Shown: positions 1 to 64,000 of the stretch, in pieces | How the letters are laid out: the number at the start of each line of letters is the position of its first letter | Numbering within the stretch: the stretch's first letter is position 1 | The notes under the pieces: model-generated | What the model was told of the DNA's origin: nothing | Database searches by the model: none | What the model saw: the letters and a program-made list of their open reading frames with translations, nothing else | Translations under genes and position numbers: made by a program | Assembly (NCBI RefSeq): GCF_036324365.1 | Contig: NZ_CP137080.1 | Span: forward strand, 868,001 to 932,000 | DNA from: Microbacterium limosum | GTDB taxonomy: Bacteria > Actinomycetota > Actinomycetes > Actinomycetales > Microbacteriaceae | DNA length: 64,000 bases | Direction of reading: 5' to 3'

Positions 1-48
1 ACCCGTCGGCCGACGCTCTGACGTGCTCTCGCGCGGGGTGCGGGGCGG

Positions 49-966
49 TCAGCGCGGGGGCGTCACGCCGAGGTGCTGCACCCACGAGCGGAGGAACGCG
101 GCGCCCGCCTCGTCGTGGATGAGGTCGCCCTGCGTGAGCACGTCGTACGGACGCTCGAGCATGCCGTCGGAGGGGCGCACGTCCACGTGCGCGACGTCGA
201 AGCCGGAGGCGTGCAGCTCGTCGGCCATCTTGTAGTCGCTGCGGGAGTCACCGATCGTTCGCCACGTGCGGGGCAGCTCGCCGTGCTCGGAGAAATGGGC
301 GAGCGCGCGGCGGGCTCCCCGGTCCTTGTCGAGCAGCACCGACTCGATGTCGGTCGAGATGATCGTGGGGTCGAGCCGGAAGGGTACCTGGCCTGCGGCA
401 TCCGGAGCCGTGCGGTCGCCGTAGCGCACCCCGACGCCGTGCCGCACCGCGGCGTCGAAGGCCGCCTCGTCGAACCCGTCGCGGTGGGCGTGGAACGTGT
501 CGTTGTCGACGTCGACGCGCTGCTCCACCGAGATCATCGCGCGCTTGGTGTCGTCGAAGAAGACCAGCTCGTCGTAGTCGGTTTCGACGATCATGCGGAT
601 GTCGTCGACGAGGGCCTGCGGCGGGGCGACCTCGTGGTCGACCTCGACGTCGCCGAGGCCGTCTGGCGTGATCGTCGACCACGCCGCCCCCTTCTCGTAC
701 ACGCCGAACATGCGGGCGCCGGGCGTGCGGAGCACGTCGCCGAGGCCCCGCGCGAGCAGCGGCGCGACCACCTGATCGCGGATGAAGGCGTCGGAGCGAC
801 CCGTGATGAAGGCGACGGGCACCCCCGCGCGGGTGAGCGCGAGCAGGTCGTCCAGGATGCTGTCGATGGCGATCGTGCGGGAGACGGGACTTGCCAGGGG
901 GCCGTCGACGTCGAAGAGCAGGCCGAGGTCGGGAGTGGGGGATGTCACCCCTCTATGCTCTCGCAC
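49..966 (-). CDS. HAD-superfamily hydrolase
   Basis: Predicted cytoplasmic phosphatase of the haloacid dehalogenase superfamily; the substrate is unknown. The N-terminal motif LLFDVDGPL (about residues 17-25) is HAD motif I with the nucleophile and acid/base aspartates. ITGRSD (about 54-59) fits motif II, and GDSRSDYKMADEL near residue 240 is motif IV, which binds Mg2+. The roughly 180-residue insertion between motifs II and IV indicates a large (type C2-like) cap, as in sugar-phosphate phosphatases. The start is uncertain: GTG at 966 gives 305 aa, while an in-frame GTG at 948 would remove six residues. It lies 87 nt downstream of dnaE2 on the same strand and could be co-transcribed, but nothing in its sequence ties it to DNA repair. 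Confidence 0.8.
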   Translation of the reverse strand: MREHRGVTSPTPDLGLLFDVDGPLASPVSRTIAIDSILDDLLALTRAGVPVAFITGRSDAFIRDQVVAPLLARGLGDVLRTPGARMFGVYEKGAAWSTITPDGLGDVEVDHEVAPPQALVDDIRMIVETDYDELVFFDDTKRAMISVEQRVDVDNDTFHAHRDGFDEAAFDAAVRHGVGVRYGDRTAPDAAGQVPFRLDPTIISTDIESVLLDKDRGARRALAHFSEHGELPRTWRTIGDSRSDYKMADELHASGFDVAHVDVRPSDGMLERPYDVLTQGDLIHDEAGAAFLRSWVQHLGVTPPR

Positions 967-1053
967 CTTCGCGCCGGGGAGTTCGTTCGGGATCCTCGGG
1001 TGCGACCGCGTGGGCGCCGGAGGCGACGGGCGCGAGCCGGCGGGGGCCGAGTC

Positions 1054-4000
1054 TCAGCGGAAGTCGCGGGAGGCGTGCCGCATGCCCACGCGCAGGTCTT
1101 CGAAGCCGTCGGCGACGAGGTTCGTGACGCCCTCCTGCGAGCGCTCCAGCATCCCCCGCGCGATGAGGGCGGGGGAGTCGCGCACGATGCGCCGGTACCG
1201 GGTCCACACCCCGACCGAGCAGATGACGTTGACCAGCCCGTGCTCGTCTTCGAGGTTGAGGAAGGTGATGCCGGATGCCGTGGCCGGACGCTGCCGGTGC
1301 GTCACGAGGCCGGCGACCTCGACCCGCCGCCCCGTCTCGTGGGTGCGCAGCGCGGCAGAGGGCAGCACGCCGCGGGCGGCGAGATGCTCGCGGTAGTGCG
1401 TCATCGGATGGTCGTCGGGCGAGACCCCCGTCGCCCATAGGTCGGCGGCGAGGCGATCGTGGTTCGAGAGGTCGGGGAACAGCGGCGGCTGCACGGCGAA
1501 GACGGTGCCGGGCAAAAACTGCGCCCGGTCCTGTGCGGCGGAGCCCGCCTGCCAGATGGCCTCGCGCCGGGTCAGCCCCAGGCATTCGAAGGCCCCCGCC
1601 GTCGCGAGCGACTCCAGCTGCGCGGCGGTGAGGTCGGTGCGGCGCACGAGCTCGTGCATGTCGCGGAAGGGCCCCGCGGCATCCCGCTCGGCCACGATGC
1701 GCTCGGCGACCTTCGCGCCGATGCCGGTGACGCCCGCGAGCCCGAGCCGCACGGCGAACCCCCCGTCGCGGCGGTGGGATGCCGAGGCGTCGGGCGCCGC
1801 CCGGTCGAACTCTCCCCCGGGGGGTTGCGGGGTGTGCAGGCACTCGTCCGTGCCCGTGGGGGTCGCGGTCCGCTCCGCGCGCGGGACGAGCGGCTCGAGG
1901 GTCTCCGTCGCGGCCGAGAGGTGCAGGTCGGGGCGGCGCACCTCGACCCCGTGCCGCCGCGCATCGGCGGCGAGCGTGGCGGCCGAGTAGAACCCCATCG
2001 GCTGCGCCCGCAGCAGGCCGGCGAGGAAGGCGGCGGGGTAGTGCAGTTTGATCCACGAGCTGGCGTAGACCAGCAGCGCGAACGAGAGCGAGTGCGACTC
2101 GGCGAACCCGAAGTCGGCGAACGCCTGGATCTTGGCGTAGATGTCGTCGGCGGCCGCCCCCACGAGCCCGTTCCTGGCCATCCCCGCGTAGAGATGCTCG
2201 CGCAGGGACTCGATCTTCTCCTGCCCGCGCTTGGACCCCATCGCCCGGCGCAGCAGGTCGGCCTGCTCTCCCGTGCACTCGCCCACCGCCATCGCGATCT
2301 GCATGAGCTGCTCCTGGAACACGGGGATGCCGAGGGTGCGCTCCAGCACGGGCTTCAGCTTGGGGTGGGGGTAGACCACCTCCTCGAGCCCCATCTTGCG
2401 CCGCACGAACGGGTGCACCGCGCGGCCCTGGATCGGCCCGGGCCGGATGAGGGCGATCTCCACCACGAGGTCGTAGAACCGGCGCGGCTGCAGGCGGGGG
2501 AGCAGCCCCATCTGCGCGCGCGATTCGACCTGGAACACCCCGATCGAATCGGCGCGGCACAGCATGTCGTAGACCGCAGGCTCCTCCTTCGGCAGGGTCG
2601 CGAGGGTCCACTCCTCGCCCGTGGCGTCCCGGATCAGGTCGAAGCAGTGCTGCAGGGCCGCGAGCATCCCGAGGCCCAGCAGGTCGAACTTGACCAGCCC
2701 CATCCACGCCGCGTCGTCCTTGTCCCACTGGATGACGGTGCGGTTCTCCATGCGCGCGTGCTCGATCGGCACGACCTCGCCCACGGGGCGGTCGGTGAGC
2801 ACCATGCCGCCCGAGTGGATGCCGAGATGCCGCGGCGCCTTCAGCAGCTCGCCGGCGTACTCGACCACCTGCTCGGGGATGTCGTGATCGGGCATCGACG
2901 ACAGCTCGGCACCCCACCGTTCGACCTGCTTCGACCAGGCGTCCTGCTGACCGGGGGAGAAGCCGAGGGCGCGGGCCATGTCGCGCACGGCGTTCTTGGG
3001 CCGGTACTGGATGACGTTGGCGACCTGGGCGGAGCGCTCGCGGCCGTAGCGGGCGTAGACCCACTGGATGATCTCCTCGCGCCGATCGGAGTCGAAATCG
3101 ACGTCGATGTCGGGCTCCTCCTCGCGCAGCGACGACAGGAACCGCTCGAACGGCAGCCGGTAGAGGATCGGGTCGACGGCGGTGATGTGCAGCAGGTAGC
3201 AGACGGCGCTGTTGGCCGCCGACCCTCGGCCCTGACACAGGATGCCGCGCCGCCGCGCCTCGGCGACGATGTCGTGCACGATGAGGAAGTACCCCGGGAA
3301 GTCCTTCTTCTCGATGACGGCGAGCTCGTTCTCGATGCGTCGCCGGTCTTCTTCGGCCAGGCGCGGGTACTTCTCCGGCACCGCCTGCCACACGAGGTGC
3401 CGCAGCCACGACATGGGGGTGTGCCCGTCGGGCACCTCCTGCTTCGGCAGCGCGGGCTTCGCCTTGCGCAGGGGGAACCCGAGCTCCTCGGCGAGCGTCG
3501 CGGTGCGGGGGACCGCGCCGGGGTAGCGGGCGAAGCGATCGGCCATCTCGGCGCCCGAGCGCAGGTGCCCCGACCCGTGGGCGGGCAGCCAGCCGTCGAG
3601 GTCGTCCATGCTGCGGGTCGCCCGCACGGCCGCGATCGCCGACGCCAGGCGCGCCTTGTCGGGGGTGGCGTAGTGCACGTTGTTCGTCGCGAGCGTGGGC
3701 AGCCCCCGGTCGGCGGCGAGGGCGGCGAGCAGATCGTTGCGGCGGGAGTCGAGCGGATCGCCGTGGTCGGTGAGCTCGACGAAGACCGACGCCCGACCGA
3801 ACAGGTCGACCAGGTGGTCGAGCTCGCGGGCGGCGGCATCCGGCCCCTCCTCCTGGAGGGCCCGGCGGACGGCGCCCTTGCGGCATCCGGTGAGGATCGC
3901 CCAGTGCGGGTCCCGCGACCCGCCCGCGCGGTCGGCGAGCTCGCCGAGGTCGTAGACCGGCCGCCCCTTCTCGCCCCCGCGCAGCTGCGCGGCGGTGATC

Positions 4001-4470
4001 GCCGCCGCGAGCCGGTGGTAGCCCTCCTGACCGCGCGCGAGCACGAGCAGGTGCCGCCCGGCGGGGTCGGCCTCGCCGCCCTGCGGCTTCGGCAGCTCGA
4101 GCGAGAGCTCGGCCCCGAACACCGTCGTGACGTGGAACGACTCCGCCGCCTCGGCGAAGCGCGCGAGGCCGTAGAAGCCGTCGTGGTCGGTCAGGGCGAG
4201 GCCCGACAGCCCCAGGCGCTCGGCCTCCTCGATCAGCTGCTCGGGCGAGGACGCGCCGTCGAGGAACGAGTACGACGAGTGCGCGTGCAGCTCGGCGTAG
4301 GGCACCGCGGTCTCGGGTCGCCGGATGGGCGGGGTGACGTAGGCGCCCCGCTTGCGCGACCAGGCGGGGCTGTCGCCGCCGTCGGCGTGGGGCGGCGCGG
4401 CCTCGGGGCGCGTGGTGCTGAGGATGCGCTCGAGCTGCGACCACGGGATCGGCGGATTGCGGAATCCCAT
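1054..4470 (-). CDS. dnaE2: Error-prone DNA polymerase III alpha subunit DnaE2
   Basis: Catalytic subunit of the ImuA/ImuB/DnaE2 translesion mutasome, which copies past DNA lesions with low fidelity. The 1138-aa length fits DnaE2, shorter than replicative DnaE1. An N-terminal PHP domain begins with LHAHSSYSFLDG (about residues 61-72). The polymerase palm has PDIDVDFDSD near residue 452 and KFDLLGLGML near 593, together holding the three catalytic aspartates of C-family polymerases. A C-terminal OB-fold region (VEVAGLVTHRQRP) is present. The ATG at 4470 overlaps the imuB stop by one base (TGATG), so the two are translationally coupled. Expression should follow the LexA-like promoter upstream of imuA. 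The operon order imuA-imuB-dnaE2 makes the DnaE2 assignment, rather than DnaE1, secure. Confidence 0.96.
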   Translation of the reverse strand: MGFRNPPIPWSQLERILSTTRPEAAPPHADGGDSPAWSRKRGAYVTPPIRRPETAVPYAELHAHSSYSFLDGASSPEQLIEEAERLGLSGLALTDHDGFYGLARFAEAAESFHVTTVFGAELSLELPKPQGGEADPAGRHLLVLARGQEGYHRLAAAITAAQLRGGEKGRPVYDLGELADRAGGSRDPHWAILTGCRKGAVRRALQEEGPDAAARELDHLVDLFGRASVFVELTDHGDPLDSRRNDLLAALAADRGLPTLATNNVHYATPDKARLASAIAAVRATRSMDDLDGWLPAHGSGHLRSGAEMADRFARYPGAVPRTATLAEELGFPLRKAKPALPKQEVPDGHTPMSWLRHLVWQAVPEKYPRLAEEDRRRIENELAVIEKKDFPGYFLIVHDIVAEARRRGILCQGRGSAANSAVCYLLHITAVDPILYRLPFERFLSSLREEEPDIDVDFDSDRREEIIQWVYARYGRERSAQVANVIQYRPKNAVRDMARALGFSPGQQDAWSKQVERWGAELSSMPDHDIPEQVVEYAGELLKAPRHLGIHSGGMVLTDRPVGEVVPIEHARMENRTVIQWDKDDAAWMGLVKFDLLGLGMLAALQHCFDLIRDATGEEWTLATLPKEEPAVYDMLCRADSIGVFQVESRAQMGLLPRLQPRRFYDLVVEIALIRPGPIQGRAVHPFVRRKMGLEEVVYPHPKLKPVLERTLGIPVFQEQLMQIAMAVGECTGEQADLLRRAMGSKRGQEKIESLREHLYAGMARNGLVGAAADDIYAKIQAFADFGFAESHSLSFALLVYASSWIKLHYPAAFLAGLLRAQPMGFYSAATLAADARRHGVEVRRPDLHLSAATETLEPLVPRAERTATPTGTDECLHTPQPPGGEFDRAAPDASASHRRDGGFAVRLGLAGVTGIGAKVAERIVAERDAAGPFRDMHELVRRTDLTAAQLESLATAGAFECLGLTRREAIWQAGSAAQDRAQFLPGTVFAVQPPLFPDLSNHDRLAADLWATGVSPDDHPMTHYREHLAARGVLPSAALRTHETGRRVEVAGLVTHRQRPATASGITFLNLEDEHGLVNVICSVGVWTRYRRIVRDSPALIARGMLERSQEGVTNLVADGFEDLRVGMRHASRDFR

Positions 4471-6068
4471 CAGTCGTACCTCCCCTCGGCGTGCCAGGCC
4501 TCGTCCTCGTACACCAGCAGCCAGGCCTCCTGCCGGTCATCGACCGCCTGCACGCGGTAGGCGAGGCGCCGCCGCTGCGGATCCCAGTCGCGCTCGCGCA
4601 GCGCCCACGGGCCGGCCCAGGCCGCGACATCCCGTCGCCTCCCCTCGCGCCCGAGCGAGGCGGGCGGGGCGCTCATCCGGCCGCGCGCGTCGATCGTGAC
4701 GGGGGCGCCCTCGGCGTCGAGCACCACGATCGGCGGCAGCGCCGCGTACACCGTGGTGGGGTGCGGGGCGGGCAGCGACCCGGGCCAAGGCTGCCCGCGA
4801 TCGGCGGCCGTCGTGACCCGGTCGCCCCAGGGCACCAGCACCTGCCGCTCGGCGGGGGAGCGACCGCCCCCGATCGCGGGGGTGAGCACGCCCCGATGCC
4901 CGAGCATCGCCTGCACCCGCGAGAGGGCGTGGTGCACGCGCTCGCCGGGGCCCTGGCCGAACAGGCCCGGCTCGTGGTGGGCGGCCTCGTCGACGGACTC
5001 GGGGGCCAGGCGCACCTGCGACACGCCGCTGGTCAGCTCGCCGCCGATCGCCGCCTCGAGCTGCCAGCGCACGCGGTCGACCACCGCCGCGGCATCGAAC
5101 GTGGTGGGGTGCAGCCACACCCGCTCCGACCTCCCGCCCCGGTCGTCGAGCAGCTCGACGCGCAGCTCGGTGCACACCAGGGCGCGCTCGGAGAGGGCCG
5201 AGATGAACGCATCGGCGGTGACGCGCACCGCGAACCCGATCTGGTCGACCAGCTCGAGCGGAGGCTCGAACGACACCTCCCGCTCCAGCTCGGGCGGGGG
5301 CGTGCGGGCCGTGACGGTGCGGGCATCGAGCCCCCGCGCGAGGCGGTGCAGGCGGATGCCGCGGTCGGCGAACCGCTCGCGCACCTTCTCCTCGTCGAGC
5401 TCCGCGAAGGCACCGAGCGTCTGCACCCCCAGGCGGGCGAGCAGACCGATGATCTCGTCGTCGGCGAGGGCGCGCACTGACAGCGGCGCGAGGAACGCGC
5501 CCGCCTCCCCGGGCGGCACGATGCGGACGGGCGCGTCGGGGCTCGTCAGCCGCGCCGCCTGCTCTGCCGTGAAGGGGCCGTCGCCGATGCCGACGCGGGT
5601 CTCGGGCAGGCCCGCGCGGGCGAGGTCGCCCTGCAGCACGCGCGCCGCGGCATCCTCGCCGCCGTAATACCGCGCCGGCCCCCGGGCGCGCAGGGCCCCG
5701 AGCCCCGCCCGCACGATCTGCACCCCGGGGGCGTGCTGCTCGATGCGGGAGACCACCGGCAGGAAGCCCCGGTTGTCTCGGGCCTCGTCGTCGGGGACGA
5801 GGTGCAGGCCCGGGCAGGCCGCCTGCGCGTCGCGGCGCCGCTGACCCCGGCGCACCCCCTGCGCCCGCGCCCGCTCCGAGCACGCGACGATGCGGTTGCC
5901 CCGCACCACCGCGATGGGCGCCGCCTCGTCGAGCGTCGATCCACGCTCCCGCAGCAGGGCGTGCACGGGCCAGTCGGGCACCCACACCACGAGCGTGCGC
6001 ACGGGGGTGGTGGATGCCGGGGGCGACGGCGTGCCGTCGGCGACGCGCGCAGGAGTCACGGCGCTCAC
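4470..6068 (-). CDS. imuB: ImuB, inactive Y-family polymerase homologue
   Basis: Adapter of the DnaE2 mutasome. In the family, ImuB binds the beta clamp and recruits ImuA and DnaE2 but does not itself polymerise. This 532-aa protein aligns with the Y-family palm and little-finger regions: VVWVPDWPVHALL near residue 27, then a helix-hairpin-helix-like stretch (LLARLGVQTLGAFAEL). The canonical SxDE catalytic motif is replaced by a stretch around LGALRARGPARYYGGE, so the acidic residues are missing, as expected for ImuB. The C-terminal half is specific to ImuB and ends in ARG-rich sequence with WLLVYEDEAWHAEGRYD. GTG start at 6068 overlaps the imuA stop by four bases (GTGA). A slightly later start (for example at VRTLVV) is possible because the first 25 residues look unconserved. 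Confidence 0.93.
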   Translation of the reverse strand: MSAVTPARVADGTPSPPASTTPVRTLVVWVPDWPVHALLRERGSTLDEAAPIAVVRGNRIVACSERARAQGVRRGQRRRDAQAACPGLHLVPDDEARDNRGFLPVVSRIEQHAPGVQIVRAGLGALRARGPARYYGGEDAAARVLQGDLARAGLPETRVGIGDGPFTAEQAARLTSPDAPVRIVPPGEAGAFLAPLSVRALADDEIIGLLARLGVQTLGAFAELDEEKVRERFADRGIRLHRLARGLDARTVTARTPPPELEREVSFEPPLELVDQIGFAVRVTADAFISALSERALVCTELRVELLDDRGGRSERVWLHPTTFDAAAVVDRVRWQLEAAIGGELTSGVSQVRLAPESVDEAAHHEPGLFGQGPGERVHHALSRVQAMLGHRGVLTPAIGGGRSPAERQVLVPWGDRVTTAADRGQPWPGSLPAPHPTTVYAALPPIVVLDAEGAPVTIDARGRMSAPPASLGREGRRRDVAAWAGPWALRERDWDPQRRRLAYRVQAVDDRQEAWLLVYEDEAWHAEGRYD

Positions 6069-6835
6069 CCCGCCGCCCGGATCGGGACGGGATCCGCGCC
6101 GCGCCCCCGCGAGACGCCCTCGAGGGCGGAGGGGTCGGCGGCGACGGCGCCCCGGACGGCCGTCCCCGCAGACGTGGCGACGGCGGCATCGACGGCGCCC
6201 GCGGCATCCGGCAGCATGACCCGCGTGCTGCGTGGCACGGGGAACCGCCGGCTGGAGACCGTGACCGTGACCTCGCGCCCCGCGAGATAGCCGTCACCGG
6301 CTCCGACGCCCTGCCAGCGCGGATCGGAGGTGCTGAGCAGCGCGTCGGCGCCCGGCCAGTCGCCGAGGGTGAGCAGCGCGCAGCCGCGGTCGCGCAGGCG
6401 GGCGGTGAGGCGTGCGGCGTCGCTCTCGCGCACCCGCTCGGGCGGGCGCACCGCGACGAGCGGCAGCACCTCGGCGAGGGCCGACGCGACGGCGAGCCAG
6501 CGCGCGCCGGGCTCGGGCACGAGGACGAGCCGGGAGAGATCGAGCCCGAAGCCCTCGGCGGCCTCGACGCCGAGCGAGGGGACACCCACGACCCCGCACC
6601 ACGACCCCGCCCGCGATGCGGTGGCCATGAGGCCCAGCAGCAGGCTCGGGGAGGGCTCGAGCGCGTACACCGATCCGGGGCGCAGCCCGCGCTCGGGGAG
6701 CAGGTCGGCCAGGCGGGGATGCACCGGGAAGACGGGTGCGGAGACCCGGCGCCCCCGAACCCGATCCATCTCGGCGCGCAGCCGCCGCAGCTCCTCCGGG
6801 GGAGCCGCCTCGCGAGTGCGCAGCGCCGTGACCAT
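6065..6835 (-). CDS. imuA: ImuA-like mutasome accessory protein (RecA-fold, no Walker A)
   Basis: Predicted ImuA/ImuA-prime accessory factor for DnaE2-dependent mutagenesis. It resembles a degenerate RecA core: PGSVYALEPSPSLLLGLMATAS replaces the normal P-loop region, and strand-helix segments follow (WCGVVGVPSL, LVLVPEPGARWLAVASALAEVLPLV). No GKST motif is present. Two starts are possible. ATG at 6865 adds ten residues, but a LexA-like palindrome (6847-6862) and a TACTAT -10 element (6843-6848) lie inside those codons. The ATG at 6835 sits seven bases after that -10 box, exactly the leaderless arrangement of several other genes here, so I prefer 6835 (256 aa). It is the first gene of the imuA-imuB-dnaE2 operon. 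Family assignment rests mainly on context and weak RecA-like pattern. Confidence 0.85.
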   Translation of the reverse strand: MVTALRTREAAPPEELRRLRAEMDRVRGRRVSAPVFPVHPRLADLLPERGLRPGSVYALEPSPSLLLGLMATASRAGSWCGVVGVPSLGVEAAEGFGLDLSRLVLVPEPGARWLAVASALAEVLPLVAVRPPERVRESDAARLTARLRDRGCALLTLGDWPGADALLSTSDPRWQGVGAGDGYLAGREVTVTVSSRRFPVPRSTRVMLPDAAGAVDAAVATSAGTAVRGAVAADPSALEGVSRGRGADPVPIRAAG

Positions 6836-6842
6836 GCCCGCA

Positions 6843-6862
6843 ATAGTAGAATGTAGGTTCGA
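6843..6862 (-). promoter_or_regulatory. LexA-like SOS box with -10 element for imuA operon
   Basis: On the minus strand the 16-mer at 6862-6847 matches 10 of the 12 defined positions of the actinobacterial SOS box TCGAACNNNNGTTCGA. TACTAT (6848-6843) overlaps its end and lies seven bases before the ATG at 6835, so LexA bound here would cover the core promoter. The box match is seen directly; LexA control is inferred from the known regulation of imuA/imuB/dnaE2. Confidence 0.7.
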
Positions 6863-7114
6863 CATTCACCATGGCAATGATGGGTGAACCTTCGATGTTC
6901 ACTCGAAGCTTCGGGGCGTTTCCCGCGGATATTCGGCCGACCGGGGCATCCGTTCCGTGCCCTCCGGCGGGGTCGCGGGGTGCGCCTCATGTTCCGGACC
7001 CCTCGCGGGTCTCATTCTCATCTTCTGTCCACCGACTCCGGGTGAAGTGCAGACAAGAAATATCTCCTGACCAGGCATCCATGCGCCGTTATTATTTCGT
7101 TACATGAGCCGGAG

Positions 7115-7144
7115 TTGACATGAAGATGAGAGGCGTCTCATGAT
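7115..7144 (+). promoter_or_regulatory. Pilus locus 1 promoter with embedded palindromic operator
   Basis: TTGACA (7115-7120) and CATGAT (7139-7144) are 18 bp apart and form a plausible sigma-70-type promoter about 140 bases ahead of the pilin ATG. The spacer holds the perfect palindrome ATGAGA-N4-TCTCAT at 7126-7141. The same -35, nine-base AAGATGAGA word and -10 position recur upstream of pilus locus 2 (16258-16287). The regulator is unknown. Confidence 0.65.
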
Positions 7145-7183
7145 CAATGCGGGGAGGGGTTCGCGTTACGTGAGTCCCATGTA

Positions 7184-7235
7184 CCCAGCTCTGGGGGCTG
7201 GGGTATCGGGGATATCTGGGGATATCCGGAATACC
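7184..7235 (+). promoter_or_regulatory. Two hairpins in the 5' leader of pilin gene 1
   Basis: CCCAGC (7184-7189) pairs with GCTGGG (7197-7202). Immediately after, 7202-7216 pairs with 7221-7235 (five outer pairs, a three-base internal loop, then seven pairs, loop TGGG). Both would form in the mRNA between the predicted start point and the ribosome binding site GGGGAG at 7274-7279. They could stabilise the transcript or control translation; no known riboswitch class was recognised. Confidence 0.5.
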
Positions 7236-7287
7236 TGTTCACGTCAGAGTTGACCTGTACAAGCGATTCCACTGGGGAGATACGCAC

Positions 7288-7662
7288 ATGCGTGCATCAA
7301 TTCGCAATTACATCCAGGCCGCCCGCCGTCGCCGTGAGGAGACGGATGAGGGCGGCTTTTCGCTGATCGAGCTCATCGTCGTCGTCGTGATCCTGGGGGT
7401 CCTCGCGGCGGTCGCGATCCCGATCTTCGCGAACATCCAGAAGACCGCCGACGAGAACGCGCTCAAGACGGTCGCGGCGAACGCGGCGACGCAGGTCGCC
7501 TCGGGCGTCGCCCAGGGCAAGGCCGTCGGCGATGTCACGCTCACCAACCTCGGCGACGGTGGCAAGATCACCTTCACCGTCGGGGGCGCCGAGCTCGACA
7601 AGATCTGCGTCACCGCCGCGAAGACCGGCGTGACGTCGCAGAAGGCCGGCCCCGGCTGCTGA
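7288..7662 (+). CDS. Major type IV pilin, locus 1
   Basis: Predicted structural subunit of the locus 1 pilus. The 124-aa prepilin has a charged leader of 24 residues ending in GG, then FSLIELIVVV at the cleavage site, with Phe+1 and Glu+5 of the mature pilin followed by a hydrophobic helix to about residue 45. That is the class III signal recognised by PilD. The globular part is short and Ala/Val/Gly-rich, with two cysteines (about 112 and the final residue) that could form the C-terminal disulfide loop common in pilins. GGGGAG precedes the ATG by eight bases. It is the first gene of the locus and is followed by a set of strong hairpins, which suggests that it is produced in excess over downstream genes. 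Its leader YIQAxRxRREE is shared with the locus 2 pilin. Confidence 0.95.
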   Translation: MRASIRNYIQAARRRREETDEGGFSLIELIVVVVILGVLAAVAIPIFANIQKTADENALKTVAANAATQVASGVAQGKAVGDVTLTNLGDGGKITFTVGGAELDKICVTAAKTGVTSQKAGPGC

Positions 7663-7814
7663 TCGGCAGCCGGTAGGCCCACACACGTGGGGCCGGTTCA
7701 CCGCGGCTCGGCCGCACCGGTCCCGCATCTGGGGAAACGCCCCCTCGGGGGCACGTTCCGAGAGGAACAGCCTCTTCGGAGGCATCTGGGGAAGGAGCAT
7801 CCCGTCAGGGATGC
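7652..7814 (+). promoter_or_regulatory. Run of tandem RNA hairpins between pilin 1 and downstream prepilins
   Basis: Seven stem-loops follow one another. (1) 7652-7673: perfect 8-bp stem with the pilin stop codon in the loop. (2) 7676-7694: 7 bp with one bulge, loop ACAC. (3) 7693-7720: branched GC stem. (4) 7739-7752: 5 bp, loop CTCG. (5) 7755-7768: 5 bp, loop GAGA (GNRA type). (6) 7770-7783: 5 bp, loop TTCG (UNCG type). (7) 7797-7814: 7 bp, loop GTCA. There is no T tract, so this is more likely an RNA stability, processing or partial attenuation element than a simple terminator. Confidence 0.7.
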
Positions 7815-7842
7815 GCAGCTCGCACTGGGGAGGGTGAGCGAG

Positions 7843-8274
7843 ATGGGGATGCCGCGCACAGGGCAGCAGGGGGGTCGCGCCGGGCGCACCGCCGACGGAG
7901 GCTTCAGCCTCGTCGAGGTCGTCGTCGCGATGCTGCTGCTCATGGTGATCTCACTGGCGGTCGCGCCGCTGCTGATCACCGTGACGGCGTCGAGCGTGCA
8001 GAACCGGGATCAGGCGGCAGCGACGGTCGTCGCCAACGCCCGCATCGCGGAACTGCGCGCCGCATTCCCCGACTCGTCCACCGCGACGAGCTGCGGCTCC
8101 GTGCTCGCGTCGACCGGGGGGATCGACGCGAGCACGGGGCTGTCCGCCGCACTGAGTTTTCCGGACGGGTGTCCGGCGCAGTACCCGGGCACCGTCCGCG
8201 TCGACGTCGTCGTGAGCGACGACGGCCAGCCGCTCGCGACGGTGCGCACCGAGATCCTGGTGAGCCGAGCATGA
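7843..8274 (+). CDS. Minor prepilin (PilV/GspI-like), locus 1
   Basis: Predicted minor pilin or priming pseudopilin. A short leader ends in DGG, followed by FSLVEVVVAM (Phe+1, Glu+5) and a hydrophobic helix (about residues 22-42). The soluble domain is about 100 residues with two cysteines. The ATG at 7843 is chosen because GGGGAGGG (7827-7834) sits at a normal distance; an upstream GTG at 7834 is too close to it and longer in-frame extensions run through the hairpin region. It overlaps the next prepilin by four bases (ATGA). Three prepilins of this kind before pilD match the arrangement of minor pilins in other type IV pilus operons. The counterpart in locus 2 is at 16927. Confidence 0.88.
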   Translation: MGMPRTGQQGGRAGRTADGGFSLVEVVVAMLLLMVISLAVAPLLITVTASSVQNRDQAAATVVANARIAELRAAFPDSSTATSCGSVLASTGGIDASTGLSAALSFPDGCPAQYPGTVRVDVVVSDDGQPLATVRTEILVSRA

Positions 8275-8813
8275 CGCGCGTGCACAGCCGCCCCGCCGAC
8301 GACGCGGGCGCCACTCTCGTCGAGCTGATCCTGTACGGGATGCTCAGCGCCGCGTTCCTCGGCATCCTGGCCGTGCTCTTCACGACGGGGCTGGGTGCGG
8401 GTGCCGCGGCCACCGAGCGCGACGAGGTGACGGGAAAGGCGCAGCTGATCGCGACGTCGGTGCAGACCAGCATCCGCAACGCCTCCGACTTCCGCGTCGA
8501 CGGGAACGTGCTCCGTGCCCGTGTCGCCACGGGGGCCTCGGACTGGACCTGCGAGGCCTGGGCGCTCACTCCGGACGGCGCGCTCGTGCACCGCTCGTCG
8601 GCATCCGCCATCGCCCTGCCCGGGAGCTACGCGGGGTGGGCGGAGCTGGCGACCGGCGTGGCCGGGCGGGGACCGGGCGGTGCACCGTTCACGGCGTCGG
8701 GGCCGAGCCTGACCCTCGCGCTGACGGTCACCTCGGGCGAGGCGACGGTTCCCGTCGCGGGCGGCGCCTTCTCGCAGGCGCACCAGGACGGGACGGCGAG
8801 CGCATGCTGGTGA
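8271..8813 (+). CDS. Minor prepilin (PilW/GspJ-like), locus 1
   Basis: Predicted minor pilin. The leader ends DDAG and is followed by ATLVELILYG, giving Glu+5, then a hydrophobic segment to about residue 38. The 180-aa length, a helical stretch after the membrane segment and a C-terminal Cys-Trp ending are all shared with the locus 2 protein at 17301, showing orthology between the two loci. Start ATG at 8271 overlaps the stop of the preceding gene (ATGA). Together with its neighbours it probably forms the tip or priming complex of the pilus. Confidence 0.87.
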   Translation: MTRVHSRPADDAGATLVELILYGMLSAAFLGILAVLFTTGLGAGAAATERDEVTGKAQLIATSVQTSIRNASDFRVDGNVLRARVATGASDWTCEAWALTPDGALVHRSSASAIALPGSYAGWAELATGVAGRGPGGAPFTASGPSLTLALTVTSGEATVPVAGGAFSQAHQDGTASACW

Positions 8814-10288
8814 CCCGCCGCGCGCGCCCGCGCGCCCGCGCCTCGGTCCGGCCCGACGACGCCGGGTCGACGCTCGTGTCCGTGCTCGTCGTCATGATGG
8901 TCCTGACGATCGTCGCGCTCACCGCCGCGTCGGTCGTCACCGCGACCTCCTCGTCGATCGCGGGGGTGCGGGGCGGGGTGCAGTCCGCGGCCGCCGCGGA
9001 CGCCGGCATCTCCGCCGCCCTCGCCGATGCCCGGCGCACGGGGGATTTCTGCTCCCTCTCGCTCGCCTCCACCGCCCCGCGCTATGCCGTCACGAGCGCG
9101 TGCGCCGGCGGCCGGGTGACCTTCACCTCCACCGGCCACGGTGCCGACGGCGGGGCCACGACCACGCGCGCCGTCTACGCGTACACCGAGGCGCCGTCCT
9201 TCGGCGGAGCCCCCGAGCTGGTGTTCTTCAACCCCGCGGGCGACTCGGTGTACTTCACCAACCACGTCATGCCCAAGACGCAGGGGAGAGCGACGGTGCT
9301 CTTCCCCGCCGGGGGCCTCTTCGAGTGCAAGACCCAGGTGCCGGCGAACGTCTTCACGGCGGGCTCGGTCAAGGGGCAGTCCGGGTGCACGATCGAGGGC
9401 GACGTGCACGCGGGCGGCGCGAACCCGGCCGATCGCAGGTGGGCGGTCTACCTCAACAACTCCGACGTCGTGCAAGGCGACGTGTATGCGGGCGGCGCCG
9501 TCGCGATCGGCAACAACCCCTCGAGGATCGGCGGCACGCTGACGCTGCCGTCGTCGGCGAAGCTGCAGATCGCGTGGACCGATGCGGGCGCCGCGACGAG
9601 CAGCCCGAAGGTGTTCTCGGGCCAGGCGAACGGCATCCGCCGCGAGGCCGTCGCCCCGCCCGTCTTCGACCCGTGGTTCGACTACGCGTACGCGTCGGCC
9701 GATTGGCCGGGATACGACATCGTCACGGTCACCCCGGCATCCGCCCCCTACTCGTGTGCGAACATCGTCGGGAAGTTCACGACCTTCTGGTCGTCCTACA
9801 TCCAGAGCCTCACGACGAACACCGTCGTCGACACGACGGCCTGCCCCGGGATCGACACGGCGCAGGGCGCGAACGCGACCGCGCAGCTGGGCGTGAACCT
9901 CGTGCTCGTCGCGAACCGCTTCACGCTCGGCAACCTCTCGCTCACGCCGAAGGCCGGCACCGACCCGCAGGCCTGGTTCGTCGTGCCCGACCCGGTGGCC
10001 GACAAGGCCCCCACGTGCACGAAGGGCCGCACGATCGAGACGGATGCCGCGATCGACGTCCGCGTGAAGACGATGGCGTACACGCCCTGCGCGCTCCGAA
10101 TCGGCAATGGCGGCACGTGGACGGGCGCCATGTACGCGGGCACCCTCGACGACGGCGGCACCGTCGGCATCCACACCCACTCCCTGGCTCTGCCCGGTCA
10201 GTGGGGCAGCGGTCCGGGCGGATCGGGGTCCACCGGCGGCGGTGCGAAGACGCTCGGCGCGCTCCTCTCGCAGCGGGACATCCCGTGA
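8804..10288 (+). CDS. Large prepilin with repeat-rich passenger domain (PilX-like position), locus 1
   Basis: A 494-aa surface protein with a prepilin-like N-terminus: basic leader, DDAG, then STLVSVLVVM and a long hydrophobic helix (about residues 22-45). Residue +5 is Ser instead of the Glu found in almost all pilins. The rest is far larger than a normal pilin and contains short repeats such as GDVHAGG and GDVYAGGAV around residues 200-230, typical of beta-helix or bactofilin-like turns. The C-terminal part shares YTPC and TWTGAMYAG with the locus 2 counterpart (YTPC, TFAGQYY). It may be a tip adhesin. Start ATG 8804 overlaps the upstream stop; GTG at 8810 is an alternative. The function is an inference. 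Confidence 0.8.
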   Translation: MLVTRRARPRARASVRPDDAGSTLVSVLVVMMVLTIVALTAASVVTATSSSIAGVRGGVQSAAAADAGISAALADARRTGDFCSLSLASTAPRYAVTSACAGGRVTFTSTGHGADGGATTTRAVYAYTEAPSFGGAPELVFFNPAGDSVYFTNHVMPKTQGRATVLFPAGGLFECKTQVPANVFTAGSVKGQSGCTIEGDVHAGGANPADRRWAVYLNNSDVVQGDVYAGGAVAIGNNPSRIGGTLTLPSSAKLQIAWTDAGAATSSPKVFSGQANGIRREAVAPPVFDPWFDYAYASADWPGYDIVTVTPASAPYSCANIVGKFTTFWSSYIQSLTTNTVVDTTACPGIDTAQGANATAQLGVNLVLVANRFTLGNLSLTPKAGTDPQAWFVVPDPVADKAPTCTKGRTIETDAAIDVRVKTMAYTPCALRIGNGGTWTGAMYAGTLDDGGTVGIHTHSLALPGQWGSGPGGSGSTGGGAKTLGALLSQRDIP

Positions 10289-11109
10289 GCGCCGCGCCCG
10301 CCCTCATCGCGGCATACACGGTGCTGGCCGGGGCCTTCGGTCTCGTGATCGGCTCGTTCCTCAACGTCGTCGCGTACCGCGTGCCGGCCGGGATCCCGCT
10401 GACGCGGGACAGCCGCTGCCCCGCGTGCGACGGGCCCGTCCGGGCGTGGCAGAACGTGCCGATCGCCTCCTGGCTGGCGCTGCGGGGCCGCTGCGCGGGA
10501 TGCCGCGCGCCGATCTCGGCGCGGTACCCGCTCGTCGAGCTCGTCACGGCGCTCGCGTTCGCGGCGATCGCCGCGGCATCCCTCGCCTCATCGGCGCTGC
10601 CCGTCGGCGCGACGCTGATCGAGCTCGTCGCGTACCTGTACTTCGCGGCGGTGAGCGTCGTGCTGACCCTCATCGATCAGGACACCCGACGGCTGCCGAA
10701 CACGATCGTGCTGCCGAGCTACCTCGTGGCGCTCGTGCTCTTCGCCGCCGCGGTCTCTGCCGGGGCCGACCCCGCCGCGCTGGTGCGGGCGGTGGTGGCG
10801 GGCCTGCTGCTGTACCTGTTCTACCTCGTGCTGCGCCTCGCGCGGCCCGACGGGATGGGCGGCGGCGACGTCAAGCTCGCGGGAGTGGTCGGCATCTACC
10901 TCGGGTGGCTCGGCTGGGGGGCCGTCGCCGTCGGGGCCTTCGCGGCGTTCGTGCTCGGCGGGGTCTTCGGGCTCGCGCTCATGACCCTGCGCCGCGCGGG
11001 AAGGCGGACGGCGATCCCGTTCGGGCCGTGGATGCTCGCGGGTGCATGGATCGGGATCTTCGCCGGCGAGGCCCTCGCCCGCGGGTACACGGGGCTCTTG
11101 TCGATATAG
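10285..11109 (+). CDS. pilD: Prepilin peptidase/N-methyltransferase PilD, locus 1
   Basis: Integral membrane aspartic protease that removes the leader from prepilins and methylates the new N-terminus. The 274-aa protein has the N-terminal motif GSFLNVVAYRVP, the zinc tetrad CPAC...CAGC (Cys 45, 48, 70, 73) of the methylase domain, and both active-site aspartate motifs: LIDQDTRRLP near 131-133 and GGGDVK at about 193-196. Several hydrophobic helices fill the C-terminal half. GTG start at 10285 overlaps the previous stop (GTGA). A second, closely related PilD lies in locus 2, so cleavage capacity is duplicated. Confidence 0.95.
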   Translation: MSAAPALIAAYTVLAGAFGLVIGSFLNVVAYRVPAGIPLTRDSRCPACDGPVRAWQNVPIASWLALRGRCAGCRAPISARYPLVELVTALAFAAIAAASLASSALPVGATLIELVAYLYFAAVSVVLTLIDQDTRRLPNTIVLPSYLVALVLFAAAVSAGADPAALVRAVVAGLLLYLFYLVLRLARPDGMGGGDVKLAGVVGIYLGWLGWGAVAVGAFAAFVLGGVFGLALMTLRRAGRRTAIPFGPWMLAGAWIGIFAGEALARGYTGLLSI

Positions 11110-11114
11110 GGGGA

Positions 11115-11132
11115 CCGCGGCGCATGCCGCGG
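11115..11132 (+). other. Hairpin before pilM of locus 1
   Basis: A perfect 7-bp stem (CCGCGGC/GCCGCGG) with a GCAT tetraloop stands just before the pilM ribosome binding region. It is followed directly by CTGGGGA (11133-11139), a word that also follows hairpins in the pilin leader of the same locus. Confidence 0.5.
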
Positions 11133-11156
11133 CTGGGGAGAAAGAGGGGGAGTGTC

Positions 11157-12194
11157 ATGGCGAGAACGCTGGTGGGGCTCGAGATCACACAGGAGAGCGT
11201 GCGCGCCGTCGAGGTGTCGACCGGTCGCACGCCCGTCATGCTCGCATCGGGCGAGGTGCGTCTGCCGCGGGGGGCGGCGCGGGATTCCGAGGTGCTGGAT
11301 CCGGATGCCGTCGCGCTCGCGCTGCGGCAGCTGTGGAGCCGCGCGGGCATCACGGGTCGCCGTGTCGTGCTCGCGATCGGCGGCCGTCGCGTGCTCGTGC
11401 GCGAGTACACGACGCAGGCGATGCGCCCCGACCTGCTGCGGCGCGCGCTGCCCTATCAGGTGCAGGACCTGCTGCCCGTCCCCGCCGAGCAGGCGGTGCT
11501 CGACTTCTGGCCCGTCGCGGAGGGCGGAGGTCAGGTGACGGGCCTGCTGGTGGCCGCCGTCGCCGAGACCGTCGAGACGATCGTCCAGACGCTGGCGAAG
11601 GCCAAGCTCCAGGTCGTGGCCGTCGATCTGGCAGCGTTCGGCCTCGCGCGGGCCGCGCGGGAGATCGCCGGGGATCAGACCGTCGCGATGGTGCACATCG
11701 GCGATCACACGACGCAGGTCGTCATCGCGACGGGCGGTGTGCCGCATCTCGTCCGGGTGCTCCCGATCGACATGCCGACCACCGCCGTCCTGGGCGCGGC
11801 CGACGGGGTCGACCTCGACGCCGCGCTCGAGCGCATGCTCGAGACGGTGCCGGCGGGCGGGGATGCCGCGCCCTCCGTCCGGCGCGCGCCGCTGCGTCCG
11901 CAGGCTCCCGCCGCTATCGACCCGGCCGTGCTCGACCTGGTCGACCGCGTGCGGGCGACGCTGGGGTTCCACGCGCAGCGTCCCGGGGCGCCGCGGGTCT
12001 CGGCCCTGCACCTGTCGGGGGCGGGTGCCCGCATCGACGGTCTGCGCGGCGCCCTCATCGGTGCCCTCGACCTCCCCGTCTCGGAGGTCGAGGTCCCCGG
12101 AATCCTCCCGCAGCGGCCCGAGCGCCGCGCGGAGGCCGAGGCCGGGCTCGCGCTCGTCGCCCTCGCGGGCGTGCTGCGGGGAGAGACCCGATGA
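11157..12194 (+). CDS. pilM: Type IV pilus assembly protein PilM, locus 1
   Basis: Cytoplasmic actin-like ATPase of the pilus assembly platform; in the family it binds the N-terminus of PilN and links the motor ATPases to the membrane complex. The N-terminus LVGLEITQESVRAVEVS has the phosphate-1-like pattern of the actin fold. Further motifs are VVLAIGGRRVLVREY and VAMVHIGDHTTQVVI (phosphate-2 region). AVAETVETIVQTL and LPYQVQDLLPVP are shared with the second PilM. Length 345 aa is typical. ATG at 11157 follows a purine-rich GAAAGAGGGGGAG ribosome site and is 47 bases after pilD. The stop overlaps the pilN start (ATGA). Confidence 0.92.
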   Translation: MARTLVGLEITQESVRAVEVSTGRTPVMLASGEVRLPRGAARDSEVLDPDAVALALRQLWSRAGITGRRVVLAIGGRRVLVREYTTQAMRPDLLRRALPYQVQDLLPVPAEQAVLDFWPVAEGGGQVTGLLVAAVAETVETIVQTLAKAKLQVVAVDLAAFGLARAAREIAGDQTVAMVHIGDHTTQVVIATGGVPHLVRVLPIDMPTTAVLGAADGVDLDAALERMLETVPAGGDAAPSVRRAPLRPQAPAAIDPAVLDLVDRVRATLGFHAQRPGAPRVSALHLSGAGARIDGLRGALIGALDLPVSEVEVPGILPQRPERRAEAEAGLALVALAGVLRGETR

Positions 12195-12892
12195 CCGGCC
12201 AGCAGGCGGGGATCCCGACGGGCGCGGGGGCGAGCGTCACCCGCGGCATCCCCCGCGTGAACCTCATGCCGCGGGCGGAGATCGAGCGCCGCCGCCGCAC
12301 CGCGCTCGTGCGCGCGTGGGGGTGGGGCCTCGTGGGGGCGCTCGCCGTCGTGCTCGCCGCCGGGGCCGCCGCCTTCACCGCGAACCTCGCGGCGCAGCAG
12401 GCGCTCGCGGCCGAGCAGGCGCGCACGACGGCGCTGCTCACCGAGCTGCAGGCGCTGTCGGAGGTGGGCAGCGCGCTCGCCGACACGACGGCGCTCGAGG
12501 CCTTCCGCGCCGAGGCCATGGCCGGCGATGTCGCGTGGGAGGGCGAGCTGACGGCGATCGCGGCCGCTCTGCCCGCCGGCACGATCGTGACCGGCTTCGA
12601 TCTCACGGCCCTGCCGGGCACGCCGGCCGCGGATGCTGCGGGAGCGGATGCGGCTCAGGCGGCGGCCGTGACGGGCACGCTGACGCTGCAGAGCGCGAGC
12701 CCCGTCGATGTCGCGGAGGCGATCCGCGCCGTCCGCTCCGTGCCGGGGGTGCTCGCCGCCGACGGCCGCGACGTCAGCTCCGGGACGACCGACGGCCCGC
12801 GCCTCTACACCTCCGTGCTCGGGGTCGAGCTCGACCAGTCCGTCTACACCGGGGCGTTCGCCCCGGCCGGCACCCCGGAGGAGGGTCGATGA
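12191..12892 (+). CDS. pilN: PilN-like inner membrane protein, locus 1
   Basis: Bitopic membrane component of the PilM-PilN-PilO platform. A short cytoplasmic N-terminus includes the conserved VNLMPRAE motif (about 23-30), which contacts PilM in the family. One transmembrane helix (about 44-66) and a coiled-coil-like Ala/Leu/Glu-rich stretch follow, then a C-terminal alpha/beta domain (GTIVTGFDL, LTLQSASPVDVAEAIRAVRS). Length 233 aa. Overlaps of four bases with both neighbours (ATGA type) indicate tight translational coupling with pilM and pilO. Confidence 0.88.
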   Translation: MTGQQAGIPTGAGASVTRGIPRVNLMPRAEIERRRRTALVRAWGWGLVGALAVVLAAGAAAFTANLAAQQALAAEQARTTALLTELQALSEVGSALADTTALEAFRAEAMAGDVAWEGELTAIAAALPAGTIVTGFDLTALPGTPAADAAGADAAQAAAVTGTLTLQSASPVDVAEAIRAVRSVPGVLAADGRDVSSGTTDGPRLYTSVLGVELDQSVYTGAFAPAGTPEEGR

Positions 12893-13548
12893 ACGCCACG
12901 GTGCCCACCCGCGTCATCCATATCGTCGGCGCGCTGCTGGTGCTCGCCGTCGCCGTGGCGGGCATGCTCATGATCGCCCTGCCGCTCTTCGTGCAGGCGC
13001 AGGCGACGACGCAGAGCGCGTCGGATGCCGCGGCCGGCAATCTCGCCTATCAGGATCAGGTGACCGCGCTCGCCGCCGAGGACGACCGGCGCGGCGAGAT
13101 CGAGACCGAGCTGGCCGCCCTCCGTGAGGCGATCCCCGCCTCCGCCGACCTCGACGACGTCTTCGAGCGCATCGCCGCGTCGGCGGGCGAGACGGGCGTC
13201 ACGCTCGTCAGCGCGAGCGCAGGCGAGCCGGAGGCGTGGACCGCGCGCCCGGCGGACGTGTCGGGGGAGTCCGCGCAGGCGACCGCCGACGGGGCCGGGT
13301 CGACCGGGGAGACGGATGCCGCGGCATCCGCCCCCGAATCGCCAGCACCCGCCGCTGACGCGTCGCGGCAGCAGGTGGGGCTCACGATCGTCGTCGAGAC
13401 CGAAGACCCGCTGCGCGCCGCGCGCTTCCTCGACGCCGTGACGGCGGGACCGCGTCTGGTCGCCGTCGTGCAGACGGCCCTGTCCGACTCGGGCGGGGCC
13501 GCGCAACTGACCGTATCGGCGACGACGTTCGTCGCGCCCGGGGACTGA
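12889..13548 (+). CDS. pilO: PilO-like inner membrane protein, locus 1
   Basis: Partner of PilN in the pilus alignment complex. One N-terminal transmembrane helix (about 9-34), a heptad-like region to residue 80, then a central Ala/Pro/Thr-rich linker (about 125-160), and a small C-terminal ferredoxin-like domain (VGLTIVVETEDPLRAARFL). The protein is 219 aa. It is placed directly after pilN with an ATGA-type overlap, and its order pilM-pilN-pilO is the family standard. The linker DNA contains one of the perfect GGATGCCGCGGCATCC palindromes (13314-13329). No secretin pilQ follows, as expected for a Gram-positive cell. Confidence 0.85.
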   Translation: MNATVPTRVIHIVGALLVLAVAVAGMLMIALPLFVQAQATTQSASDAAAGNLAYQDQVTALAAEDDRRGEIETELAALREAIPASADLDDVFERIAASAGETGVTLVSASAGEPEAWTARPADVSGESAQATADGAGSTGETDAAASAPESPAPAADASRQQVGLTIVVETEDPLRAARFLDAVTAGPRLVAVVQTALSDSGGAAQLTVSATTFVAPGD

Positions 13549-13559
13549 GGGGGATCGCC

Positions 13560-14720
13560 ATGGACGAGAGAATCGACGCGAGCCCGCTGGAGCGGCTGCT
13601 CCGGCGCGCGGTGCGAGCCGCGGCATCCGACGTGCACCTGACGGCGGGGCAGCCGCCCCTCATCCGGGTGGCGGGGGATCTCGCCGCCCTGCCCGGATAC
13701 GCCGATCCGCTGCCCGCGGAAGAGGTGGAGCTGCTGATCACCGGGATCCTCACGCCCGCCCAGCACGACGACTTCTACGCCCACGGCGAGGTCGACCTGT
13801 CGTACACGGCGCCCGGGATCGGGCGGTTCCGCGTCAACGTGTTCCGGCAGCTGGGCGAGATCGCGGCGGCGCTGCGACTCGTGCCCGGGCGCGTCTACGG
13901 CCTCGACGAGCTCGGGGTGCCGCCCATCGTGCGCGACCTCGCGCTGCGTCCGCGCGGTCTCGTGCTCGTGACGGGCCCGACGGGGTCGGGCAAGTCGACG
14001 ACGCTGACGGCGATGGTCGACATCATCAACCGCACCCGTCCGGCGCACGTGGTCACGATCGAGGACCCGATCGAGTTCGTGCACCGCAGCCGGCGCTCGC
14101 TCATCCATCAGCGGGAGATCGGCGCCGACACCGGCTCGTTCGGCGAGGCGCTGCGGCGCGTGCTGCGGCAGGACCCCGACGTGATCCTCATCGGCGAGCT
14201 GCGCGACACCGAGTCGATCCAGGCGGCGCTCTCGGCCGCCGAGACGGGACACCTCGTGCTGTCGACCCTGCACACGCAGGGGGCGGCGAAATCCATCAAC
14301 AGGATCGTCGATGCGTTCGACTCCTCGCGGCAGCAGCAGGTGCGCGCGCAGCTGGGCGACACGCTGCAGGGGATCCTCAGCCAGACGCTCGTGCCGCGCG
14401 CGCAGGACCCGGGGCTGACCGTCGCGACCGAGGTGCTCGTGAACACGCCCGCCGTGGCGAACCTGATCCGCGAGGGGCAGGTCGCGCAGCTGCACTCGGC
14501 GATGCAGGCGGGGCAGTCGCTCGGCATGCACACGCTCGATCAGGATCTGGCACGGCTCGTCGGCCGAGGCGAGGTGGCGAGGCACGTCGCGCGGGCGACG
14601 GCGAACGATCCCGCGGCCCTCGACGGCGTGCACGTGCACCCGGCCGACCTCGACGCCGAGGCGTGGTCGCTGCGCGCGGGCGACGTGCGCGAGCTCGAAC
14701 GGTGGGGGAGCAGGTCGTGA
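13560..14720 (+). CDS. pilT: PilT-type twitching ATPase, locus 1
   Basis: Hexameric secretion-type ATPase that depolymerises the pilus (retraction). The 386-aa protein has the PilT N-terminal signature SDVHLTAGQPP (about 23-33), a Walker A GPTGSGKST (139-147), the Asp box VTIEDPIEF, Walker B DPDVILIGELRD, His box STLHTQGAAKSI and the C-terminal PilT element PAVANLIREGQ. It lacks the N-terminal N1 domain and tetracysteine motif of PilB, so retraction rather than extension is the likely role. Start ATG 13560 follows GAGGGGGA. The closely similar copy in locus 2 lies at 22721. Confidence 0.94.
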   Translation: MDERIDASPLERLLRRAVRAAASDVHLTAGQPPLIRVAGDLAALPGYADPLPAEEVELLITGILTPAQHDDFYAHGEVDLSYTAPGIGRFRVNVFRQLGEIAAALRLVPGRVYGLDELGVPPIVRDLALRPRGLVLVTGPTGSGKSTTLTAMVDIINRTRPAHVVTIEDPIEFVHRSRRSLIHQREIGADTGSFGEALRRVLRQDPDVILIGELRDTESIQAALSAAETGHLVLSTLHTQGAAKSINRIVDAFDSSRQQQVRAQLGDTLQGILSQTLVPRAQDPGLTVATEVLVNTPAVANLIREGQVAQLHSAMQAGQSLGMHTLDQDLARLVGRGEVARHVARATANDPAALDGVHVHPADLDAEAWSLRAGDVRELERWGSRS

Positions 14721-15955
14721 CAGCTGTTCAGGAGTACACGTATCGCGCCCTCGACAACGACGGCGGGGCACTCGTGAAGGGCACCCTCGAGGCCGCCAGC
14801 ACGCAGGCGGTGGCGGCGAAACTGCGAGCGCAGGGCCTGACCGCCCTCGACGTCGAGCCCGTGCGCACCGGCGGTCTGCATCGCGAGATCACCCTGCCAG
14901 GCCTCCGCCGACGCGTCGGGGTGCGGGCGCTCGCCGTGTTCTCCGCCCAGCTCTCGGGGCTCGTCGGGGCGGGGCTGCCGCTGCTGCGCGCCCTGCAGAT
15001 CATGACCGAGCAGACCGAGGACCGCGCGCTGCGCACCGCGCTCGTGCGGGTGCACGACGACGTGCAGGGCGGCCTGTCGCTCTCGGCGGCGTTCGCGCGA
15101 GAGCCCGAGGCCTTCCCGCCCCTGCTCGTTAACCTCGTGAGGGTGGGGGAGAGCGGCGGGTTCCTCGGGCGATCCCTCGCGTCGGTCGCGAAGACCTACG
15201 CCGACGAGGCAGAACTGCGCGACAAGATCCGCTCCGCGACGACCTACCCCGTCATCGTGCTCACGATCGCGCTGCTGGCCCTGCTGGGGATGGTGGCCTT
15301 CATCGTGCCGATCTTCGAGGGGATGTTCGAGGGCATGGGGGGGGATCTGCCGCTCCCGACGCGCGTGCTCGTAACGGCGAGCGACAACATGTTCTGGATC
15401 CTCCCCGTGCTCGGCGTGCTCGCGGTCGCGGCCGCGGTCTGGTGGGTGCGCGCGAAGGACACCGACCGCGTACGGGCCGTCATCGACCCGGCGAAGCTGC
15501 GTCTGCCGGTCTTCGGGTCGCTCGCCACCAAGATCGCGGTCGCGCGGTTCAGCCGCAGTCTCGCGTTGATGCTGGATGCCGGGGTGCCGCTCCTGCAGGC
15601 GCTCTCGGTCGTGGGCGGGGCCTCGAACAACCGCGTCGTCGCCCGCGCCGTCACGGACATCCAGGAGTCGGTGCGGCAGGGGCGCTCGTTCGCCGCGCCG
15701 CTCGCGGCCTCCGGGATCTTTCCGCCGATGGTCGCTCAGATGGTGTCTGTCGGCGAGGAGTCCGGCACGCTCGCCGAGATGCTCGGCAGCGTCGCCGACC
15801 TGTACGAGCGGGAGGTGGCGACCGCGACCGCGCAGCTCGCCTCGACGATCGAGCCGATCCTCATCGTGGTGATCGGCGCGCTCATCGGCGGCATGGTCGT
15901 CTCGCTCTACCTGCCGATCTTCGGCATTTACGACCAGCTCGGCGCCGTCGGCTGA
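14717..15955 (+). CDS. pilC: PilC inner membrane platform protein, locus 1
   Basis: Polytopic membrane protein on which PilB and PilT act to insert or remove pilin subunits. It is 412 aa and carries two T2SSF domains: FSAQLSGLVGAGLPLLRAL (about 75-95) and FSRSLALMLDAGVPLLQAL (about 278-296), each followed by the VRVGESGGFL/VSVGEESGTL turn that marks the family. Three hydrophobic segments are visible, the last one at the C-terminus. GTG start at 14717 overlaps the pilT stop (GTGA). It ends locus 1 and is followed by a hairpin terminator. Locus 2 PilC has the same length. Confidence 0.94.
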   Translation: MTAVQEYTYRALDNDGGALVKGTLEAASTQAVAAKLRAQGLTALDVEPVRTGGLHREITLPGLRRRVGVRALAVFSAQLSGLVGAGLPLLRALQIMTEQTEDRALRTALVRVHDDVQGGLSLSAAFAREPEAFPPLLVNLVRVGESGGFLGRSLASVAKTYADEAELRDKIRSATTYPVIVLTIALLALLGMVAFIVPIFEGMFEGMGGDLPLPTRVLVTASDNMFWILPVLGVLAVAAAVWWVRAKDTDRVRAVIDPAKLRLPVFGSLATKIAVARFSRSLALMLDAGVPLLQALSVVGGASNNRVVARAVTDIQESVRQGRSFAAPLAASGIFPPMVAQMVSVGEESGTLAEMLGSVADLYEREVATATAQLASTIEPILIVVIGALIGGMVVSLYLPIFGIYDQLGAVG

Positions 15956-16009
15956 GCTTCAGGGTTCGGCGCCCCGTAGCCCCTCCCTCTTGCGCGGGGC
16001 GTCGAACAT

Positions 16010-16045
16010 CCCGCCCCCGGATCCGTCGGGGTCCGGGGGCGCGGG
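16010..16045 (+). terminator. Hairpin terminator after pilus locus 1
   Basis: A GC-rich stem (CCCGC-CCCGGA arm, 16010-16022, paired with TCCGGGGGCGCGGG, 16032-16045) follows pilC by about 55 bases. No T tract is present, as is common for actinobacterial terminators. Confidence 0.6.
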
Positions 16046-16055
16046 AGTACCCGAA

Positions 16056-16095
16056 AAGATGAGAACCGTCTGGCAACAGATGAGAGCTATCTCAT
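16056..16095 (+). promoter_or_regulatory. Pair of ATGAGA-type operator sites upstream of locus 2
   Basis: ATGAGA-N4-TCTGGC (16059-16074, right arm half matched) and a perfect ATGAGA-N4-TCTCAT (16080-16095) are spaced exactly 21 bp, two helical turns. The element matches the palindrome in the locus 1 promoter and the degenerate copy in the locus 2 promoter. Confidence 0.65.
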
Positions 16096-16257
16096 ATATG
16101 TGTAACAACCTTGTTTCGCGCGTGGGGCGAATGTGACTGGTGTTGCATATGGGGAAAATGCGGTTTCACCGGGGTTTCTGTCGTCGACGTTTAGACTGCG
16201 CACCCCGTCGTTCACCCCGCGGCCATTCCATTCCGTATGTGACATCGAAACCGTAAC

Positions 16258-16287
16258 TTGACTCAAAGATGAGAAGTCCCTAATGAT
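16258..16287 (+). promoter_or_regulatory. Pilus locus 2 promoter with degenerate operator
   Basis: TTGACT (16258-16263) and TAATGA (16281-16286) are 17 bp apart. The spacer contains AAGATGAGA (16266-16274) and an imperfect right arm CCTAAT, aligned base for base with the locus 1 promoter. Transcription would start about 120 bases before the pilin ATG. Confidence 0.65.
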
Positions 16288-16413
16288 TCCCTCCGAGAGC
16301 ACATCCGTTTCGGCGGGTGGCCCTCCGACCCTCGAGACGCGACGATCGTCCCCGCGAACGCCGCCGACCGAGGGTTCGATCTCTTATTCGGGCAATCAAG
16401 GGGAGTACTCAGC

Positions 16414-16845
16414 ATGCGTTCTTTCGTTCGCACCTACATCCAGGCGGAGCGCAAGCGCCGCGAAGAATCCGGCGAGAAGGGCTTCTCGCTCATCGAGCTC
16501 ATCGTCGTCGTCGTGATCCTCGGCGTCCTCGCCGCCGTCGCGATCCCGGTCTTCCTCAACATCCAGCAGGAGGCGGAGCGCAACGCGATCAGCTCGGTCG
16601 CCGCGAACGCCGCAAGCCAGGCATCGGCCACCCTTGCGCAGGATTCCACGGACGTTCCCGTGGCGGCCGACTTCGCGAACCTTTCGGACGCGGGTACGTA
16701 CACGATCGAACCGCAGGGAACGATCGTTGACCTGGATGACATCTGTATCCGTGCAACCAAGGATGGCCAGTGGGCACAATCCGGCCCCGGCTGCACGGCT
16801 CCGCTGACGAGCTGGGCCACGACCACCACGCCCACCACGCCCTAG
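16414..16845 (+). CDS. Major type IV pilin, locus 2
   Basis: Predicted structural pilin of the second pilus, 143 aa. A 23-residue leader (YIQAERKRREE, ending EKG) precedes FSLIELIVVV with Phe+1 and Glu+5, nearly identical to locus 1 through the hydrophobic helix (to VAIP). The globular domains then diverge: this one has DIC and GPGC cysteines and a 15-residue Thr/Pro-rich C-terminal tail after the last Cys that the locus 1 pilin lacks. The conserved helix with a variable head fits two serologically or functionally different pili using the same machinery. GGGGAG precedes the ATG by about nine bases. An 18-bp hairpin follows the gene. Confidence 0.95.
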   Translation: MRSFVRTYIQAERKRREESGEKGFSLIELIVVVVILGVLAAVAIPVFLNIQQEAERNAISSVAANAASQASATLAQDSTDVPVAADFANLSDAGTYTIEPQGTIVDLDDICIRATKDGQWAQSGPGCTAPLTSWATTTTPTTP

Positions 16846-16860
16846 CCCGCAACCCGTCCT

Positions 16861-16901
16861 GATGCGCGGGGCCCGGGCCGACAGGCCCGGCCCCGCGCAT
16901 C
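16861..16901 (+). terminator. Very strong hairpin after pilin gene 2
   Basis: An 18-bp stem with one bulged C: 16861-16879 pairs with 16884-16901, loop GACA. A second small hairpin (CCGTC/GACGG, 16901-16915) follows, just before the next ribosome site. Without a T tract it could act as a partial terminator or 3' stabiliser that keeps pilin mRNA above that of the downstream genes. Confidence 0.6.
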
Positions 16902-16926
16902 CGTCCCTCCGACGGAGAGGCCCCAG

Positions 16927-17304
16927 ATGCGTAAGCACGACACGAACGCCGAGGGTTTCACGATCGTCGAGGTGATCGTCGCGATGTTCCTCCTCGCGGT
17001 CGTGGCGGTCGCCATCCTGCCGGCGCTGTGGCAGGGCGTGAGGCTCTCGTCGCAGCAGTCCGCCGTGGCGACCGCGACGCGGGAGTTGAACGCCCTCGTC
17101 GAACAGGCGCGCGAGAACCCCACGTGTGAGCAACTCTTCGCGGTGGCAGAGACGAACACCGTCTCAGGCGCCGGCCGCACCTTCAACACGTCCGGAACGG
17201 TGGGCGCGTGTGCAGCAGGTGAGGCGGTGCGCATCGAGCTGCAAGCGGTGGCGCCTTCGGGCTCGACCCTCACGACGGTGACCGCCATCGTCTACGTTCC
17301 ATGA
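16927..17304 (+). CDS. Minor prepilin (PilV/GspI-like), locus 2
   Basis: A 125-aa prepilin with a very short leader (MRKHDTNAEG) and FTIVEVIVAM, giving Phe+1 and Glu+5, then a hydrophobic helix to about residue 36. The soluble part has two cysteines (TCEQ and GACAA). It is the positional counterpart of the locus 1 gene at 7843. AGAGGCCCC precedes the ATG. Four-base overlap with the next prepilin (ATGA). Confidence 0.88.
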   Translation: MRKHDTNAEGFTIVEVIVAMFLLAVVAVAILPALWQGVRLSSQQSAVATATRELNALVEQARENPTCEQLFAVAETNTVSGAGRTFNTSGTVGACAAGEAVRIELQAVAPSGSTLTTVTAIVYVP

Positions 17305-17831
17305 CCGAGCACGGCGCAGCATCCGACGATGCGGGCATCACCCTCATCGAGGTGATCCTCTACGTGCTTCTGTCCAGCCTCATCCTGATCGCGGTCTCTA
17401 TGATCCTCATCACCTCCCTCAACACCCAGCGCGATGTCGCGGGTGTGACCGAGGCGACCTCCCGCGGGCAGGGGATGGGCGCCGTCATCGAGCGCGCGCT
17501 GCACAACGGTCTGGCCTTCGACGTGTCGGCGGACGGCACGCAGCTGCGGGTGCGCACGTCGCTGGAGGGCAACCTGGAGTGCCAGGCCTTCCTCCTCACT
17601 GACGGGCAGGCGCGGATGACGCAGTCGGCGTCAGCGATTCCCAGTGATCCGTCTACCTGGTCGAACTGGGAGCAGAACGTCCTGCCGGACGGTGCCGCCC
17701 CCTATTTCGACGCCACTGGCTCGAGCGTGTCGTACTCGTTCACGATCGCGACCGACTCGGCGCCGGTGCGGATCTCGGGCCAGGCGGCGGTTCGCGCCGT
17801 CGCCACGGGGGTGACCGCACCGTGCTGGTGA
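17301..17831 (+). CDS. Minor prepilin (PilW/GspJ-like), locus 2
   Basis: A 176-aa prepilin; leader ending SDDAG followed by ITLIEVILYV with Glu+5 and a hydrophobic helix to about residue 42. The overall plan matches the locus 1 protein at 8271, including LECQAF/WTCEAW in the middle and the C-terminal Cys-Trp. ATG 17301 overlaps the upstream stop. Probably part of the minor pilin tip complex. Confidence 0.87.
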   Translation: MTEHGAASDDAGITLIEVILYVLLSSLILIAVSMILITSLNTQRDVAGVTEATSRGQGMGAVIERALHNGLAFDVSADGTQLRVRTSLEGNLECQAFLLTDGQARMTQSASAIPSDPSTWSNWEQNVLPDGAAPYFDATGSSVSYSFTIATDSAPVRISGQAAVRAVATGVTAPCW

Positions 17832-19378
17832 TCGGCGACCTTCTCGGACGCACGCGTCGTACCCGTCCAGACGATGACGGGGCCGTGCTCGTCACGGTGC
17901 TCGTGGTGATGCTGGTCGGTTTCATCGTGGCGAGCGCGGTCGCCGCATCCACGATCTTCGCCATCCAGACCAACGCGGGCAACCGCAGCAACACGCAGGC
18001 GTTCATCGCGGCCGAGTCCGGGCGCGACGTCGCTGCGGCGGCCATCGCTGCCGGGTGCGGGGCGACGACGTTCTCCGGCACCGATCCCACATACTCGAGC
18101 ACGGTCTACGTCACCGAGGGCGACCAGCCTGAGTCCGCGGCGAGCGCGGGCGTTTCGGAAGGCTGCCCGACGGAAGAGACCCGGTACGTCGTGATCCGCT
18201 CGGCTGGTACGGGCCCTGATGGCTCTACGGCCACGCTCGATGCTGTGTACCCGTGGCAGGTGACCTCCAATGTAGTCACCGGGAGCATGACCTACGTCGC
18301 CGGCGATTTCAACGTCAGTATGGGTAACTACACCGGTGACCTCGTGCTGCGCCGCGGTGACTGGGGCTGCAATACCGACGGCACCTTGAACGGCGATCTT
18401 TACGTGCTCGAGGGCAGCGTGTCGCTGAGCAACGACTGCACCATCAACGGAAACGTGTGGTCGGAGGGTGACGTGACGAGCAACAGCAAGACCGTCACGA
18501 TTAACGGCCATATCACCACGAACGGCGGGGTGCAGATTTCGGCGAACGGCGGAGCGGCCATCGACGGCTCCATCACCGCCAAGGGTGCCGTCGCCCTGAC
18601 GAACCAGGGATCCGCGGATGCGCAGGTCACCGGTGACATCACGAGCGGTGGCACGATCACGGCCGAGAGCCGGTGGACGGTTTCCGGCGCGCAGACGCCG
18701 GAGAGTATCTCCGACCCGGTCTTCGAGCCGTCCCTCGACTGGCTACGGTCGGCGAGTCGCTGGATCGATCTCGACAACACGGACTGGGGCCAGCCCTACA
18801 CGGAGACGGACGTGTGCAGCCTGAGCAACGCCTCGATCGCCTCCCTCGTTTCCATCGACGGTGAACCGCTTGTGCTCGATTTCACGACCTGCGGCGCGGG
18901 CACGGTCGATGTCGACCTCAGCAGCGTCATCGTCGGGAGGGACGTCGTGATGATCGCCGCGCCCAGTGCGAAACTGAATGCGAGCGTCAGCGGTCTCTCT
19001 GACGACGGTGACGCGCATCAAGTTGTCTTCGTGCACTCCGACGCGTCGCGGGCTTTCGTCGACGGCGAGCCGGAGCCGAGTTGCGCCAGCAATCAAAAGG
19101 ACAGCTTCAGCGTCGAGGGGCCGGTCGGCTCGGATCTGCGCATCATGATCTATACGCCGTGCGGCCTGACCGGCACCGAAAGCTCGACCTTCGCGGGTCA
19201 GTATTACACCAACCAGGATTCGATCAAGCTGCACGCCGGGGCCTCCTTCGAGTGCAAGTCCATGTCGTGGCCCCCCGCATTCGGCACGCTCGGTTGCACG
19301 ATCGAGGGCCCGGAGGGCATCACCGAAACCGTGATCACCCAACGGCTCGGCAGCCTCGTGTACCAAACGGAGCGGTAA
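17822..19378 (+). CDS. Large prepilin with predicted beta-helix passenger, locus 2
   Basis: A 518-aa protein with a prepilin-type N-terminus: basic leader, DDDG, then AVLVTVLVVM and a long hydrophobic helix. Residue +5 is Thr, not Glu, paralleling the locus 1 protein. Residues about 190-285 hold at least five short repeats of the kind INGNVWSEGDV, INGHITTNGGV, IDGSITAKGAV, VTGDITSGGTI, the pattern of a right-handed beta-helix or bactofilin-like coil. The C-terminal third has paired cysteines and the YTPC motif shared with locus 1. A surface-exposed tip protein or adhesin is likely. Codon use is visibly more relaxed (more AT at third positions) than in neighbouring genes. Start GTG 17822 overlaps the upstream stop; GTG 17828 is also possible. 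Confidence 0.82.
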   Translation: MLVIGDLLGRTRRTRPDDDGAVLVTVLVVMLVGFIVASAVAASTIFAIQTNAGNRSNTQAFIAAESGRDVAAAAIAAGCGATTFSGTDPTYSSTVYVTEGDQPESAASAGVSEGCPTEETRYVVIRSAGTGPDGSTATLDAVYPWQVTSNVVTGSMTYVAGDFNVSMGNYTGDLVLRRGDWGCNTDGTLNGDLYVLEGSVSLSNDCTINGNVWSEGDVTSNSKTVTINGHITTNGGVQISANGGAAIDGSITAKGAVALTNQGSADAQVTGDITSGGTITAESRWTVSGAQTPESISDPVFEPSLDWLRSASRWIDLDNTDWGQPYTETDVCSLSNASIASLVSIDGEPLVLDFTTCGAGTVDVDLSSVIVGRDVVMIAAPSAKLNASVSGLSDDGDAHQVVFVHSDASRAFVDGEPEPSCASNQKDSFSVEGPVGSDLRIMIYTPCGLTGTESSTFAGQYYTNQDSIKLHAGASFECKSMSWPPAFGTLGCTIEGPEGITETVITQRLGSLVYQTER

Positions 19379-19381
19379 CCG

Positions 19382-20209
19382 ATGACGGCATTCATCGTCT
19401 TCATCCTCGCCTTCGCGGGGCTCTTCGGCCTGGTCATCGGCTCGTTCCTCAACGTCGTCGCCTACCGCGTGCCCGCCGGCATCCCCCTCACCCGTGAGAG
19501 CCGCTGCCCTCGATGCGAAGCACCGGTGCGCCCGTGGCAGAACGTGCCGGTGCTATCGTGGCTGGCCCTGCGGGGCCGGTGCGCGTCGTGCCGCACGCCG
19601 ATCTCGGCGCGGTACCCGCTCGTCGAGGCGATGACCGGCGTCGCCTTCGTCGCCGTCACGTGGCTGGCGCTGTACGCCGCTCCCGCGCCGGCCAGCGGCC
19701 CGGCGCCCGGCGCGCTCGTCCTCGCCGCCTATCTGTGGTTCGCCGCCGCGAGCGTCGTGCTGACCCTCACCGACCTCGACCGCCAGCTGCTGCCGCGCGC
19801 GATCGTGCTGCCGAGCGCGGTCGCCGTGCTGGCGCTGTTCACCTCCGCCTGGTTCGCCGGCGCGCCGGTCGAGAACCTGCTGCGCGCGCTCGCGGGCGGT
19901 GTCATCCTCTACGTCATCTACGCGCTGCTGCGTGTCATCCGCCCCGACGGCATGGGCGGCGGAGACGTGCGCCTCGCCGGACTCGTGGGCGTCTGCCTTG
20001 GCTGGATCGGATGGGGCGCCCTCGCGGTCGGCGGGTTCGCCGCGTTCGCGCTCGGCGGTGTCGTCGGCCTCGCCCTGGTCGCGATCAAGCGGGCGGGTCG
20101 GCGCACCGCCATCCCGTTCGGCCCGTGGATGCTGGCGGGCGCGTGGGTGGGCATCGTTGCGGGCGAGCAGATCGCCCGCGCGTACATCGACTGGGCGATT
20201 CCCGCCTGA
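19382..20209 (+). CDS. pilD: Prepilin peptidase PilD, locus 2
   Basis: Second leader peptidase/methyltransferase, 275 aa. It retains GSFLNVVAYRVP, the zinc motif CPRC...CASC, the first aspartate motif LTDLDRQLLP and the second GGGDVR. The sequence is very close to the locus 1 enzyme at the N-terminus and in the C-terminal FGPWMLAGAW stretch, and more diverged in the central membrane helices. ATG 19382 lies three bases after the previous stop. Both copies look catalytically intact. Confidence 0.95.
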   Translation: MTAFIVFILAFAGLFGLVIGSFLNVVAYRVPAGIPLTRESRCPRCEAPVRPWQNVPVLSWLALRGRCASCRTPISARYPLVEAMTGVAFVAVTWLALYAAPAPASGPAPGALVLAAYLWFAAASVVLTLTDLDRQLLPRAIVLPSAVAVLALFTSAWFAGAPVENLLRALAGGVILYVIYALLRVIRPDGMGGGDVRLAGLVGVCLGWIGWGALAVGGFAAFALGGVVGLALVAIKRAGRRTAIPFGPWMLAGAWVGIVAGEQIARAYIDWAIPA

Positions 20210-20228
20210 GCGGGAAGAAGGGGGCACC

Positions 20229-21326
20229 GTGGCGAAGACACGCATCGCACTGGAGATCACCGAGGAGAGCGTCCGCGCGGTCGAGGTGAGCACGGGGCGT
20301 ACCCCCGCGGTCGTGGCGGCCGCCGAGGTGCCGCTGCCGCCGGGCGCCGCGCGCGACTCCGAGGTGCTGGACCCGGATGCCGTGGCCGTCGCGGTCAAGC
20401 AGCTCTGGTCGCGCGGGGGATTCCGCGCACGACGCGTCGTGCTCGCGATCGCGAGCCGCCGCATCCTCGTGCGCGAGCACGTCGCGCCCGCCATGAAGCC
20501 CGAGCACCTGCGCCAGGCGCTGCCCTTCCAGGTGCAGGACCTTCTGCCCGTTCCCGTCGCGCAGGCCGTGCTCGATTTCTATCCCACGCTGGAGCACGAC
20601 GGGAAGATCCACGGCCTGCTCGTGGCCGCCGTCGCCGAGACGGTCGAGACCCTCATCCGCACGCTCGCGAAGGCACGCCTTAAGGTCGACGTCGTCGACC
20701 TCGCACCCTTCGGCCTCGCCCGGGCCGCGCAGAAGCTCGCCCCGACCGACTGCGTCGCCATGGTGCACCTCGGCGATCACACGAGCTGCGTCGTGATCGT
20801 GGATGCCGGCGTGCCGCGCTTCGTGCGCATCATCCCCGCGACGCTGCCGACCGCGGTCGTGCGGGGTCGCACGGACGCGGCCCGCGCGGGCGCCGGCGAT
20901 CCGTCCGTGCCCGCGCCGGTGCGCGAGCTGGCGCTGGCGGGCGGGATGTCGGGCGCGGCCGACGGCGCCCCGAGTCTCGACACGCCGTCGGTCCCCACCC
21001 TGCGCGCACGGGCGTCGGCGCGCGCGGGATCGCTCGACCCCGTCGTGACGGAGATGGTGGCCCGTGTCAAAGACACGATCACGTTCTACGATGAGCGGCC
21101 CGGCGCCATCCGCCCGGTCTCCGGCGTCTTCGTCAGCGGCGCGGGATTCGCCGCCTCCGGCATGGACGCGGCGCTCGGCGAGGCCGTGCGCGTGCCGATG
21201 CTCGCGGTCACAGCCGGCGAGCTGCTGCCGGGGCCGGGGGCGCCGTCCGAGGGCGATCTGCCGCTCGACCTGGTGCCCGCGCTCGGTGTGCTCCTGAGGG
21301 AGGTGCCCGCGTGGTCTCGCGCCTGA
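20229..21326 (+). CDS. pilM: Type IV pilus assembly protein PilM, locus 2
   Basis: Actin-like cytoplasmic platform protein, 365 aa. IALEITEESVRAVEVSTGRTP, LPFQVQDLLPVP and AVAETVETLIRTLAKA are nearly the same as in locus 1; the copy has a longer Ala/Gly/Pro-rich insertion (about residues 215-260) before the last subdomain. GTG at 20229 is preceded by GAAGAAGGGGG. The 3' end overlaps the pilN reading frame by 16 bases. Confidence 0.91.
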   Translation: MAKTRIALEITEESVRAVEVSTGRTPAVVAAAEVPLPPGAARDSEVLDPDAVAVAVKQLWSRGGFRARRVVLAIASRRILVREHVAPAMKPEHLRQALPFQVQDLLPVPVAQAVLDFYPTLEHDGKIHGLLVAAVAETVETLIRTLAKARLKVDVVDLAPFGLARAAQKLAPTDCVAMVHLGDHTSCVVIVDAGVPRFVRIIPATLPTAVVRGRTDAARAGAGDPSVPAPVRELALAGGMSGAADGAPSLDTPSVPTLRARASARAGSLDPVVTEMVARVKDTITFYDERPGAIRPVSGVFVSGAGFAASGMDAALGEAVRVPMLAVTAGELLPGPGAPSEGDLPLDLVPALGVLLREVPAWSRA

Positions 21327-22042
21327 CGCCGCGCCGCAGGCAGCTGCGCCTGCCGCTGAACCGGCCCGCCGCCGTGTCTGCGATGACGCGCCCGCCCACC
21401 GTCGACCTCATGCCCCGCAGCGAGACGCAGCGCCGAGAGCGCGACGCCCTGCTGCGCCGGTGGGGCTGGGGACTCGTCGCCGCTCTCGCCGGCATCCTGG
21501 CCCTCAGCGCCGCCGCCTACACGATGACCCTCGCCGCCGACCAGCGTCACGCCGCCGCGCAGACCCGCACGACCGAGCTGCTCGCCCAGTTGGCGACGCT
21601 GCAGGACGTGCGTCGGGCGCTGTCGACCGAGGCGGAGCTCACCGCCTTCCGCTCGGAGGCGATGGCCGCCGATCTCCGGTGGCAGGGCGTGTTCGACACC
21701 CTCGCGCCCGCCCTGCCGGAGGGGGTCGGGCTGACGGGCTTCGATCTCACCGTCGGAGGGGTGCCGGTCGGGGAGGAGGAGCGGGAGACCACGCCGGGCC
21801 TCGAAGGCAGCCTGACGCTCGCCTCACCCACCGCGATCGACATCGCTCCCGCCGTCCGCGCGGTGCGCGCGCTTCCCGGCGTGCTCTCGGCGGACGCCCG
21901 CGACGTCACGTCGGAGACCGGCGAGGGGGCGGCGCGCACGTACGTCTACGGGCTCACCGTGACCTTCGACCAGAGCGTGTACTCCGACGCGTACGCGCCC
22001 GCCGCCGATGACGCCGTCGCAGAGAGCGAGCCCACCGGATGA
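21311..22042 (+). CDS. pilN: PilN-like inner membrane protein, locus 2
   Basis: 243-aa bitopic protein: basic N-terminus, the PilM-contact motif VDLMPRSE (about 30-37), one transmembrane helix (about 50-73), a coiled region and a C-terminal alpha/beta domain (GLTGFDL, LPGVLSADARDVTSETG) aligned with the locus 1 protein. The first 24 residues are poorly conserved, so GTG 21311 may be replaced by the in-frame ATG at 21380. The stop overlaps the pilO start. Confidence 0.86.
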   Translation: MVSRLTPRRRQLRLPLNRPAAVSAMTRPPTVDLMPRSETQRRERDALLRRWGWGLVAALAGILALSAAAYTMTLAADQRHAAAQTRTTELLAQLATLQDVRRALSTEAELTAFRSEAMAADLRWQGVFDTLAPALPEGVGLTGFDLTVGGVPVGEEERETTPGLEGSLTLASPTAIDIAPAVRAVRALPGVLSADARDVTSETGEGAARTYVYGLTVTFDQSVYSDAYAPAADDAVAESEPTG

Positions 22043-22710
22043 TCGCCAAACAGCTCATCAACGTCGCCGGCGCGCTCGTCGTGCTGGGCGCACTGCTGGC
22101 CGGGGTGCTCCTCGCCGCGCTGCCGCTGTTCCTCAAGGCCGACCAGACCCACCAGGCGGCGGCCACCGTCGAGCAGGGCAACGTCGTGTACGACGCGCAG
22201 GTGCAGTCGCTCCGCGCCGACGCCGCGCGCTTCGACGCGATCTCGGCCGACGTCGCCGAGCTGCGCGAGCAGATCCCCGCCGACGCCCAGAGCGACGACG
22301 TCTTCGAGATCGTCGGTGCCGCGGCCGCCGAGACCGGCGTGACCGTCGTGAGCGTCGCCGCCGTCGACCCGGAGACGTGGACCGAGCCCGCCGCGGCCGA
22401 CTCCGACCAGCAGGATGCCGCGGCCACCGTGCCCGAGGAGGCCGCGGCATCCACCCCCGCCCCCGCACCGTCGGCCCCGCCCGGCGCGGAGCCCGGCGCG
22501 GAGCCTGCTCCCGACGCGGAATCGCCGCGCACGCAGGTGCCCTTCTCGATCGCCGTGCAGGCCGCCGACCCGGCGCAGGCGGTCGCCTTCATCGACGCGC
22601 TCGGCCGCGGTCCGCGACTCGTCTCGATCGAGCACGCCGCGCTCTCGCCCACGACCGACGGCTACGACCTGACCGTCGCCGCACTGACCTTCGTCCGACT
22701 GGACGGCTAA
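22039..22710 (+). CDS. pilO: PilO-like inner membrane protein, locus 2
   Basis: 223-aa partner of PilN. One transmembrane helix (about 7-32), a helical region with LREQIPADAQSDDVFEIV matching locus 1 (LREAIPASADLDDVFERI), a long Ala/Pro/Glu-rich linker (about 118-165) and a C-terminal domain (VPFSIAVQAADPAQAVAFI). The ATGA overlap with pilN and the short gap to pilT repeat the locus 1 arrangement. Confidence 0.85.
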   Translation: MIAKQLINVAGALVVLGALLAGVLLAALPLFLKADQTHQAAATVEQGNVVYDAQVQSLRADAARFDAISADVAELREQIPADAQSDDVFEIVGAAAAETGVTVVSVAAVDPETWTEPAAADSDQQDAAATVPEEAAASTPAPAPSAPPGAEPGAEPAPDAESPRTQVPFSIAVQAADPAQAVAFIDALGRGPRLVSIEHAALSPTTDGYDLTVAALTFVRLDG

Positions 22711-22720
22711 GGAGGCCCCG

Positions 22721-23857
22721 ATGACCCCCACCCTCGACCCGATCCTGCACGCCGCGGCATCCGCCCGCGCGTCCGACGTGCACCTCACGGCCGGCGCGCC
22801 GGCGCAGCTGCGCATCGACGGCGACCTCGCCCCCGTGCCGGGGTTCACGGAGCCGTTGCCGGCCGCGTGGCTCGAGGCGGCCGTCGAGGGAATCCTCACG
22901 CCTGACCAGCGCGCCGACTTCGCCGCGCACGGCGAGGTCGACCTCTCCTATACGGCGCCGGATCTCGGGCGCTTCCGCGTCAACGTCTTCCGCCAGGTGG
23001 GGCAGACCGCCGTCGCGCTGCGCTTCATCAACACCCGCGTCTCGACGCTTGCCGAGCTCGGCGCTCCGGCCATCTGCGGCGACCTCGCGCTGCGGCCCCG
23101 AGGCCTCGTGCTCGTCACGGGCCCCACCGGCTCGGGGAAGTCGACGACGCTCACGGCGATGGTCGACATCATCAACTCGACGCTGCCCGCGCACGTCATC
23201 ACGATCGAGGACCCGATCGAGTTCCAGCACACGAGCAAGCGCTCGCTCGTCCACCAGCGCGAGATCGGCACCGACACGGCCTCGTTCGCCGAAGCGCTGC
23301 GGCGCATCCTGCGTCAGGACCCCGACGTGATCCTCATCGGTGAGCTGCGCGACCAGGAATCCATCCACACCGCGCTCTCGGCCGCCGAGACCGGCCACCT
23401 CGTGCTCTCCACGCTGCACACGCAGGGCGCGGCGAAGAGCATCAACCGCATCGTGGACGTCTTCCCCTCGCACCAGCAGGATCAGATCCGCACGCAGCTG
23501 GGCGACACGCTGCAGGGGATCATCAGTCAGAGCCTCCTGCCCCTCGCGCAGCGCGCCGGCCGCACGATAGCGACCGAGGTGCTCGTGAACACGCCCGCCG
23601 TCGCCAACCTCATCCGCGAGGGGCAGGTGGGGCAGCTCTACTCGGCCATGCAGGCGGGATCGGCCCTCGGGATGCACACCCTCGATCAGGATCTGCGCCG
23701 CCTCGTCGAGGCCGGAACCGTCTCCCTCGCCGTGGCGAAGAGCTATGCGGCCGATCCCAAGAGCCTCGACGACGTGCGCGTGCGACCCGCGGAGCTCGAC
23801 GCCGATGCGTGGTCGATGCACGGGGGCGAGCGGCAGCTCTCCGGCTGGAGCCAGTGA
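22721..23857 (+). CDS. pilT: PilT-type twitching ATPase, locus 2
   Basis: Retraction ATPase of locus 2, 378 aa. SDVHLTAGAPAQLRIDGDL at the N-terminus, Walker A GPTGSGKST, Asp box ITIEDPIEF, Walker B DPDVILIGELRD, His box STLHTQGAAKSI and the C-terminal PAVANLIREGQVGQL identify PilT. No tetracysteine is present. It is highly similar to the locus 1 PilT over its whole length, more than the pilins are to one another. AAGGAGG precedes the ATG. The stop TGA shares its A with the pilC ATG. Confidence 0.94.
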   Translation: MTPTLDPILHAAASARASDVHLTAGAPAQLRIDGDLAPVPGFTEPLPAAWLEAAVEGILTPDQRADFAAHGEVDLSYTAPDLGRFRVNVFRQVGQTAVALRFINTRVSTLAELGAPAICGDLALRPRGLVLVTGPTGSGKSTTLTAMVDIINSTLPAHVITIEDPIEFQHTSKRSLVHQREIGTDTASFAEALRRILRQDPDVILIGELRDQESIHTALSAAETGHLVLSTLHTQGAAKSINRIVDVFPSHQQDQIRTQLGDTLQGIISQSLLPLAQRAGRTIATEVLVNTPAVANLIREGQVGQLYSAMQAGSALGMHTLDQDLRRLVEAGTVSLAVAKSYAADPKSLDDVRVRPAELDADAWSMHGGERQLSGWSQ

Positions 23858-25095
23858 TGCCGAGCATCCAGGAGTTCAGCTACCGGGCCGTCGACCTCAC
23901 GGGCGGGGGCGTCGTCAAGGGCGTCATCGAGGCCGCCGGCGAGCACGCCGTCACCGCGAAGCTGCGCGCCCAGGGGCTCACGCCGCTGCAGGTCTCCGCC
24001 GTGTCGAAGACGGGGCTGAACGCCGAGCTGCAGATCCCCGGCTTCGAGAAGCGCGTCAAGGTCGCCGAGCTGGCGATGTTCGCCAAGCAGATGGCAGGGC
24101 TCACCAACGCCGGCCTGCCGCTCATGCGCACCCTGTCGATCCTCATCGAGCAGACCGAGGACAAGACGCTCCAGCGCGCCCTCGTGTCGGTGCATGCGGA
24201 TGTCGAGTCGGGGTCGTCGTTCTCGGCGGCGCTCGCGCGGCATCCCAAGGTCTTCCCGCCCCTGCTCATCAGCATCGTCCGGGTGGGGGAGACCGGCGGA
24301 TTCCTCGGGCAGTCGCTCGCGTCGATCGCGAAGACCTACGCGGGGGAGGCGGAGCTGCAGAACAAGATCCGCACGGCGACGACCTACCCGATGGTCGTGC
24401 TCGTGGTCGCGCTCGTGGGAGTGCTGGCGATGGTGACGTTCATCGTGCCGATCTTCGAGGGCATGTTCGCGGGGATGGGATCGGAGCTGCCGCTGCCGAC
24501 GCAGCTGCTCGTGACGCTGTCCAAGAACATGATGTGGATCCTGCCGCTGCTGGGCGTCGCGGCCGGGCTGGGCTGGGTCTGGTGGGTGCGCAACCGCACG
24601 ACCGATCGGGTGCGGCGCGTCATGGACCCGCTGAAGCTGCGGATGCCGGTGTTCGGCACACTGGTGACGAAGATCGCCGTCGCGCGGTTCGCCCGCAGCC
24701 TCTCGATGATGCTGCACGCGGGCGTGCCGCTGCTGCAGGCCCTGGCGATCGTGGGACAGGCATCCAACAACTGGGCCGTCGAGCGCGCGGTTCACGACAT
24801 CCAGGATTCGGTCCGGCAGGGCCGGTCGTTCTCGGTGCCGCTTGCCAAGGCGGGGGTGTTTCCCCCGATGGTCGCCCAGATGGTGTCCGTCGGGGAGGAG
24901 TCGGGAACCCTCGCCGACATGCTCGCGAGCATCGCCGACGTCTACGAGAACGAGGTCGAGACCGCGACCGACCAGCTCGCGTCGACGATCGAACCCGTGC
25001 TCATCGTGGGCATCGGCATCATCATCGGCGGCATGGTCGTCTCGCTGTACATGCCGATCTTCAGCCTCTACGGCGAGATGGGCGCCACCGGCTGA
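23857..25095 (+). CDS. pilC: PilC inner membrane platform protein, locus 2
   Basis: 412-aa platform protein identical in length and domain plan to the locus 1 PilC: two T2SSF repeats (FAKQMAGLTNAGLPLMRTL and FARSLSMMLHAGVPLLQAL), the VRVGETGGFL and VSVGEESGTL turns and three transmembrane stretches. Start ATG 23857 is coupled to pilT through TGATG. Last gene of locus 2; it is convergent with pilB, with only 12 bases between the two stop codons. Confidence 0.94.
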   Translation: MPSIQEFSYRAVDLTGGGVVKGVIEAAGEHAVTAKLRAQGLTPLQVSAVSKTGLNAELQIPGFEKRVKVAELAMFAKQMAGLTNAGLPLMRTLSILIEQTEDKTLQRALVSVHADVESGSSFSAALARHPKVFPPLLISIVRVGETGGFLGQSLASIAKTYAGEAELQNKIRTATTYPMVVLVVALVGVLAMVTFIVPIFEGMFAGMGSELPLPTQLLVTLSKNMMWILPLLGVAAGLGWVWWVRNRTTDRVRRVMDPLKLRMPVFGTLVTKIAVARFARSLSMMLHAGVPLLQALAIVGQASNNWAVERAVHDIQDSVRQGRSFSVPLAKAGVFPPMVAQMVSVGEESGTLADMLASIADVYENEVETATDQLASTIEPVLIVGIGIIIGGMVVSLYMPIFSLYGEMGATG

Positions 25096-25107
25096 GCGCG
25101 ACGCCGC

Positions 25108-26799
25108 TCACGCCGCGACGCGCAGCACCTCTTCGATCGTCGTCAGCCCTTGCGACACCTTGACCCAGCCGTCCTCGCGCAGCGAGGTCATCCCCTGCGC
25201 GAGCGCGGTCTGGCGGATCTCGGTGCCGGTCGCGCGCGTCACGACGAGCTGCTCGATCTCCTCGGTGAGCGTCATCACCTCGTGCAGCGCGATCCGGCCG
25301 CGGTAGCCCGTGCCCGAGCACGCGGGGCACCCGACCGCGCGGAACAGCTGCGGCGGGTCGGCGGGGTCGTGCGGGAACCCCAGCGCCGAGAGCACGCCGG
25401 TGGGTTCGGTGACGGGCCCGCGGCAGCGCACGCACAGCCGCCGCGCGAGGCGCTGGGCGACGACCGCGGTGAGCGCCGTCGCGACGAGGAACGGCTCGCA
25501 GCCGATCTCGATCAGCCGCGTCAGGGCGCTGGGGGCGTCGTTGGTGTGCAGCGTCGAGAGCACGAGGTGGCCGGTCAGCGAGGCCTCGATCGAGATGACG
25601 GCGGTCTCGTGGTCGCGGATCTCGCCGACGAGCACGACGTCGGGATCGCTGCGCAGGATCGACCGCAGCGCCGCATCGAACGTCAGGCCCGCCCGGTTGT
25701 TGACCTGCACCTGATTGATGCCGGCGATCCGGTACTCCACGGGGTCTTCGACGGTGATGACGTTGACCTTGGGGTTCGCGACGTCCCGCAGCGCCGTGTA
25801 GAGGGTCGTCGACTTGCCCGACCCGGTCGGCCCCGTCACGAGCACCATGCCGTGGGGGCGATGGATCGCCTCCGCGAAGCGCTCGAGGTTCGCGGGCGAC
25901 ATCTGCAGATCGCTCATCGCCATGCTCTGCCCCGAGGTGTCGAGGATGCGCATGACGATCTTCTCGCCCCACACGGTCGGCAGCGTCGCCACGCGCAGGT
26001 CGATCTGGCGTCCCTCGTGCTGAACCGAGAGCCGGCCGTCCTGCGGGCGGCGCCGCTCGGCGATGTCGATCGACGACATGATCTTCAGCCGCGAGATGAT
26101 GCCGTCCTGGATGCCGCGGTCGGCGCGCTGCATCTCGTGCAGCACGCCGTCGATGCGGAACCGGACGGTCAGCTCGTGCTCACCCGGCTCGACGTGGATG
26201 TCGCTCGCGCGGTCGTTGATGGCCTGCGCGATCAGCAGGTTCACGAACCGGACGATGGGCGCGTCGGCGTCCTGCTCGTCGAGCGACTCGGTGAAGACCG
26301 CGCCCGGCGTGGTTCCGGTCTCGCCGATCTGCTCCGACAGGTCGCTGAGCTCCTCATCGGAGCGGAGGTAGCGCTCGAAGGCCTGCTGCAGGGCGTCGGC
26401 GGCCACGACCACGGGCTCCACCCGCATATCGGTGAGGCTCGTCACGTCGTCGAGGGCGATGATGTCGGTGGGATCGAGCATCGCGAGGGTGAGGCGTTCG
26501 CCGACACGCTCGATGGGGATCACGCGGTAGCGGCGGCAGAGCGCGCCCGGCACGAGCGAGACGATCGACTGGTCGAGCACGGCGTTCGAGAGGTCGACCA
26601 GCCGGTTCCCGGTGTGCAGCGCCACCGCCTCTGCCAGCTGCAGCTCGGTCACGACCCGTGAATCGACGAGGTGACGCTCGAGTTCGGGCGTCTCGCCGAA
26701 CCGGGCGAGCACGGCCGACATGTCGGCGGCGCGCACCGCCCCCGTCAGCACGAGCGTCTGAGCGATTCCGCGCACGAGCCCTCCCTCTCCCGCGGTCAT
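25108..26799 (-). CDS. pilB: Type IV pilus extension ATPase PilB (GspE family)
   Basis: The only extension ATPase in the window, 563 aa. It has the N-terminal MshE/GspE-N domain (about 1-150), the N2 domain SDIHVEPGEHELTVRFRIDG (about 195-215), Walker A GPTGSGKSTTL (about 322-332), Asp box ITVEDPVEY, Walker B DPDVVLVGEIRD, His box STLHTNDAPSAL and the zinc tetracysteine CVRC...CPAC near the C-terminus, which separates PilB from PilT. It lies on the opposite strand, convergent with locus 2. Since neither locus has its own pilB, this enzyme probably powers assembly of both pili. The start codon is GTG at 26799 or a nearby alternative. Confidence 0.95.
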   Translation of the reverse strand: MTAGEGGLVRGIAQTLVLTGAVRAADMSAVLARFGETPELERHLVDSRVVTELQLAEAVALHTGNRLVDLSNAVLDQSIVSLVPGALCRRYRVIPIERVGERLTLAMLDPTDIIALDDVTSLTDMRVEPVVVAADALQQAFERYLRSDEELSDLSEQIGETGTTPGAVFTESLDEQDADAPIVRFVNLLIAQAINDRASDIHVEPGEHELTVRFRIDGVLHEMQRADRGIQDGIISRLKIMSSIDIAERRRPQDGRLSVQHEGRQIDLRVATLPTVWGEKIVMRILDTSGQSMAMSDLQMSPANLERFAEAIHRPHGMVLVTGPTGSGKSTTLYTALRDVANPKVNVITVEDPVEYRIAGINQVQVNNRAGLTFDAALRSILRSDPDVVLVGEIRDHETAVISIEASLTGHLVLSTLHTNDAPSALTRLIEIGCEPFLVATALTAVVAQRLARRLCVRCRGPVTEPTGVLSALGFPHDPADPPQLFRAVGCPACSGTGYRGRIALHEVMTLTEEIEQLVVTRATGTEIRQTALAQGMTSLREDGWVKVSQGLTTIEEVLRVAA

Positions 26800-26904
26800 C
26801 CTATCCGCGGGAGAGGGGCGGACGGCTGAGCGTCCTCCCGGGGGCGCGCCGCCCGGGTGTCAACCCCGGGCGAGGGATGCCGCGGCAGGCATAGCCTGGG
26901 ACGC

Positions 26905-27954
26905 ATGGCGCAGACCTCGGCATCCGGTTCGATCATCCAGCGCGCGATCGCGTGGGCGCTGTCTAAGAAGCCCGTGCGCGCCTTCCTGCTCTACTCGGAG
27001 CACCGTGGTCCGATGCTCGCCGACAGCGTCACCTACCGGCTCCTGTTCGCGGTCTTCGCCGCCGTGCTGCTGGGGTTCTCCATCGCGGCCCTCTGGCTCG
27101 CGGGCAATCCCGTCGCGTGGCAGACGCTGCTCGATGCCGTGAACTCCTTCATCCCGGGTCTCGTCGGCGAGGACGGCATCGTCGATCCCTCCGACATCCA
27201 GGCCCCCGCCGGCCTGACCATCACGGGTGTCGCCTCGTCGCTCGGTCTCATCGCGGCGGCGATCGGCTCCGTCTCGCAGGTGCGCGCCGCCATCCGCACC
27301 CTCGCCGACGAGCCGAACCAGGACATCTTCATCGTGTGGGCTACGCTGCGAAACCTCGCGGTCGCGATCGGCGTGGCAGTCCTGCTCGCCGTCGCCGCGG
27401 GGGTGACGTTCCTCGCCACGGGACTCATCGACGTCGTCGCCGGATGGTTCGGGCTCCCCGCCGATCATCCCCTCGCCGGCTGGGCGACGTGGCTGATGTC
27501 CACCGCCGTCGTCTTCGTGATCGACGTGCTCGTGATCGCCGGGGTGTTCGTCGTGCTGTCGGGTCTGAAGGTGTCGGTGCGGACGGTGCTGCCGGGCGCG
27601 CTGCTCGGCGGCGTGGGCCTGGTCGTGCTGCAGCAGCTGTCGGGCCTGTTCGTCGGCGGCGCGCGGTCGAACCCGCTGCTCGCCTCCTTCGCCGCCCTCA
27701 TCGCGCTCCTGCTCTGGTTCAACCTCTCGAGCCAGGTGCTGCTCCTCGCGTCCGCCTACGTGCTGACGGGCATGGAGGAGAAGCAGGATCGAGTGCGATC
27801 CCGCCACGGTTCGGCGACGTTCGCGCAGCGCCGCGTGAAGCGTGCCGAGCGTTCCGTCCAGAAGGCCGCCGACGAGCTGACGGCCGCGCGCCGCGACGAG
27901 GAGAAGGAGCGAGAGGAAGCGCTCTCGCCATCAGACAAAGGGGACCACCGATGA
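26905..27954 (+). CDS. YihY/BrkB family membrane protein
   Basis: A 349-aa polytopic membrane protein of the YihY/virulence factor BrkB family, whose biochemical role is not established. About six hydrophobic segments are visible (for example LLFAVFAAVLLGFSIAAL, VFVIDVLVIAGVFVVLSG, ALIALLLWFNLSSQVLLLA), with the family hallmarks DSVTYRLLFA near residue 38 and LWFNLSSQVLLL near 272. The tail (about 290-349) is charged and probably coiled. TAGCCT at 26892-26897 is seven bases before the ATG, so the mRNA is likely leaderless. The stop overlaps the next gene (ATGA). Confidence 0.88.
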   Translation: MAQTSASGSIIQRAIAWALSKKPVRAFLLYSEHRGPMLADSVTYRLLFAVFAAVLLGFSIAALWLAGNPVAWQTLLDAVNSFIPGLVGEDGIVDPSDIQAPAGLTITGVASSLGLIAAAIGSVSQVRAAIRTLADEPNQDIFIVWATLRNLAVAIGVAVLLAVAAGVTFLATGLIDVVAGWFGLPADHPLAGWATWLMSTAVVFVIDVLVIAGVFVVLSGLKVSVRTVLPGALLGGVGLVVLQQLSGLFVGGARSNPLLASFAALIALLLWFNLSSQVLLLASAYVLTGMEEKQDRVRSRHGSATFAQRRVKRAERSVQKAADELTAARRDEEKEREEALSPSDKGDHR

Positions 27955-28700
27955 CACAGGATGCGACGCCGCATCCCTCCGAAGGCTCGTCGCCCGCGAG
28001 GCTGCCCGCCTACACGGCGGCGGCCGTCCGTGCCGCCGAGAAGCCGCTGCTGGATGCAGGCGAGCCCCTCATGGAGCGCGCCGCCTCCGCCATCGCGGCC
28101 GAGGCGCGGGCGATGCTCGACGGCGAGCCGGGCCCCGTCCTGGTTCTGGCCGGCCGAGGCGACAACGGCGGAGACGCGCTCTTCGCGGCCGCCGAGCTGG
28201 CGAGCGGGGGATGCCGCGTCGACATGCTCCTCACTTCCGACGGCGCGCACAGCGCGGCGCTCGGGGCGGCGCGCCGCGCGGGTGCGACCTGCCGCTATCT
28301 CGACGACGTGCGCGACGCGGCGTTCGGGTACCGGCTCGTGATCGACGGGATCCTCGGCATCGGCACCTCGAACGATCCCGCACTGCGGGGCCTCGCCCGC
28401 GCGACCGTCGAGGCACTCGCGCCCGCGATCCGCGCCTCGGACGCCGCCGTGCTCGCCGTCGACCTGCCGAGCGGACTGCACCCCGACACGGGAGAGAGCG
28501 ACGGCGTCGTCCTCCCCGCAGACACGACCGTGACGATGGGTGCCCTCAAGACCGGCCTCGTCACGGGGCGCGGGCCGGAGTTCGCCGGCCGCATCGTGCT
28601 CGTCGACCTGGGGCTGGCGCCGCAGCTGGCCAAGGTCCGGCCCGCCGTGGAGGTCGCGGTCCACGGCGTCCCGCGCCCGGCGGGGGATCAGCGGGCGTAA
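27951..28700 (+). CDS. nnrE: NAD(P)H-hydrate epimerase (YjeF N-terminal domain)
   Basis: Repairs the R form of hydrated NAD(P)H to S for the partner dehydratase. The 249-aa protein covers only the YjeF_N domain: YTAAAVRAAEKPLL and the LMERAA motif at the N-terminus, the nucleotide loop GRGDNGGDALFAA (about 62-74), VIDGILGIG with the catalytic Asp, and VLAVDLPSGLHPDTG. The C-terminal dehydratase domain found in many fused proteins is absent, so that activity must be encoded elsewhere. It is coupled to yihY by a four-base overlap and its end overlaps the convergent amidotransferase gene by 13 bases. Confidence 0.9.
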   Translation: MTQDATPHPSEGSSPARLPAYTAAAVRAAEKPLLDAGEPLMERAASAIAAEARAMLDGEPGPVLVLAGRGDNGGDALFAAAELASGGCRVDMLLTSDGAHSAALGAARRAGATCRYLDDVRDAAFGYRLVIDGILGIGTSNDPALRGLARATVEALAPAIRASDAAVLAVDLPSGLHPDTGESDGVVLPADTTVTMGALKTGLVTGRGPEFAGRIVLVDLGLAPQLAKVRPAVEVAVHGVPRPAGDQRA

Positions 28701-29419
28701 CGGGACACGAAGTTGGCCAGCACGCGGTCGGCGTGCTCCACCGGCTCCCGCGCGGCGGCGGCCAGGGTCGCCTCGAGTTCGCCCGCGGCGAAGTACCCGT
28801 ACCCGGCGTAGGCGTGGATGCGGGTCGTGATGCCCGGCAGGTCGAGCTCGGGGTGGAACTGCGTCGCATAGGCGTTCCGCCCGATGCGGAACGCCTGCAC
28901 GGGGCAGGCGGCCGAACCCGCCAGCAGCACGGCGTGAGGCGGCAGGGTCGACGCCGCCTCCTTATGGCCCACGAACGCCGAGAACCGCGTGGGCATCGAG
29001 GCGAAGAGCGGGTCGGCTGCCCCGGCATCCGTCAGCGTGACCGTCGTCACCCCGATGGGCTCGCCGTAGCGGCGGTCGATGACCGCGCCCTGGTGCAGCC
29101 CGAGCGTGCCGATGCCGTAGCACGCGCCGAGGAAGGGGATGTCGCGGGCGACGACCTCGTCGAGCAGCGTCGCCAGCTCCGCCTCCGCCCGGCGCTGCGC
29201 GGGCGACTTCAGCTCGATCGGATCGGAGGCGTTGTACGGGCCGCCGCCGACGATGATGCCGGAGATCGCGTCGAGGTCCAGCGCGGGCAGGGGGCCCGCC
29301 TCGAGTCGGATCCGCACGAGGTCGCGCTCGTCGAGACCGCTCGCCCGGAGGAAGAGGGCGTACTCCTCGTCGGCGGGTTCGTCCTCGGCGCGCGTCGCGA
29401 TCAGGATGAAGGGCTTCAC
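28688..29419 (-). CDS. Class I glutamine amidotransferase-like protein
   Basis: 243-aa cytoplasmic glutaminase-fold protein related to the GMP synthase glutaminase. GACYGIGTLG (about 103-112) holds the nucleophile Cys, and QFHPELD (about 200-206) the His/Glu of the triad; IIVGGGPYNASD near residue 55 is typical of the GMP synthase-like family. No synthetase domain is attached, so the acceptor is unknown. ATG at 29419. It is three bases upstream... in reading order it follows glgP (stop 29423) on the same strand, and may be co-transcribed with it. Confidence 0.88.
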   Translation of the reverse strand: MKPFILIATRAEDEPADEEYALFLRASGLDERDLVRIRLEAGPLPALDLDAISGIIVGGGPYNASDPIELKSPAQRRAEAELATLLDEVVARDIPFLGACYGIGTLGLHQGAVIDRRYGEPIGVTTVTLTDAGAADPLFASMPTRFSAFVGHKEAASTLPPHAVLLAGSAACPVQAFRIGRNAYATQFHPELDLPGITTRIHAYAGYGYFAAGELEATLAAAAREPVEHADRVLANFVSRYAR

Positions 29420-29422
29420 GGG

Positions 29423-31942
29423 CTACGACGCGGAGGTGACGAGCCCCAGCTCGACATCGGAGACGAGCTGCGGGTGCGTCGGCACCACCCGCACGGTGTA
29501 GCCGAACGTGCCCGTCATCTCGAGCGGGAGGACGCCGCGGAAGGCGGTGACCCCGTCGGGCCGTGCGTCCTCGGGCAAGAGGCGCACGATGTGGCGCTCG
29601 GCCGCTATCGCATCGTCGGCGTCCGTCGCGCCGTACACGAGCTGCACGGCGACGTCCTCGGGAGCGAGGCCCCCCAGCGCCACTTCGGCATACACGGGCA
29701 CGGTGCCGCCCGCCTGCGCCTGCTGCGGGATGCCGGAGCTGTCGACGCTCACGATGTGCACGGCCGGCCAAGCCGCCCTCACGCGCGCGGTGTAGGCGGC
29801 GAGCTCCCTGGCGCCCGCGAATCCGTCGGCGCGCAGCGCTGCGTCGTGGACGGCGGCGGGGGTGTAGAGGCGGTCGACGTATTCGCGCACCATGCGGTCG
29901 CTCGTCGCCTTCGTGCCGAGGTCGGTCATCGTATGACGCAGCATCGCGAGCCAGCGCCCCGGCATCCCGTGCTGCCGCTCGTAGAACGCCGGGGTGAGCT
30001 GGTGCTCGATGAGGTCGTACAGTGCGGCCGCCTCGGCGTCGTCGCGCTCCTCGTCGGACGCGGCGGTGTCGGCCGTGGGGATCGCCCACCCGTTCTCGCC
30101 GTCGAACCACTCGTCCCACCAGCCGTCGAGGATCGAGAGGTTCAGCGCTCCGTTGAGCGCCGCCTTCATCCCCGAGGTCCCGCAGGCCTCGAGCGGCCGG
30201 AGCGGGTTGTTCAGCCACACGTCGCACCCGGGGTAGAGGGTCTTGGCGAGCGTGATGTCGTAGTCGGGCAGGAAGACGATGCGCCCGCGCACCCGAGGAT
30301 CGCGGCTGAACCGGACGAGCTGCTGGATGAGGATCTTGCCCGAGTCGTCGGCGGGGTGCGACTTGCCGGCCACGACGATCTGGACGGGGCGATCGGGGTC
30401 GGTGAGGATGCGGGTGAGGCGCTCCGGATCGCGCAGCATGAGCGTGAGCCTCTTGTAGGTGGGCACGCGTCGGGCGAAGCCGATGGTCAGGACGCCGGGG
30501 TCGAGGATGTCGGGCTGGCAGAGGGCGCTGCGGGCGTGCTCGACGAGCTCGCCCTTCATCGACTGCTTGGCGTCCCAGAGCTCGCGGTCGGAGACGACCG
30601 CGGCATCCCGCCAGTCGTGCGTCTCGACGAGCGCGTCTCCGAACGCGCGTTCGCTCAGGGCCTTGAGCGTCGGGTGCAACCAGGTCGGGGGGTGCACGCC
30701 GTTCGTGATCGAGGTGATCGGCACCTCGTCGGTGTCGACGCCTGGCCAGAGCCGGCCGAACATGCCGCGGCTCACGCGCCCGTGCAGCAGCGAGACGCCG
30801 TTGGCGTGCTGGCCGAGGTGAAGGCCCAGCACGGCCATGTTGAACACGTCGGGATCGCCGCCGTCCCAGCTCTCCAGGCCCAGCTCGAGAGCGCGCTGCG
30901 GGTCGACGCCCGCGAGCAGGCCGCCCCCGAGGAACGATGCGACGAGGTCCTTCGGGAAGCGGTCGATGCCGGCGGGCACCGGGGTGTGCGTCGTGAAGAC
31001 GGTGGATGCCCGCACCTGCGCGAGAGCCGCGCCGAAGTCCAGCCCGTCGCGGGTGATGTACTCCGACATCCGTTCGAGGCCCTGGAACCCCGCGTGACCC
31101 TCGTTGGTGTGGTAGACGTCGGGTTCGGGGCGGCCCGAGAGGCGGGTGAAGGCCCGCACCGCTCGCACGCCGCCGACTCCGAGCAGCAGCTCCTGGAGCA
31201 GACGGTGCTCGCCGCCGCCGCCGTAGAGGCGGTCGGTGACGCGGCGCAGCTCCTCGGTGTTCGAGGGCGTCTCCGAGTCCAGGAGGAGGAGGGGCACGCG
31301 CCCGATGTCGGCGATCCACACACGGGCGTGCAGCACGCGGTCGCCGGGGATCGTGAGCGAGATCTCGACGGGCGTGTCGTCGTCCTCTCTCAGCAGGGTG
31401 AGACCGAGGCCGTATGGGTCGAGGAGCGGGTAGCTCTCCCGCTGCCAGCCGTCGTCGCCGATGGACTGGCGGAAGTAGCCGGCGCGGTAGAAGAGGCCGA
31501 CGCCCGTGAGCGGGACGCCGAGGTCGGAGGCGCTCTTGAGGTGGTCGCCCGCGAGGATGCCGAGGCCGCCGGAGTACTGCGGGAGGGAGCCGTCGACCCC
31601 GAACTCGGGGGAGAAGTAGGCGATCTGCGCGGGACGATCGCCTTCGATGCGCTGGAACCAGCGCTTGCCGGTCAGGTAGGCGTGCAGCCGCTCGGCCTCC
31701 TCGCGCACGCGATCGACGAACGCATCGTCGTCGGCGAGGGCGTCGAGGCGGTCCTGGCCGAGCGCGCCGAGCATGCGCGCGGGGTTCTCGCCGACGCGTT
31801 CCCACAGGGCGGCATCCATCGAGGCGAAGAGGGCGTGCGTCGCCCTGCTCCACGACCAGCGCCAGTTCGATGCAAGGGCGTCGAGAGCGGCGATCTGCGC
31901 GCGCAGGACGGGGCGGACCGTGAACGTGCGGATGGCCTTCAC
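29423..31942 (-). CDS. glgP: Alpha-glucan phosphorylase
   Basis: Releases glucose-1-phosphate from glycogen or maltodextrin; 839 aa with the chosen start. The N-terminal DUF3417 region (IAALDALASNWRWSWS) and conserved blocks such as AYFSPEFGVDGSLPQYSGGLGILAGDHLK, VFTTHTPVPAGIDRF and GTSGMKAALNGALNLSILDGWW (short parts quoted from the family signatures) identify the alpha-glucan phosphorylase family. The pyridoxal-binding region lies around GTSGMKA. The open frame extends far upstream, but the proper N-terminus begins at VKAIRTFTV: TATGAT (31955-31950) is a near-perfect -10 box seven bases before GTG 31942, indicating a leaderless mRNA. An ATG at 31954 overlaps that box and is less likely. Confidence 0.9.
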   Translation of the reverse strand: MKAIRTFTVRPVLRAQIAALDALASNWRWSWSRATHALFASMDAALWERVGENPARMLGALGQDRLDALADDDAFVDRVREEAERLHAYLTGKRWFQRIEGDRPAQIAYFSPEFGVDGSLPQYSGGLGILAGDHLKSASDLGVPLTGVGLFYRAGYFRQSIGDDGWQRESYPLLDPYGLGLTLLREDDDTPVEISLTIPGDRVLHARVWIADIGRVPLLLLDSETPSNTEELRRVTDRLYGGGGEHRLLQELLLGVGGVRAVRAFTRLSGRPEPDVYHTNEGHAGFQGLERMSEYITRDGLDFGAALAQVRASTVFTTHTPVPAGIDRFPKDLVASFLGGGLLAGVDPQRALELGLESWDGGDPDVFNMAVLGLHLGQHANGVSLLHGRVSRGMFGRLWPGVDTDEVPITSITNGVHPPTWLHPTLKALSERAFGDALVETHDWRDAAVVSDRELWDAKQSMKGELVEHARSALCQPDILDPGVLTIGFARRVPTYKRLTLMLRDPERLTRILTDPDRPVQIVVAGKSHPADDSGKILIQQLVRFSRDPRVRGRIVFLPDYDITLAKTLYPGCDVWLNNPLRPLEACGTSGMKAALNGALNLSILDGWWDEWFDGENGWAIPTADTAASDEERDDAEAAALYDLIEHQLTPAFYERQHGMPGRWLAMLRHTMTDLGTKATSDRMVREYVDRLYTPAAVHDAALRADGFAGARELAAYTARVRAAWPAVHIVSVDSSGIPQQAQAGGTVPVYAEVALGGLAPEDVAVQLVYGATDADDAIAAERHIVRLLPEDARPDGVTAFRGVLPLEMTGTFGYTVRVVPTHPQLVSDVELGLVTSAS

Positions 31943-32035
31943 CCGACCGATCATAGGGGGCGGGATGCCGCCGCCGCGCCGCACTTCTCCGCCCTCCCCG
32001 GCGCACGCAGGGATAGGCTCCGGGGAGGAGGAACC

Positions 32036-32251
32036 ATGGCTATTGCACGTCTTTCCGGCGGTCCCCTCGACGGTCAGCTGGTGCCGCTCGACGAGCCCGC
32101 TCAGGACTCGCTGATCATGCCCTACGCCGAGGGTCAGATCGTGTACCGTCGCGAGGGCTCGCTCGAGCGCACCGGCGAGCACGACGGACCCACGCAGGCG
32201 ACGTTCGTCTTCGTGGAGGAGACCCAGGAGATCGGGCACTCCGACGACTGA
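32036..32251 (+). CDS. Small protein of unknown function (71 aa)
   Basis: Not recognised. A small acidic protein, MAIARLSGGPLDGQ at the start and a Glu/Asp-rich C-terminus ending GHSDD, with alternating hydrophobic residues suggesting a beta-rich fold (QIVYRREG, QATFVFVEE). It is likely real: TAGGCT (about 32013-32018) and a perfect GGGGAGGAGGA ribosome site precede the ATG, and the codon pattern has strong GC at third positions. It is divergent from glgP with a 93-base shared promoter region. Its stop is embedded in the beginning of the CYTH frame. Confidence 0.75.
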   Translation: MAIARLSGGPLDGQLVPLDEPAQDSLIMPYAEGQIVYRREGSLERTGEHDGPTQATFVFVEETQEIGHSDD

Positions 32252-32885
32252 GCCGACACGCTCGATCGAGATCGAGCGCACCTACGACGCCGGCGCGGAT
32301 GCCGCGCTGCCCGATCTGCGCGCGCTCCCCGGGGTCGTGCGCGTCGACGAGGTGGAGCACCGCGATCTCGACGCCGTCTACCTCGATACGGCCGCGATGA
32401 CCCTGGCCGCCGCCGCGGTCGCGGTGCGGCGGCGCACGGGGGGTCCCGACGAGGGGTGGCACGTCAAGACCTCCGCACCGGAGGGGCGCCACGAGTACGG
32501 CTGGCCGCTCGATGTCGCCGACCTGCCGGACGACCTGTCCGAGATCCAGGTCCCGGCCGGCGTCCGCGAGGCCGTCTCGGTGTGGACGGCCGACGAGCCG
32601 CTCTCGCCGCTGGCGCGGGTGCGCAACGCGCGTCGGGCCGTCGCGCTGCGGGACGCTGCGGGGGAGGTCCTCGCGGAGTTCACCGACGACCACGTCGTCG
32701 CAACCGACCTGCGGGCGGGGCGGCAGACGCGCTGGCGCGAATGGGAGCTCGAGCTGGGACCCGCCGCCCCGGACGACCCGGCCTGGCGCGAGGAGTTCTT
32801 CGCCGCCGCGGATGCCGTGGTGTTCGCCGCCGGGGGAGCCCCGCCCTCGTCGGGGTCGAAGCTGCAGCGCGCGCTGGGCCTCTAG
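32244..32885 (+). CDS. CYTH domain protein with apparent ACG start
   Basis: Member of the CYTH/triphosphate tunnel metalloenzyme superfamily, predicted to act on polyphosphate or thiamine triphosphate-like substrates. The family N-terminal strand SIEIERTYD (ExE..-type metal/phosphate motif) is encoded from 32262, but the open frame has no ATG, GTG or TTG until GTG 32337, which would cut off that strand. ACG at 32244 would give T-TEPTRSIEIER, an ideal N-terminus, overlapping the previous gene's last codons. Other family features are AVAVRRRTGG, GWHVKTSAP, LARVRNARRA and WREWELELGP. I annotate 213 aa from ACG; a frameshift fusion or a sequencing error are the alternatives. Confidence 0.65.
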   Translation, partial: TTEPTRSIEIERTYDAGADAALPDLRALPGVVRVDEVEHRDLDAVYLDTAAMTLAAAAVAVRRRTGGPDEGWHVKTSAPEGRHEYGWPLDVADLPDDLSEIQVPAGVREAVSVWTADEPLSPLARVRNARRAVALRDAAGEVLAEFTDDHVVATDLRAGRQTRWREWELELGPAAPDDPAWREEFFAAADAVVFAAGGAPPSSGSKLQRALGL

Positions 32886-33025
32886 GGCCCCGAGCTCGAA
32901 CCCCGGATGCCGCGCCGTCCGCACCCGGAGCCCGCGCCCGAAATGCCGTGGTGTCCGCGCCCGGGCCCCGGAGCCGCCGCGCCCCCGCAGCGCGGACCCT
33001 GTCGCGCCCCCTCCTCCTCCGCTCG

Positions 33026-33074
33026 CGGCTCTCCTCTGCTCAGCAGAGGGGATCTGCCGAGCAGAGGAGAGCCG
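33026..33074. repeat. 16-bp inverted repeat
   Basis: CGGCTCTCCTCTGCTC at 33026-33041 is exactly repeated in reverse complement at 33059-33074, with 17 bases between. The core GCAGAGGAGAG also recurs in the direct repeats immediately downstream. Confidence 0.7.
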
Positions 33075-33109
33075 GCCGCCATATCCACCTCTGCTCGGCA
33101 ATGAACCTT

Positions 33110-33194
33110 GCCTGGGCAGAGGAGAGGGGCGAGTGGTGGCGCAGCGCAAGCGTCCTCGCCTGGGCAGAGGAGAGGGGCGTGTGGACGCGCAGCG
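33110..33194. repeat. Two 37-bp direct repeats
   Basis: 33110-33146 and 33158-33194 start with GCCTGGGCAGAGGAGAGG and differ at only three of 37 positions; the period is 48 bp. A degenerate third copy may follow (33206-33230). They do not encode a protein repeat that I can support. Confidence 0.7.
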
Positions 33195-33251
33195 GCGGGC
33201 GTCCGCGCGTGAGCAGGGGCGAAGGGGCGCGCTGGGACTCCGACCTCCCCA

Positions 33252-33296
33252 CACACCGATGCCGCCCCCGGCTTCGGGTGGGGCGGCATCGGTGTG
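33252..33296 (-). terminator. Bidirectional terminator hairpin downstream of lpdA
   Basis: A perfect 17-bp stem: 33252-33268 (CACACCGATGCCGCCCC) pairs with 33280-33296. It stands 37 bases beyond the lpdA stop and also downstream of the CYTH gene on the other strand. Confidence 0.75.
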
Positions 33297-33332
33297 CGGG
33301 AAGGTTACTCTCGCGGGACGAGCGGGTAAAGA

Positions 33333-34730
33333 TCAGAAGTTGATCATGTGGCCGGCCAGGCCGTGGAAGCCCTCCTGCAGCGCCTCCGACAGGGTCGGGT
33401 GCGTGTGGACGTTGCGCGCGAGCTCCAGGGCGGTGAGGTCCCACTTCTGCGCGAGGGTCATCTCGGGCAGCAGCTCCGACACGTCGGGGCCGATCATGTG
33501 CGCGCCCAGCAGCTCGAGGTGCTCGGCATCCGCGATCAGCTTCACGAATCCGACGGGCTCGCCAAGGCCGTGCGCCTTGCCGTTGGCCATGAAGGGGAAC
33601 GTCGCGACCTTGATCTCGTGCCCCTCGTCCTTGGCCTGCTGCTCGGTCAGACCGAAGGAGGCGACCTGAGGCGAGCAGAACGTCGCGCGGGGCATCATGC
33701 GGTAGTCGCCCAGCGTCATCGTCTCGGCCTTGCCGATGGTCTCCGCGGCCACCACTCCCTGCGCCTCGGCCACGTGGGCCAGCTGCAGCTTGGCCGTGAC
33801 ATCGCCGATCGCGTAGATGTGCGGCACGTTGGTGCGCATGTGATCGTCGATGCCGATCGCGCCGCGTTCGGTGAGCTCGACACCGGTCTTGTCGAGGCCG
33901 AAGCCCTCCACCCGCGGGGCGAAGCCGATCGACATGAGCACCTTGTCGGCCTCGATCGATCCGGCGTTGCCGTCCTTGCCGGTGTAACTCACGACGACCT
34001 TGTCGCCCTGGTCGTCGATCTTCTCGACCTTGGTGGAGGTGAGGATCTCGATGCCGTAGTTGCGGTACTGCTTCTGGATCTCCTTCGACACGTCGGCGTC
34101 CTCGTTGGGCAGGGCCCGGTCGAGGAACTCGACGATCGTCACCTTCACGCCGTAGTTCGACATGACGTAGGCGAACTCCATGCCGATCGCGCCGGCGCCG
34201 ACGATAACGATCGATCCGGGAAGCTCGCGCGAGAGGATCTGCTCCTCGTAGGTCACGACGTTCTCGCTGAGGGTCACGCCGGGAAGCAGGCGCACGGTGG
34301 ACCCCGTCGCGATGATCGCGTTGTCGAAGGTCACCGTCTCGGTGCCGCTGGCGGAGGTCTTGACCTCGATCGTGTTGGCATCGGTGAAGGTGCCGCGGCC
34401 GTCGTACTCGGTGACCTTGTTCTTCTTCATCAGGTAGTGGATGCCCTTGACGCGCCCCTCGGCGACGTCGCGGCTGCGGTCGAAGGCGACTCCGTAGTCG
34501 AAGGAGACGTCGCCCGACATGCCGAACATCTTCGCCTTGTGCTGGAAGATGTGGGCCAGCTCGGCGTTCTTCAGCAGCGCCTTCGAGGGGATGCAGCCGA
34601 CGTTGAGGCAGACACCGCCCCAGTACTTCTCTTCGATGATGGCGGTGGACAGCCCGAGCTGGGCGCTGCGCACGGCCGCGACATACCCGCCGGGGCCGGC
34701 TCCGAGGATGACGACATCGTAATGAGGCAT
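33333..34730 (-). CDS. lpdA: Dihydrolipoyl dehydrogenase
   Basis: E3 flavoprotein subunit of 2-oxo acid dehydrogenase complexes; oxidises dihydrolipoamide with NAD+. 465 aa. FAD-binding [10 protein letters not shown] (about 10-19), redox disulfide [13 protein letters not shown] (Cys about 41 and 46), NAD-binding [10 protein letters not shown], second FAD segment YAIGDV, and the C-terminal HTHPTLSE catalytic His/Glu of the partner subunit. The length is normal. TAGGCT (34743-34738) lies seven bases upstream of the ATG, which indicates a leaderless mRNA. No dehydrogenase or acyltransferase genes are adjacent. Confidence 0.96.
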
Positions 34731-34781
34731 GGTCTCAAGCCTAGTCCCCGCGCGGGGAGGGCCAGCCGGCGCCGGGGCGGC

Positions 34782-35345
34782 TCAGGCGCCTCCGTCGCGG
34801 CGTCGCGCGCGGACCATCAGGACGGCCACCAGCGCGCCTCCCAGGGCCACGACGACGAGGCCGATCACGATCCAGACGACGGTCGCCACGGGCGGCAGGA
34901 TCCCATCGGACGGGGGATCGACCTCGTCCTGCGGCGCGACCGGCTCGGACTCCTCGCCCACGGAGAACGTCAGCTCGCCGGAGATGGGGTGCCCGTCGCT
35001 CGAGACCACACGCCACGTGACCGTGTATGTGCCGACGGCGGCGGGATCCGCGGAGATGGCCTGGATGACGCCGTTGTCGACCACTTCGGGATCACCCGAC
35101 TGCACCTCGGCACCCGTCGGGTCGACGACGCGCACCTGGGTGCTGCCGGGTTCCGCGAGCGGCTCCGCGCTGTAGCGGAGGTCGATCCGCTCGGGTGCGG
35201 CATCCAACACCACACCGTCCTCGGGGTCGCTGCCGATCAGCTCGTCGTGCGCGTGCGCGGGCAGCGGCGCCACCACGAGGAGGGCGACCGCCGCCACCGC
35301 GACGAGCAGACCGGGCAGACGTCGGGGGCGGCGGGGCAGAGTCAT
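34782..35345 (-). CDS. copC: CopC domain copper-binding/resistance protein
   Basis: Predicted exported, membrane-anchored copper chaperone of 187 aa. A signal peptide (basic RRPRR, then a hydrophobic stretch ending APLPAHA) releases a mature protein that starts with His-Asp, the usual N-terminal copper ligand of CopC. Further family residues are GSDPEDGVVL, LRYSAEPL and VVSSDGHPISGELTF, with a second His ligand. A C-terminal transmembrane helix (about 150-178) follows an acidic linker and ends with an Arg-rich anchor. The CopD part is not present here. Confidence 0.88.
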   Translation of the reverse strand: MTLPRRPRRLPGLLVAVAAVALLVVAPLPAHAHDELIGSDPEDGVVLDAAPERIDLRYSAEPLAEPGSTQVRVVDPTGAEVQSGDPEVVDNGVIQAISADPAAVGTYTVTWRVVSSDGHPISGELTFSVGEESEPVAPQDEVDPPSDGILPPVATVVWIVIGLVVVALGGALVAVLMVRARRRDGGA

Positions 35346-35508
35346 CCCACGAGCCTAACCGGGGGGTGTTGGCGGGGGCTCGCGCGGGCGCGAGGGGGCG
35401 GAGTTCCCGCGGAAGCGGATTCTTGGAAAGAATCATGAGCGCGGGCATCCCGCTCCGCTCTCGTGGCGGGTCGCCCATCGGCTACGCTGGAGGGCCAAGG
35501 AGGACAGC

Positions 35509-36000
35509 GTGTCAGAGCAGCAAGACCCCGGCGTCGCCGGCCTCCGCCGAGGAGCGGATTCCGGCCACCGTCCCGCCGATACGACCCAGACGTTCGGGCA
35601 CGACTCGGACCTGTCTTTCGTGCCGTTCGGTGCCGAGCTGAGCCAGGCCGAGCTCGACGCGATCCAGGCGTTGCCCTCCCGCGCTGCGCTGCTGCTCGTG
35701 CGCTCCGGCCCCACGGCCGGCGCGCGGTACCTGCTCGACACCGATGTGTCGACGGTCGGCCGCCACCCGGAGGCCGACATCTTCTTCGACGACGTCACCG
35801 TCTCGCGTCGGCACGCGGAGATCACACGGACGGGGTCCGAGTTCGGGATCGTCGATCAGCGCTCGCTCAACGGCACCTACCTCAACGGCGAGCGCGTCGA
35901 TCGCGGCACGCTCGTCAACGGATCCGAGGTACGTATCGGAAAGTTCCGCATGACGTTCTTCATTTCGCCCGTCGACCTCCCCGTGGCGGCGAACGGCTGA
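35509..36000 (+). CDS. garA: FHA domain protein GarA/OdhI-like
   Basis: Phospho-switch regulator that in related actinobacteria inhibits 2-oxoglutarate dehydrogenase and controls glutamate metabolism; Ser/Thr kinases phosphorylate its N-terminal threonines. 163 aa. The N-terminal DTTQTFGHD (about 24-32) is the ETTxx-type phosphorylation motif. The FHA domain (about 60-155) shows VGRHPEADIFF, SRRHAEI and NGTYLNG. GTG start at 35509 after AAGGAGGA. It opens a garA-ftsR-merR cluster like mycobacterial Rv1827-Rv1830, though the DUF151 gene (Rv1829) is not present. TGATG overlap with ftsR. Confidence 0.93.
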   Translation: MSEQQDPGVAGLRRGADSGHRPADTTQTFGHDSDLSFVPFGAELSQAELDAIQALPSRAALLLVRSGPTAGARYLLDTDVSTVGRHPEADIFFDDVTVSRRHAEITRTGSEFGIVDQRSLNGTYLNGERVDRGTLVNGSEVRIGKFRMTFFISPVDLPVAANG

Positions 36001-36692
36001 TGCCGGCAGCTTCGGCCCGCGGGTCCCTCCCCGTCGCCGGCCTGCTGAGCATCGGTCAGGTGCTCGCACGGCTGACGCCCGAGTTCCCCACGCTGACCAC
36101 GTCGAAGCTGCGTTTCCTCGAGGTGCAGGGCATCGTCACCCCCATGCGCACGGAGTCGGGGTACCGCAAGTTCTCCCAGGGCGATGTCGAGCGGCTCCGG
36201 ATCGCGCTGCAGCTTCAGCGCGACCACTACCTGCCGCTCCACGTCATCCGCGACTATCTCGCGGACCGCGACGCCGGGCGCGACGCGCAGCACCCGGGGG
36301 AGCAGCCGCCGCCGTCGATCCACCCGCACGGCCGTCGATTCAGTCGCGACGAGTTGCTGAAGGCGACGGGCGCTCGTGCCCAGCTGCTCAACGAGGCCAT
36401 CTCCATCGGCCTTCTCCCCGCGTCGGAGTCGTACCCCGAGTCGGCGGTCGGCCTCCTCGGGGCGATGTCGGCCCTCGACCGCCACGGCATCGAGCCGCGG
36501 CACATGCGCGCCCTGCGGCAGGCAGCCGAGAGGGACGCCGCGCTCGTGCAGCAGGCGCTGGCGCCGCTGCTGCACCGCACGGATCCACGATCGCGAGCAC
36601 GGGCGAGCGAGGCCGGCCCCGAGCTCGCACGTCGCCTCGACGAGGTCCGCAGCCACTTCCTGAAGGCGGCCCTCGAGCGGATCCTGCCGTGA
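36000..36692 (+). CDS. ftsR: MerR-family regulator FtsR-like
   Basis: DNA-binding protein of 230 aa related to Rv1828/FtsR, an activator of ftsZ in corynebacteria. The MerR helix-turn-helix region (about 15-75) has LSIGQVLARL, TTSKLRFLEVQGIVTP and ESGYRKFSQGDVERLR, followed by LQLQRDHYLPLHVIRDYL. The C-terminal half is mostly helical and family-specific. ATG at 36000 uses the last base of the garA stop. The neighbour order garA-ftsR-merR supports this name. Confidence 0.88.
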   Translation: MPAASARGSLPVAGLLSIGQVLARLTPEFPTLTTSKLRFLEVQGIVTPMRTESGYRKFSQGDVERLRIALQLQRDHYLPLHVIRDYLADRDAGRDAQHPGEQPPPSIHPHGRRFSRDELLKATGARAQLLNEAISIGLLPASESYPESAVGLLGAMSALDRHGIEPRHMRALRQAAERDAALVQQALAPLLHRTDPRSRARASEAGPELARRLDEVRSHFLKAALERILP

Positions 36693-36803
36693 GCGACCCC
36701 GCACGGTCGGGGTTGCGGCGTGTCGCGGCCGATGTCGTTGCCGGGCGCCCGGGCGTGGCCTACCGTGGGGGAAGATCGATCCGGACGAGGCGAGGAGAAC
36801 GCG

Positions 36804-37349
36804 ATGACCGCTGGTGACCTCGCCGACGAACCCCGCTTCGTCTCCGAGCTGCTCTTCACCGACGGTCTTCCCGCGATGGATGACGAAGTCGGCTATCGCG
36901 GCGCCGTCGCTGCCCGCGCCGCCGGCATCACCTACCGGCAGCTCGACTACTGGGCCCGCACCGAGCTGGTCGAACCGACCGTCCGTGGCGCCAGCGGATC
37001 GGGCTCGCAGCGTCTCTACGGCTTCCGCGACATCCTCGTCCTGAAGCTCGTCAAGCGCCTGCTCGACACCGGCATCTCCCTGCAGCAGATCCGCACGGCG
37101 GTCGATCAGCTCCGCGCGTCCGGCATCCGCGATCTCGCGGGCACGACGCTCATGAGCGACGGCGCATCCGTCTACCTCTGCACCTCCAACGACGAGGTCA
37201 TCGACCTCGTCAGCCGCGGGCAGGGTGTTTTCGGGATCGCGGTGGGAAAGGTCCTCCGCGAGGTGGAGTCGACGCTCGTCGAGTTCGACCCGCAGGCGCC
37301 CGACTCGCTCGACGAGCTCGCCGCCCGCCGGGCCAAGCGCACGGCCTGA
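36804..37349 (+). CDS. MerR-family regulator (Rv1830-like)
   Basis: 181-aa MerR-type regulator. Residues 25-95 contain GYRGAVAARAAGITYRQLDYW, a winged-helix DNA-binding signature, and QRLYGFRDILVLKLVKRLLD. The remaining part (DLAGTTLMSDGASVYLC, VIDLVSRGQGVFGIAVGK) is the conserved C-terminal domain seen in the second MerR protein of the garA cluster. ATG 36804 follows GAGGAGAA. It has its own probable promoter in the 111-base gap after ftsR and ends at a strong terminator. Confidence 0.86.
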   Translation: MTAGDLADEPRFVSELLFTDGLPAMDDEVGYRGAVAARAAGITYRQLDYWARTELVEPTVRGASGSGSQRLYGFRDILVLKLVKRLLDTGISLQQIRTAVDQLRASGIRDLAGTTLMSDGASVYLCTSNDEVIDLVSRGQGVFGIAVGKVLREVESTLVEFDPQAPDSLDELAARRAKRTA

Positions 37350-37350
37350 C

Positions 37351-37390
37351 GCCCCCTTCTCCACCGGCCGTGCCGGGTGGAGAAGGGGGC
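37351..37390. terminator. Bidirectional hairpin terminator
   Basis: A perfect 15-bp stem, GCCCCCTTCTCCACC at 37351-37365 paired with 37376-37390, stands between the convergent merR and parA-like genes. It begins immediately after the merR stop codon. Confidence 0.8.
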
Positions 37391-37401
37391 GCCCTCGCGG
37401 A

Positions 37402-38202
37402 TCAGGCTCCCGGGGCGGGGATGCGCCCGGTCCGCATGACGCGGTCGAGAAGGGCGTCGAAGTCTGCCGCGAGTTCCTGCGCGGAGTCGCCGGGCCAGAT
37501 GTGGAGCGGCTTCGCCGCGCCCTGCGCCTGCTGCAGCGAGGTGCGCTCGGGCAGCTGCGGCGAGAGCACGAGGGGGCCGAACATGTCCCGCAGCTCCTTG
37601 ATACGGAACTGGTGCTCGATCGACTGCGGACGCACGCGGTTCACGACGATGCCGAGGGGCTGCAGACGCGGGGAGAGGCCGCGGCGGATCTCCTCGATCG
37701 CGCGAAGCGCACGGTCGGCGGCGGCGACCGAGAAGAGCCCGGGCTCGGTGACGACGATGACCCGGTCGCTGGCCGCCCATGCGGTGCGTGTGAGCGCGTT
37801 CAGCGACGGTGCGCAGTCCACCAGCACGAGGTCGTAGTCGGCCTCGATCGTCGCGAGCGCCTCTTCGAGCTTCCAGACGTCGCGCACCGACGGGTGCGGT
37901 CCGTCGAAGTTGATGGCGGAGGGGCTCCCGATGAGCACGTCGATCGTGCCGGGATGCACCTTGGCCCACCCGCTGGAGGTGATCGCCTGGCGGACGACCT
38001 TCTCCTTCGGGTTCGCCAGGACATCGGCGACGTTGAGTCGACCGGCGACGTGGATATCCATGCCGGTCGACACATCCGATTGCGGGTCGAGATCGACGAC
38101 GAGGGTCCGGACACCGCGGGCGAACGCGGCCGAGGCGAGCCCCAGTGTCACGGTCGTCTTGCCGACCCCGCCCTTGAGCGAGCTGACGCTGAGTACGTGC
38201 AC
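37402..38202 (-). CDS. ParA-family ATPase
   Basis: 266-aa Walker-type ATPase of the ParA/Soj group. KGGVGKTT (10-17) is the deviant Walker A, VVDLDPQSDVST (about 34-45) the A-prime motif, and LVLVDCAPSLNAL (about 125-137) Walker B. It is not next to parB, so a role in positioning cargo other than the chromosome, as suggested for the orphan PldP/Rv1708-type proteins, is possible. GTG start at 38202; a TAACGT -10 candidate lies eight bases upstream. It is divergent from pyc. Confidence 0.88.
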   Translation of the reverse strand: MHVLSVSSLKGGVGKTTVTLGLASAAFARGVRTLVVDLDPQSDVSTGMDIHVAGRLNVADVLANPKEKVVRQAITSSGWAKVHPGTIDVLIGSPSAINFDGPHPSVRDVWKLEEALATIEADYDLVLVDCAPSLNALTRTAWAASDRVIVVTEPGLFSVAAADRALRAIEEIRRGLSPRLQPLGIVVNRVRPQSIEHQFRIKELRDMFGPLVLSPQLPERTSLQQAQGAAKPLHIWPGDSAQELAADFDALLDRVMRTGRIPAPGA

Positions 38203-38273
38203 GGTCCCTAACGTTACCTTCCCCTAGGCTGAGGAACACATTCTGCCCCGACGCGCCGACGCTGGGAGGCCCC

Positions 38274-41200
38274 ATGTTCCACAAGATCCTGGTTGCGAAC
38301 CGAGGTGAGATCGCCATTCGGGCGTTCCGCGCGGCCTACGAGTTGGGGGCCCGCACGGTGGCCGTCTACCCGTACGAGGACCGATTCTCGCTGCACCGGC
38401 TGAAGGCCGACGAGGCCTATCAGATCGGCGAGCCGGGGCATCCGGTGCGGGCCTACCTCGACGTCGATGAGATCATCCGCGTCGCGCGCGAGTCGGGAGC
38501 CGACGCCATCTACCCGGGGTACGGCTTCCTCTCCGAGAACCCCGAGCTGGCCGCTCGCGCCGCCGAGCACGGCATCGCGTTCATCGGCCCGCCCGCGCGG
38601 GTGCTCGAGATGGCCGGCAACAAGGTCACCGCCAAACACCACGCGGTCTCGGCGGGAGTCCCCGTGCTGCGCTCGACCGAGGCCTCGGACGACGTCGAGG
38701 CGCTCGTCGCCCAGGCCGACGACATCGGCTTCCCGATCTTCGCCAAGGCGGTCGCCGGCGGCGGCGGCCGGGGCATGCGGCGCGTCGAGTCCAAGGCCGA
38801 GCTCGCTCCCGCCCTCGCCGAGGCCATGCGCGAGGCCCAGAGCGCGTTCGGCGACCCGCGCATGTTCCTCGAGCAGGCCGTGGTGCGTCCGCGGCACATC
38901 GAGGTGCAGATCCTCGCCGACGGCGGCGGGAACACGGTGCATCTCTTCGAGCGCGACTGCTCGGTGCAGCGCCGGCACCAGAAGGTCATCGAGATCGCCC
39001 CCGCACCCAACCTCGACGACGCCCTCCGCGAGAGGCTGCACCGGGATGCCGTGGCCTTCGCGACATCCATCGGCTACGTCAACGCCGGCACCGTCGAGTT
39101 CCTCGTCGACACGGCGGGGGAGCGCGCCGGCGAGCACGTGTTCATCGAGATGAACCCGCGCATCCAGGTGGAGCACACCGTGACGGAGGAGGTCACCGAC
39201 GTCGACCTCGTGCAGTCGCAGATGCGGATCGCGGCGGGCGAGACGCTCGAGCAGCTCGGTCTGACGCAGGCGGAGATCCGGCTGCGCGGTGCCGCGCTGC
39301 AGTGCCGGATCACGACGGAGGACCCCACCCAGGGCTTCCGTCCCGACACGGGGAAGATCACGACCTACCGTTCGCCCGGAGGCGCGGGCATCCGGCTCGA
39401 CGGCGGCACGACCGCCGCCGGGTCGCAGATCAGTCCGCACTTCGACTCGATGCTCGCGAAGCTGACCTGCCGCGGGCGCGACTTCCCCGCGGCGGTCGCC
39501 CGGGCGCGGCGCGCGCTGGCCGAGTTCCGCATCCGCGGCGTCTCGACCAACATCCCCTTCCTGCAGGCCGTCCTCGACGACGCCGCCTTCGCGGCCGGCG
39601 ACCTCGCGACCTCGTTCATCGACGAGAGGCCCGGTCTCCTCGCCGGCTCGGCGTCGAAGGACCGCGGCTCGAAGCTGCTCAACTGGCTCGTCGATGTGAC
39701 GGTCAACAAGCCGCACGGCGACAACCCGATCTCGATCGCCCCGGCCGACAAGCTGCCGCGGATCGACCTGCTGGCCCCGCCGCCCGAGGGGTACCGCCAG
39801 AAGCTGCAGTCGCTCGGACCCGCGGGATTCGCCCGCGCCCTGCGCGAGCAGCCCGCCCTCGCCGTCACGGAGACGACATTCCGCGATGCGCACCAGTCGC
39901 TGCTGGCCACGCGTGTGCGCACGAAGGACCTCGTCGCGGTGGCGCCCGCCGTCTCCCGCATGACCCCGGGACTGTTTTCGATGGAGGCGTGGGGCGGTGC
40001 CACCTACGACGTCGCGCTGCGCTTCCTCGGCGAGGACCCGTGGGAGCGGCTCGAGAAGCTGCGCGACGCGATGCCGAACATCCCGATCCAGATGCTGCTG
40101 CGCGGGCGCAACACGGTGGGGTACACGCCGTATCCGACCGAGGTGACGGACGCCTTCGTCCGCGAGGCGGCGGCGACGGGCGTCGACATCTTCCGCATCT
40201 TCGACGCGCTCAACGACGTCTCGCAGATGCGGCCCGCGATCGACGCCGTCCTGGCGACGGGCACGACGGTCGCCGAGGTCGCCGTCTGCTACACGGGCGA
40301 TCTGCTCAATCCCGGCGAGGACCTCTACACGCTCGACTACTACCTGCGCCTGGCGGAGCAGATCGTCGACGCGGGGGCGCACATCCTCGCCATCAAGGAC
40401 ATGGCGGGCCTCCTGCGACCGGCCGCGGCCGCGAAGCTCGTCGCCGCCTTCCGGGACCGCTTCGACCTCCCCGTGCACGTGCACACGCACGACACGGCGG
40501 GCGGACAGCTCGCGACCCTGCTGGCAGCCAGCGCGGCCGGGGCCGACGCCGTCGACGCGGCATCCGCCCCCATGGCCGGCACCACGAGTCAGCCCTCCCT
40601 GTCGGCGCTCGTCGCAGCGCTCGCCCACACGGAGCGCGACACGGGTCTGGACCTCGGCGCCGTCGCCGACCTCGAGCCGTACTGGGAGGCGGTGCGCAGC
40701 CTCTATCGTCCGTTCGAGTCGGGCCTTCCGGGCCCCACGGGCCGCGTGTACCGGCACGAGATCCCGGGCGGGCAGTTGTCGAACCTGCGCCAGCAGGCGA
40801 TCGCGCTGGGGCTCGCCGACGACTTCGAGCTGATCGAGGACATGTATGCGGCGGCCAACGAGATCCTCGGCCGCATCCCGAAGGTGACACCGTCGTCGAA
40901 GGTCGTCGGCGACCTCGCGCTGCACCTCGCCGCCGTCAAGGCCGACCCCGCCGACTTCGCCGCCAACCCGCAGAAGTACGACATCCCCGACTCGGTCGTG
41001 GGGTTCATGGCGGGCGAGCTCGGCGACCTTCCGGGCGGATGGCCCGAACCCTTCCGCACCGCCGTGCTGGCGGGCCGCACGGTCACGATCGAGACCGCGC
41101 CCCTGTCCCGCGAGGATGCCGCGGCCCTCGAGGGCGACGCGGCCGAACGCCGTCACGCCCTCAACCGTCTGCTCTTCCCCGCGCCCACGAAGCATTACGA

Positions 41201-41681
41201 CACGGTGCGGGAAACCTACGGCGACCTCTCCCTCCTCGACACCGCGGACTACCTCTACGGCCTCGTGCCCGGGGAGGAGCACGTCGTGGAGATCGAGCGC
41301 GGGGTGCGCCTCTACGTCGGCCTCGAGGCGATCGGCGCCGCCGACGACAAGGGCATGCGCACGGTCATGACGACGCTCAACGGTCAGCTGCGGCCGGTGT
41401 TCGTGCGTGACCGCAGCATCGAGGTGGAGTCGCGGCAGGCGGAGAAGGCCGACACGTCGCGCCCGGGTCAGGTCGCGGCACCGTTCTCCGGCGTCGTCAC
41501 GCTCAAGTCCGCGGTGGGGGAGAAGGTCTCGGCCGGTCAGCCCGTCGCCTCCATCGAGGCGATGAAGATGGAAGCGGCGATCACGGCGCCCGTCGACGGC
41601 GTGATCGAACGACTCGCGATCGCCGCGACGGCGCAGGTCGACGCGGGGGATCTTTTGGTCGTCATCCGGCCCGCGCACTAG
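38274..41681 (+). CDS. pyc: Pyruvate carboxylase
   Basis: Biotin-dependent carboxylation of pyruvate to oxaloacetate, the main anaplerotic reaction. The single 1135-aa chain has the full order of domains: biotin carboxylase (ILVANRGEIAIRAFRA at the start, ATP loop AGGGGRGMR near 161, HVFIEMNPRIQVEHTVTEE), carboxyltransferase (TFRDAHQSLLATRVR around 535, with metal-binding HVHTHDTAGG) and biotinyl carrier domain with EAMKMEA, the biotin lysine being about residue 1098. TAGGCT at 38225-38230 suggests a leader of about 40 bases. ATG 38274 is the natural start. Nothing unusual in length. Confidence 0.97.
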   Translation: MFHKILVANRGEIAIRAFRAAYELGARTVAVYPYEDRFSLHRLKADEAYQIGEPGHPVRAYLDVDEIIRVARESGADAIYPGYGFLSENPELAARAAEHGIAFIGPPARVLEMAGNKVTAKHHAVSAGVPVLRSTEASDDVEALVAQADDIGFPIFAKAVAGGGGRGMRRVESKAELAPALAEAMREAQSAFGDPRMFLEQAVVRPRHIEVQILADGGGNTVHLFERDCSVQRRHQKVIEIAPAPNLDDALRERLHRDAVAFATSIGYVNAGTVEFLVDTAGERAGEHVFIEMNPRIQVEHTVTEEVTDVDLVQSQMRIAAGETLEQLGLTQAEIRLRGAALQCRITTEDPTQGFRPDTGKITTYRSPGGAGIRLDGGTTAAGSQISPHFDSMLAKLTCRGRDFPAAVARARRALAEFRIRGVSTNIPFLQAVLDDAAFAAGDLATSFIDERPGLLAGSASKDRGSKLLNWLVDVTVNKPHGDNPISIAPADKLPRIDLLAPPPEGYRQKLQSLGPAGFARALREQPALAVTETTFRDAHQSLLATRVRTKDLVAVAPAVSRMTPGLFSMEAWGGATYDVALRFLGEDPWERLEKLRDAMPNIPIQMLLRGRNTVGYTPYPTEVTDAFVREAAATGVDIFRIFDALNDVSQMRPAIDAVLATGTTVAEVAVCYTGDLLNPGEDLYTLDYYLRLAEQIVDAGAHILAIKDMAGLLRPAAAAKLVAAFRDRFDLPVHVHTHDTAGGQLATLLAASAAGADAVDAASAPMAGTTSQPSLSALVAALAHTERDTGLDLGAVADLEPYWEAVRSLYRPFESGLPGPTGRVYRHEIPGGQLSNLRQQAIALGLADDFELIEDMYAAANEILGRIPKVTPSSKVVGDLALHLAAVKADPADFAANPQKYDIPDSVVGFMAGELGDLPGGWPEPFRTAVLAGRTVTIETAPLSREDAAALEGDAAERRHALNRLLFPAPTKHYDTVRETYGDLSLLDTADYLYGLVPGEEHVVEIERGVRLYVGLEAIGAADDKGMRTVMTTLNGQLRPVFVRDRSIEVESRQAEKADTSRPGQVAAPFSGVVTLKSAVGEKVSAGQPVASIEAMKMEAAITAPVDGVIERLAIAATAQVDAGDLLVVIRPAH

Positions 41682-41728
41682 CCTTAGGCAGTCCGACCGG
41701 ACGACCCGACCGATCCCACGGAGCACGA

Positions 41729-43273
41729 GTGAGCCCGCACGGCCCCGATTCCCACCCCGACGAGCATCCCGACAACGGCCTGCTCAGCACGGCGCCCTCG
41801 GTGGACACGTCGGGGATCGGCATCCTGGGCGCCACGACGGCGCACGTCGAGATCGTCCTGCCTGCTCACGACGACGAGGAAGACGACGACGACGTCGTCG
41901 ACGACGATGTGCTCGAGGAGGACGTCGAGGTCATCGTCGCCGAGCTCGCCGACGATGATCCGGCGGCTGACGCCGAGCCCCCGCAGGAACCGGGTCCCGA
42001 ACCCGAGCCGGAACCCGAGCCGCTGCCCGAACCCGAGCCGCTGCCCGAACCCGAGCCGCTGCCCGAACCGGTCGCCGCCTCCTCGCGCGCCGACGCTACG
42101 ATGACGGCACACCTCGGTGCGGGGGACTCGTCCGCCGGCGCCGGGGACGAGCCGGAGGGGGATGCCGTGACCGACGACGCATCGCACGCCGAGACCACGA
42201 CCGCGGCCGTCGCGACGCGTGCTGCGGCCCGTGAGGTCACCCGGCACGCACCCGCCGAACCCGCCGCCCCTCGGCGCATCGGCGACATCGCGCAGGGGTC
42301 GGTGCGGGAGACCCCCGACCTGCTGACGGCGGACCGGCTTCTCGATTCCAGCCGGCTCGCGCGTCCCGAACCCGACGGGGCATGGCGGCACCTGCTCTAC
42401 AGCGCCACCCGGGGACGCATCAATCTGGGGGATTCGCGGCGGGCCCGCGAGCGCAAAGACCTCGACCGCCGCATCGCCGCGCCGCTGCCCGGCAGCGGTG
42501 CTCGCTTCGTGGCCGTCATGTCACGCAAGGGCGGTGTCGGCAAGACGACCGTGACGACCCTGCTGGGCATGGCGCTCGCGGACGCCCGCGACGACCGCGT
42601 GATCGCCGTCGACGCCAACCCCGACCGCGGCACCCTCGCCGAGCGCATCACTCGCCGCAGCGAGAAGACGGTGCGCGATCTCGTGCGCGAGAGCGAGAGC
42701 CTTCGCGGGTACAACGACGTCTCGGCGATCGTCGCCCGCGACGAGACACGACTCGACGTGCTGGCCTCCGACACCGATCCGCACGTCTCCGAGGCCTTCA
42801 GCGACGACGAGTACCGCACGGTCGCCCGCGTGGCGGACCACTACTACTCGATCGTGCTCACCGACACCGGCACGGGGATCGTCCACTCCGTCATGGGTGC
42901 CACGCTGGAGCGCGCCGATCAGCTGATCGTCGTCGCCGGAATGAGCATCGACGAGGCCCGCCTCGCCTCGGAGACGCTGACGTGGCTCGAATCCAACGGG
43001 CACGAGGAACGGGTGCGCGACGCGATCGTCGTCCTCAACATGGCCTCGCCGGGGTCCGCACTCGTGCGGCCCGACCAGATCGAGGCGCACTTCCGCTCCC
43101 GCGTGCGCGACGTCGTGCGCGTGCCCTACGACGCGCACATCGCGACGGGCGGGGCCATCACCTTCCGCGATCTCCCGCCCGCGACGCGCGCCGCGGCGAG
43201 GCAGCTCGCCGTGAAGGTCGTCGACGCGCTGCGCGGCGCGCCGGCCCCCTCGACTACGACGGCGGGTGCCTGA
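41729..43273 (+). CDS. MinD/ParA-like ATPase with long acidic, proline-rich N-terminal arm
   Basis: 514 aa. The C-terminal half is a MinD-type ATPase: [11 protein letters not shown] (about 264-274), [30 protein letters not shown] and [19 protein letters not shown]. The N-terminal 230 residues are disordered: an Asp/Glu run ([12 protein letters not shown]), three perfect PEPEPL-type repeats and an Ala/Thr-rich linker. This architecture resembles EspI-like ATPases of mycobacterial type VII secretion clusters, but no secretion genes are next to it. GTG start at 41729, 47 bases after pyc; the stop is three bases before def. Role unknown. Confidence 0.83.
42014..42070 (+). repeat. Tandem 18-bp repeat inside the MinD-like gene
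   Basis: About three copies of an 18-bp unit (CCCGAGCCGCTGCCCGAA) in tandem encode PEPLPE repeats. The copies are almost identical at DNA level, so recent slippage expansion is likely and length may vary between strains. Confidence 0.8.
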
Positions 43274-43275
43274 CC

Positions 43276-43767
43276 ATGGCCGTGCGTGAGATCCGTCTCT
43301 TCGGCGACCCCGTGCTGAAGGCGCACAGCGCCGAGATCGCCGAGATCGACGACTCGGTGCGGGCGCTCGTGCGCGACCTGCTCGACACCGTCGCCCTGCC
43401 GGGTCGTGCGGGGGTCGCCGCCCCTCAGATCGGGGTCGGCCTCCGTGCGTTCAGCTACAACATCGACGGCGACATCGGCTATGTCCTCAATCCCCGCGTC
43501 GTCGAGGTGCGCGGCGAGGCGGAGCCGGTCGACGAGGGCTGCCTCTCCGTTCCCGGGCTCTGGCATCCGGCGCTGCGCCACCCGTGGGCCCGGGTCGAGG
43601 GCATCGACCTCGACGGTCAGGCCGTGGAGCTCGAGGGCGAGGGCCTCCTCGCGCAGGCGCTCCAGCACGAATGCGACCACCTCGACGGCGTGCTCTACCT
43701 GCAGCGGCTCACCCCCGAGCAGCGCCGGATCGCCATGCGCGAGGTGCGTGAGAGCTCCTGGTTCTGA
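43276..43767 (+). CDS. def: Peptide deformylase
   Basis: Metalloenzyme that removes the formyl group from nascent proteins. The 163-aa protein has all three family motifs: GVAAPQIG (46-53), EGCLSVPG (87-94, metal ligand Cys89) and QHECDHLDG (130-138, HExxH with two His ligands). ATG 43276 follows the MinD-like gene by two bases, and both may share a transcript. Convergent with fadD. Confidence 0.96.
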
Positions 43768-43794
43768 GCCCCCGCGCACCCCGCGCCGGGCGGG

Positions 43795-45627
43795 TCAGGG
43801 GATCGAGACGTTCGTCGTGTTGACGGGCTCGCTGTAGAGCTCCTCGATCTGCAGCGAGAAGTCGGACATGATCACGTTGCGCTTGATCGACATCTTCGGC
43901 GTGAGGTGCCCGGATGCCTCGGTCCACTCCGAGGGCAGGATCGTGAACTTCCGGATCGACTCCGCCCGGGAGACGTGGGTGTTCGCCTCGTCGATCGCCC
44001 GCTGCACCTCGGCCCGCACGGCGGCGTGCGCCGCGGCATCCGCCAGCGACATGTCTCCCGGCAGGTTGTTGTTGGCCAGCCACGTCGGCAGCATCTCGGG
44101 GTCGAGGGTGATGAGGGCCGCGATGAAGGGCTTCTGATCGCCGACCACGACGACCTGGCCCACGATGGGGTTGGCGCGGATGGGGTCTTCGAGGGCGGCG
44201 GGGGCCACGTTCTTCCCGCCCGCCGTGACGATGATCTCCTTCTTGCGCCCCGTGATCGTGAGGAACCCCTCGGAGTCGAACGACCCGACATCTCCGGTCT
44301 TGAACCACTCGCCGTCGAAGGCCGCCGCGGTCGCCTCGGGGTTGCGCCAGTACTCCTTGAAGACGTTGATGCCGCGCACCTCGACCTCGCCGTCCTCCGC
44401 GAGGCGGACCCCCACCCCGGGAAGGGCGGGGCCGACGGTGCCGATCTTGGACTTCTTGGCGAGGTTCACCGTCGCCGGCGCGGTGGTCTCGGTGAGGCCG
44501 TACCCCTCGAGGATCGTCACGCCGAGGCTGTGGAAGAAGTGGCCGAGACGGGGACCGAGCGGTGCCGACCCCGAGACGGCGTAGCGCACGTTGCCGCCCA
44601 TCGCGTTGCGCAGCTTGCTGTAGACGAGCTTGTCGAAGAGGGCGAACTTGATCTTCAGCGCGAGGGGGATCCGCTTGCCCTCCTGCAGGAGGGTGGAGTG
44701 CTCGATCGCCGCGTGCGCGGCGGCGCGGAAGATCTTGCCCTTGCCGCCCGCCTCGGCCTTCTGCTCCGCGGAGTTGTAGACCTTCTCGAACACCCGGGGC
44801 ACGGCGAGGAGATACGTCGGCTTGAAGCTGCCGAGCGCCGGCAGCAGCTGCTTCGTGTCGGGCTGGTGGCCCGTCTTGACACCCGCGTGGATGTTCAGGA
44901 TCGAGATGAAGCGCGCGAACACGTGCGCCGTCGTGATGAACAGCAGCGTGGACGACCCGGGCACCTGCACGACCTCGTCGAGTGCCTTGGCGGCGTTGCG
45001 CGAGAGCTCGACGAAATTGCTGTGCGTCAGGACGCATCCCTTCGGGCGCCCGGTCGACCCCGAGGTGTAGATGAGGGTCGCGATGTCGGCGCCCACGGCG
45101 ATGCCGCGGCGGCGCTCGATCTCGTCGTCGCCGACGGCGCTTCCCGCGTCGGAGAGCTTGCCGATCGCGCCGAGGCCCAGCTGCCAGACGTCGCGGATGA
45201 GGGGCAGGTCGCCGCGCACCTCGTCGACACGGGCGGCGTGGTCGGCCGACTCGACGATGAGTGCGACGGCGCCGGAATCCTGGAGGATCCACTGGATCTG
45301 CGAGGGGGAGCTGGTCTCGTAGATGGGGACCATCACCGCGCCGGCGTAGAACAGCGCGAAGTCCACGAGCGTCCACTCGTAGGTCGTCCGGGCGAGGAAC
45401 CCGACCTTGTCGCCGGGCTCGATGCCGGAGGCGACGAAGCCCTTGGCGAGCGCGATCACCTGCCGCCGGAACTCGGATGCGGCGATGTCGCGCCAGCCCG
45501 AACCTTCGGGGACCGCGAACAGCGGGCGATCGGGGGTGGCCTTCACCCGCTCCTCGAGCAGATCGGCGATATTGGCGCTCGGGTCGGCGGGGACGATGGC
45601 GGGAACCTCGAACTGGACGGCACTCAT
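43795..45627 (-). CDS. fadD: Long-chain fatty-acid-CoA ligase (FadD15-like)
   Basis: AMP-forming acyl-CoA synthetase, 610 aa, activating long-chain fatty acids for lipid synthesis or breakdown. The AMP-binding signature YTSGSTGRPKG (about 190-200), GYGLTETTA (about 365) and the C-terminal hinge region TITGRKKEIIVTAGGKNVAP identify the class. ATG at 45627 is preceded by AAGGAG; TAGAGT (45676-45671) is a likely -10 about 40 bases upstream. The position next to plsC and aroG resembles mycobacterial Rv2187 (fadD15). Confidence 0.94.
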   Translation of the reverse strand: MSAVQFEVPAIVPADPSANIADLLEERVKATPDRPLFAVPEGSGWRDIAASEFRRQVIALAKGFVASGIEPGDKVGFLARTTYEWTLVDFALFYAGAVMVPIYETSSPSQIQWILQDSGAVALIVESADHAARVDEVRGDLPLIRDVWQLGLGAIGKLSDAGSAVGDDEIERRRGIAVGADIATLIYTSGSTGRPKGCVLTHSNFVELSRNAAKALDEVVQVPGSSTLLFITTAHVFARFISILNIHAGVKTGHQPDTKQLLPALGSFKPTYLLAVPRVFEKVYNSAEQKAEAGGKGKIFRAAAHAAIEHSTLLQEGKRIPLALKIKFALFDKLVYSKLRNAMGGNVRYAVSGSAPLGPRLGHFFHSLGVTILEGYGLTETTAPATVNLAKKSKIGTVGPALPGVGVRLAEDGEVEVRGINVFKEYWRNPEATAAAFDGEWFKTGDVGSFDSEGFLTITGRKKEIIVTAGGKNVAPAALEDPIRANPIVGQVVVVGDQKPFIAALITLDPEMLPTWLANNNLPGDMSLADAAAHAAVRAEVQRAIDEANTHVSRAESIRKFTILPSEWTEASGHLTPKMSIKRNVIMSDFSLQIEELYSEPVNTTNVSIP

Positions 45628-45783
45628 GTCGGCAACTCCTTCGGTACCGGTGGGGTGGCTCTGGCACTCAACTCTACCCCGCGGTGATACTCAGTCCCAG
45701 CCGCGAAACGATGCCCGGCGCCGGGCGCGACCTCCCTACTAGACTGCACGTTGGCCCGCGCGCGGCCGGGGAAGGAAGTGGCG

Positions 45784-46737
45784 GTGCTCGCGGTAGGTAT
45801 CGACATCGGCGGAACGAAGATCGCCGGCGGACTCGTCGACGAGGAGGGGCGCATCCTCGCGCAGGTCAGGGTCGATACGCCCCTGACGGTGCCCGCGATC
45901 GAGGCGGCCGTCGCACAGATGATCGCCCACCTGTCGACGGATCGGGACGTGCGAGTGGCCGGGGTCGCCGCCGCCGGGTTCATCGACCGCGATCGCTCCA
46001 CGGTGTATTTCGCGCCCAACATCGCGTGGCGGGATGAGCCGCTGCGCGCCCGGCTGGAGTCGCTGACGGGCCTCGACGTCGCGATCGAGAACGACGCCAA
46101 CGCGGCGGGCTGGGCCGAGTACCGATTCGGGGCCGGTGAAGGCCGCCGTGACGTCGTGATGCTGACCCTCGGCACCGGCGTGGGCGGCGCCATCGTCGTG
46201 GGCGGGGAGCTGTACCGCGGGGGCCACGGGATCGGCGCCGAACTCGGTCACATCCGGCTCGTGCCCGGGGGCCGGCTCTGCGGGTGCGGACAGCAGGGCT
46301 GCCTCGAGGTGTACGGATCGGGCCGCGCACTCGGCCGGGAGGCGGCCGAGATCGCCGACACGGCGCCCGAGGGCCTCGGTCGCGCACTCGCCGAGGCTCG
46401 CGCGGAGAAGGGGAAGCTGACGGGGGCGATGATCTCCGGCCTGGTGCTCGCCGGGGATCCCGGGGCGGAAGAGGCGCTACGTCGGATCGCGGTCGCGGTG
46501 GGACAGGCGTGCGGCAGCTTCACTGCGATCCTCGACCCGGAGCTGTTCATCATCGGCGGGGGAGTGTCGCAGCTGGGGGAGCGCGTGCTCGCGCCGATGC
46601 GCGAGGCGTATCTCGCCGCGACCCCGGCGGCGGGGTCGCGACCGGTCGCCGACTTCGCGATCGCCCGGATGGTGAACGACGCCGGGGTGATCGGCGCCGC
46701 CGACCTCGCCCGCCGCGACATCCTCGGGGGTGCCTGA
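45784..46737 (+). CDS. glk: ROK-family glucokinase
   Basis: ATP-dependent phosphorylation of glucose; 317 aa. GIDIGGTKIAGGLVD at the N-terminus is the phosphate loop, ENDANAAGWAEY holds the catalytic Asp, GTGVGGAIVVGG follows, and the zinc motif CGCGQQGCLE with HIRL just before it marks ROK kinases. GTG 45784 is favoured because GGGGAAGGA (45769-45777) is at the right distance; upstream GTG 45778 and TTG 45751 are in frame. TAGACT (45740-45745) would drive transcription. Substrate assigned by family, so another sugar is possible. Confidence 0.88.
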   Translation: MLAVGIDIGGTKIAGGLVDEEGRILAQVRVDTPLTVPAIEAAVAQMIAHLSTDRDVRVAGVAAAGFIDRDRSTVYFAPNIAWRDEPLRARLESLTGLDVAIENDANAAGWAEYRFGAGEGRRDVVMLTLGTGVGGAIVVGGELYRGGHGIGAELGHIRLVPGGRLCGCGQQGCLEVYGSGRALGREAAEIADTAPEGLGRALAEARAEKGKLTGAMISGLVLAGDPGAEEALRRIAVAVGQACGSFTAILDPELFIIGGGVSQLGERVLAPMREAYLAATPAAGSRPVADFAIARMVNDAGVIGAADLARRDILGGA

Positions 46738-46740
46738 GCG

Positions 46741-47439
46741 GTGTTCTACTGGCTGATGAAGTACATCGTCATCGGGCCCGTGCTCAAGGCGATCTTCCGG
46801 CCCTGGATCGTCGGTCGCCGAAACATCCCCGTGCAGGGGGGAGCGATCCTCGCCAGCAACCACCTCTCGTTCGCCGACTCCATCTTCCTTCCGCTCATGA
46901 TCGACCGGCCGGTGTCGTTCCTCGCCAAGAGCGACTACTTCACCGGGCGGGGCATCAAGGGCTGGGCGACGCGGGTCTTCTTCAAAGCCACGGGGCAGCT
47001 GCCCATCGACCGCTCGGGAGGCAAGGCCTCCGAGGCGTCGCTGAACACCGGACTGAGCGTGCTCGCCCGCGAAGACCTGCTCGGCATCTACCCCGAGGGC
47101 ACGCGCAGCCCCGACGGCAAGCTCTACCGCGGCCGCGTCGGAATCGCCCGGATGGCGCTCGAGGCCCGCGTGCCGGTCGTTCCCGTCGTCATGGTCGACA
47201 CCGACGAGATCATGCCGATCGGGCGCCGCGTGCCGCGCATCGGCCGTGTCGGGATCGTGATCGGCGAGCCGCTGGACTTCTCGCGCTTCGCCGGTCTGGA
47301 GGGCGACCGCTACGTGCTCCGCTCGGTCACCGACGAGATCATGGTGGCGCTGCAGCGGCTGGGCGAGCAGGAGTACGAGGACGTCTACGCCTCGACGGTC
47401 AAGGACCGCCTGGTCGCGGCCCGGCCGGCGCGAGGGTAG
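46741..47439 (+). CDS. plsC: 1-acyl-sn-glycerol-3-phosphate acyltransferase
   Basis: Second acylation step of phospholipid synthesis, at the inner face of the membrane. 232 aa with the HX4D motif NHLSFADS (about 40-47), GQLPIDRSGG and YPEGTRSPDG, which bind glycerol phosphate and acyl donor. The N-terminus is hydrophobic. GTG at 46741 lies three bases after glk, so they form an operon. Syntenic with mycobacterial Rv2182c. Confidence 0.93.
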   Translation: MFYWLMKYIVIGPVLKAIFRPWIVGRRNIPVQGGAILASNHLSFADSIFLPLMIDRPVSFLAKSDYFTGRGIKGWATRVFFKATGQLPIDRSGGKASEASLNTGLSVLAREDLLGIYPEGTRSPDGKLYRGRVGIARMALEARVPVVPVVMVDTDEIMPIGRRVPRIGRVGIVIGEPLDFSRFAGLEGDRYVLRSVTDEIMVALQRLGEQEYEDVYASTVKDRLVAARPARG

Positions 47440-47484
47440 CCGCCCGCGCGCTGGTGGGCAACCCGCCCCGGCTAGACTGAGCGG

Positions 47485-48822
47485 ATGCTTCAGCAGTTCG
47501 ACGCGCTCGATCAGTGGCGCACCCTTCCGATCAAGCAGCAGCCGCAGTGGGCCGATCCGGATGCCGTGGCCGCCGTGTCTGCAGAGATCGCGACGCTCCC
47601 CCCGCTCGTCTTCGCCGGTGAAGTCGACATCCTGCGCGAGCGCCTCGCGCGGGCCGCGTCCGGTCGCGCCTTCCTCCTGCAGGGCGGCGACTGCGCCGAG
47701 ACGTTCGCCGGCGCGACGGCGGAGCAGATCCGCAATCGCATCAAGACGGTGCTGCAGATGGCCGTCGTGCTGACCTACGGCGCATCCATGCCCATCGTGA
47801 AGATGGGCCGCATGGCGGGGCAGTTCGCCAAGCCGCGCTCGAGCGACACCGAGACCCGTGGCGATGTCACGCTCCCCGCCTACCGCGGCGACATCGTCAA
47901 CGGATACGACTTCACCGCGGCATCCCGTCAGCCCGACCCCCAGCGGCTGCTCAAGGGATACCACACCGCGGCATCCACGTTGAACCTCATCCGCGCGTTC
48001 ACGCAGGGCGGCTTCGCCGATCTGCGCGAGGTGCACAGCTGGAACAAGGGCTTCGCGCAGAACCCCGCGAACCAGCGCTACGAGCGCCTGGCGGGGGAGA
48101 TCGACCGGGCGATCCAGTTCATGGAGGCGGCCGGCGCCGACTTCGACGAGCTGCGGCGCGTGGAGTTCTACACCGGGCACGAGGGCCTGCTCATGGACTA
48201 CGAGCGACCGATGACCCGGATCGACTCGCGCACGGGCACGCCGTACAACACCTCTGCGCACTTCCTCTGGATCGGCGAGCGCACGCGCGAGCTGGACGGG
48301 GCGCACGTGGACTACTTCTCCAAGATCCGCAACCCGATCGGCGTGAAGCTCGGCCCCTCGACCTCGCCCGAGGTCGCGCTCGAGCTCATCGACAAGCTCG
48401 ACCCCGAGCGCGAGCCCGGGCGCCTGACCTTCATCACGCGCATGGGCGCGGGCAAGATCCGCGACGCCCTGCCGCCGCTTCTGGAGGCCGTCAAGGACTC
48501 CGGCGCGACGCCGCTGTGGGTCACCGACCCGATGCACGGCAACGGCATCACGACCCCCACCGGCTACAAGACGCGTCGCTTCGACGACGTCGTCGACGAG
48601 GTGCGCGGCTTCTTCGAGGCGCACCGCTCCGTCGGCACGTTCCCGGGCGGCATCCACGTCGAGCTGACCGGCGACGACGTCACGGAGTGCCTGGGCGGCT
48701 CGGAGATGATCGACGAGGCGACGCTCGCCACGCGCTACGAGTCGCTGTGCGACCCGCGCCTGAACCACATGCAGTCGCTCGAGCTGGCGTTCCTCGTGGC
48801 CGAGGAGCTCGAGAAGCTCTGA
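47485..48822 (+). CDS. aroG: Class II 3-deoxy-7-phosphoheptulonate synthase
   Basis: First enzyme of the shikimate pathway, joining phosphoenolpyruvate and erythrose-4-phosphate. 445 aa. Typical class II (plant/mycobacterial type) blocks: QPQWADP, LLQGGDCAETFA with the metal Cys, KMGRMAGQFAKPRS, SWNKGFAQNP, EFYTGHEGLLMDYE, SAHFLWIGERTR, NPIGVKLGP and DPMHGNGI. ATG at 47485, seven bases after TAGACT (47473-47478), suggests a leaderless mRNA. A long hairpin follows. Confidence 0.97.
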   Translation: MLQQFDALDQWRTLPIKQQPQWADPDAVAAVSAEIATLPPLVFAGEVDILRERLARAASGRAFLLQGGDCAETFAGATAEQIRNRIKTVLQMAVVLTYGASMPIVKMGRMAGQFAKPRSSDTETRGDVTLPAYRGDIVNGYDFTAASRQPDPQRLLKGYHTAASTLNLIRAFTQGGFADLREVHSWNKGFAQNPANQRYERLAGEIDRAIQFMEAAGADFDELRRVEFYTGHEGLLMDYERPMTRIDSRTGTPYNTSAHFLWIGERTRELDGAHVDYFSKIRNPIGVKLGPSTSPEVALELIDKLDPEREPGRLTFITRMGAGKIRDALPPLLEAVKDSGATPLWVTDPMHGNGITTPTGYKTRRFDDVVDEVRGFFEAHRSVGTFPGGIHVELTGDDVTECLGGSEMIDEATLATRYESLCDPRLNHMQSLELAFLVAEELEKL

Positions 48823-48843
48823 CCGAGCGGCGCATCCGCCGCA

Positions 48844-48901
48844 CGCGAAGGCGCCCGGAACGGGAGGACCCCAGGGTCCGCCGTTTTCGGGCGCTTTCGC
48901 G
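48844..48901 (+). terminator. Terminator after aroG
   Basis: Arms at 48844-48863 and 48881-48901 (CGCGAAGGCGCCCGGAACGG and its near complement) give a stem of about 20 bp with two mismatches. It lies between the convergent aroG and pknL genes and could act in both directions. Confidence 0.75.
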
Positions 48902-48940
48902 TGGGCGGTGCGACCGAGATGGCGGTGCCGCGAGTGGCGG

Positions 48941-50884
48941 TCAGCCGAGGGCGGATATCTGAATGGTCGTGCCAGGAACCCGGAATTCCCCAGCCTCAGG
49001 GTCTGTGCTCACGGCGCTGAAGAAGTCCCAAAGTGGGCCCGCAGGCAGGGAAGTTGTGGGTCGGAAACCCTCTTCCTCAAGCAGCGCCATGGCCTCGCGG
49101 ATCGTGAGGCCATTCACGTCGGGAATTTCGATGGGCTCGGGCCCGAGCGAGACGACGAGGGTCGCGGTGTCGCCGGGCGCCCAGTTCCGCCCCTCCGGGG
49201 CCCCGCGGATGCCGATCACGTCGCCCTCGGCGATGTCGTCGGAATACTCCTCCGGTCGGTCGCCCGACACCTGCAGACCGACGCCCTCGAGCGTGGTGGT
49301 CGCCTGTCCGACGCTCATGCCCGTGACGTCGGGAACGGGGCCGCGGGAGACCGTGAGCACGACGGTGTCGCCCTCCAGCACCGTGCCGCCGTTGGAGAGG
49401 TCGCTCGGATCGCCGCCCGCCGCGGGCTGCAGGGTCGCCGCGAGGACGGTGCCGTTCGCCGGCTCGGCGAACTCCACCCGCGACTCGCCGACGGTCACCT
49501 CGGCCGCCGTCAGCACCTGGCGCGCGGCATCCTCCGACAGGCCCGCGAGCGCCTCGATCGTGTGCGGCCGGGGGCCCAGGGAGAGCACGACGGCGACCTC
49601 GGTGTCCTTGTCGACACGGTCGCCCGCGGCGGGATCGGTGCGGATCACCTGCCCCGGGGGTACATCCCGTGTGTACTCGCCCTCGGCCTGCGTGGCGACG
49701 AGGGTGTCCTGCGCGAGACGGGCGGCCGCCTCCTCGTAGGTGAGGCCGCTGACATCGGCGACGGCGACGAGGGAGCCCGGACCGGAGCCGAACCACCATC
49801 CCGCACCGCCCGCGAGCCCCGCCAGCAGCAGGACGATGACGAGCAGCCATGCCCCCTTCGCGCGGCGGCGGCCGGCGCGCGAGCGCAGGCGCGCGGAGTT
49901 GTCGATGTCCACCCCGGGCGCGTTCGTGCTCGCCATCGCGGTCGTGCCGGCGGCCGGCAGCACGGCGGTCAGCTCGCCCGAGCCGCCGTCGGACACCGTC
50001 GGGATGCCGACGGTCGCCCGGGTCGGGGCGGGTGTCACGCCGATCTCCCGCTCGATCTCGCGCAGCTTCTCGAGCATCTCCTGCGCGTCGCGCGGGCGGT
50101 CGTCGGGCACCTTCTCGGTGGCCCACAGCACCAGCTCGTCGAGCTGCTCGGGAACCTGCGGGTTCTTCGCGCTCGGGCGGGGCACCGTGTCGGTGGCGTG
50201 GCGGTACGCGATCTGCATCGGCTGTTCGCCCTTGTAGGGCTGGTCGCCGACGAGCATCTCGTAGAGCATGATGCCGAGCGCGTAGATGTCGCTGCGGGCG
50301 TCGGCCTGGCCGCGGGTGACCAGTTCCGGGGCGAGGTAGGCGATCGTGCCGAGCAGCATCTGCCCGGTCGCGGTGTTCGCCGTCGTCGCCCGCGCGAGCC
50401 CGAAGTCGCCGATCTTGATGCGGCCGTCCTCGGCCAGCAGGATGTTCTCCGGCTTCACGTCGCGGTGGATGATCCCCGCGCGGTGCGCGGCGGCGAGCCC
50501 CGACAGGGTCGCGTCCATGATCGTGATCGTCTGGGCGACATCGAGGCGCTTCTGCTCGCGCAGCAGTTCTCGCAGGGTGATGCCGGGCAGGTACTCCATC
50601 ACGAGGTAGGCGATGCCCTCGTCCTGCCCCTGATCGAAGACGTTGACCACGTGCGGGTCCGCCAGGCGCGCGGCTGCGCGCGCCTCCTGGATGAACCGGC
50701 CCTGGAAGACGGCGTCGTCGCTGAGATGGCCGTGCATCACCTTGAGCGCGACGCGTCGTTCGAGGCGCAGGTCGGTGGCGACGTAGACGGTCGCCATCCC
50801 GCCCCGCGCGATGCGGGCGCGAACGCGGTACCGGCCGTCGACAAGCCGCCCGATGAGGGGGTCGGCTTGCTGGCTGGTCGTCAC
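48941..50884 (-). CDS. pknL: PASTA-domain serine/threonine protein kinase (PknL-like)
   Basis: Transmembrane Hanks-type kinase, 647 aa, that likely senses peptidoglycan fragments. Kinase domain: IARGGMATVY glycine loop (about 25-34), Lys48 in ALKVM, HRDVKPEN (140-147), DFGLA (160-164) and APE (185-187). A proline/alanine linker leads to one transmembrane helix (about 344-366), then four PASTA repeats (starting near VADVSGLT, IEALAGLS, VPDVTGMS and IPDVNGLT). GTG 50884 is six bases after TAGACT, so the mRNA is leaderless. Next to a LysM protein, a Rv2175c-like regulator and a polyprenyl synthase, as around mycobacterial pknL. Confidence 0.92.
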   Translation of the reverse strand: MTTSQQADPLIGRLVDGRYRVRARIARGGMATVYVATDLRLERRVALKVMHGHLSDDAVFQGRFIQEARAAARLADPHVVNVFDQGQDEGIAYLVMEYLPGITLRELLREQKRLDVAQTITIMDATLSGLAAAHRAGIIHRDVKPENILLAEDGRIKIGDFGLARATTANTATGQMLLGTIAYLAPELVTRGQADARSDIYALGIMLYEMLVGDQPYKGEQPMQIAYRHATDTVPRPSAKNPQVPEQLDELVLWATEKVPDDRPRDAQEMLEKLREIEREIGVTPAPTRATVGIPTVSDGGSGELTAVLPAAGTTAMASTNAPGVDIDNSARLRSRAGRRRAKGAWLLVIVLLLAGLAGGAGWWFGSGPGSLVAVADVSGLTYEEAAARLAQDTLVATQAEGEYTRDVPPGQVIRTDPAAGDRVDKDTEVAVVLSLGPRPHTIEALAGLSEDAARQVLTAAEVTVGESRVEFAEPANGTVLAATLQPAAGGDPSDLSNGGTVLEGDTVVLTVSRGPVPDVTGMSVGQATTTLEGVGLQVSGDRPEEYSDDIAEGDVIGIRGAPEGRNWAPGDTATLVVSLGPEPIEIPDVNGLTIREAMALLEEEGFRPTTSLPAGPLWDFFSAVSTDPEAGEFRVPGTTIQISALG

Positions 50885-50970
50885 GCAAGCAGTCTACGGA
50901 TGCCCCGGCATCCGGCCCGGCAGCGGCTCACCTGTTCGGGACCCCCCATGCGCCGGGATCGCGCGGAATC

Positions 50971-52161
50971 TCAGCCGAGCGCGGCCAGCCAGGCGTATGC
51001 CCGGCTCTCCCACTGGCCATAACGATCCGGGAACGCCGAGACCTGCACGGCCTGCGCCGCCTCGGCGAACCCCATCTGCTCCCACCCTGCGACGTCGAGC
51101 AGGCCGCGCGTACGGTCGCCGTTGGGGTCGGCGGCGCCGCCGTAGAAGACGCGGATGGAGCGTGCCGCGTCACGGATCTCGCCCTCGGTGCCCCACCCGG
51201 TGCTCGGGCGCTGCTGGAACAGGCCGAGCGAGTCGCGGTCGCCCCAGTCGAGGTTGCGCACCCACGACTCCACCATCGCGGTGGCCAGGGCGATCGCGAT
51301 GCCCCGGTCGGGGACCCCGATCTCGCGCCCGATCTGCACGATGAGCCGCGCGTTGGCGGTCTGCTCGGCATCCAGATCGGCGATCTCGGCCGGCGCGGGC
51401 GCGGGGGCGGTTGCGACGGCGAGCTCGACGGTGCCGGGGAGGGAGATCTGCTGACCCGGGTAGATGATCGAGCCGGGACCCAGCCCGTTGGCGTCGAAGA
51501 CGGCCTGCAGCGAGACGCCGTGCGCGGCGGCGATGCCCGAGAGCGTCTCGCCGGCGGAGACCGTGTGCACGGCCGCGGCGGGCGAGGGAGCCTGCGGGGC
51601 CGTCTCGGGTGCGGCCGGAGCCGGAGCCGGAGCCGGAGCTGGTGCCGCCGCAGCCCCCGGGAGCGCGATCTGCTGACCCGGGTGGATCACGGAGTGCCAG
51701 CCGAGGCCGTTGGCGTCGAAGAGCGCGCGCAACGGGATGCCGTGGCGTGCCGCGATCGCGGAGAGGGTCTCGCCGGCGGACACGGTGTGCGTCGCGGCCG
51801 GGGCCGGGGCGGGCGCCGCGGGCGCGGGAGCCGCGGCGGCGGGCGGGCGGAGTACGACGGTGTCGCCGGGATGGATCACGGAGCCCGATGTGAGGCCGTT
51901 CCACGCGAGCACATCGGCGACTCGGACGCCGTACCGGATGGCGATGCCCCACACGGTGTCGCCCGGGGCGACGATGTACGTGTCGGGGGCCGTGCTCGCC
52001 GGCACCTGCCGCCACGTCTGTGCGGGGGAGCGGTCTGCGTGGGCGCCCGAGGCGTGGGCCGGTGTCGCGGCCAGGGCCGCCGTCAGAGTTCCGACGATCG
52101 CGGCGGGCACGCCGATGCGGGTGATCTGGGCGGACGAGCCGCGTCGAAGGATGTGTCGCAC
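50971..52161 (-). CDS. Secreted LysM protein with lysozyme-like C-terminal domain
   Basis: 396-aa exported cell-wall protein. Signal peptide (IVGTLTAALAATPAHA), then three LysM peptidoglycan-binding repeats: TYIVAPGDTVWGIA (about 60-105), and two nearly identical ones starting HTVSAGETLS (about 123-167 and 196-240), separated by Pro/Ala linkers. The C-terminal domain (about 260-396) has MVESWVRNLDWGDRDSLGLFQQRP, resembling goose-type/transglycosylase-like folds with a candidate catalytic Glu. It probably binds and cuts peptidoglycan. It is divergent from the Rv2175c-like gene and 86 bases from pknL. Confidence 0.87.
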   Translation of the reverse strand: MRHILRRGSSAQITRIGVPAAIVGTLTAALAATPAHASGAHADRSPAQTWRQVPASTAPDTYIVAPGDTVWGIAIRYGVRVADVLAWNGLTSGSVIHPGDTVVLRPPAAAAPAPAAPAPAPAATHTVSAGETLSAIAARHGIPLRALFDANGLGWHSVIHPGQQIALPGAAAAPAPAPAPAPAAPETAPQAPSPAAAVHTVSAGETLSGIAAAHGVSLQAVFDANGLGPGSIIYPGQQISLPGTVELAVATAPAPAPAEIADLDAEQTANARLIVQIGREIGVPDRGIAIALATAMVESWVRNLDWGDRDSLGLFQQRPSTGWGTEGEIRDAARSIRVFYGGAADPNGDRTRGLLDVAGWEQMGFAEAAQAVQVSAFPDRYGQWESRAYAWLAALG

Positions 52162-52325
52162 GGGTCTTCCCCTTCCTGTGAGACGACTGACACGCTGTCA
52201 CGCCTGCTAACGAAAGTCAACGAAAGTGATATGTGCGACGCATGAGACGCGAGTGATTTCTGTGACGGAGGTCAGGGGCGGCGCCCACGTGGATCGGGCC
52301 CGGGCGGGCGTGCGATAGTGGCTGG

Positions 52326-52676
52326 GTGACCGATTCACCGTCCTGGATCCGAGCCATCGACTGGCTCACCCTCCCCGATGTCGCCGACGCGATCGGCGAG
52401 ACGACGAGCCGGGTTCGTCGCCTGCTGGATGACCACGCGCTCGTCGCGGTCCGTGTCGACGGCGTCCTGAAGGTCCCGGCCGACTTCCTGCTCGAGGGGC
52501 GACCGCTCTCCTCTCTGCGGGGCACCGTGATCGTCCTTCTCGACGGCGGGTTCGCGCCCGAAGAGGCCGTGCAGTGGCTCTTCGAACCGGAGGAGACGAT
52601 CGGGATGCCGCCGATCGAGGCCCTGCGGGCGGGACGCAAGAGCGAGGTCCGCCGCGTCGCCCAGACGCTCGGCTGA
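52326..52676 (+). CDS. Rv2175c-family DNA-binding protein
   Basis: 116-aa protein with a helix-turn-helix-like core (LTLPDVADAIGETTSRVRRLLDDHALV, about 16-42) and the C-terminal half FEPEETIGMPPIEALRAGRKSEVRR characteristic of the Rv2175c family. In mycobacteria the homologue is phosphorylated by PknL, encoded next to it; here the PASTA kinase lies 1.4 kb away. GTG 52326 is close behind GATAGT, so it may be leaderless. Convergent with the prenyl synthase gene. Confidence 0.86.
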   Translation: MTDSPSWIRAIDWLTLPDVADAIGETTSRVRRLLDDHALVAVRVDGVLKVPADFLLEGRPLSSLRGTVIVLLDGGFAPEEAVQWLFEPEETIGMPPIEALRAGRKSEVRRVAQTLG

Positions 52677-52694
52677 CGGGCGCCCGGGCCTTCC

Positions 52695-53789
52695 TCAGGC
52701 CTCGCGCCGAACGGCGGCGATCGCAAGATCGCGCAGTTCGCCGACGGCCCCGTGGCCGAGGGGCGCGCCCGCGAGCGCGCGGTCGGCCTCGTGGGCATAG
52801 CCGGCGATCAGCTGCTCGACCCGATCGAGCGCGCCGCAGTCGCGGATCGCGCCCTGAAGGGCGACGACCTGCGCCGCGTCGAGCTCGGGGTCGCCGAGCA
52901 GTTCGTCCAGCGTCCGCCGCGCGGAGGGGGGAAGGGCCGCCCGCGCGAAGGCGATCAGGGCGGTGCGCTTGCCCTCGCGGAGATCGTCGCCGGCGGGCTT
53001 GCCCGTGACGGCCGTGTCCCCGAAGACGCCGAGCACGTCGTCCCGCAGCTGGAAGGCCATGCCGATCGGGTGTCCGAACGCGCTCAGCGCGTCGTCCTGG
53101 GCGGGCGAGGAGCCGGCCAGGGCGGCGCCGATCGCGAGGGGCTGCTGCACCGAATAGCGCGCGGATTTGAAGGAGGCGACCAGCAAGGCCGCGTCGAGGT
53201 GCTCGTGCTCGGCGAGCACGGGGTGCGAGGCCTCCGCGGCGATGTCGAGGTACTGGCCGACGGTGACGTCGCGGCGCATCCGGGCGTACCGCGTCCGCGC
53301 GGCGATCGCGCGCTCGCGGGGCGCGGTGCGCAGGCCCTCCTCGAGCAGGTCGTCGCTCCACGCCACGAGCAGGTCGCCGAGCAGGATGGCGGTGGAGCGG
53401 CCGTAGCCCGCGGCATCCCCGGCCCATCCGTCGGACCGGTGCTGAGCCTCGAGGGCCCGGTGCGCGGAGGGGCGGCCCCGGCGCGTGTCGGAGTTGTCGA
53501 TGATGTCGTCGTGGACGAGGGCGGCGGCGTGGAAGATCTCGAGGGCGCCCGCGGCATCGACGACCTCCTCGGGCACCTCGCTCGGACGCCCTCCCGCCTC
53601 GGCGACGGCGCGCCACCCGGCCAGCAGGAACTGGGCGCGGAAGCGCTTGCCGCCCGCGAGCGCGGATGCCGCGGCATCCGTCACGGGCCGCGCCATCGGT
53701 GTCTCGGCGAGCGCCTCCCGGGTGAGCCTCGTGACGAATCTCTCCAGTCGCTGTGAAACTCGGGTGATCGCGTCCGGGGAAGCCTGCAC
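52695..53789 (-). CDS. Polyprenyl diphosphate synthase
   Basis: Isoprenoid chain elongation enzyme, 364 aa. First Asp-rich motif LVHDDIIDNSD (about 92-102), GGKRFRAQFLL near residue 47, second Asp-rich motif QLRDDVLGVFGD (about 250) and TGKPAGDDLREGKRTALI. The residues before the first motif (GALEIFHAAA) suggest a medium-chain product (GGPP-like), but chain length cannot be told from sequence alone. Leaderless GTG at 53789, six bases after TAGGCT (53801-53796). The position equals idsA2 in the mycobacterial pknL region. Confidence 0.92.
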   Translation of the reverse strand: MQASPDAITRVSQRLERFVTRLTREALAETPMARPVTDAAASALAGGKRFRAQFLLAGWRAVAEAGGRPSEVPEEVVDAAGALEIFHAAALVHDDIIDNSDTRRGRPSAHRALEAQHRSDGWAGDAAGYGRSTAILLGDLLVAWSDDLLEEGLRTAPRERAIAARTRYARMRRDVTVGQYLDIAAEASHPVLAEHEHLDAALLVASFKSARYSVQQPLAIGAALAGSSPAQDDALSAFGHPIGMAFQLRDDVLGVFGDTAVTGKPAGDDLREGKRTALIAFARAALPPSARRTLDELLGDPELDAAQVVALQGAIRDCGALDRVEQLIAGYAHEADRALAGAPLGHGAVGELRDLAIAAVRREA

Positions 53790-53859
53790 GGGCCTAGCCT
53801 AGTAACCGGCGCCAGCACTAGACTTAGGCGCACTCTTCCATTACCGACCGGGGGGACCG

Positions 53860-54237
53860 ATGCCACTCTCCGAACAGGAGCAGCGCCTTCTCGATGAGAT
53901 GGAGCGCCACCTTCTGCGCAACGACGCCGACGTCGTCAGCGCCGACCGTCACGGCCGGACCGTCAACTACCGCAACGTCACCATCGGGGCCCTCCTCGTG
54001 CTCGCCGGTATCGGCGGGCTCATCGCCGGTGTCGCCACCCAACTGATCGTGGTCGGCATCGTCGGGTTCGCCGCGATGCTCGGCGGCGTGATCCTCGCGG
54101 CCACGCCCTCCAAGGCCGAGTCGGCGCACCTCACGGCTCCCCGACCGGGGGCCGGACCGACGCGGGCATCGTCCCCGTCCTCCAGCTTCATGGATCGCAT
54201 GAACGATCGCTGGGACCGCCGTCAGGGAGATCGCTAG
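53860..54237 (+). CDS. DUF3040 membrane protein
   Basis: 125-aa actinobacterial protein of unknown function. The N-terminus MPLSEQEQRLLDEMERHL is the DUF3040 signature; two hydrophobic helices (about 42-61 and 64-84) follow, then a basic Ser/Pro-rich cytoplasmic tail. It is commonly located just before the dcw cluster. TAGACT at 53819-53824 is the likely -10; GGGGGGACC precedes ATG 53860. It ends at a T-tract terminator. Confidence 0.9.
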   Translation: MPLSEQEQRLLDEMERHLLRNDADVVSADRHGRTVNYRNVTIGALLVLAGIGGLIAGVATQLIVVGIVGFAAMLGGVILAATPSKAESAHLTAPRPGAGPTRASSPSSSFMDRMNDRWDRRQGDR

Positions 54238-54259
54238 CTCCACCTCCCTCCACTCCTTC

Positions 54260-54289
54260 GGGGTCGACCTTCGGGTCGGCCCCTTTTTT
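54260..54289 (+). terminator. Rho-independent terminator after DUF3040 gene
   Basis: A 10-bp stem GGGGTCGACC/GGTCGGCCCC (54260-54283, one G-U pair) with a TTCG tetraloop is followed by six T residues. It is the most canonical intrinsic terminator in the window. Confidence 0.9.
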
Positions 54290-54310
54290 CGTGCTCCGCG
54301 CACCTTCGCA

Positions 54311-54368
54311 CGCGCCGAAACCCCGCTTCCGCGCCGAAACACCACACGGCGCGTGGTGTTTCGGCGCG
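54311..54368. repeat. GCGCCGAAAC repeats with perfect 16-bp inverted repeat upstream of mraZ
   Basis: CGCGCCGAAAC occurs at 54311-54321 and 54330-54340. The second copy is the left arm of a perfect 16-bp inverted repeat (54330-54345 with 54353-54368, loop ACGGCGC). Without a T tract and after a good terminator, a protein-binding or structural role in the dcw promoter region is possible. Confidence 0.65.
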
Positions 54369-54450
54369 GGCGTGGTGCCTCGCCGCCGTGCGCCGCGACG
54401 CGGGGCGCCCCGGAGAGGGGGAGCGGTGCGCCCACGAATTGATAGACGAG

Positions 54451-54475
54451 TGGGGGGAAGTGGAGTAATGTGGGG
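54451..54475 (+). promoter_or_regulatory. MraZ-binding repeats
   Basis: TGGGG at 54451, TGGAG at 54461 and TGGGG at 54471 are direct pentamers with five-base spacers, i.e. one per 10 bp. This is the known TGGGN repeat pattern bound by MraZ rings, placed 36 bases before mraZ, which implies autoregulation of the dcw operon. Confidence 0.8.
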
Positions 54476-54510
54476 GCACATGAGCGCGGCCGGGCGAAGG
54501 GGGGATGCCG

Positions 54511-54942
54511 ATGCTTCTCGGCACCTACACCCCGAAGCTCGACGACAAGGGGCGGGTCATCCTGCCCGCGAAGTTCCGCGAGGACCTCGCGGGCGGCGTC
54601 GTCGTGACGCGCGGCCAGGAGCGGTGCCTCTACGTCTTCAGCCAGCAGGAGTTCGAGCGTGTGCACGAGCGGATCCGCGAGGCACCGCTGTCCAACCGCG
54701 ACGCGCGCAACTTCCTGCGGATGTTCCTGTCGGGCGCCTCCGCGGAGATGCCCGACTCCCAGAGCCGCATCACGGTGCCCGCCCACCTGCGCCAGTACGC
54801 CGGGCTCGAGAAGGAGCTCGTCGTGACGGGTGTCGGGGCCCACGCCGAGATCTGGAACGCCGAGGCCTGGAACGCCTACGCCGAAGCCAACGAATCGACC
54901 TACGCCGAGCTGGAGCAGGAGGTGATCCCCGGCCTGTTCTGA
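54511..54942 (+). CDS. mraZ: Transcriptional regulator MraZ
   Basis: DNA-binding regulator and first gene of the division/cell-wall cluster, 143 aa from ATG 54511. Two SpoVT/AbrB-like halves are seen: [22 protein letters not shown] (beginning) and [17 protein letters not shown] (about 88-104), each with the DKGR/DSQSR motif. ATG 54505 is in frame, but the GAAGGGGGG ribosome site abuts it, while 54511 has a six-base spacing and matches the family N-terminus. Its binding repeats lie upstream. Confidence 0.95.
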
Positions 54943-54943
54943 T

Positions 54944-55025
54944 CCCCGGACCCTGACTCCCAGCCGCACGCCCTGACACACTTCCCCGGTGCCAGGTCGG
55001 AGCGGATGGGGATCAGGGTCCGGGG
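54944..55025. repeat. 13-bp inverted repeat flanking the mraZ-rsmH junction
   Basis: CCCCGGACCCTGA (54944-54956) is exactly complementary to 55013-55025, with 56 bases between. In the mRNA this would form a stem just before the rsmH ATG at 55042 and across the ATG at 55006 region. Confidence 0.6.
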
Positions 55026-55041
55026 CCCCGAGGCCCTCATC

Positions 55042-55992
55042 ATGGACGCCCGCGACCTGCACACCCCCGTTCTGCTCGAGCGCTGCGTCGAGCTCCTCGC
55101 CCCCGCCCTCGATCGACCGGGCGCCGTCCTCGTCGATGCCACCCTCGGCATGGGCGGACACGCAGAGGCCTTCCTGGAGCGCTTCCCCGACGCGCGCCTG
55201 GTGGGGCTGGACCGCGACACCGATGCGCTCCGCCTCGCCGGCGAGCGTCTCGAGCGCTTCGGCGACCGCGTGAGCCTCGTGCACACGGTGTACGACGGGA
55301 TCGCGGATGCCGCGGCATCCGTCGGACTCGTCCGCGTCGACGCGGTCCTGTTCGACCTCGGCGTCTCGAGCCTGCAGCTCGACCTCGCAGACCGCGGGTT
55401 CGCGTATGCGCGCGACGCGCCCCTCGACATGCGGATGGACCAGACCCGCGGCACGACCGCGGCCGAGGTCATCGCGACGTATCCGGAGGGGTCGCTGCGG
55501 CGCATCTTCGAGAGGTACGGCGAGGAGAAGCTCGCGGGGCGCTACGCCCGCTTCATCGTCGACGCGCGTCAGAAGGCTCCGATCGAGCGGTCCGGTCAGC
55601 TCGTCGACATCCTCGTCGCAGCGACGCCCGCCGCCGTGCAGCGCGCCGGACACCCCGCCAAGCGCGTGTTCCAGGCCCTGCGCATCGAGGTGAACGCCGA
55701 GCTCAGCGTCCTCGAGCGCGCGATCCCCGCGGCCCTCGACCTGCTGCGGGTCGGCGGCCGCATCGTGGTCATGTCATACCAGTCGCTCGAGGACCGCATC
55801 GTCAAGCGGGCCCTCGCGGATGCCACGGCATCCACCGCCCCCGCGGGCCTCCCTATCGAGATGGCCGAGCACGCTCCCCGCTTCCGGCTGCTGGTCAAGG
55901 GCGCCGAGCTCGCGTCCGACGCCGAGCGCGAGGCCAACCCCAGAGCAACCCCCGTCAGACTCCGCGCCGCAGAGAGAGTGAGGGCCGCATGA
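55042..55992 (+). CDS. rsmH: 16S rRNA (cytosine-N4)-methyltransferase RsmH
   Basis: Methylates C1402 of 16S rRNA with S-adenosylmethionine (formerly MraW). The chosen ATG 55042 gives 316 aa, starting [15 protein letters not shown] as the family does; ATG 55006 would add 12 residues. Motifs: [14 protein letters not shown] (SAM-binding), [45 protein letters not shown] and [14 protein letters not shown]. It overlaps ftsL by four bases (ATGA). Confidence 0.95.
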
Positions 55993-56591
55993 GCGTCCCG
56001 GCCGTCGCACCGCTGTCCGCACCCCGTATCCAGCGCGATCCGCAGCGAGGCCTCCGCGCCCTCGAGTCTCCCGCGCGCCGCCGTCGCCCGAGGGTGCTCT
56101 ATGCGATCATCGCCGTGTGCGGGGCGTTCGGGATCGCGGCGGGTCAGATGGGGCTGTCGATCGCGATGACGCAGGGCGTGTACCAGGAGCAGGCGCTCGA
56201 GCGGCAGCTGACCGCGCTGACCTACGAGAAGCAGTCGCTCACGGAGGCCATCACGGGCCTGAGCTCCCCGCAGTACCTCGCGGCGAACGCCAGCGCCCTC
56301 GGAATGGTCGTCGGGGAGCCGCCCTCGTACCTGCGCCTGTCCGACGGTGCCGTGCTCGGCAGCGGCGAGGCGGCCACGTGGAGCTCGTCGGTCGACGCGA
56401 TCGGCCGCGGCAGCGTGCCCAACTCCCTCGTCTCGGATGCTCCGCTCGTGACCGCGCCGGGAGCGACGATCGGCGGAGTGACGGTCGCCCCCGCCGAGGA
56501 GGCGGATGCCGCGGCGGGCGACGCCGCGTCGCCGGCGGCGCCCGAGCCCCCCGCGCTCTCCGACGGACTGCCCAGCCCGGTGACACGCTGA
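55989..56591 (+). CDS. ftsL: FtsL-like cell division protein
   Basis: 200-aa bitopic membrane protein in the ftsL position. Basic cytoplasmic N-terminus (RRRRPRVL), one transmembrane helix (about 37-60), a coiled coil with [19 protein letters not shown] (about 66-84) and [15 protein letters not shown], the pattern of FtsL/DivIC. The C-terminal 85 residues are Ala/Pro-rich and specific to this lineage. Start overlaps rsmH; ftsI begins one base after its stop. Confidence 0.82.
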
Positions 56592-56592
56592 T

Positions 56593-58380
56593 ATGAGCAC
56601 TCGCGCCACCCGGTCGCCGCGGCGCCGCACCGTGATCGCCCTCGCGGTCGTGCTCGCCGTGCTCGCGGCCTTCGTCGTTCGCCTCGTCGACATCCAGGTC
56701 GTCAACGCGGACTCCCTCCGGGACGACTCCCTCGGGGTCGGCATCGGCGCCTCCCACACCGTCTTCGGCGCGCGCGGCACGATCACCGACTCCACGGGCG
56801 CGCTGCTTGCGGGCAACGTCATGCAGTACGACGCGCAGGTCGACCCCCAGCACGTCGGGGACATCGAGACCGAGTCGGCGACCGGCGAGGAGATCGTCGT
56901 GACGTGGGCGGAGCAGGCCGCGCGCATCGCCGCGATCACCGGGCAGACGCCCGAGGAGATCCAGAAGATCGTCGCCGACGCGCTGGAGGCGGACCCGGAC
57001 ACGCAGTGGGCCCGCCTGTCGACGGGCCTGTCGACGGACCAGTTCCAGGCCCTCGCCGACCTCGGGTACCCGTACCTCTACATGACCGAGCACCCCGCCC
57101 GCACGTACCCGGACGGTGCGGTGGCCGGCAACCTCATCGGATTCGTCGGCGCGGACGGCGACGCCCTCGCGGGTCTCGAGAGGGCGAAGGACGGGTGCCT
57201 CGCCGCGATCGACGGCGAGCGGGTCTTCGAACGGGGCAAGGACGGCGTCGTCATCCCCGGGACGATGCGCGAGACGCCGGCCGTCGACGGCGGCACGCTC
57301 GAGCTGACGATCAACCGCGACCTGCAGTGGTACATGCAGCAGATGATCGCGGAGGAGGTGCAGAACCAGGAGGCGAACTACGGAACGGTCTTCGTCCTCG
57401 AGGTCGGTACCGGCAAGGTCCGCGCGGCCGCGGAGTATCCCACCGTCGACCCCAACGACCCGTCGGCCTCTCCCGGGGAGGACCGGGGCAGCCGCATCTT
57501 CAGCTACACGTTCGAGCCCGGCTCGACGTTCAAGCCCGTGACGGCGGCCACGATCATCGAGGAGGGCGCGGCCACGCCGCTGCGGCCGATCATCCCGGCA
57601 TCCGGCCGGGAGACGTTCCCCAACGGCGTCACGATCAACGACATCTTCTCGCACCCCTCGTACGACTACACGCTGACCGGGGCGCTCGTGGACTCCTCGA
57701 ACGTCGCGCTGTCGAAGTTCGGCGAACTGGTGCCGGATGCCGTGCGCCACGACTACCTCGAGGCCTTCGGCGTGGGCCAGGGCACCGCGATCGGCTTCCC
57801 CGGAGAAGAGCCAGGCCTGCTGCACCCCGTGCCGTGGGACGACGCATCGCACTACACGACGACCTTCGGGCAGTACTACACCGTCACGGTGCCGCAGGTC
57901 GCGAGCGTGTATCAGACCATCGCGAACGGCGGCGTGCAGATGCCGCTCAGCCTCGTGGAGTCCTGCACGACGCCCTCGGGAGAGGTCATCGAGCCGGAGC
58001 TGCCCGCCGCGAAGCGGGTGATCAGCGAGAGCACCGCCGACCAGGTCACGCTCATGCTGGAGAACGTCTATCAGCAGGTCACGAACCACTCCGTGCTGGA
58101 GGTTCCGGGCTATCGGATGGCGACGAAGTCGGGCACGGCCCAGAAGCCGGACGGGCAGGGCGGATACAAGCAAGGTATCTTCTATACGACCCTCGCGGGC
58201 TTCGCGCCGGCGGATGACCCGCAGTACGTCGTGATCCTCACGCTCGACGAACCGAAGAAGAACCGGGCATCCGCGGCGAACGCGCCGGGATTCCAGAAGG
58301 CCATGACCCAGGTACTCAAGACGTTCCGGGTGCTGCCGTCTCAGAATCCGGGGCCGGAGATCCTGCCGAAGTACGAATGA
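56593..58380 (+). CDS. ftsI: Division-specific penicillin-binding protein (FtsI/PBP3)
   Basis: Class B transpeptidase that cross-links septal peptidoglycan with FtsW. 595 aa: short basic N-terminus, one transmembrane helix (about 13-31), dimerisation domain with GARGTITDSTGALLA, then the transpeptidase with SxxK in PGSTFKPV (about 311-318), SxN in VDSSNVALS and KSGTAQKP near residue 515. No PASTA domain. ATG 56593 is one base after ftsL. After its stop, murF follows directly; the usual murE gene is absent. Confidence 0.95.
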   Translation: MSTRATRSPRRRTVIALAVVLAVLAAFVVRLVDIQVVNADSLRDDSLGVGIGASHTVFGARGTITDSTGALLAGNVMQYDAQVDPQHVGDIETESATGEEIVVTWAEQAARIAAITGQTPEEIQKIVADALEADPDTQWARLSTGLSTDQFQALADLGYPYLYMTEHPARTYPDGAVAGNLIGFVGADGDALAGLERAKDGCLAAIDGERVFERGKDGVVIPGTMRETPAVDGGTLELTINRDLQWYMQQMIAEEVQNQEANYGTVFVLEVGTGKVRAAAEYPTVDPNDPSASPGEDRGSRIFSYTFEPGSTFKPVTAATIIEEGAATPLRPIIPASGRETFPNGVTINDIFSHPSYDYTLTGALVDSSNVALSKFGELVPDAVRHDYLEAFGVGQGTAIGFPGEEPGLLHPVPWDDASHYTTTFGQYYTVTVPQVASVYQTIANGGVQMPLSLVESCTTPSGEVIEPELPAAKRVISESTADQVTLMLENVYQQVTNHSVLEVPGYRMATKSGTAQKPDGQGGYKQGIFYTTLAGFAPADDPQYVVILTLDEPKKNRASAANAPGFQKAMTQVLKTFRVLPSQNPGPEILPKYE

Positions 58381-58432
58381 GAGGGTTCGCGCGCCGATCG
58401 ATGCGGCGCGCGTCGCTCCAGGAAGGATGTCC

Positions 58433-59845
58433 ATGATCGCGTTGACGCTTGCCGAGATCGCACGGGTAACCGGCGGCGAGCTGCGCACGGCGGGGGAGCA
58501 CACCCCCGACACCGTCGTCGACGGCACCGTGGACACCGACTCGCGACTGATCGAGCCGGGAGGGATCTTCGCGGCGAAGCCCGGCGCAGAGACCGACGGG
58601 CACCGCTTCATCGGAAAGGCGATCGAGCGCGGCGCGGTGCTGGCCCTCGTCGAGCGGCCCACCGACGACGCCGTCAGCCAGATCGTCGTGCCGGGCGTCG
58701 TCTCCGCGCTGGCCGACCTCGCGCGCCACGTCGTCGCCCGCGTCCGGGACGGCGGGGCGCTCACGGTCGTGGGCATCACCGGCTCCAACGGCAAGACGAC
58801 GACCAAGAACCTCATCGCCCGCATCCTCACCGACGAGGGCCCGACGGTGTATCCGCACGCCTCCTTCAACAACGAGGTCGGCGCGCCGCTGACGATGCTG
58901 CGCGTGCGGCACGACACCCGCTACCTCGTCTGCGAGTTCGGCGCGAGCGCGCCCGGAGAGATCGCCCGCCTCGCAGGCCTCGTGACCCCCGACATCGGCG
59001 TCGTCCTGATGGTGGGAATGGCGCACGCCGGCGGCTTCGGCGGCATCGAGGCGACCGTGAAGGCCAAGTCCGAGCTCGTCGGCGCGATCCGGCCGGGCGG
59101 GACGGCGGTGCTCAACGCCGACGATCCGCGCGTGGCCGGGATGGCGACCCTCGCGCGGGGCCGCGGCGTGGAGGTGCGGTGGTTCGGGCGCGGAGCGGCG
59201 GCGGACGTCCGCGCCGACGAGGTCGTGGTGGATGCCGCGGGCACGTCGTGCACGGTGTACGCCGACGGCACCGCGGCATCCCTCCGCCTGCGGGTGCTCG
59301 GCGAGCACCACGTCATGAACGCCCTCGCGGCGATCGCGGTCGCCACGCGCATCGGCGTCACCCTCGCCGAGTGCACCTCGCGCCTCGAGACCGTCGAGCT
59401 CGCCGAGCGGTGGCGCATGCAGCCCCTCGGCACCGAGCGCATCCGCATCATCAACGACGCCTACAACGCCAGCCCCGACTCGATGGCGGCCGCCCTGCGC
59501 ACGCTCGCGCAGATCGTCGGTCCCGGCGAGCGGACCGTCGCGGTGCTCGGAGCGATGAGCGAGCTCGGCGAGTACGCCGACGACGAGCACGACCGCGTGG
59601 GGCTTCTCGCTGTGCGCCTGAACATCCAGCGCATCGTGGTCGTGGGCCAGGACGCCCGACGCATGTACCTCGAGGCGATCGCGCAGGGCTCGTGGGACGG
59701 CGAGGCCGTGTTCTTCCCCGACGCCGATGCGGCCTTCGAGTACCTCGTCGCCGAGCTGCGCGAGGGCGACCGCGTCCTCGTGAAGTCGTCGAACGCGGCG
59801 GGTCTGCGGCACCTCGGCGATCGTCTGGGAGAATCGGTCTCGTGA
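58433..59845 (+). CDS. murF: UDP-N-acetylmuramoyl-tripeptide--D-alanyl-D-alanine ligase
   Basis: Adds D-Ala-D-Ala to the UDP-MurNAc-tripeptide. 470 aa from ATG 58433; ATG 58427 is in frame but touches the AGGAAGG ribosome site. TDSRLIEPGGIFAAKPG and DGHRFI (N-terminal domain), ATP loop GITGSNGKTTTKN (about 115-127), FNNEVGAPLTML, and INDAYNASPDSMAAAL separate MurF from MurE. GTGA overlap with mraY. Confidence 0.95.
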   Translation: MIALTLAEIARVTGGELRTAGEHTPDTVVDGTVDTDSRLIEPGGIFAAKPGAETDGHRFIGKAIERGAVLALVERPTDDAVSQIVVPGVVSALADLARHVVARVRDGGALTVVGITGSNGKTTTKNLIARILTDEGPTVYPHASFNNEVGAPLTMLRVRHDTRYLVCEFGASAPGEIARLAGLVTPDIGVVLMVGMAHAGGFGGIEATVKAKSELVGAIRPGGTAVLNADDPRVAGMATLARGRGVEVRWFGRGAAADVRADEVVVDAAGTSCTVYADGTAASLRLRVLGEHHVMNALAAIAVATRIGVTLAECTSRLETVELAERWRMQPLGTERIRIINDAYNASPDSMAAALRTLAQIVGPGERTVAVLGAMSELGEYADDEHDRVGLLAVRLNIQRIVVVGQDARRMYLEAIAQGSWDGEAVFFPDADAAFEYLVAELREGDRVLVKSSNAAGLRHLGDRLGESVS

Positions 59846-60960
59846 GGTCTCTGCTGACGGCGGCCGCGATTTCGCTGGCATTCACGCTCTTCCTCACTCC
59901 CGTCTTCATCCGTCTCTTCCGCGCATGGGGCTGGGGGCAGGTGATCCGCACCCCCGAGGCGATCGAGAACCCCAGCCACGGCGAGAAGCGCGGCACGCCC
60001 ACGATGGGCGGAACGATCTTCATCCTCGGCACGATCGTCGGCTACCTCATCGGCGGGTACACGGGCAACAACCCGCCCACGATCTCGGGCTGGCTCGTCA
60101 TCTGGATGATGGTCGGCTTCGGAGCGGTCGGGTTCATCGACGACTACATGAAGGTGCGCCGGCAGCGCAGCCTCGGCCTGTCGGGGTGGCCGAAGGTGAT
60201 CGGGCAGGTGCTCGTGACCGTGCCCTTCGGCATCGTCGCGCTGCACCCGATGTTCCAGAACGCCTGGGGGCAGACTCCCGCGAGCGCGTACGTGTCGCTG
60301 TTCCGCGACCTGCCCGTGCTGTCGTTCATGGCGCTCGGGCCGATCCTCGGGTGGCTGCTCTACCTCGCGTGGCTCTCGCTCATCGGCGTGGCCTCCTCCA
60401 ACAGCGTCAACCTCACCGACGGTCTCGACGGGCTCGCCGCCGGCGCGGGCGTCTTCGTCGTCGGTGCGTACAGCCTCATCGCGTTCTGGCAGTTCAACCA
60501 GGTGTGCACGGGCGAGGGGCTGGCCCCGGCGCTGCAGCCCGCCTGCTACGACACGAGGGACCCCTTCGACCTGGCCATCATCTCCGCCGCGTTCGTCGGC
60601 GCCCTCGTCGGGTTCCTCTGGTGGAACGCGCCCAAGGCCAAGCTCTTCATGGGCGACGTCGGGTCGATGGCGATCGGCGGCGTCGTCGCCGCCATGGCGA
60701 TCCTCACCCGCACCGAGCTGCTCATGATCCTCGTCGCGGGCGTCTACGTCATCGCGTCGGGCTCCGTCATCCTGCAGCGGCTCTACTTCAAACTCACCCG
60801 CGGCAAGCGGCTCTTCCTCATGAGTCCACTGCATCACCACCTCGAGATGCGCGGATGGCCAGAGGTCACGATCGTCGTCCGGATGTGGATCATCGCGGGC
60901 ATGCTCGCCGTCACCGGCATCGGGCTGTTCTACGTCGAGTGGCTGGCGCGCGCCTCGTGA
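59842..60960 (+). CDS. mraY: Phospho-N-acetylmuramoyl-pentapeptide-transferase MraY
   Basis: Integral membrane enzyme that forms lipid I. 372 aa, about ten hydrophobic helices. Motifs: KRGTPTMGGTIFI (about 50-62), GFIDDYMKVRR with the Mg-binding DD, NLTDGLDGLAAG with catalytic Asp, FMGDVGSMAIGG and the LFLMSPLHHHLEMRG loop. GTG 59842 overlaps the murF stop. Confidence 0.97.
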   Translation: MRSLLTAAAISLAFTLFLTPVFIRLFRAWGWGQVIRTPEAIENPSHGEKRGTPTMGGTIFILGTIVGYLIGGYTGNNPPTISGWLVIWMMVGFGAVGFIDDYMKVRRQRSLGLSGWPKVIGQVLVTVPFGIVALHPMFQNAWGQTPASAYVSLFRDLPVLSFMALGPILGWLLYLAWLSLIGVASSNSVNLTDGLDGLAAGAGVFVVGAYSLIAFWQFNQVCTGEGLAPALQPACYDTRDPFDLAIISAAFVGALVGFLWWNAPKAKLFMGDVGSMAIGGVVAAMAILTRTELLMILVAGVYVIASGSVILQRLYFKLTRGKRLFLMSPLHHHLEMRGWPEVTIVVRMWIIAGMLAVTGIGLFYVEWLARAS

Positions 60961-62507
60961 GTGCGCCGCTGTCGGAGCTGACCAGCTGGCACGCCGACTG
61001 GAAGGGCCTTCGGGTCGCCGTCCTCGGCCTCGGCCAGACGGGGTTCTCCGTCGCCGACACCCTGACCGAGCTCGGCGCCGAGGTGCTCGTGCTCACCGAG
61101 CGCGCCGACGAGGAGTACGAGCGCCTGCTGCCCGTCATCGGCGCCGCGCTGCACGTCGGTGCGCTCGAGCCCGCCCCGGCCGAGCTCGCGGGGTTCGATC
61201 CCGAGCTCGTGATCGCCTCGCCCGGGTTCCCCCCGCATCACGCGGCGGTGCGCTGGTGCGAGGAGTCGGGCGTGCCGCTCTGGGGCGACATCGAGCTGGC
61301 GTGGCGTCTGCGCGACAAGGTCGTGGGCGCCGACGGCTCGCCGGCGGAGTGGGTGTTCATCACCGGGACCAACGGCAAGACCACGACGACCAACCTCACC
61401 GCGGCGATGCTCGTCGCGGGCGGCATGCGCGCCGCGCCATGCGGCAACATCGGCATCCCGGTTCTCGATGCCGTGCGCGACCCCGCCGGCTTCGACACGC
61501 TCGTGGTCGAGCTCTCCAGCCATCAGCTCTGGTACCTCTCGCTCTCGGCGCCCGAGGGGCAGCCCGTGCCCGCGGCATCCGTCTGCCTCAATCTGGCCGA
61601 CGACCACCTGCAGTGGCACGGGTCCGCCGAGGCGTACCGCGACGCGAAGGCCCTCGTCTACCGCAACACGCGCCTCGCCTGCGTCTACAACAAGGCTGAT
61701 CCCGCGACGCGCGAGATGGTCGAGGATGCCGAGGTCATCGAGGGGGCTCGCGCGATCGGGTTCGACCTCGGCGTGCCCGGCCCGAGCGACCTGGGCATCG
61801 TCGACGGGATCCTCGTCGATCGCGCGTTCCTCGAGGAGCGCCGCACGAGCGCGCTCGAGATCACCACGATCGAGCGCCTCGCCCGCCACGGGCTCGGCGC
61901 TCCCCATATCGTCTCGAACATCCTCGCCGCCGCGGCGCTGGCCCGGTCGCAGGGGGTCGCACCCGCCGCGATCCGCGACGCGCTCGACGCGTTCCGGCTC
62001 GACCCCCACCGCATCGAGGTCGTCGCGGTGCACGCCGGGATCACATGGATCGACGACTCGAAGGCGACCAACCCCCACGCCGCCGCGTCGTCGCTGGGCG
62101 CGTACCCCGGTGCCATCTGGATCGTGGGAGGGCAGCTCAAGGGCGTCGACATCGGGCCACTCGTCGCGCACCGCGGGCCGTCGGCGCGCGCCGCGATCGT
62201 CATCGGCGAGGTACGCGACGAGGTCGTGGCGGCATTCGGCCGACACGCGCCCGGGGTTCCCGTGTTCGAGGTGCAGGCCGGTGAGACTGAGGACGTCATG
62301 AGGCGCGTCGTGGAACTGGCGGCGGGCGTCGCACGCGAGGGAGATGTCGTCCTGCTCGCACCGGCCGCGGCATCCTTCGACCAGTTCACCGGCTACGCCG
62401 AGCGGGGCACGCGATTCGCGGACGCCGTCAGGAAGCACATCGAGCAGGAACCGAGGGGAGCGGCGGATGGCGATCACGACCCCGACGAGGCCCCGGGGCT
62501 CGGCTGA
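60957..62507 (+). CDS. murD: UDP-N-acetylmuramoylalanine--D-glutamate ligase
   Basis: Adds D-Glu to UDP-MurNAc-L-Ala. 516 aa: LGLGQTGFSVADTL dinucleotide-like N-terminal domain, GTNGKTTTTNL ATP loop (about 142-152), VELSSHQL, LNLADDHLQWHGS and DDSKATNPHAA. GTG 60957 overlaps mraY (GTGA). The C-terminal 20 residues overlap the ftsW start by 41 bases and are acidic and unconserved. Confidence 0.96.
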   Translation: MSAPLSELTSWHADWKGLRVAVLGLGQTGFSVADTLTELGAEVLVLTERADEEYERLLPVIGAALHVGALEPAPAELAGFDPELVIASPGFPPHHAAVRWCEESGVPLWGDIELAWRLRDKVVGADGSPAEWVFITGTNGKTTTTNLTAAMLVAGGMRAAPCGNIGIPVLDAVRDPAGFDTLVVELSSHQLWYLSLSAPEGQPVPAASVCLNLADDHLQWHGSAEAYRDAKALVYRNTRLACVYNKADPATREMVEDAEVIEGARAIGFDLGVPGPSDLGIVDGILVDRAFLEERRTSALEITTIERLARHGLGAPHIVSNILAAAALARSQGVAPAAIRDALDAFRLDPHRIEVVAVHAGITWIDDSKATNPHAAASSLGAYPGAIWIVGGQLKGVDIGPLVAHRGPSARAAIVIGEVRDEVVAAFGRHAPGVPVFEVQAGETEDVMRRVVELAAGVAREGDVVLLAPAAASFDQFTGYAERGTRFADAVRKHIEQEPRGAADGDHDPDEAPGLG

Positions 62508-63684
62508 CGGCGACGACGGCGGCGCGCGCTCCGGCGGTCTCGCCGCCCGGGTCTCGCTCGGCCGGGTGTTCGCGCCCGTCCCCAGCGAGTTCCTGCTCAT
62601 CGCCTCCACGGCGATCCTGCTCACGGTGTTCGGCCTGGTGATGGTGCTCTCCGCCACCACCGCGACCGCCACCGCCTCGGGGGAGAGCCCCTTCGACGCA
62701 CTGATCAAGCAGGGCGTTTTCGCGATCCTCGGCATCCCGCTGATGTTCGTCGCGTCGCGCTTCCCGATCGCGTTCTGGAAGAAGATCGCGTGGCCGCTGC
62801 TCGGGGTCGCGGTGATCTTCCAGCTGCTCGTGTTCGTCCCAGGCCTCGGCATCGAGGTCTACGGAAACCGCAACTGGATCGGCATCGGCGCCTTCACGGT
62901 GCAGCCCTCCGAGTTCCTCAAGCTCGCCCTCGCGCTGTGGATCGGCTACGTGCTCTACCGCAAGCGCACGCTGCTCGGGCTGTGGCGGCACGTGTTCATC
63001 CCGCTCGTGCCCGTCTCCATCGCCGTCATCGCGACAGTCATGGCCGGGCACGACCTCGGCACGGCGATGATCCTCGTGCTCATCGTGCTGGGAGCGCTGT
63101 TCTTCTCGGGCGTGAAGCTGCGCATCTTCATCCTCCCGCTCATCGCCGCGGCAGTCACCGTCGCCTACCTCGCGGTGACGAGCCCCAACCGCATGCGGCG
63201 CATCCTGAGCTTCATGGATCCCGACTGCGACTACTTCAACGAGTGCTATCAGCCGCTGCACGGCGTCTGGGGTCTCGCGGGCGGGGGAGTGTTCGGCCTG
63301 GGCCTCGGCAACTCCAAGGAGAAGTACGACTGGCTCCCGGCGGCCGCGAACGACTACATCTTCGCGATCGTGGGCGAGGAGCTGGGGCTCATCGGCTGCA
63401 TCGTCGTGCTGTTCCTGTTCACGCTCTTCGCCGTGGGCGCCTTCCACGTCATCCGCAAGACCGACGACCCCTTCGTGCGGATCGTCTCGGGTGGCATCAC
63501 GATCTGGATCGTCGGCCAGGCCCTCATCAACATCGGCGTCGTGCTGCGGGTCTTCCCCGTGCTCGGCGTGCCGCTGCCCTTCATGTCGCAGGGCGGCACG
63601 GCGCTGCTGTCGGTGCTGCTGGCATGCGGCGTGCTGCTCTCGTTCGCCCGGGCGCTGCCCGTGCGCCAGAGGGCGCGAGGGTAG
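62467..63684 (+). CDS. ftsW: SEDS glycosyltransferase FtsW
   Basis: Septal peptidoglycan polymerase that works with FtsI. 405 aa, about ten transmembrane helices. VYGNRNWIGIG, QPSEFLKLALALW, GHDLGTAMI with the catalytic Asp, NSKEKYDWLPAAANDYIFA, GEELG and PLPFMSQGGTA are the SEDS family blocks. ATG 62467 inside the end of murD follows GAGGGGAGCGG. A disordered Gly/Asp-rich N-terminus of about 30 residues precedes the first helix. Confidence 0.95.
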   Translation: MAITTPTRPRGSADGDDGGARSGGLAARVSLGRVFAPVPSEFLLIASTAILLTVFGLVMVLSATTATATASGESPFDALIKQGVFAILGIPLMFVASRFPIAFWKKIAWPLLGVAVIFQLLVFVPGLGIEVYGNRNWIGIGAFTVQPSEFLKLALALWIGYVLYRKRTLLGLWRHVFIPLVPVSIAVIATVMAGHDLGTAMILVLIVLGALFFSGVKLRIFILPLIAAAVTVAYLAVTSPNRMRRILSFMDPDCDYFNECYQPLHGVWGLAGGGVFGLGLGNSKEKYDWLPAAANDYIFAIVGEELGLIGCIVVLFLFTLFAVGAFHVIRKTDDPFVRIVSGGITIWIVGQALINIGVVLRVFPVLGVPLPFMSQGGTALLSVLLACGVLLSFARALPVRQRARG

Positions 63685-63693
63685 CCTGCTGCG

Positions 63694-64000
63694 GTGACGA
63701 CCTACCTCCTGGCCGGCGGCGGCACCGCCGGTCACGTGAACCCCCTGCTCGCTGTCGCCGACGGCCTCGCCGCCCGCGATCGCGGAGATGAGATCCTCGT
63801 GCTCGGCACGAAGGAGGGCCTCGAGGCGCGGCTCGTGCCCCTGCGCGGCTATGAGCTGCTCACGATCGAGCGCCTGCCCTTCCCGCGCCGGATCGACGCC
63901 GCCGCGGCGTCCTTCCCGGTGCGCTTCCGTCGGGCCGTCGCACAGGTGCGCGCCCTCATCCGCGAGCGCGGCGTCGACGCGGTGGTGGGGTTCGGCGGCT
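63694..64000 (+). CDS. murG: UDP-GlcNAc transferase MurG (partial, cut by window edge)
   Basis: Converts lipid I to lipid II. Only the first 102 codons are present. TYLLAGGGTAGHVNPLLAVAD is the N-terminal glycine loop family signature (G13-14-type motif), followed by VLGTKEGLEARLVP and FPRRID. TAGCCT (63682-63687) six bases before GTG 63694 suggests an additional leaderless promoter at the end of ftsW. Confidence 0.94.
   Translation, partial: MTTYLLAGGGTAGHVNPLLAVADGLAARDRGDEILVLGTKEGLEARLVPLRGYELLTIERLPFPRRIDAAAASFPVRFRRAVAQVRALIRERGVDAVVGFGG

Follow-up and report, generated by a model that had tools for sequence, protein, structure and literature searches.

A recurrent ATGAGA-N4-TCTCAT palindrome in type IV pilus promoters of Microbacterium and its candidate OmpR-family regulator

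Regulators of the DegU/ComA type, whose DNA-binding fold is the LuxR-type helix-turn-helix (LuxR-HTH), control exoenzymes and motility in Bacillus. In Escherichia coli, CusR, the OmpR-family regulator of the CusRS system, binds AAAATGACAAnnTTGTCATTTT, which contains ATGACA-N4-TGTCAT, according to the part of the source drawn on here (PMC11195947). Streptomyces CutR is described, likewise in an excerpt of its source, as repressing from a site at -17 and activating from sites at -62 and -69 (PMC12802291). For Microbacterium, the literature covered here (mainly listings and abstracts, with most subscription journals outside its scope) names no regulator of type IV pili, and the motif that we report does not appear in it.

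We analysed a window of 64,000 nucleotides from Microbacterium limosum, in which a tandem pair of similar type IV pilus gene sets, each with a pilin, a prepilin peptidase, PilM and an ATPase, occupies 7.2-26.8 kb. Pfam matches identified locus 1 as a type IV pilus operon, with a prepilin (PF07963), a prepilin peptidase (PF06750/PF01478) and PilM (PF11104), and it also encodes an ATPase (PF00437) and a platform protein (PF00482). A PilB homologue lies on the minus strand at 25795-26652, and the window scan found no copy of the palindrome described below near this gene at up to two mismatches. To the left of the pilus locus, an impB/mucB/samB ORF (Y-family polymerase, IMS; 4470-6068, minus strand) has neighbours that by eye resemble an ImuA-DnaE2 mutasome cassette, the ORFs scanned there giving no Pfam match, and TTCAC/GTGAA inverted repeats near 6855-6905 may, again by eye, be an SOS operator.

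Re-reading the sequence upstream of pilin 1 (prepilin, N_methyl, Pfam PF07963; 7288-7662, plus strand) confirmed the elements and coordinates of the preliminary description: a -35 element TTGACA (7115-7120, plus strand), whose TTG is kept in related site-bearing pilin promoters; a -10 element CATGAT, assigned by consensus match (7139-7144, plus strand); and, between them, the palindrome ATGAGA-GGCG-TCTCAT (ATGAGAGGCGTCTCAT; 7126-7141, no strand assigned), our proposed operator. Previously described as a perfect 16-bp palindrome, it is perfect in its two 6-bp arms but not in its centre, GGCG, which is not self-complementary. The site occupies most of the 18-bp spacer between the two hexamers, plus the edge of the -10 element, with its end supplying the first three bases of CATGAT. 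The -35 element is near consensus, and the -10 element is, by eye, weak, with four of six consensus bases. About 110 bp upstream of the proposed operator there are two tandem half-sites, TCTCATTCTCAT (ATGAGAATGAGA on the minus strand; 7010-7021).

The promoter of pilin 2 (prepilin, N_methyl, Pfam PF07963; 16414-16845, plus strand) contains, as previously claimed, TTGACT (16258-16263, plus strand), which we take as the -35 element, AAGATGAGA (16266-16274) and TAATGA (16281-16286). The hexamer in the register of CATGAT is, however, AATGAT (16282-16287, plus strand), assigned as the -10 element by consensus match, and not TAATGA. At both pilin loci ATGAGA starts 11 bases after the start of the -35 element, and the locus 2 copy, ATGAGA-AGTC-CCTAAT (16269-16284, no strand assigned), which keeps the register of locus 1, has two mismatches, both in the second arm (CCTAAT). 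The view that a block is shared amid differing flanks also held, since both pilin copies keep ATGAGA and their flanks have diverged. Overlooked until now, together with the half-sites of pilin 1, were two further copies upstream of pilin 2, neither with an assigned strand: a second perfect one, ATGAGA-GCTA-TCTCAT, about 190 bp upstream of the promoter copy (16080-16095), and a degenerate one with three mismatches (16059-16074).

Within the window, the palindrome has four matches at up to two mismatches, compared with 0.63 on average over 100 shuffles, all of which stayed below four. The 2.79-Mb genome contains four perfect sites and 35 sites at up to two mismatches, versus zero and five, respectively, for the reversed-pattern control; the frequency of the palindrome is not due to chance. 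Two of the perfect sites are those of the pilus loci. A third, where an aminotransferase gene ends, precedes a gene for a LuxR-HTH regulator; the fourth is about 470 bp before a bPH-domain gene, in a stretch that appears intergenic. At least two of the six one-mismatch copies are apparently inside genes, one within an aldose epimerase ORF (L005) and the other (L006) within a gene called by base composition only; such calls are rough, and were used in selecting proteins for Pfam and in describing gene neighbourhoods. In three loci (L132, with 14-base arms, L165 and L017) a longer inverted repeat has the palindrome as its core, suggesting that some copies may be terminators instead of operators. 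The preliminary description had held that a motif frequent at random positions in the genome would speak against an operator; this objection is answered in part only, because the motif extends beyond the pilus loci and some copies appear to lie in coding sequence or in longer intergenic hairpins.

To compare pilin promoters within the genus, we searched 119 Microbacterium genomes with the pilin 2 protein, obtaining a match in 40, and retained the 30 best loci, one per genome and that of the window included, as a set chosen blind to the motif. Half of them (15/30) had a copy at up to two mismatches within 700 bp upstream of the pilin, 14 had none and one was unparsed. All 15 site-bearing loci had TTG 10-12 bases before ATGAGA, ten of them had TTGAC with 5-7 bases to ATGAGA, and the second arm merged into a -10-like sequence. 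ATGAGA was also the commonest arm among perfect palindromes in the pilin-anchored loci (6/29; runner-up, two).

The composite TTGAC-N6-ATGAGA-N4-TCTMATG produced 29 matches in 29 of 366 genus genomes, with none for its reversed control, and every one of the 29 is upstream of type IV pilus genes. A prepilin ORF follows within 1.5 kb in 21 cases and a PilB homologue in seven, one of which is L109 itself, the source of the PilB query (PilB by Pfam MshEN and T2SSE); the last locus, L298, matches the pilus genes of the window, including PilM, by tblastx and blastn. L285 and L298 retain the composite promoter and a pilin-like leader, followed by further pilus genes, although no intact first pilin ORF was found there. 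A looser composite, with TTGNC, had three matches in 396 genomes of the order (18 in the genus), all three in the genus and none in the 378 sampled genomes outside it. Allowing up to three mismatches, the composite matched in 31 of the 40 pilin-bearing genomes (at least 47 matches; reversed control, four in total), but most of the matches with three mismatches are away from pilin matches by coordinates and we draw nothing from them. The motif and its register are tied to type IV pilus genes across the genus. A comparison of related pilin promoters had been proposed as a check on the idea of a shared regulator, and the 15 motif-blind loci and 29 composites argue strongly for it: the block keeps a fixed register in type IV pilus promoters of the genus, and a candidate reader can be named.

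Sites recur between phoH and a kinase-regulator gene pair, and a homologous pair is located within about 2 kb of a site in genomes of other families (G035, G039 and G042), suggesting that the reader is an OmpR-type regulator. In the genome of the window, this gene (G000:C1:1959693-1960346) is outside the window, beside phoH, and is paired with a membrane histidine kinase gene. Pfam matches are those of an OmpR-type pair, with a receiver (PF00072) and a winged-helix Trans_reg_C domain (PF00486) in the regulator, and HAMP (PF00672), HisKA (PF00512) and HATPase (PF02518) domains in the adjacent kinase. An RNA element at the phoH site was also considered and set aside, no Rfam match at the gathering threshold being found in six loci.

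The motif is enriched around genes for this regulator. Ten such regulators were aligned, and 80 loci were then fetched by protein sequence alone, none of them overlapping the loci where the motif was first met; identity and list position divided them into 51 nearer and 29 more distant loci, with partial matches of 63% (L251, L265) placed among the distant and one of 64% (L245) among the near. When all 4096 possible arms of 6-N4-6 palindromes were counted in the 51 nearer loci, ATGAGA ranked first, with a perfect site within about 4 kb in 19 loci (next arm, five). Outside Microbacterium, ATGAGA occurred in 17 of 44 regulator loci, as against no locus in each of 40 dinucleotide-shuffle rounds, and the bearers include Nocardioides, Arthrobacter, Isoptericola, Nonomuraea, Micromonospora and others, as well as two Cyanobacteria-labelled records (L215, a MAG, and L225, Nostoc). 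ATGAGA was not the top arm in the 29 more distant loci (3/29; top arm, five). Among control loci, the site was present in none of 29 LuxR-type loci (102 kb) and in two of 30 sigma-factor loci (112 kb), both sets being smaller than the regulator set (406 kb).

Of the five best-matching OmpR-type genes in the genome of the window (E <= 1e-40), only the phoH-side one has a site at up to two mismatches nearby, the nearest site being 925 bp away, versus 17.8-63 kb for the other four. Both site sets share a preference for R-NN-Y in the centre of the palindrome, the first arm being mostly followed by a purine and the second mostly preceded by a pyrimidine (52/58 and 33/38 positions). All 29 composite-bearing genomes encode the regulator, so that co-occurrence does not discriminate; a site lies within 1.5 kb of it in 12 of the 29 at up to one mismatch and in 14 at up to two, with zero for the reversed control. 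The reader of the palindrome is likely to be the OmpR-family response regulator encoded beside phoH. In four regulator loci that are from other families or paralogous (L227, L226, L195 and L218), the neighbours include small proteins rich in aspartate whose N-termini look signal-like by eye, a Ser/Thr kinase, and DUF4956 and VTC-domain proteins, which are possible hints at the signal.

Perfect sites are also found beside other genes. We counted 64 of them (reversed control, zero) in 21 genus genomes that were selected because they had a pilin match or ATGAGA-N4-TCTCATGAT, and whose motif counts are therefore no fair sample of the genus; 60 of the 64 were fetched, and Pfam was run on representatives only. 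Adjacent products included an alpha-amylase/pullulanase (L125), a subtilase (L154), a levansucrase (L161) and a solute-binding protein (L136). In amylase-type promoters from three genomes, assigned by Pfam in G011 (L125), by resemblance in G162 (L103) and by the promoter only in G176 (L120), 11 bp separate the end of the palindrome from a downstream TTGCAT -35 element, with a TANNNT -10 element 18 bp further. In L156 (by Pfam) and L158 (by sequence clustering) the site is flanked by divergently oriented flagellar genes, a FliA-like sigma factor among them, genomes G008 and G025 have perfect sites between flgN and the FliA-like sigma gene, and one-mismatch sites occur in the flagellar loci L319 (G114), L327 (G066, on the far side of the gene) and L331 (G011). 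General flagellar control was nevertheless rejected, as only G008 and G025 of 27 genomes with a FliA-like sigma factor had a perfect site in the fetched loci; with flagellar sites so sporadic, we do not claim it. In a genome of another family, three perfect copies fall within 1.8 kb (L198 5681-7435; G047:C14).

On balance, we consider it probable that the palindrome is the operator of the phoH-side OmpR-family regulator, a CusR/CopR-like protein without being a member of that group, which most likely occludes polymerase at the pilin promoter. The regulator would bind as a dimer, one subunit to each of the two ATGAGA half-sites. With the end of the -10 hexamer placed at -7 from the predicted transcription start, the pilus operator would be centred at about -17 and the amylase-type site at about -55, positions that suggest repression and activation, respectively; repression at the pilin promoter is plausible from the position of the site. 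There, the bound regulator would most likely block RNA polymerase and silence the pilus operon pending a change in the kinase signal, presumably under control of phosphorylation, and at exoenzyme promoters, with the site upstream of the -35 element, the same regulator would activate. Occlusion at the pilus and activation at the exoenzymes are favoured by the positional precedent of CutR, the -17 position being one of repression for CutR and the -55 position lying in the direction of its activating sites at -62 and -69. Because the motif of amylase-type promoters, 11 bp upstream of the -35, is in a place typical of activators, the phoH-side regulator probably does not serve as a repressor only. 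The palindrome may be a switch coupling pilus making to an outside signal.

It is unlikely, in our estimation, that the same regulator instead activates the pilin promoter, occupying the spacer and realigning the -35 and -10 elements in the manner of MerR. A dyad between these elements, a weak pilin -10 and a regulator apparently in activator position elsewhere, at the amylase-type promoters, would all agree with such a role. However, MerR promoters have spacers of 19-20 bp and the pilin spacer is within the ordinary range, so that the dyad is where a MerR-type site would be and the lengthened spacer is missing. OmpR-type regulators normally activate from upstream, and a near-consensus -35 element fits a promoter that needs to be kept silent.

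Occlusion by a bound regulator has also to be weighed against the conserved block being simply a core promoter inherited with the pilus operon, with the palindrome incidental, which we regard as very unlikely. The -35 and -10 elements are indeed conserved together with the palindrome, and the composite arrangement was found in one genus only among the sampled genomes of the order. Yet the palindrome occurs without this promoter, both in front of unrelated genes and, in other phyla, around the response regulator, and ATGAGA persists in the two pilin copies despite their diverged flanks.

The two copies at the LuxR-HTH regulator deserve separate mention. This 484-aa protein (G000:C1:2328350-2329801) has a perfect and a one-mismatch copy, 110 bp apart, immediately before its gene and within its own promoter region (L041 6211-7805; G000:C1:2328210-2329804), and 6-N4-6 sites are used by LuxR-type regulators such as ComA. 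We searched for its relatives in 119 genus genomes, scoring at most 13 candidates in each. Among the matches listed, relatives (long matches, E < 1e-15) were found in six genomes besides G000, at 26-35% identity, and G000 itself has a 37% paralogue; in the other composite-bearing genomes of this sample (G008, G025, G071, G105, G110, G117 and G120), the best match had an E value of 1e-8 or weaker. None of 29 other LuxR-type loci had a copy at up to one mismatch, and with no sites near its relatives we rejected this regulator as the reader, a role that is very improbable for it; it is probably better read as a (second-tier) target.

If the operator reading favoured here is true, it would supply a candidate regulator that can be named, a precisely defined operator, a promoter open to test and a first list of genes under common control. 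A widespread two-component family would also be matched to its site, by a general approach, the counting of all palindromes around homologues of one regulator. More speculatively, and with considerable doubt, a two-component system of Actinobacteria and, judging from an identical site next to homologous regulator genes, some Cyanobacteria could use a CusR-like box, ATGAGA-R-NN-Y-TCTCAT, and serve in Microbacterium as a position-coded surface-lifestyle switch that represses type IV pili from a site within the promoter and activates secreted hydrolases from an upstream one.

The CusR box, as given in the excerpted source, and the pilus palindrome are both of the 6-N4-6 form and are one base per half-site apart, ATGACA versus ATGAGA. 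The best of 99 NCBIfam models for the regulator is that of the CusR/CopR/CzcR subfamily (cztR_silR_copR, TIGR01387), yet its score, 213.5 bits, is under the cut-off of 279.2. The putative targets also differ from those of CusR, being pili and exoenzymes; the few neighbours scanned, in a non-systematic survey, included no metal genes. We do not file the regulator as CusR, since its score is below that cut-off and the half-site is not exactly that of CusR; by analogy, the palindrome would work like a CusR-type operator and is not that of CusR itself. CutRS of Streptomyces, an OmpR-family system responding to secretion stress, is likewise an actinobacterial two-component system whose sign depends on position, but we rejected CutR as the same system: in the portion of its source used here it reads TAWATAAA and not the ATGAGA palindrome (PMC12802291). 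Finally, the kinds of target seen here (amylase, subtilase and levansucrase and, in two genomes, flagellar genes) are similar to those under DegU/ComA control in Bacillus, although DegU and ComA differ from the phoH-side regulator in both DNA-binding fold and site.
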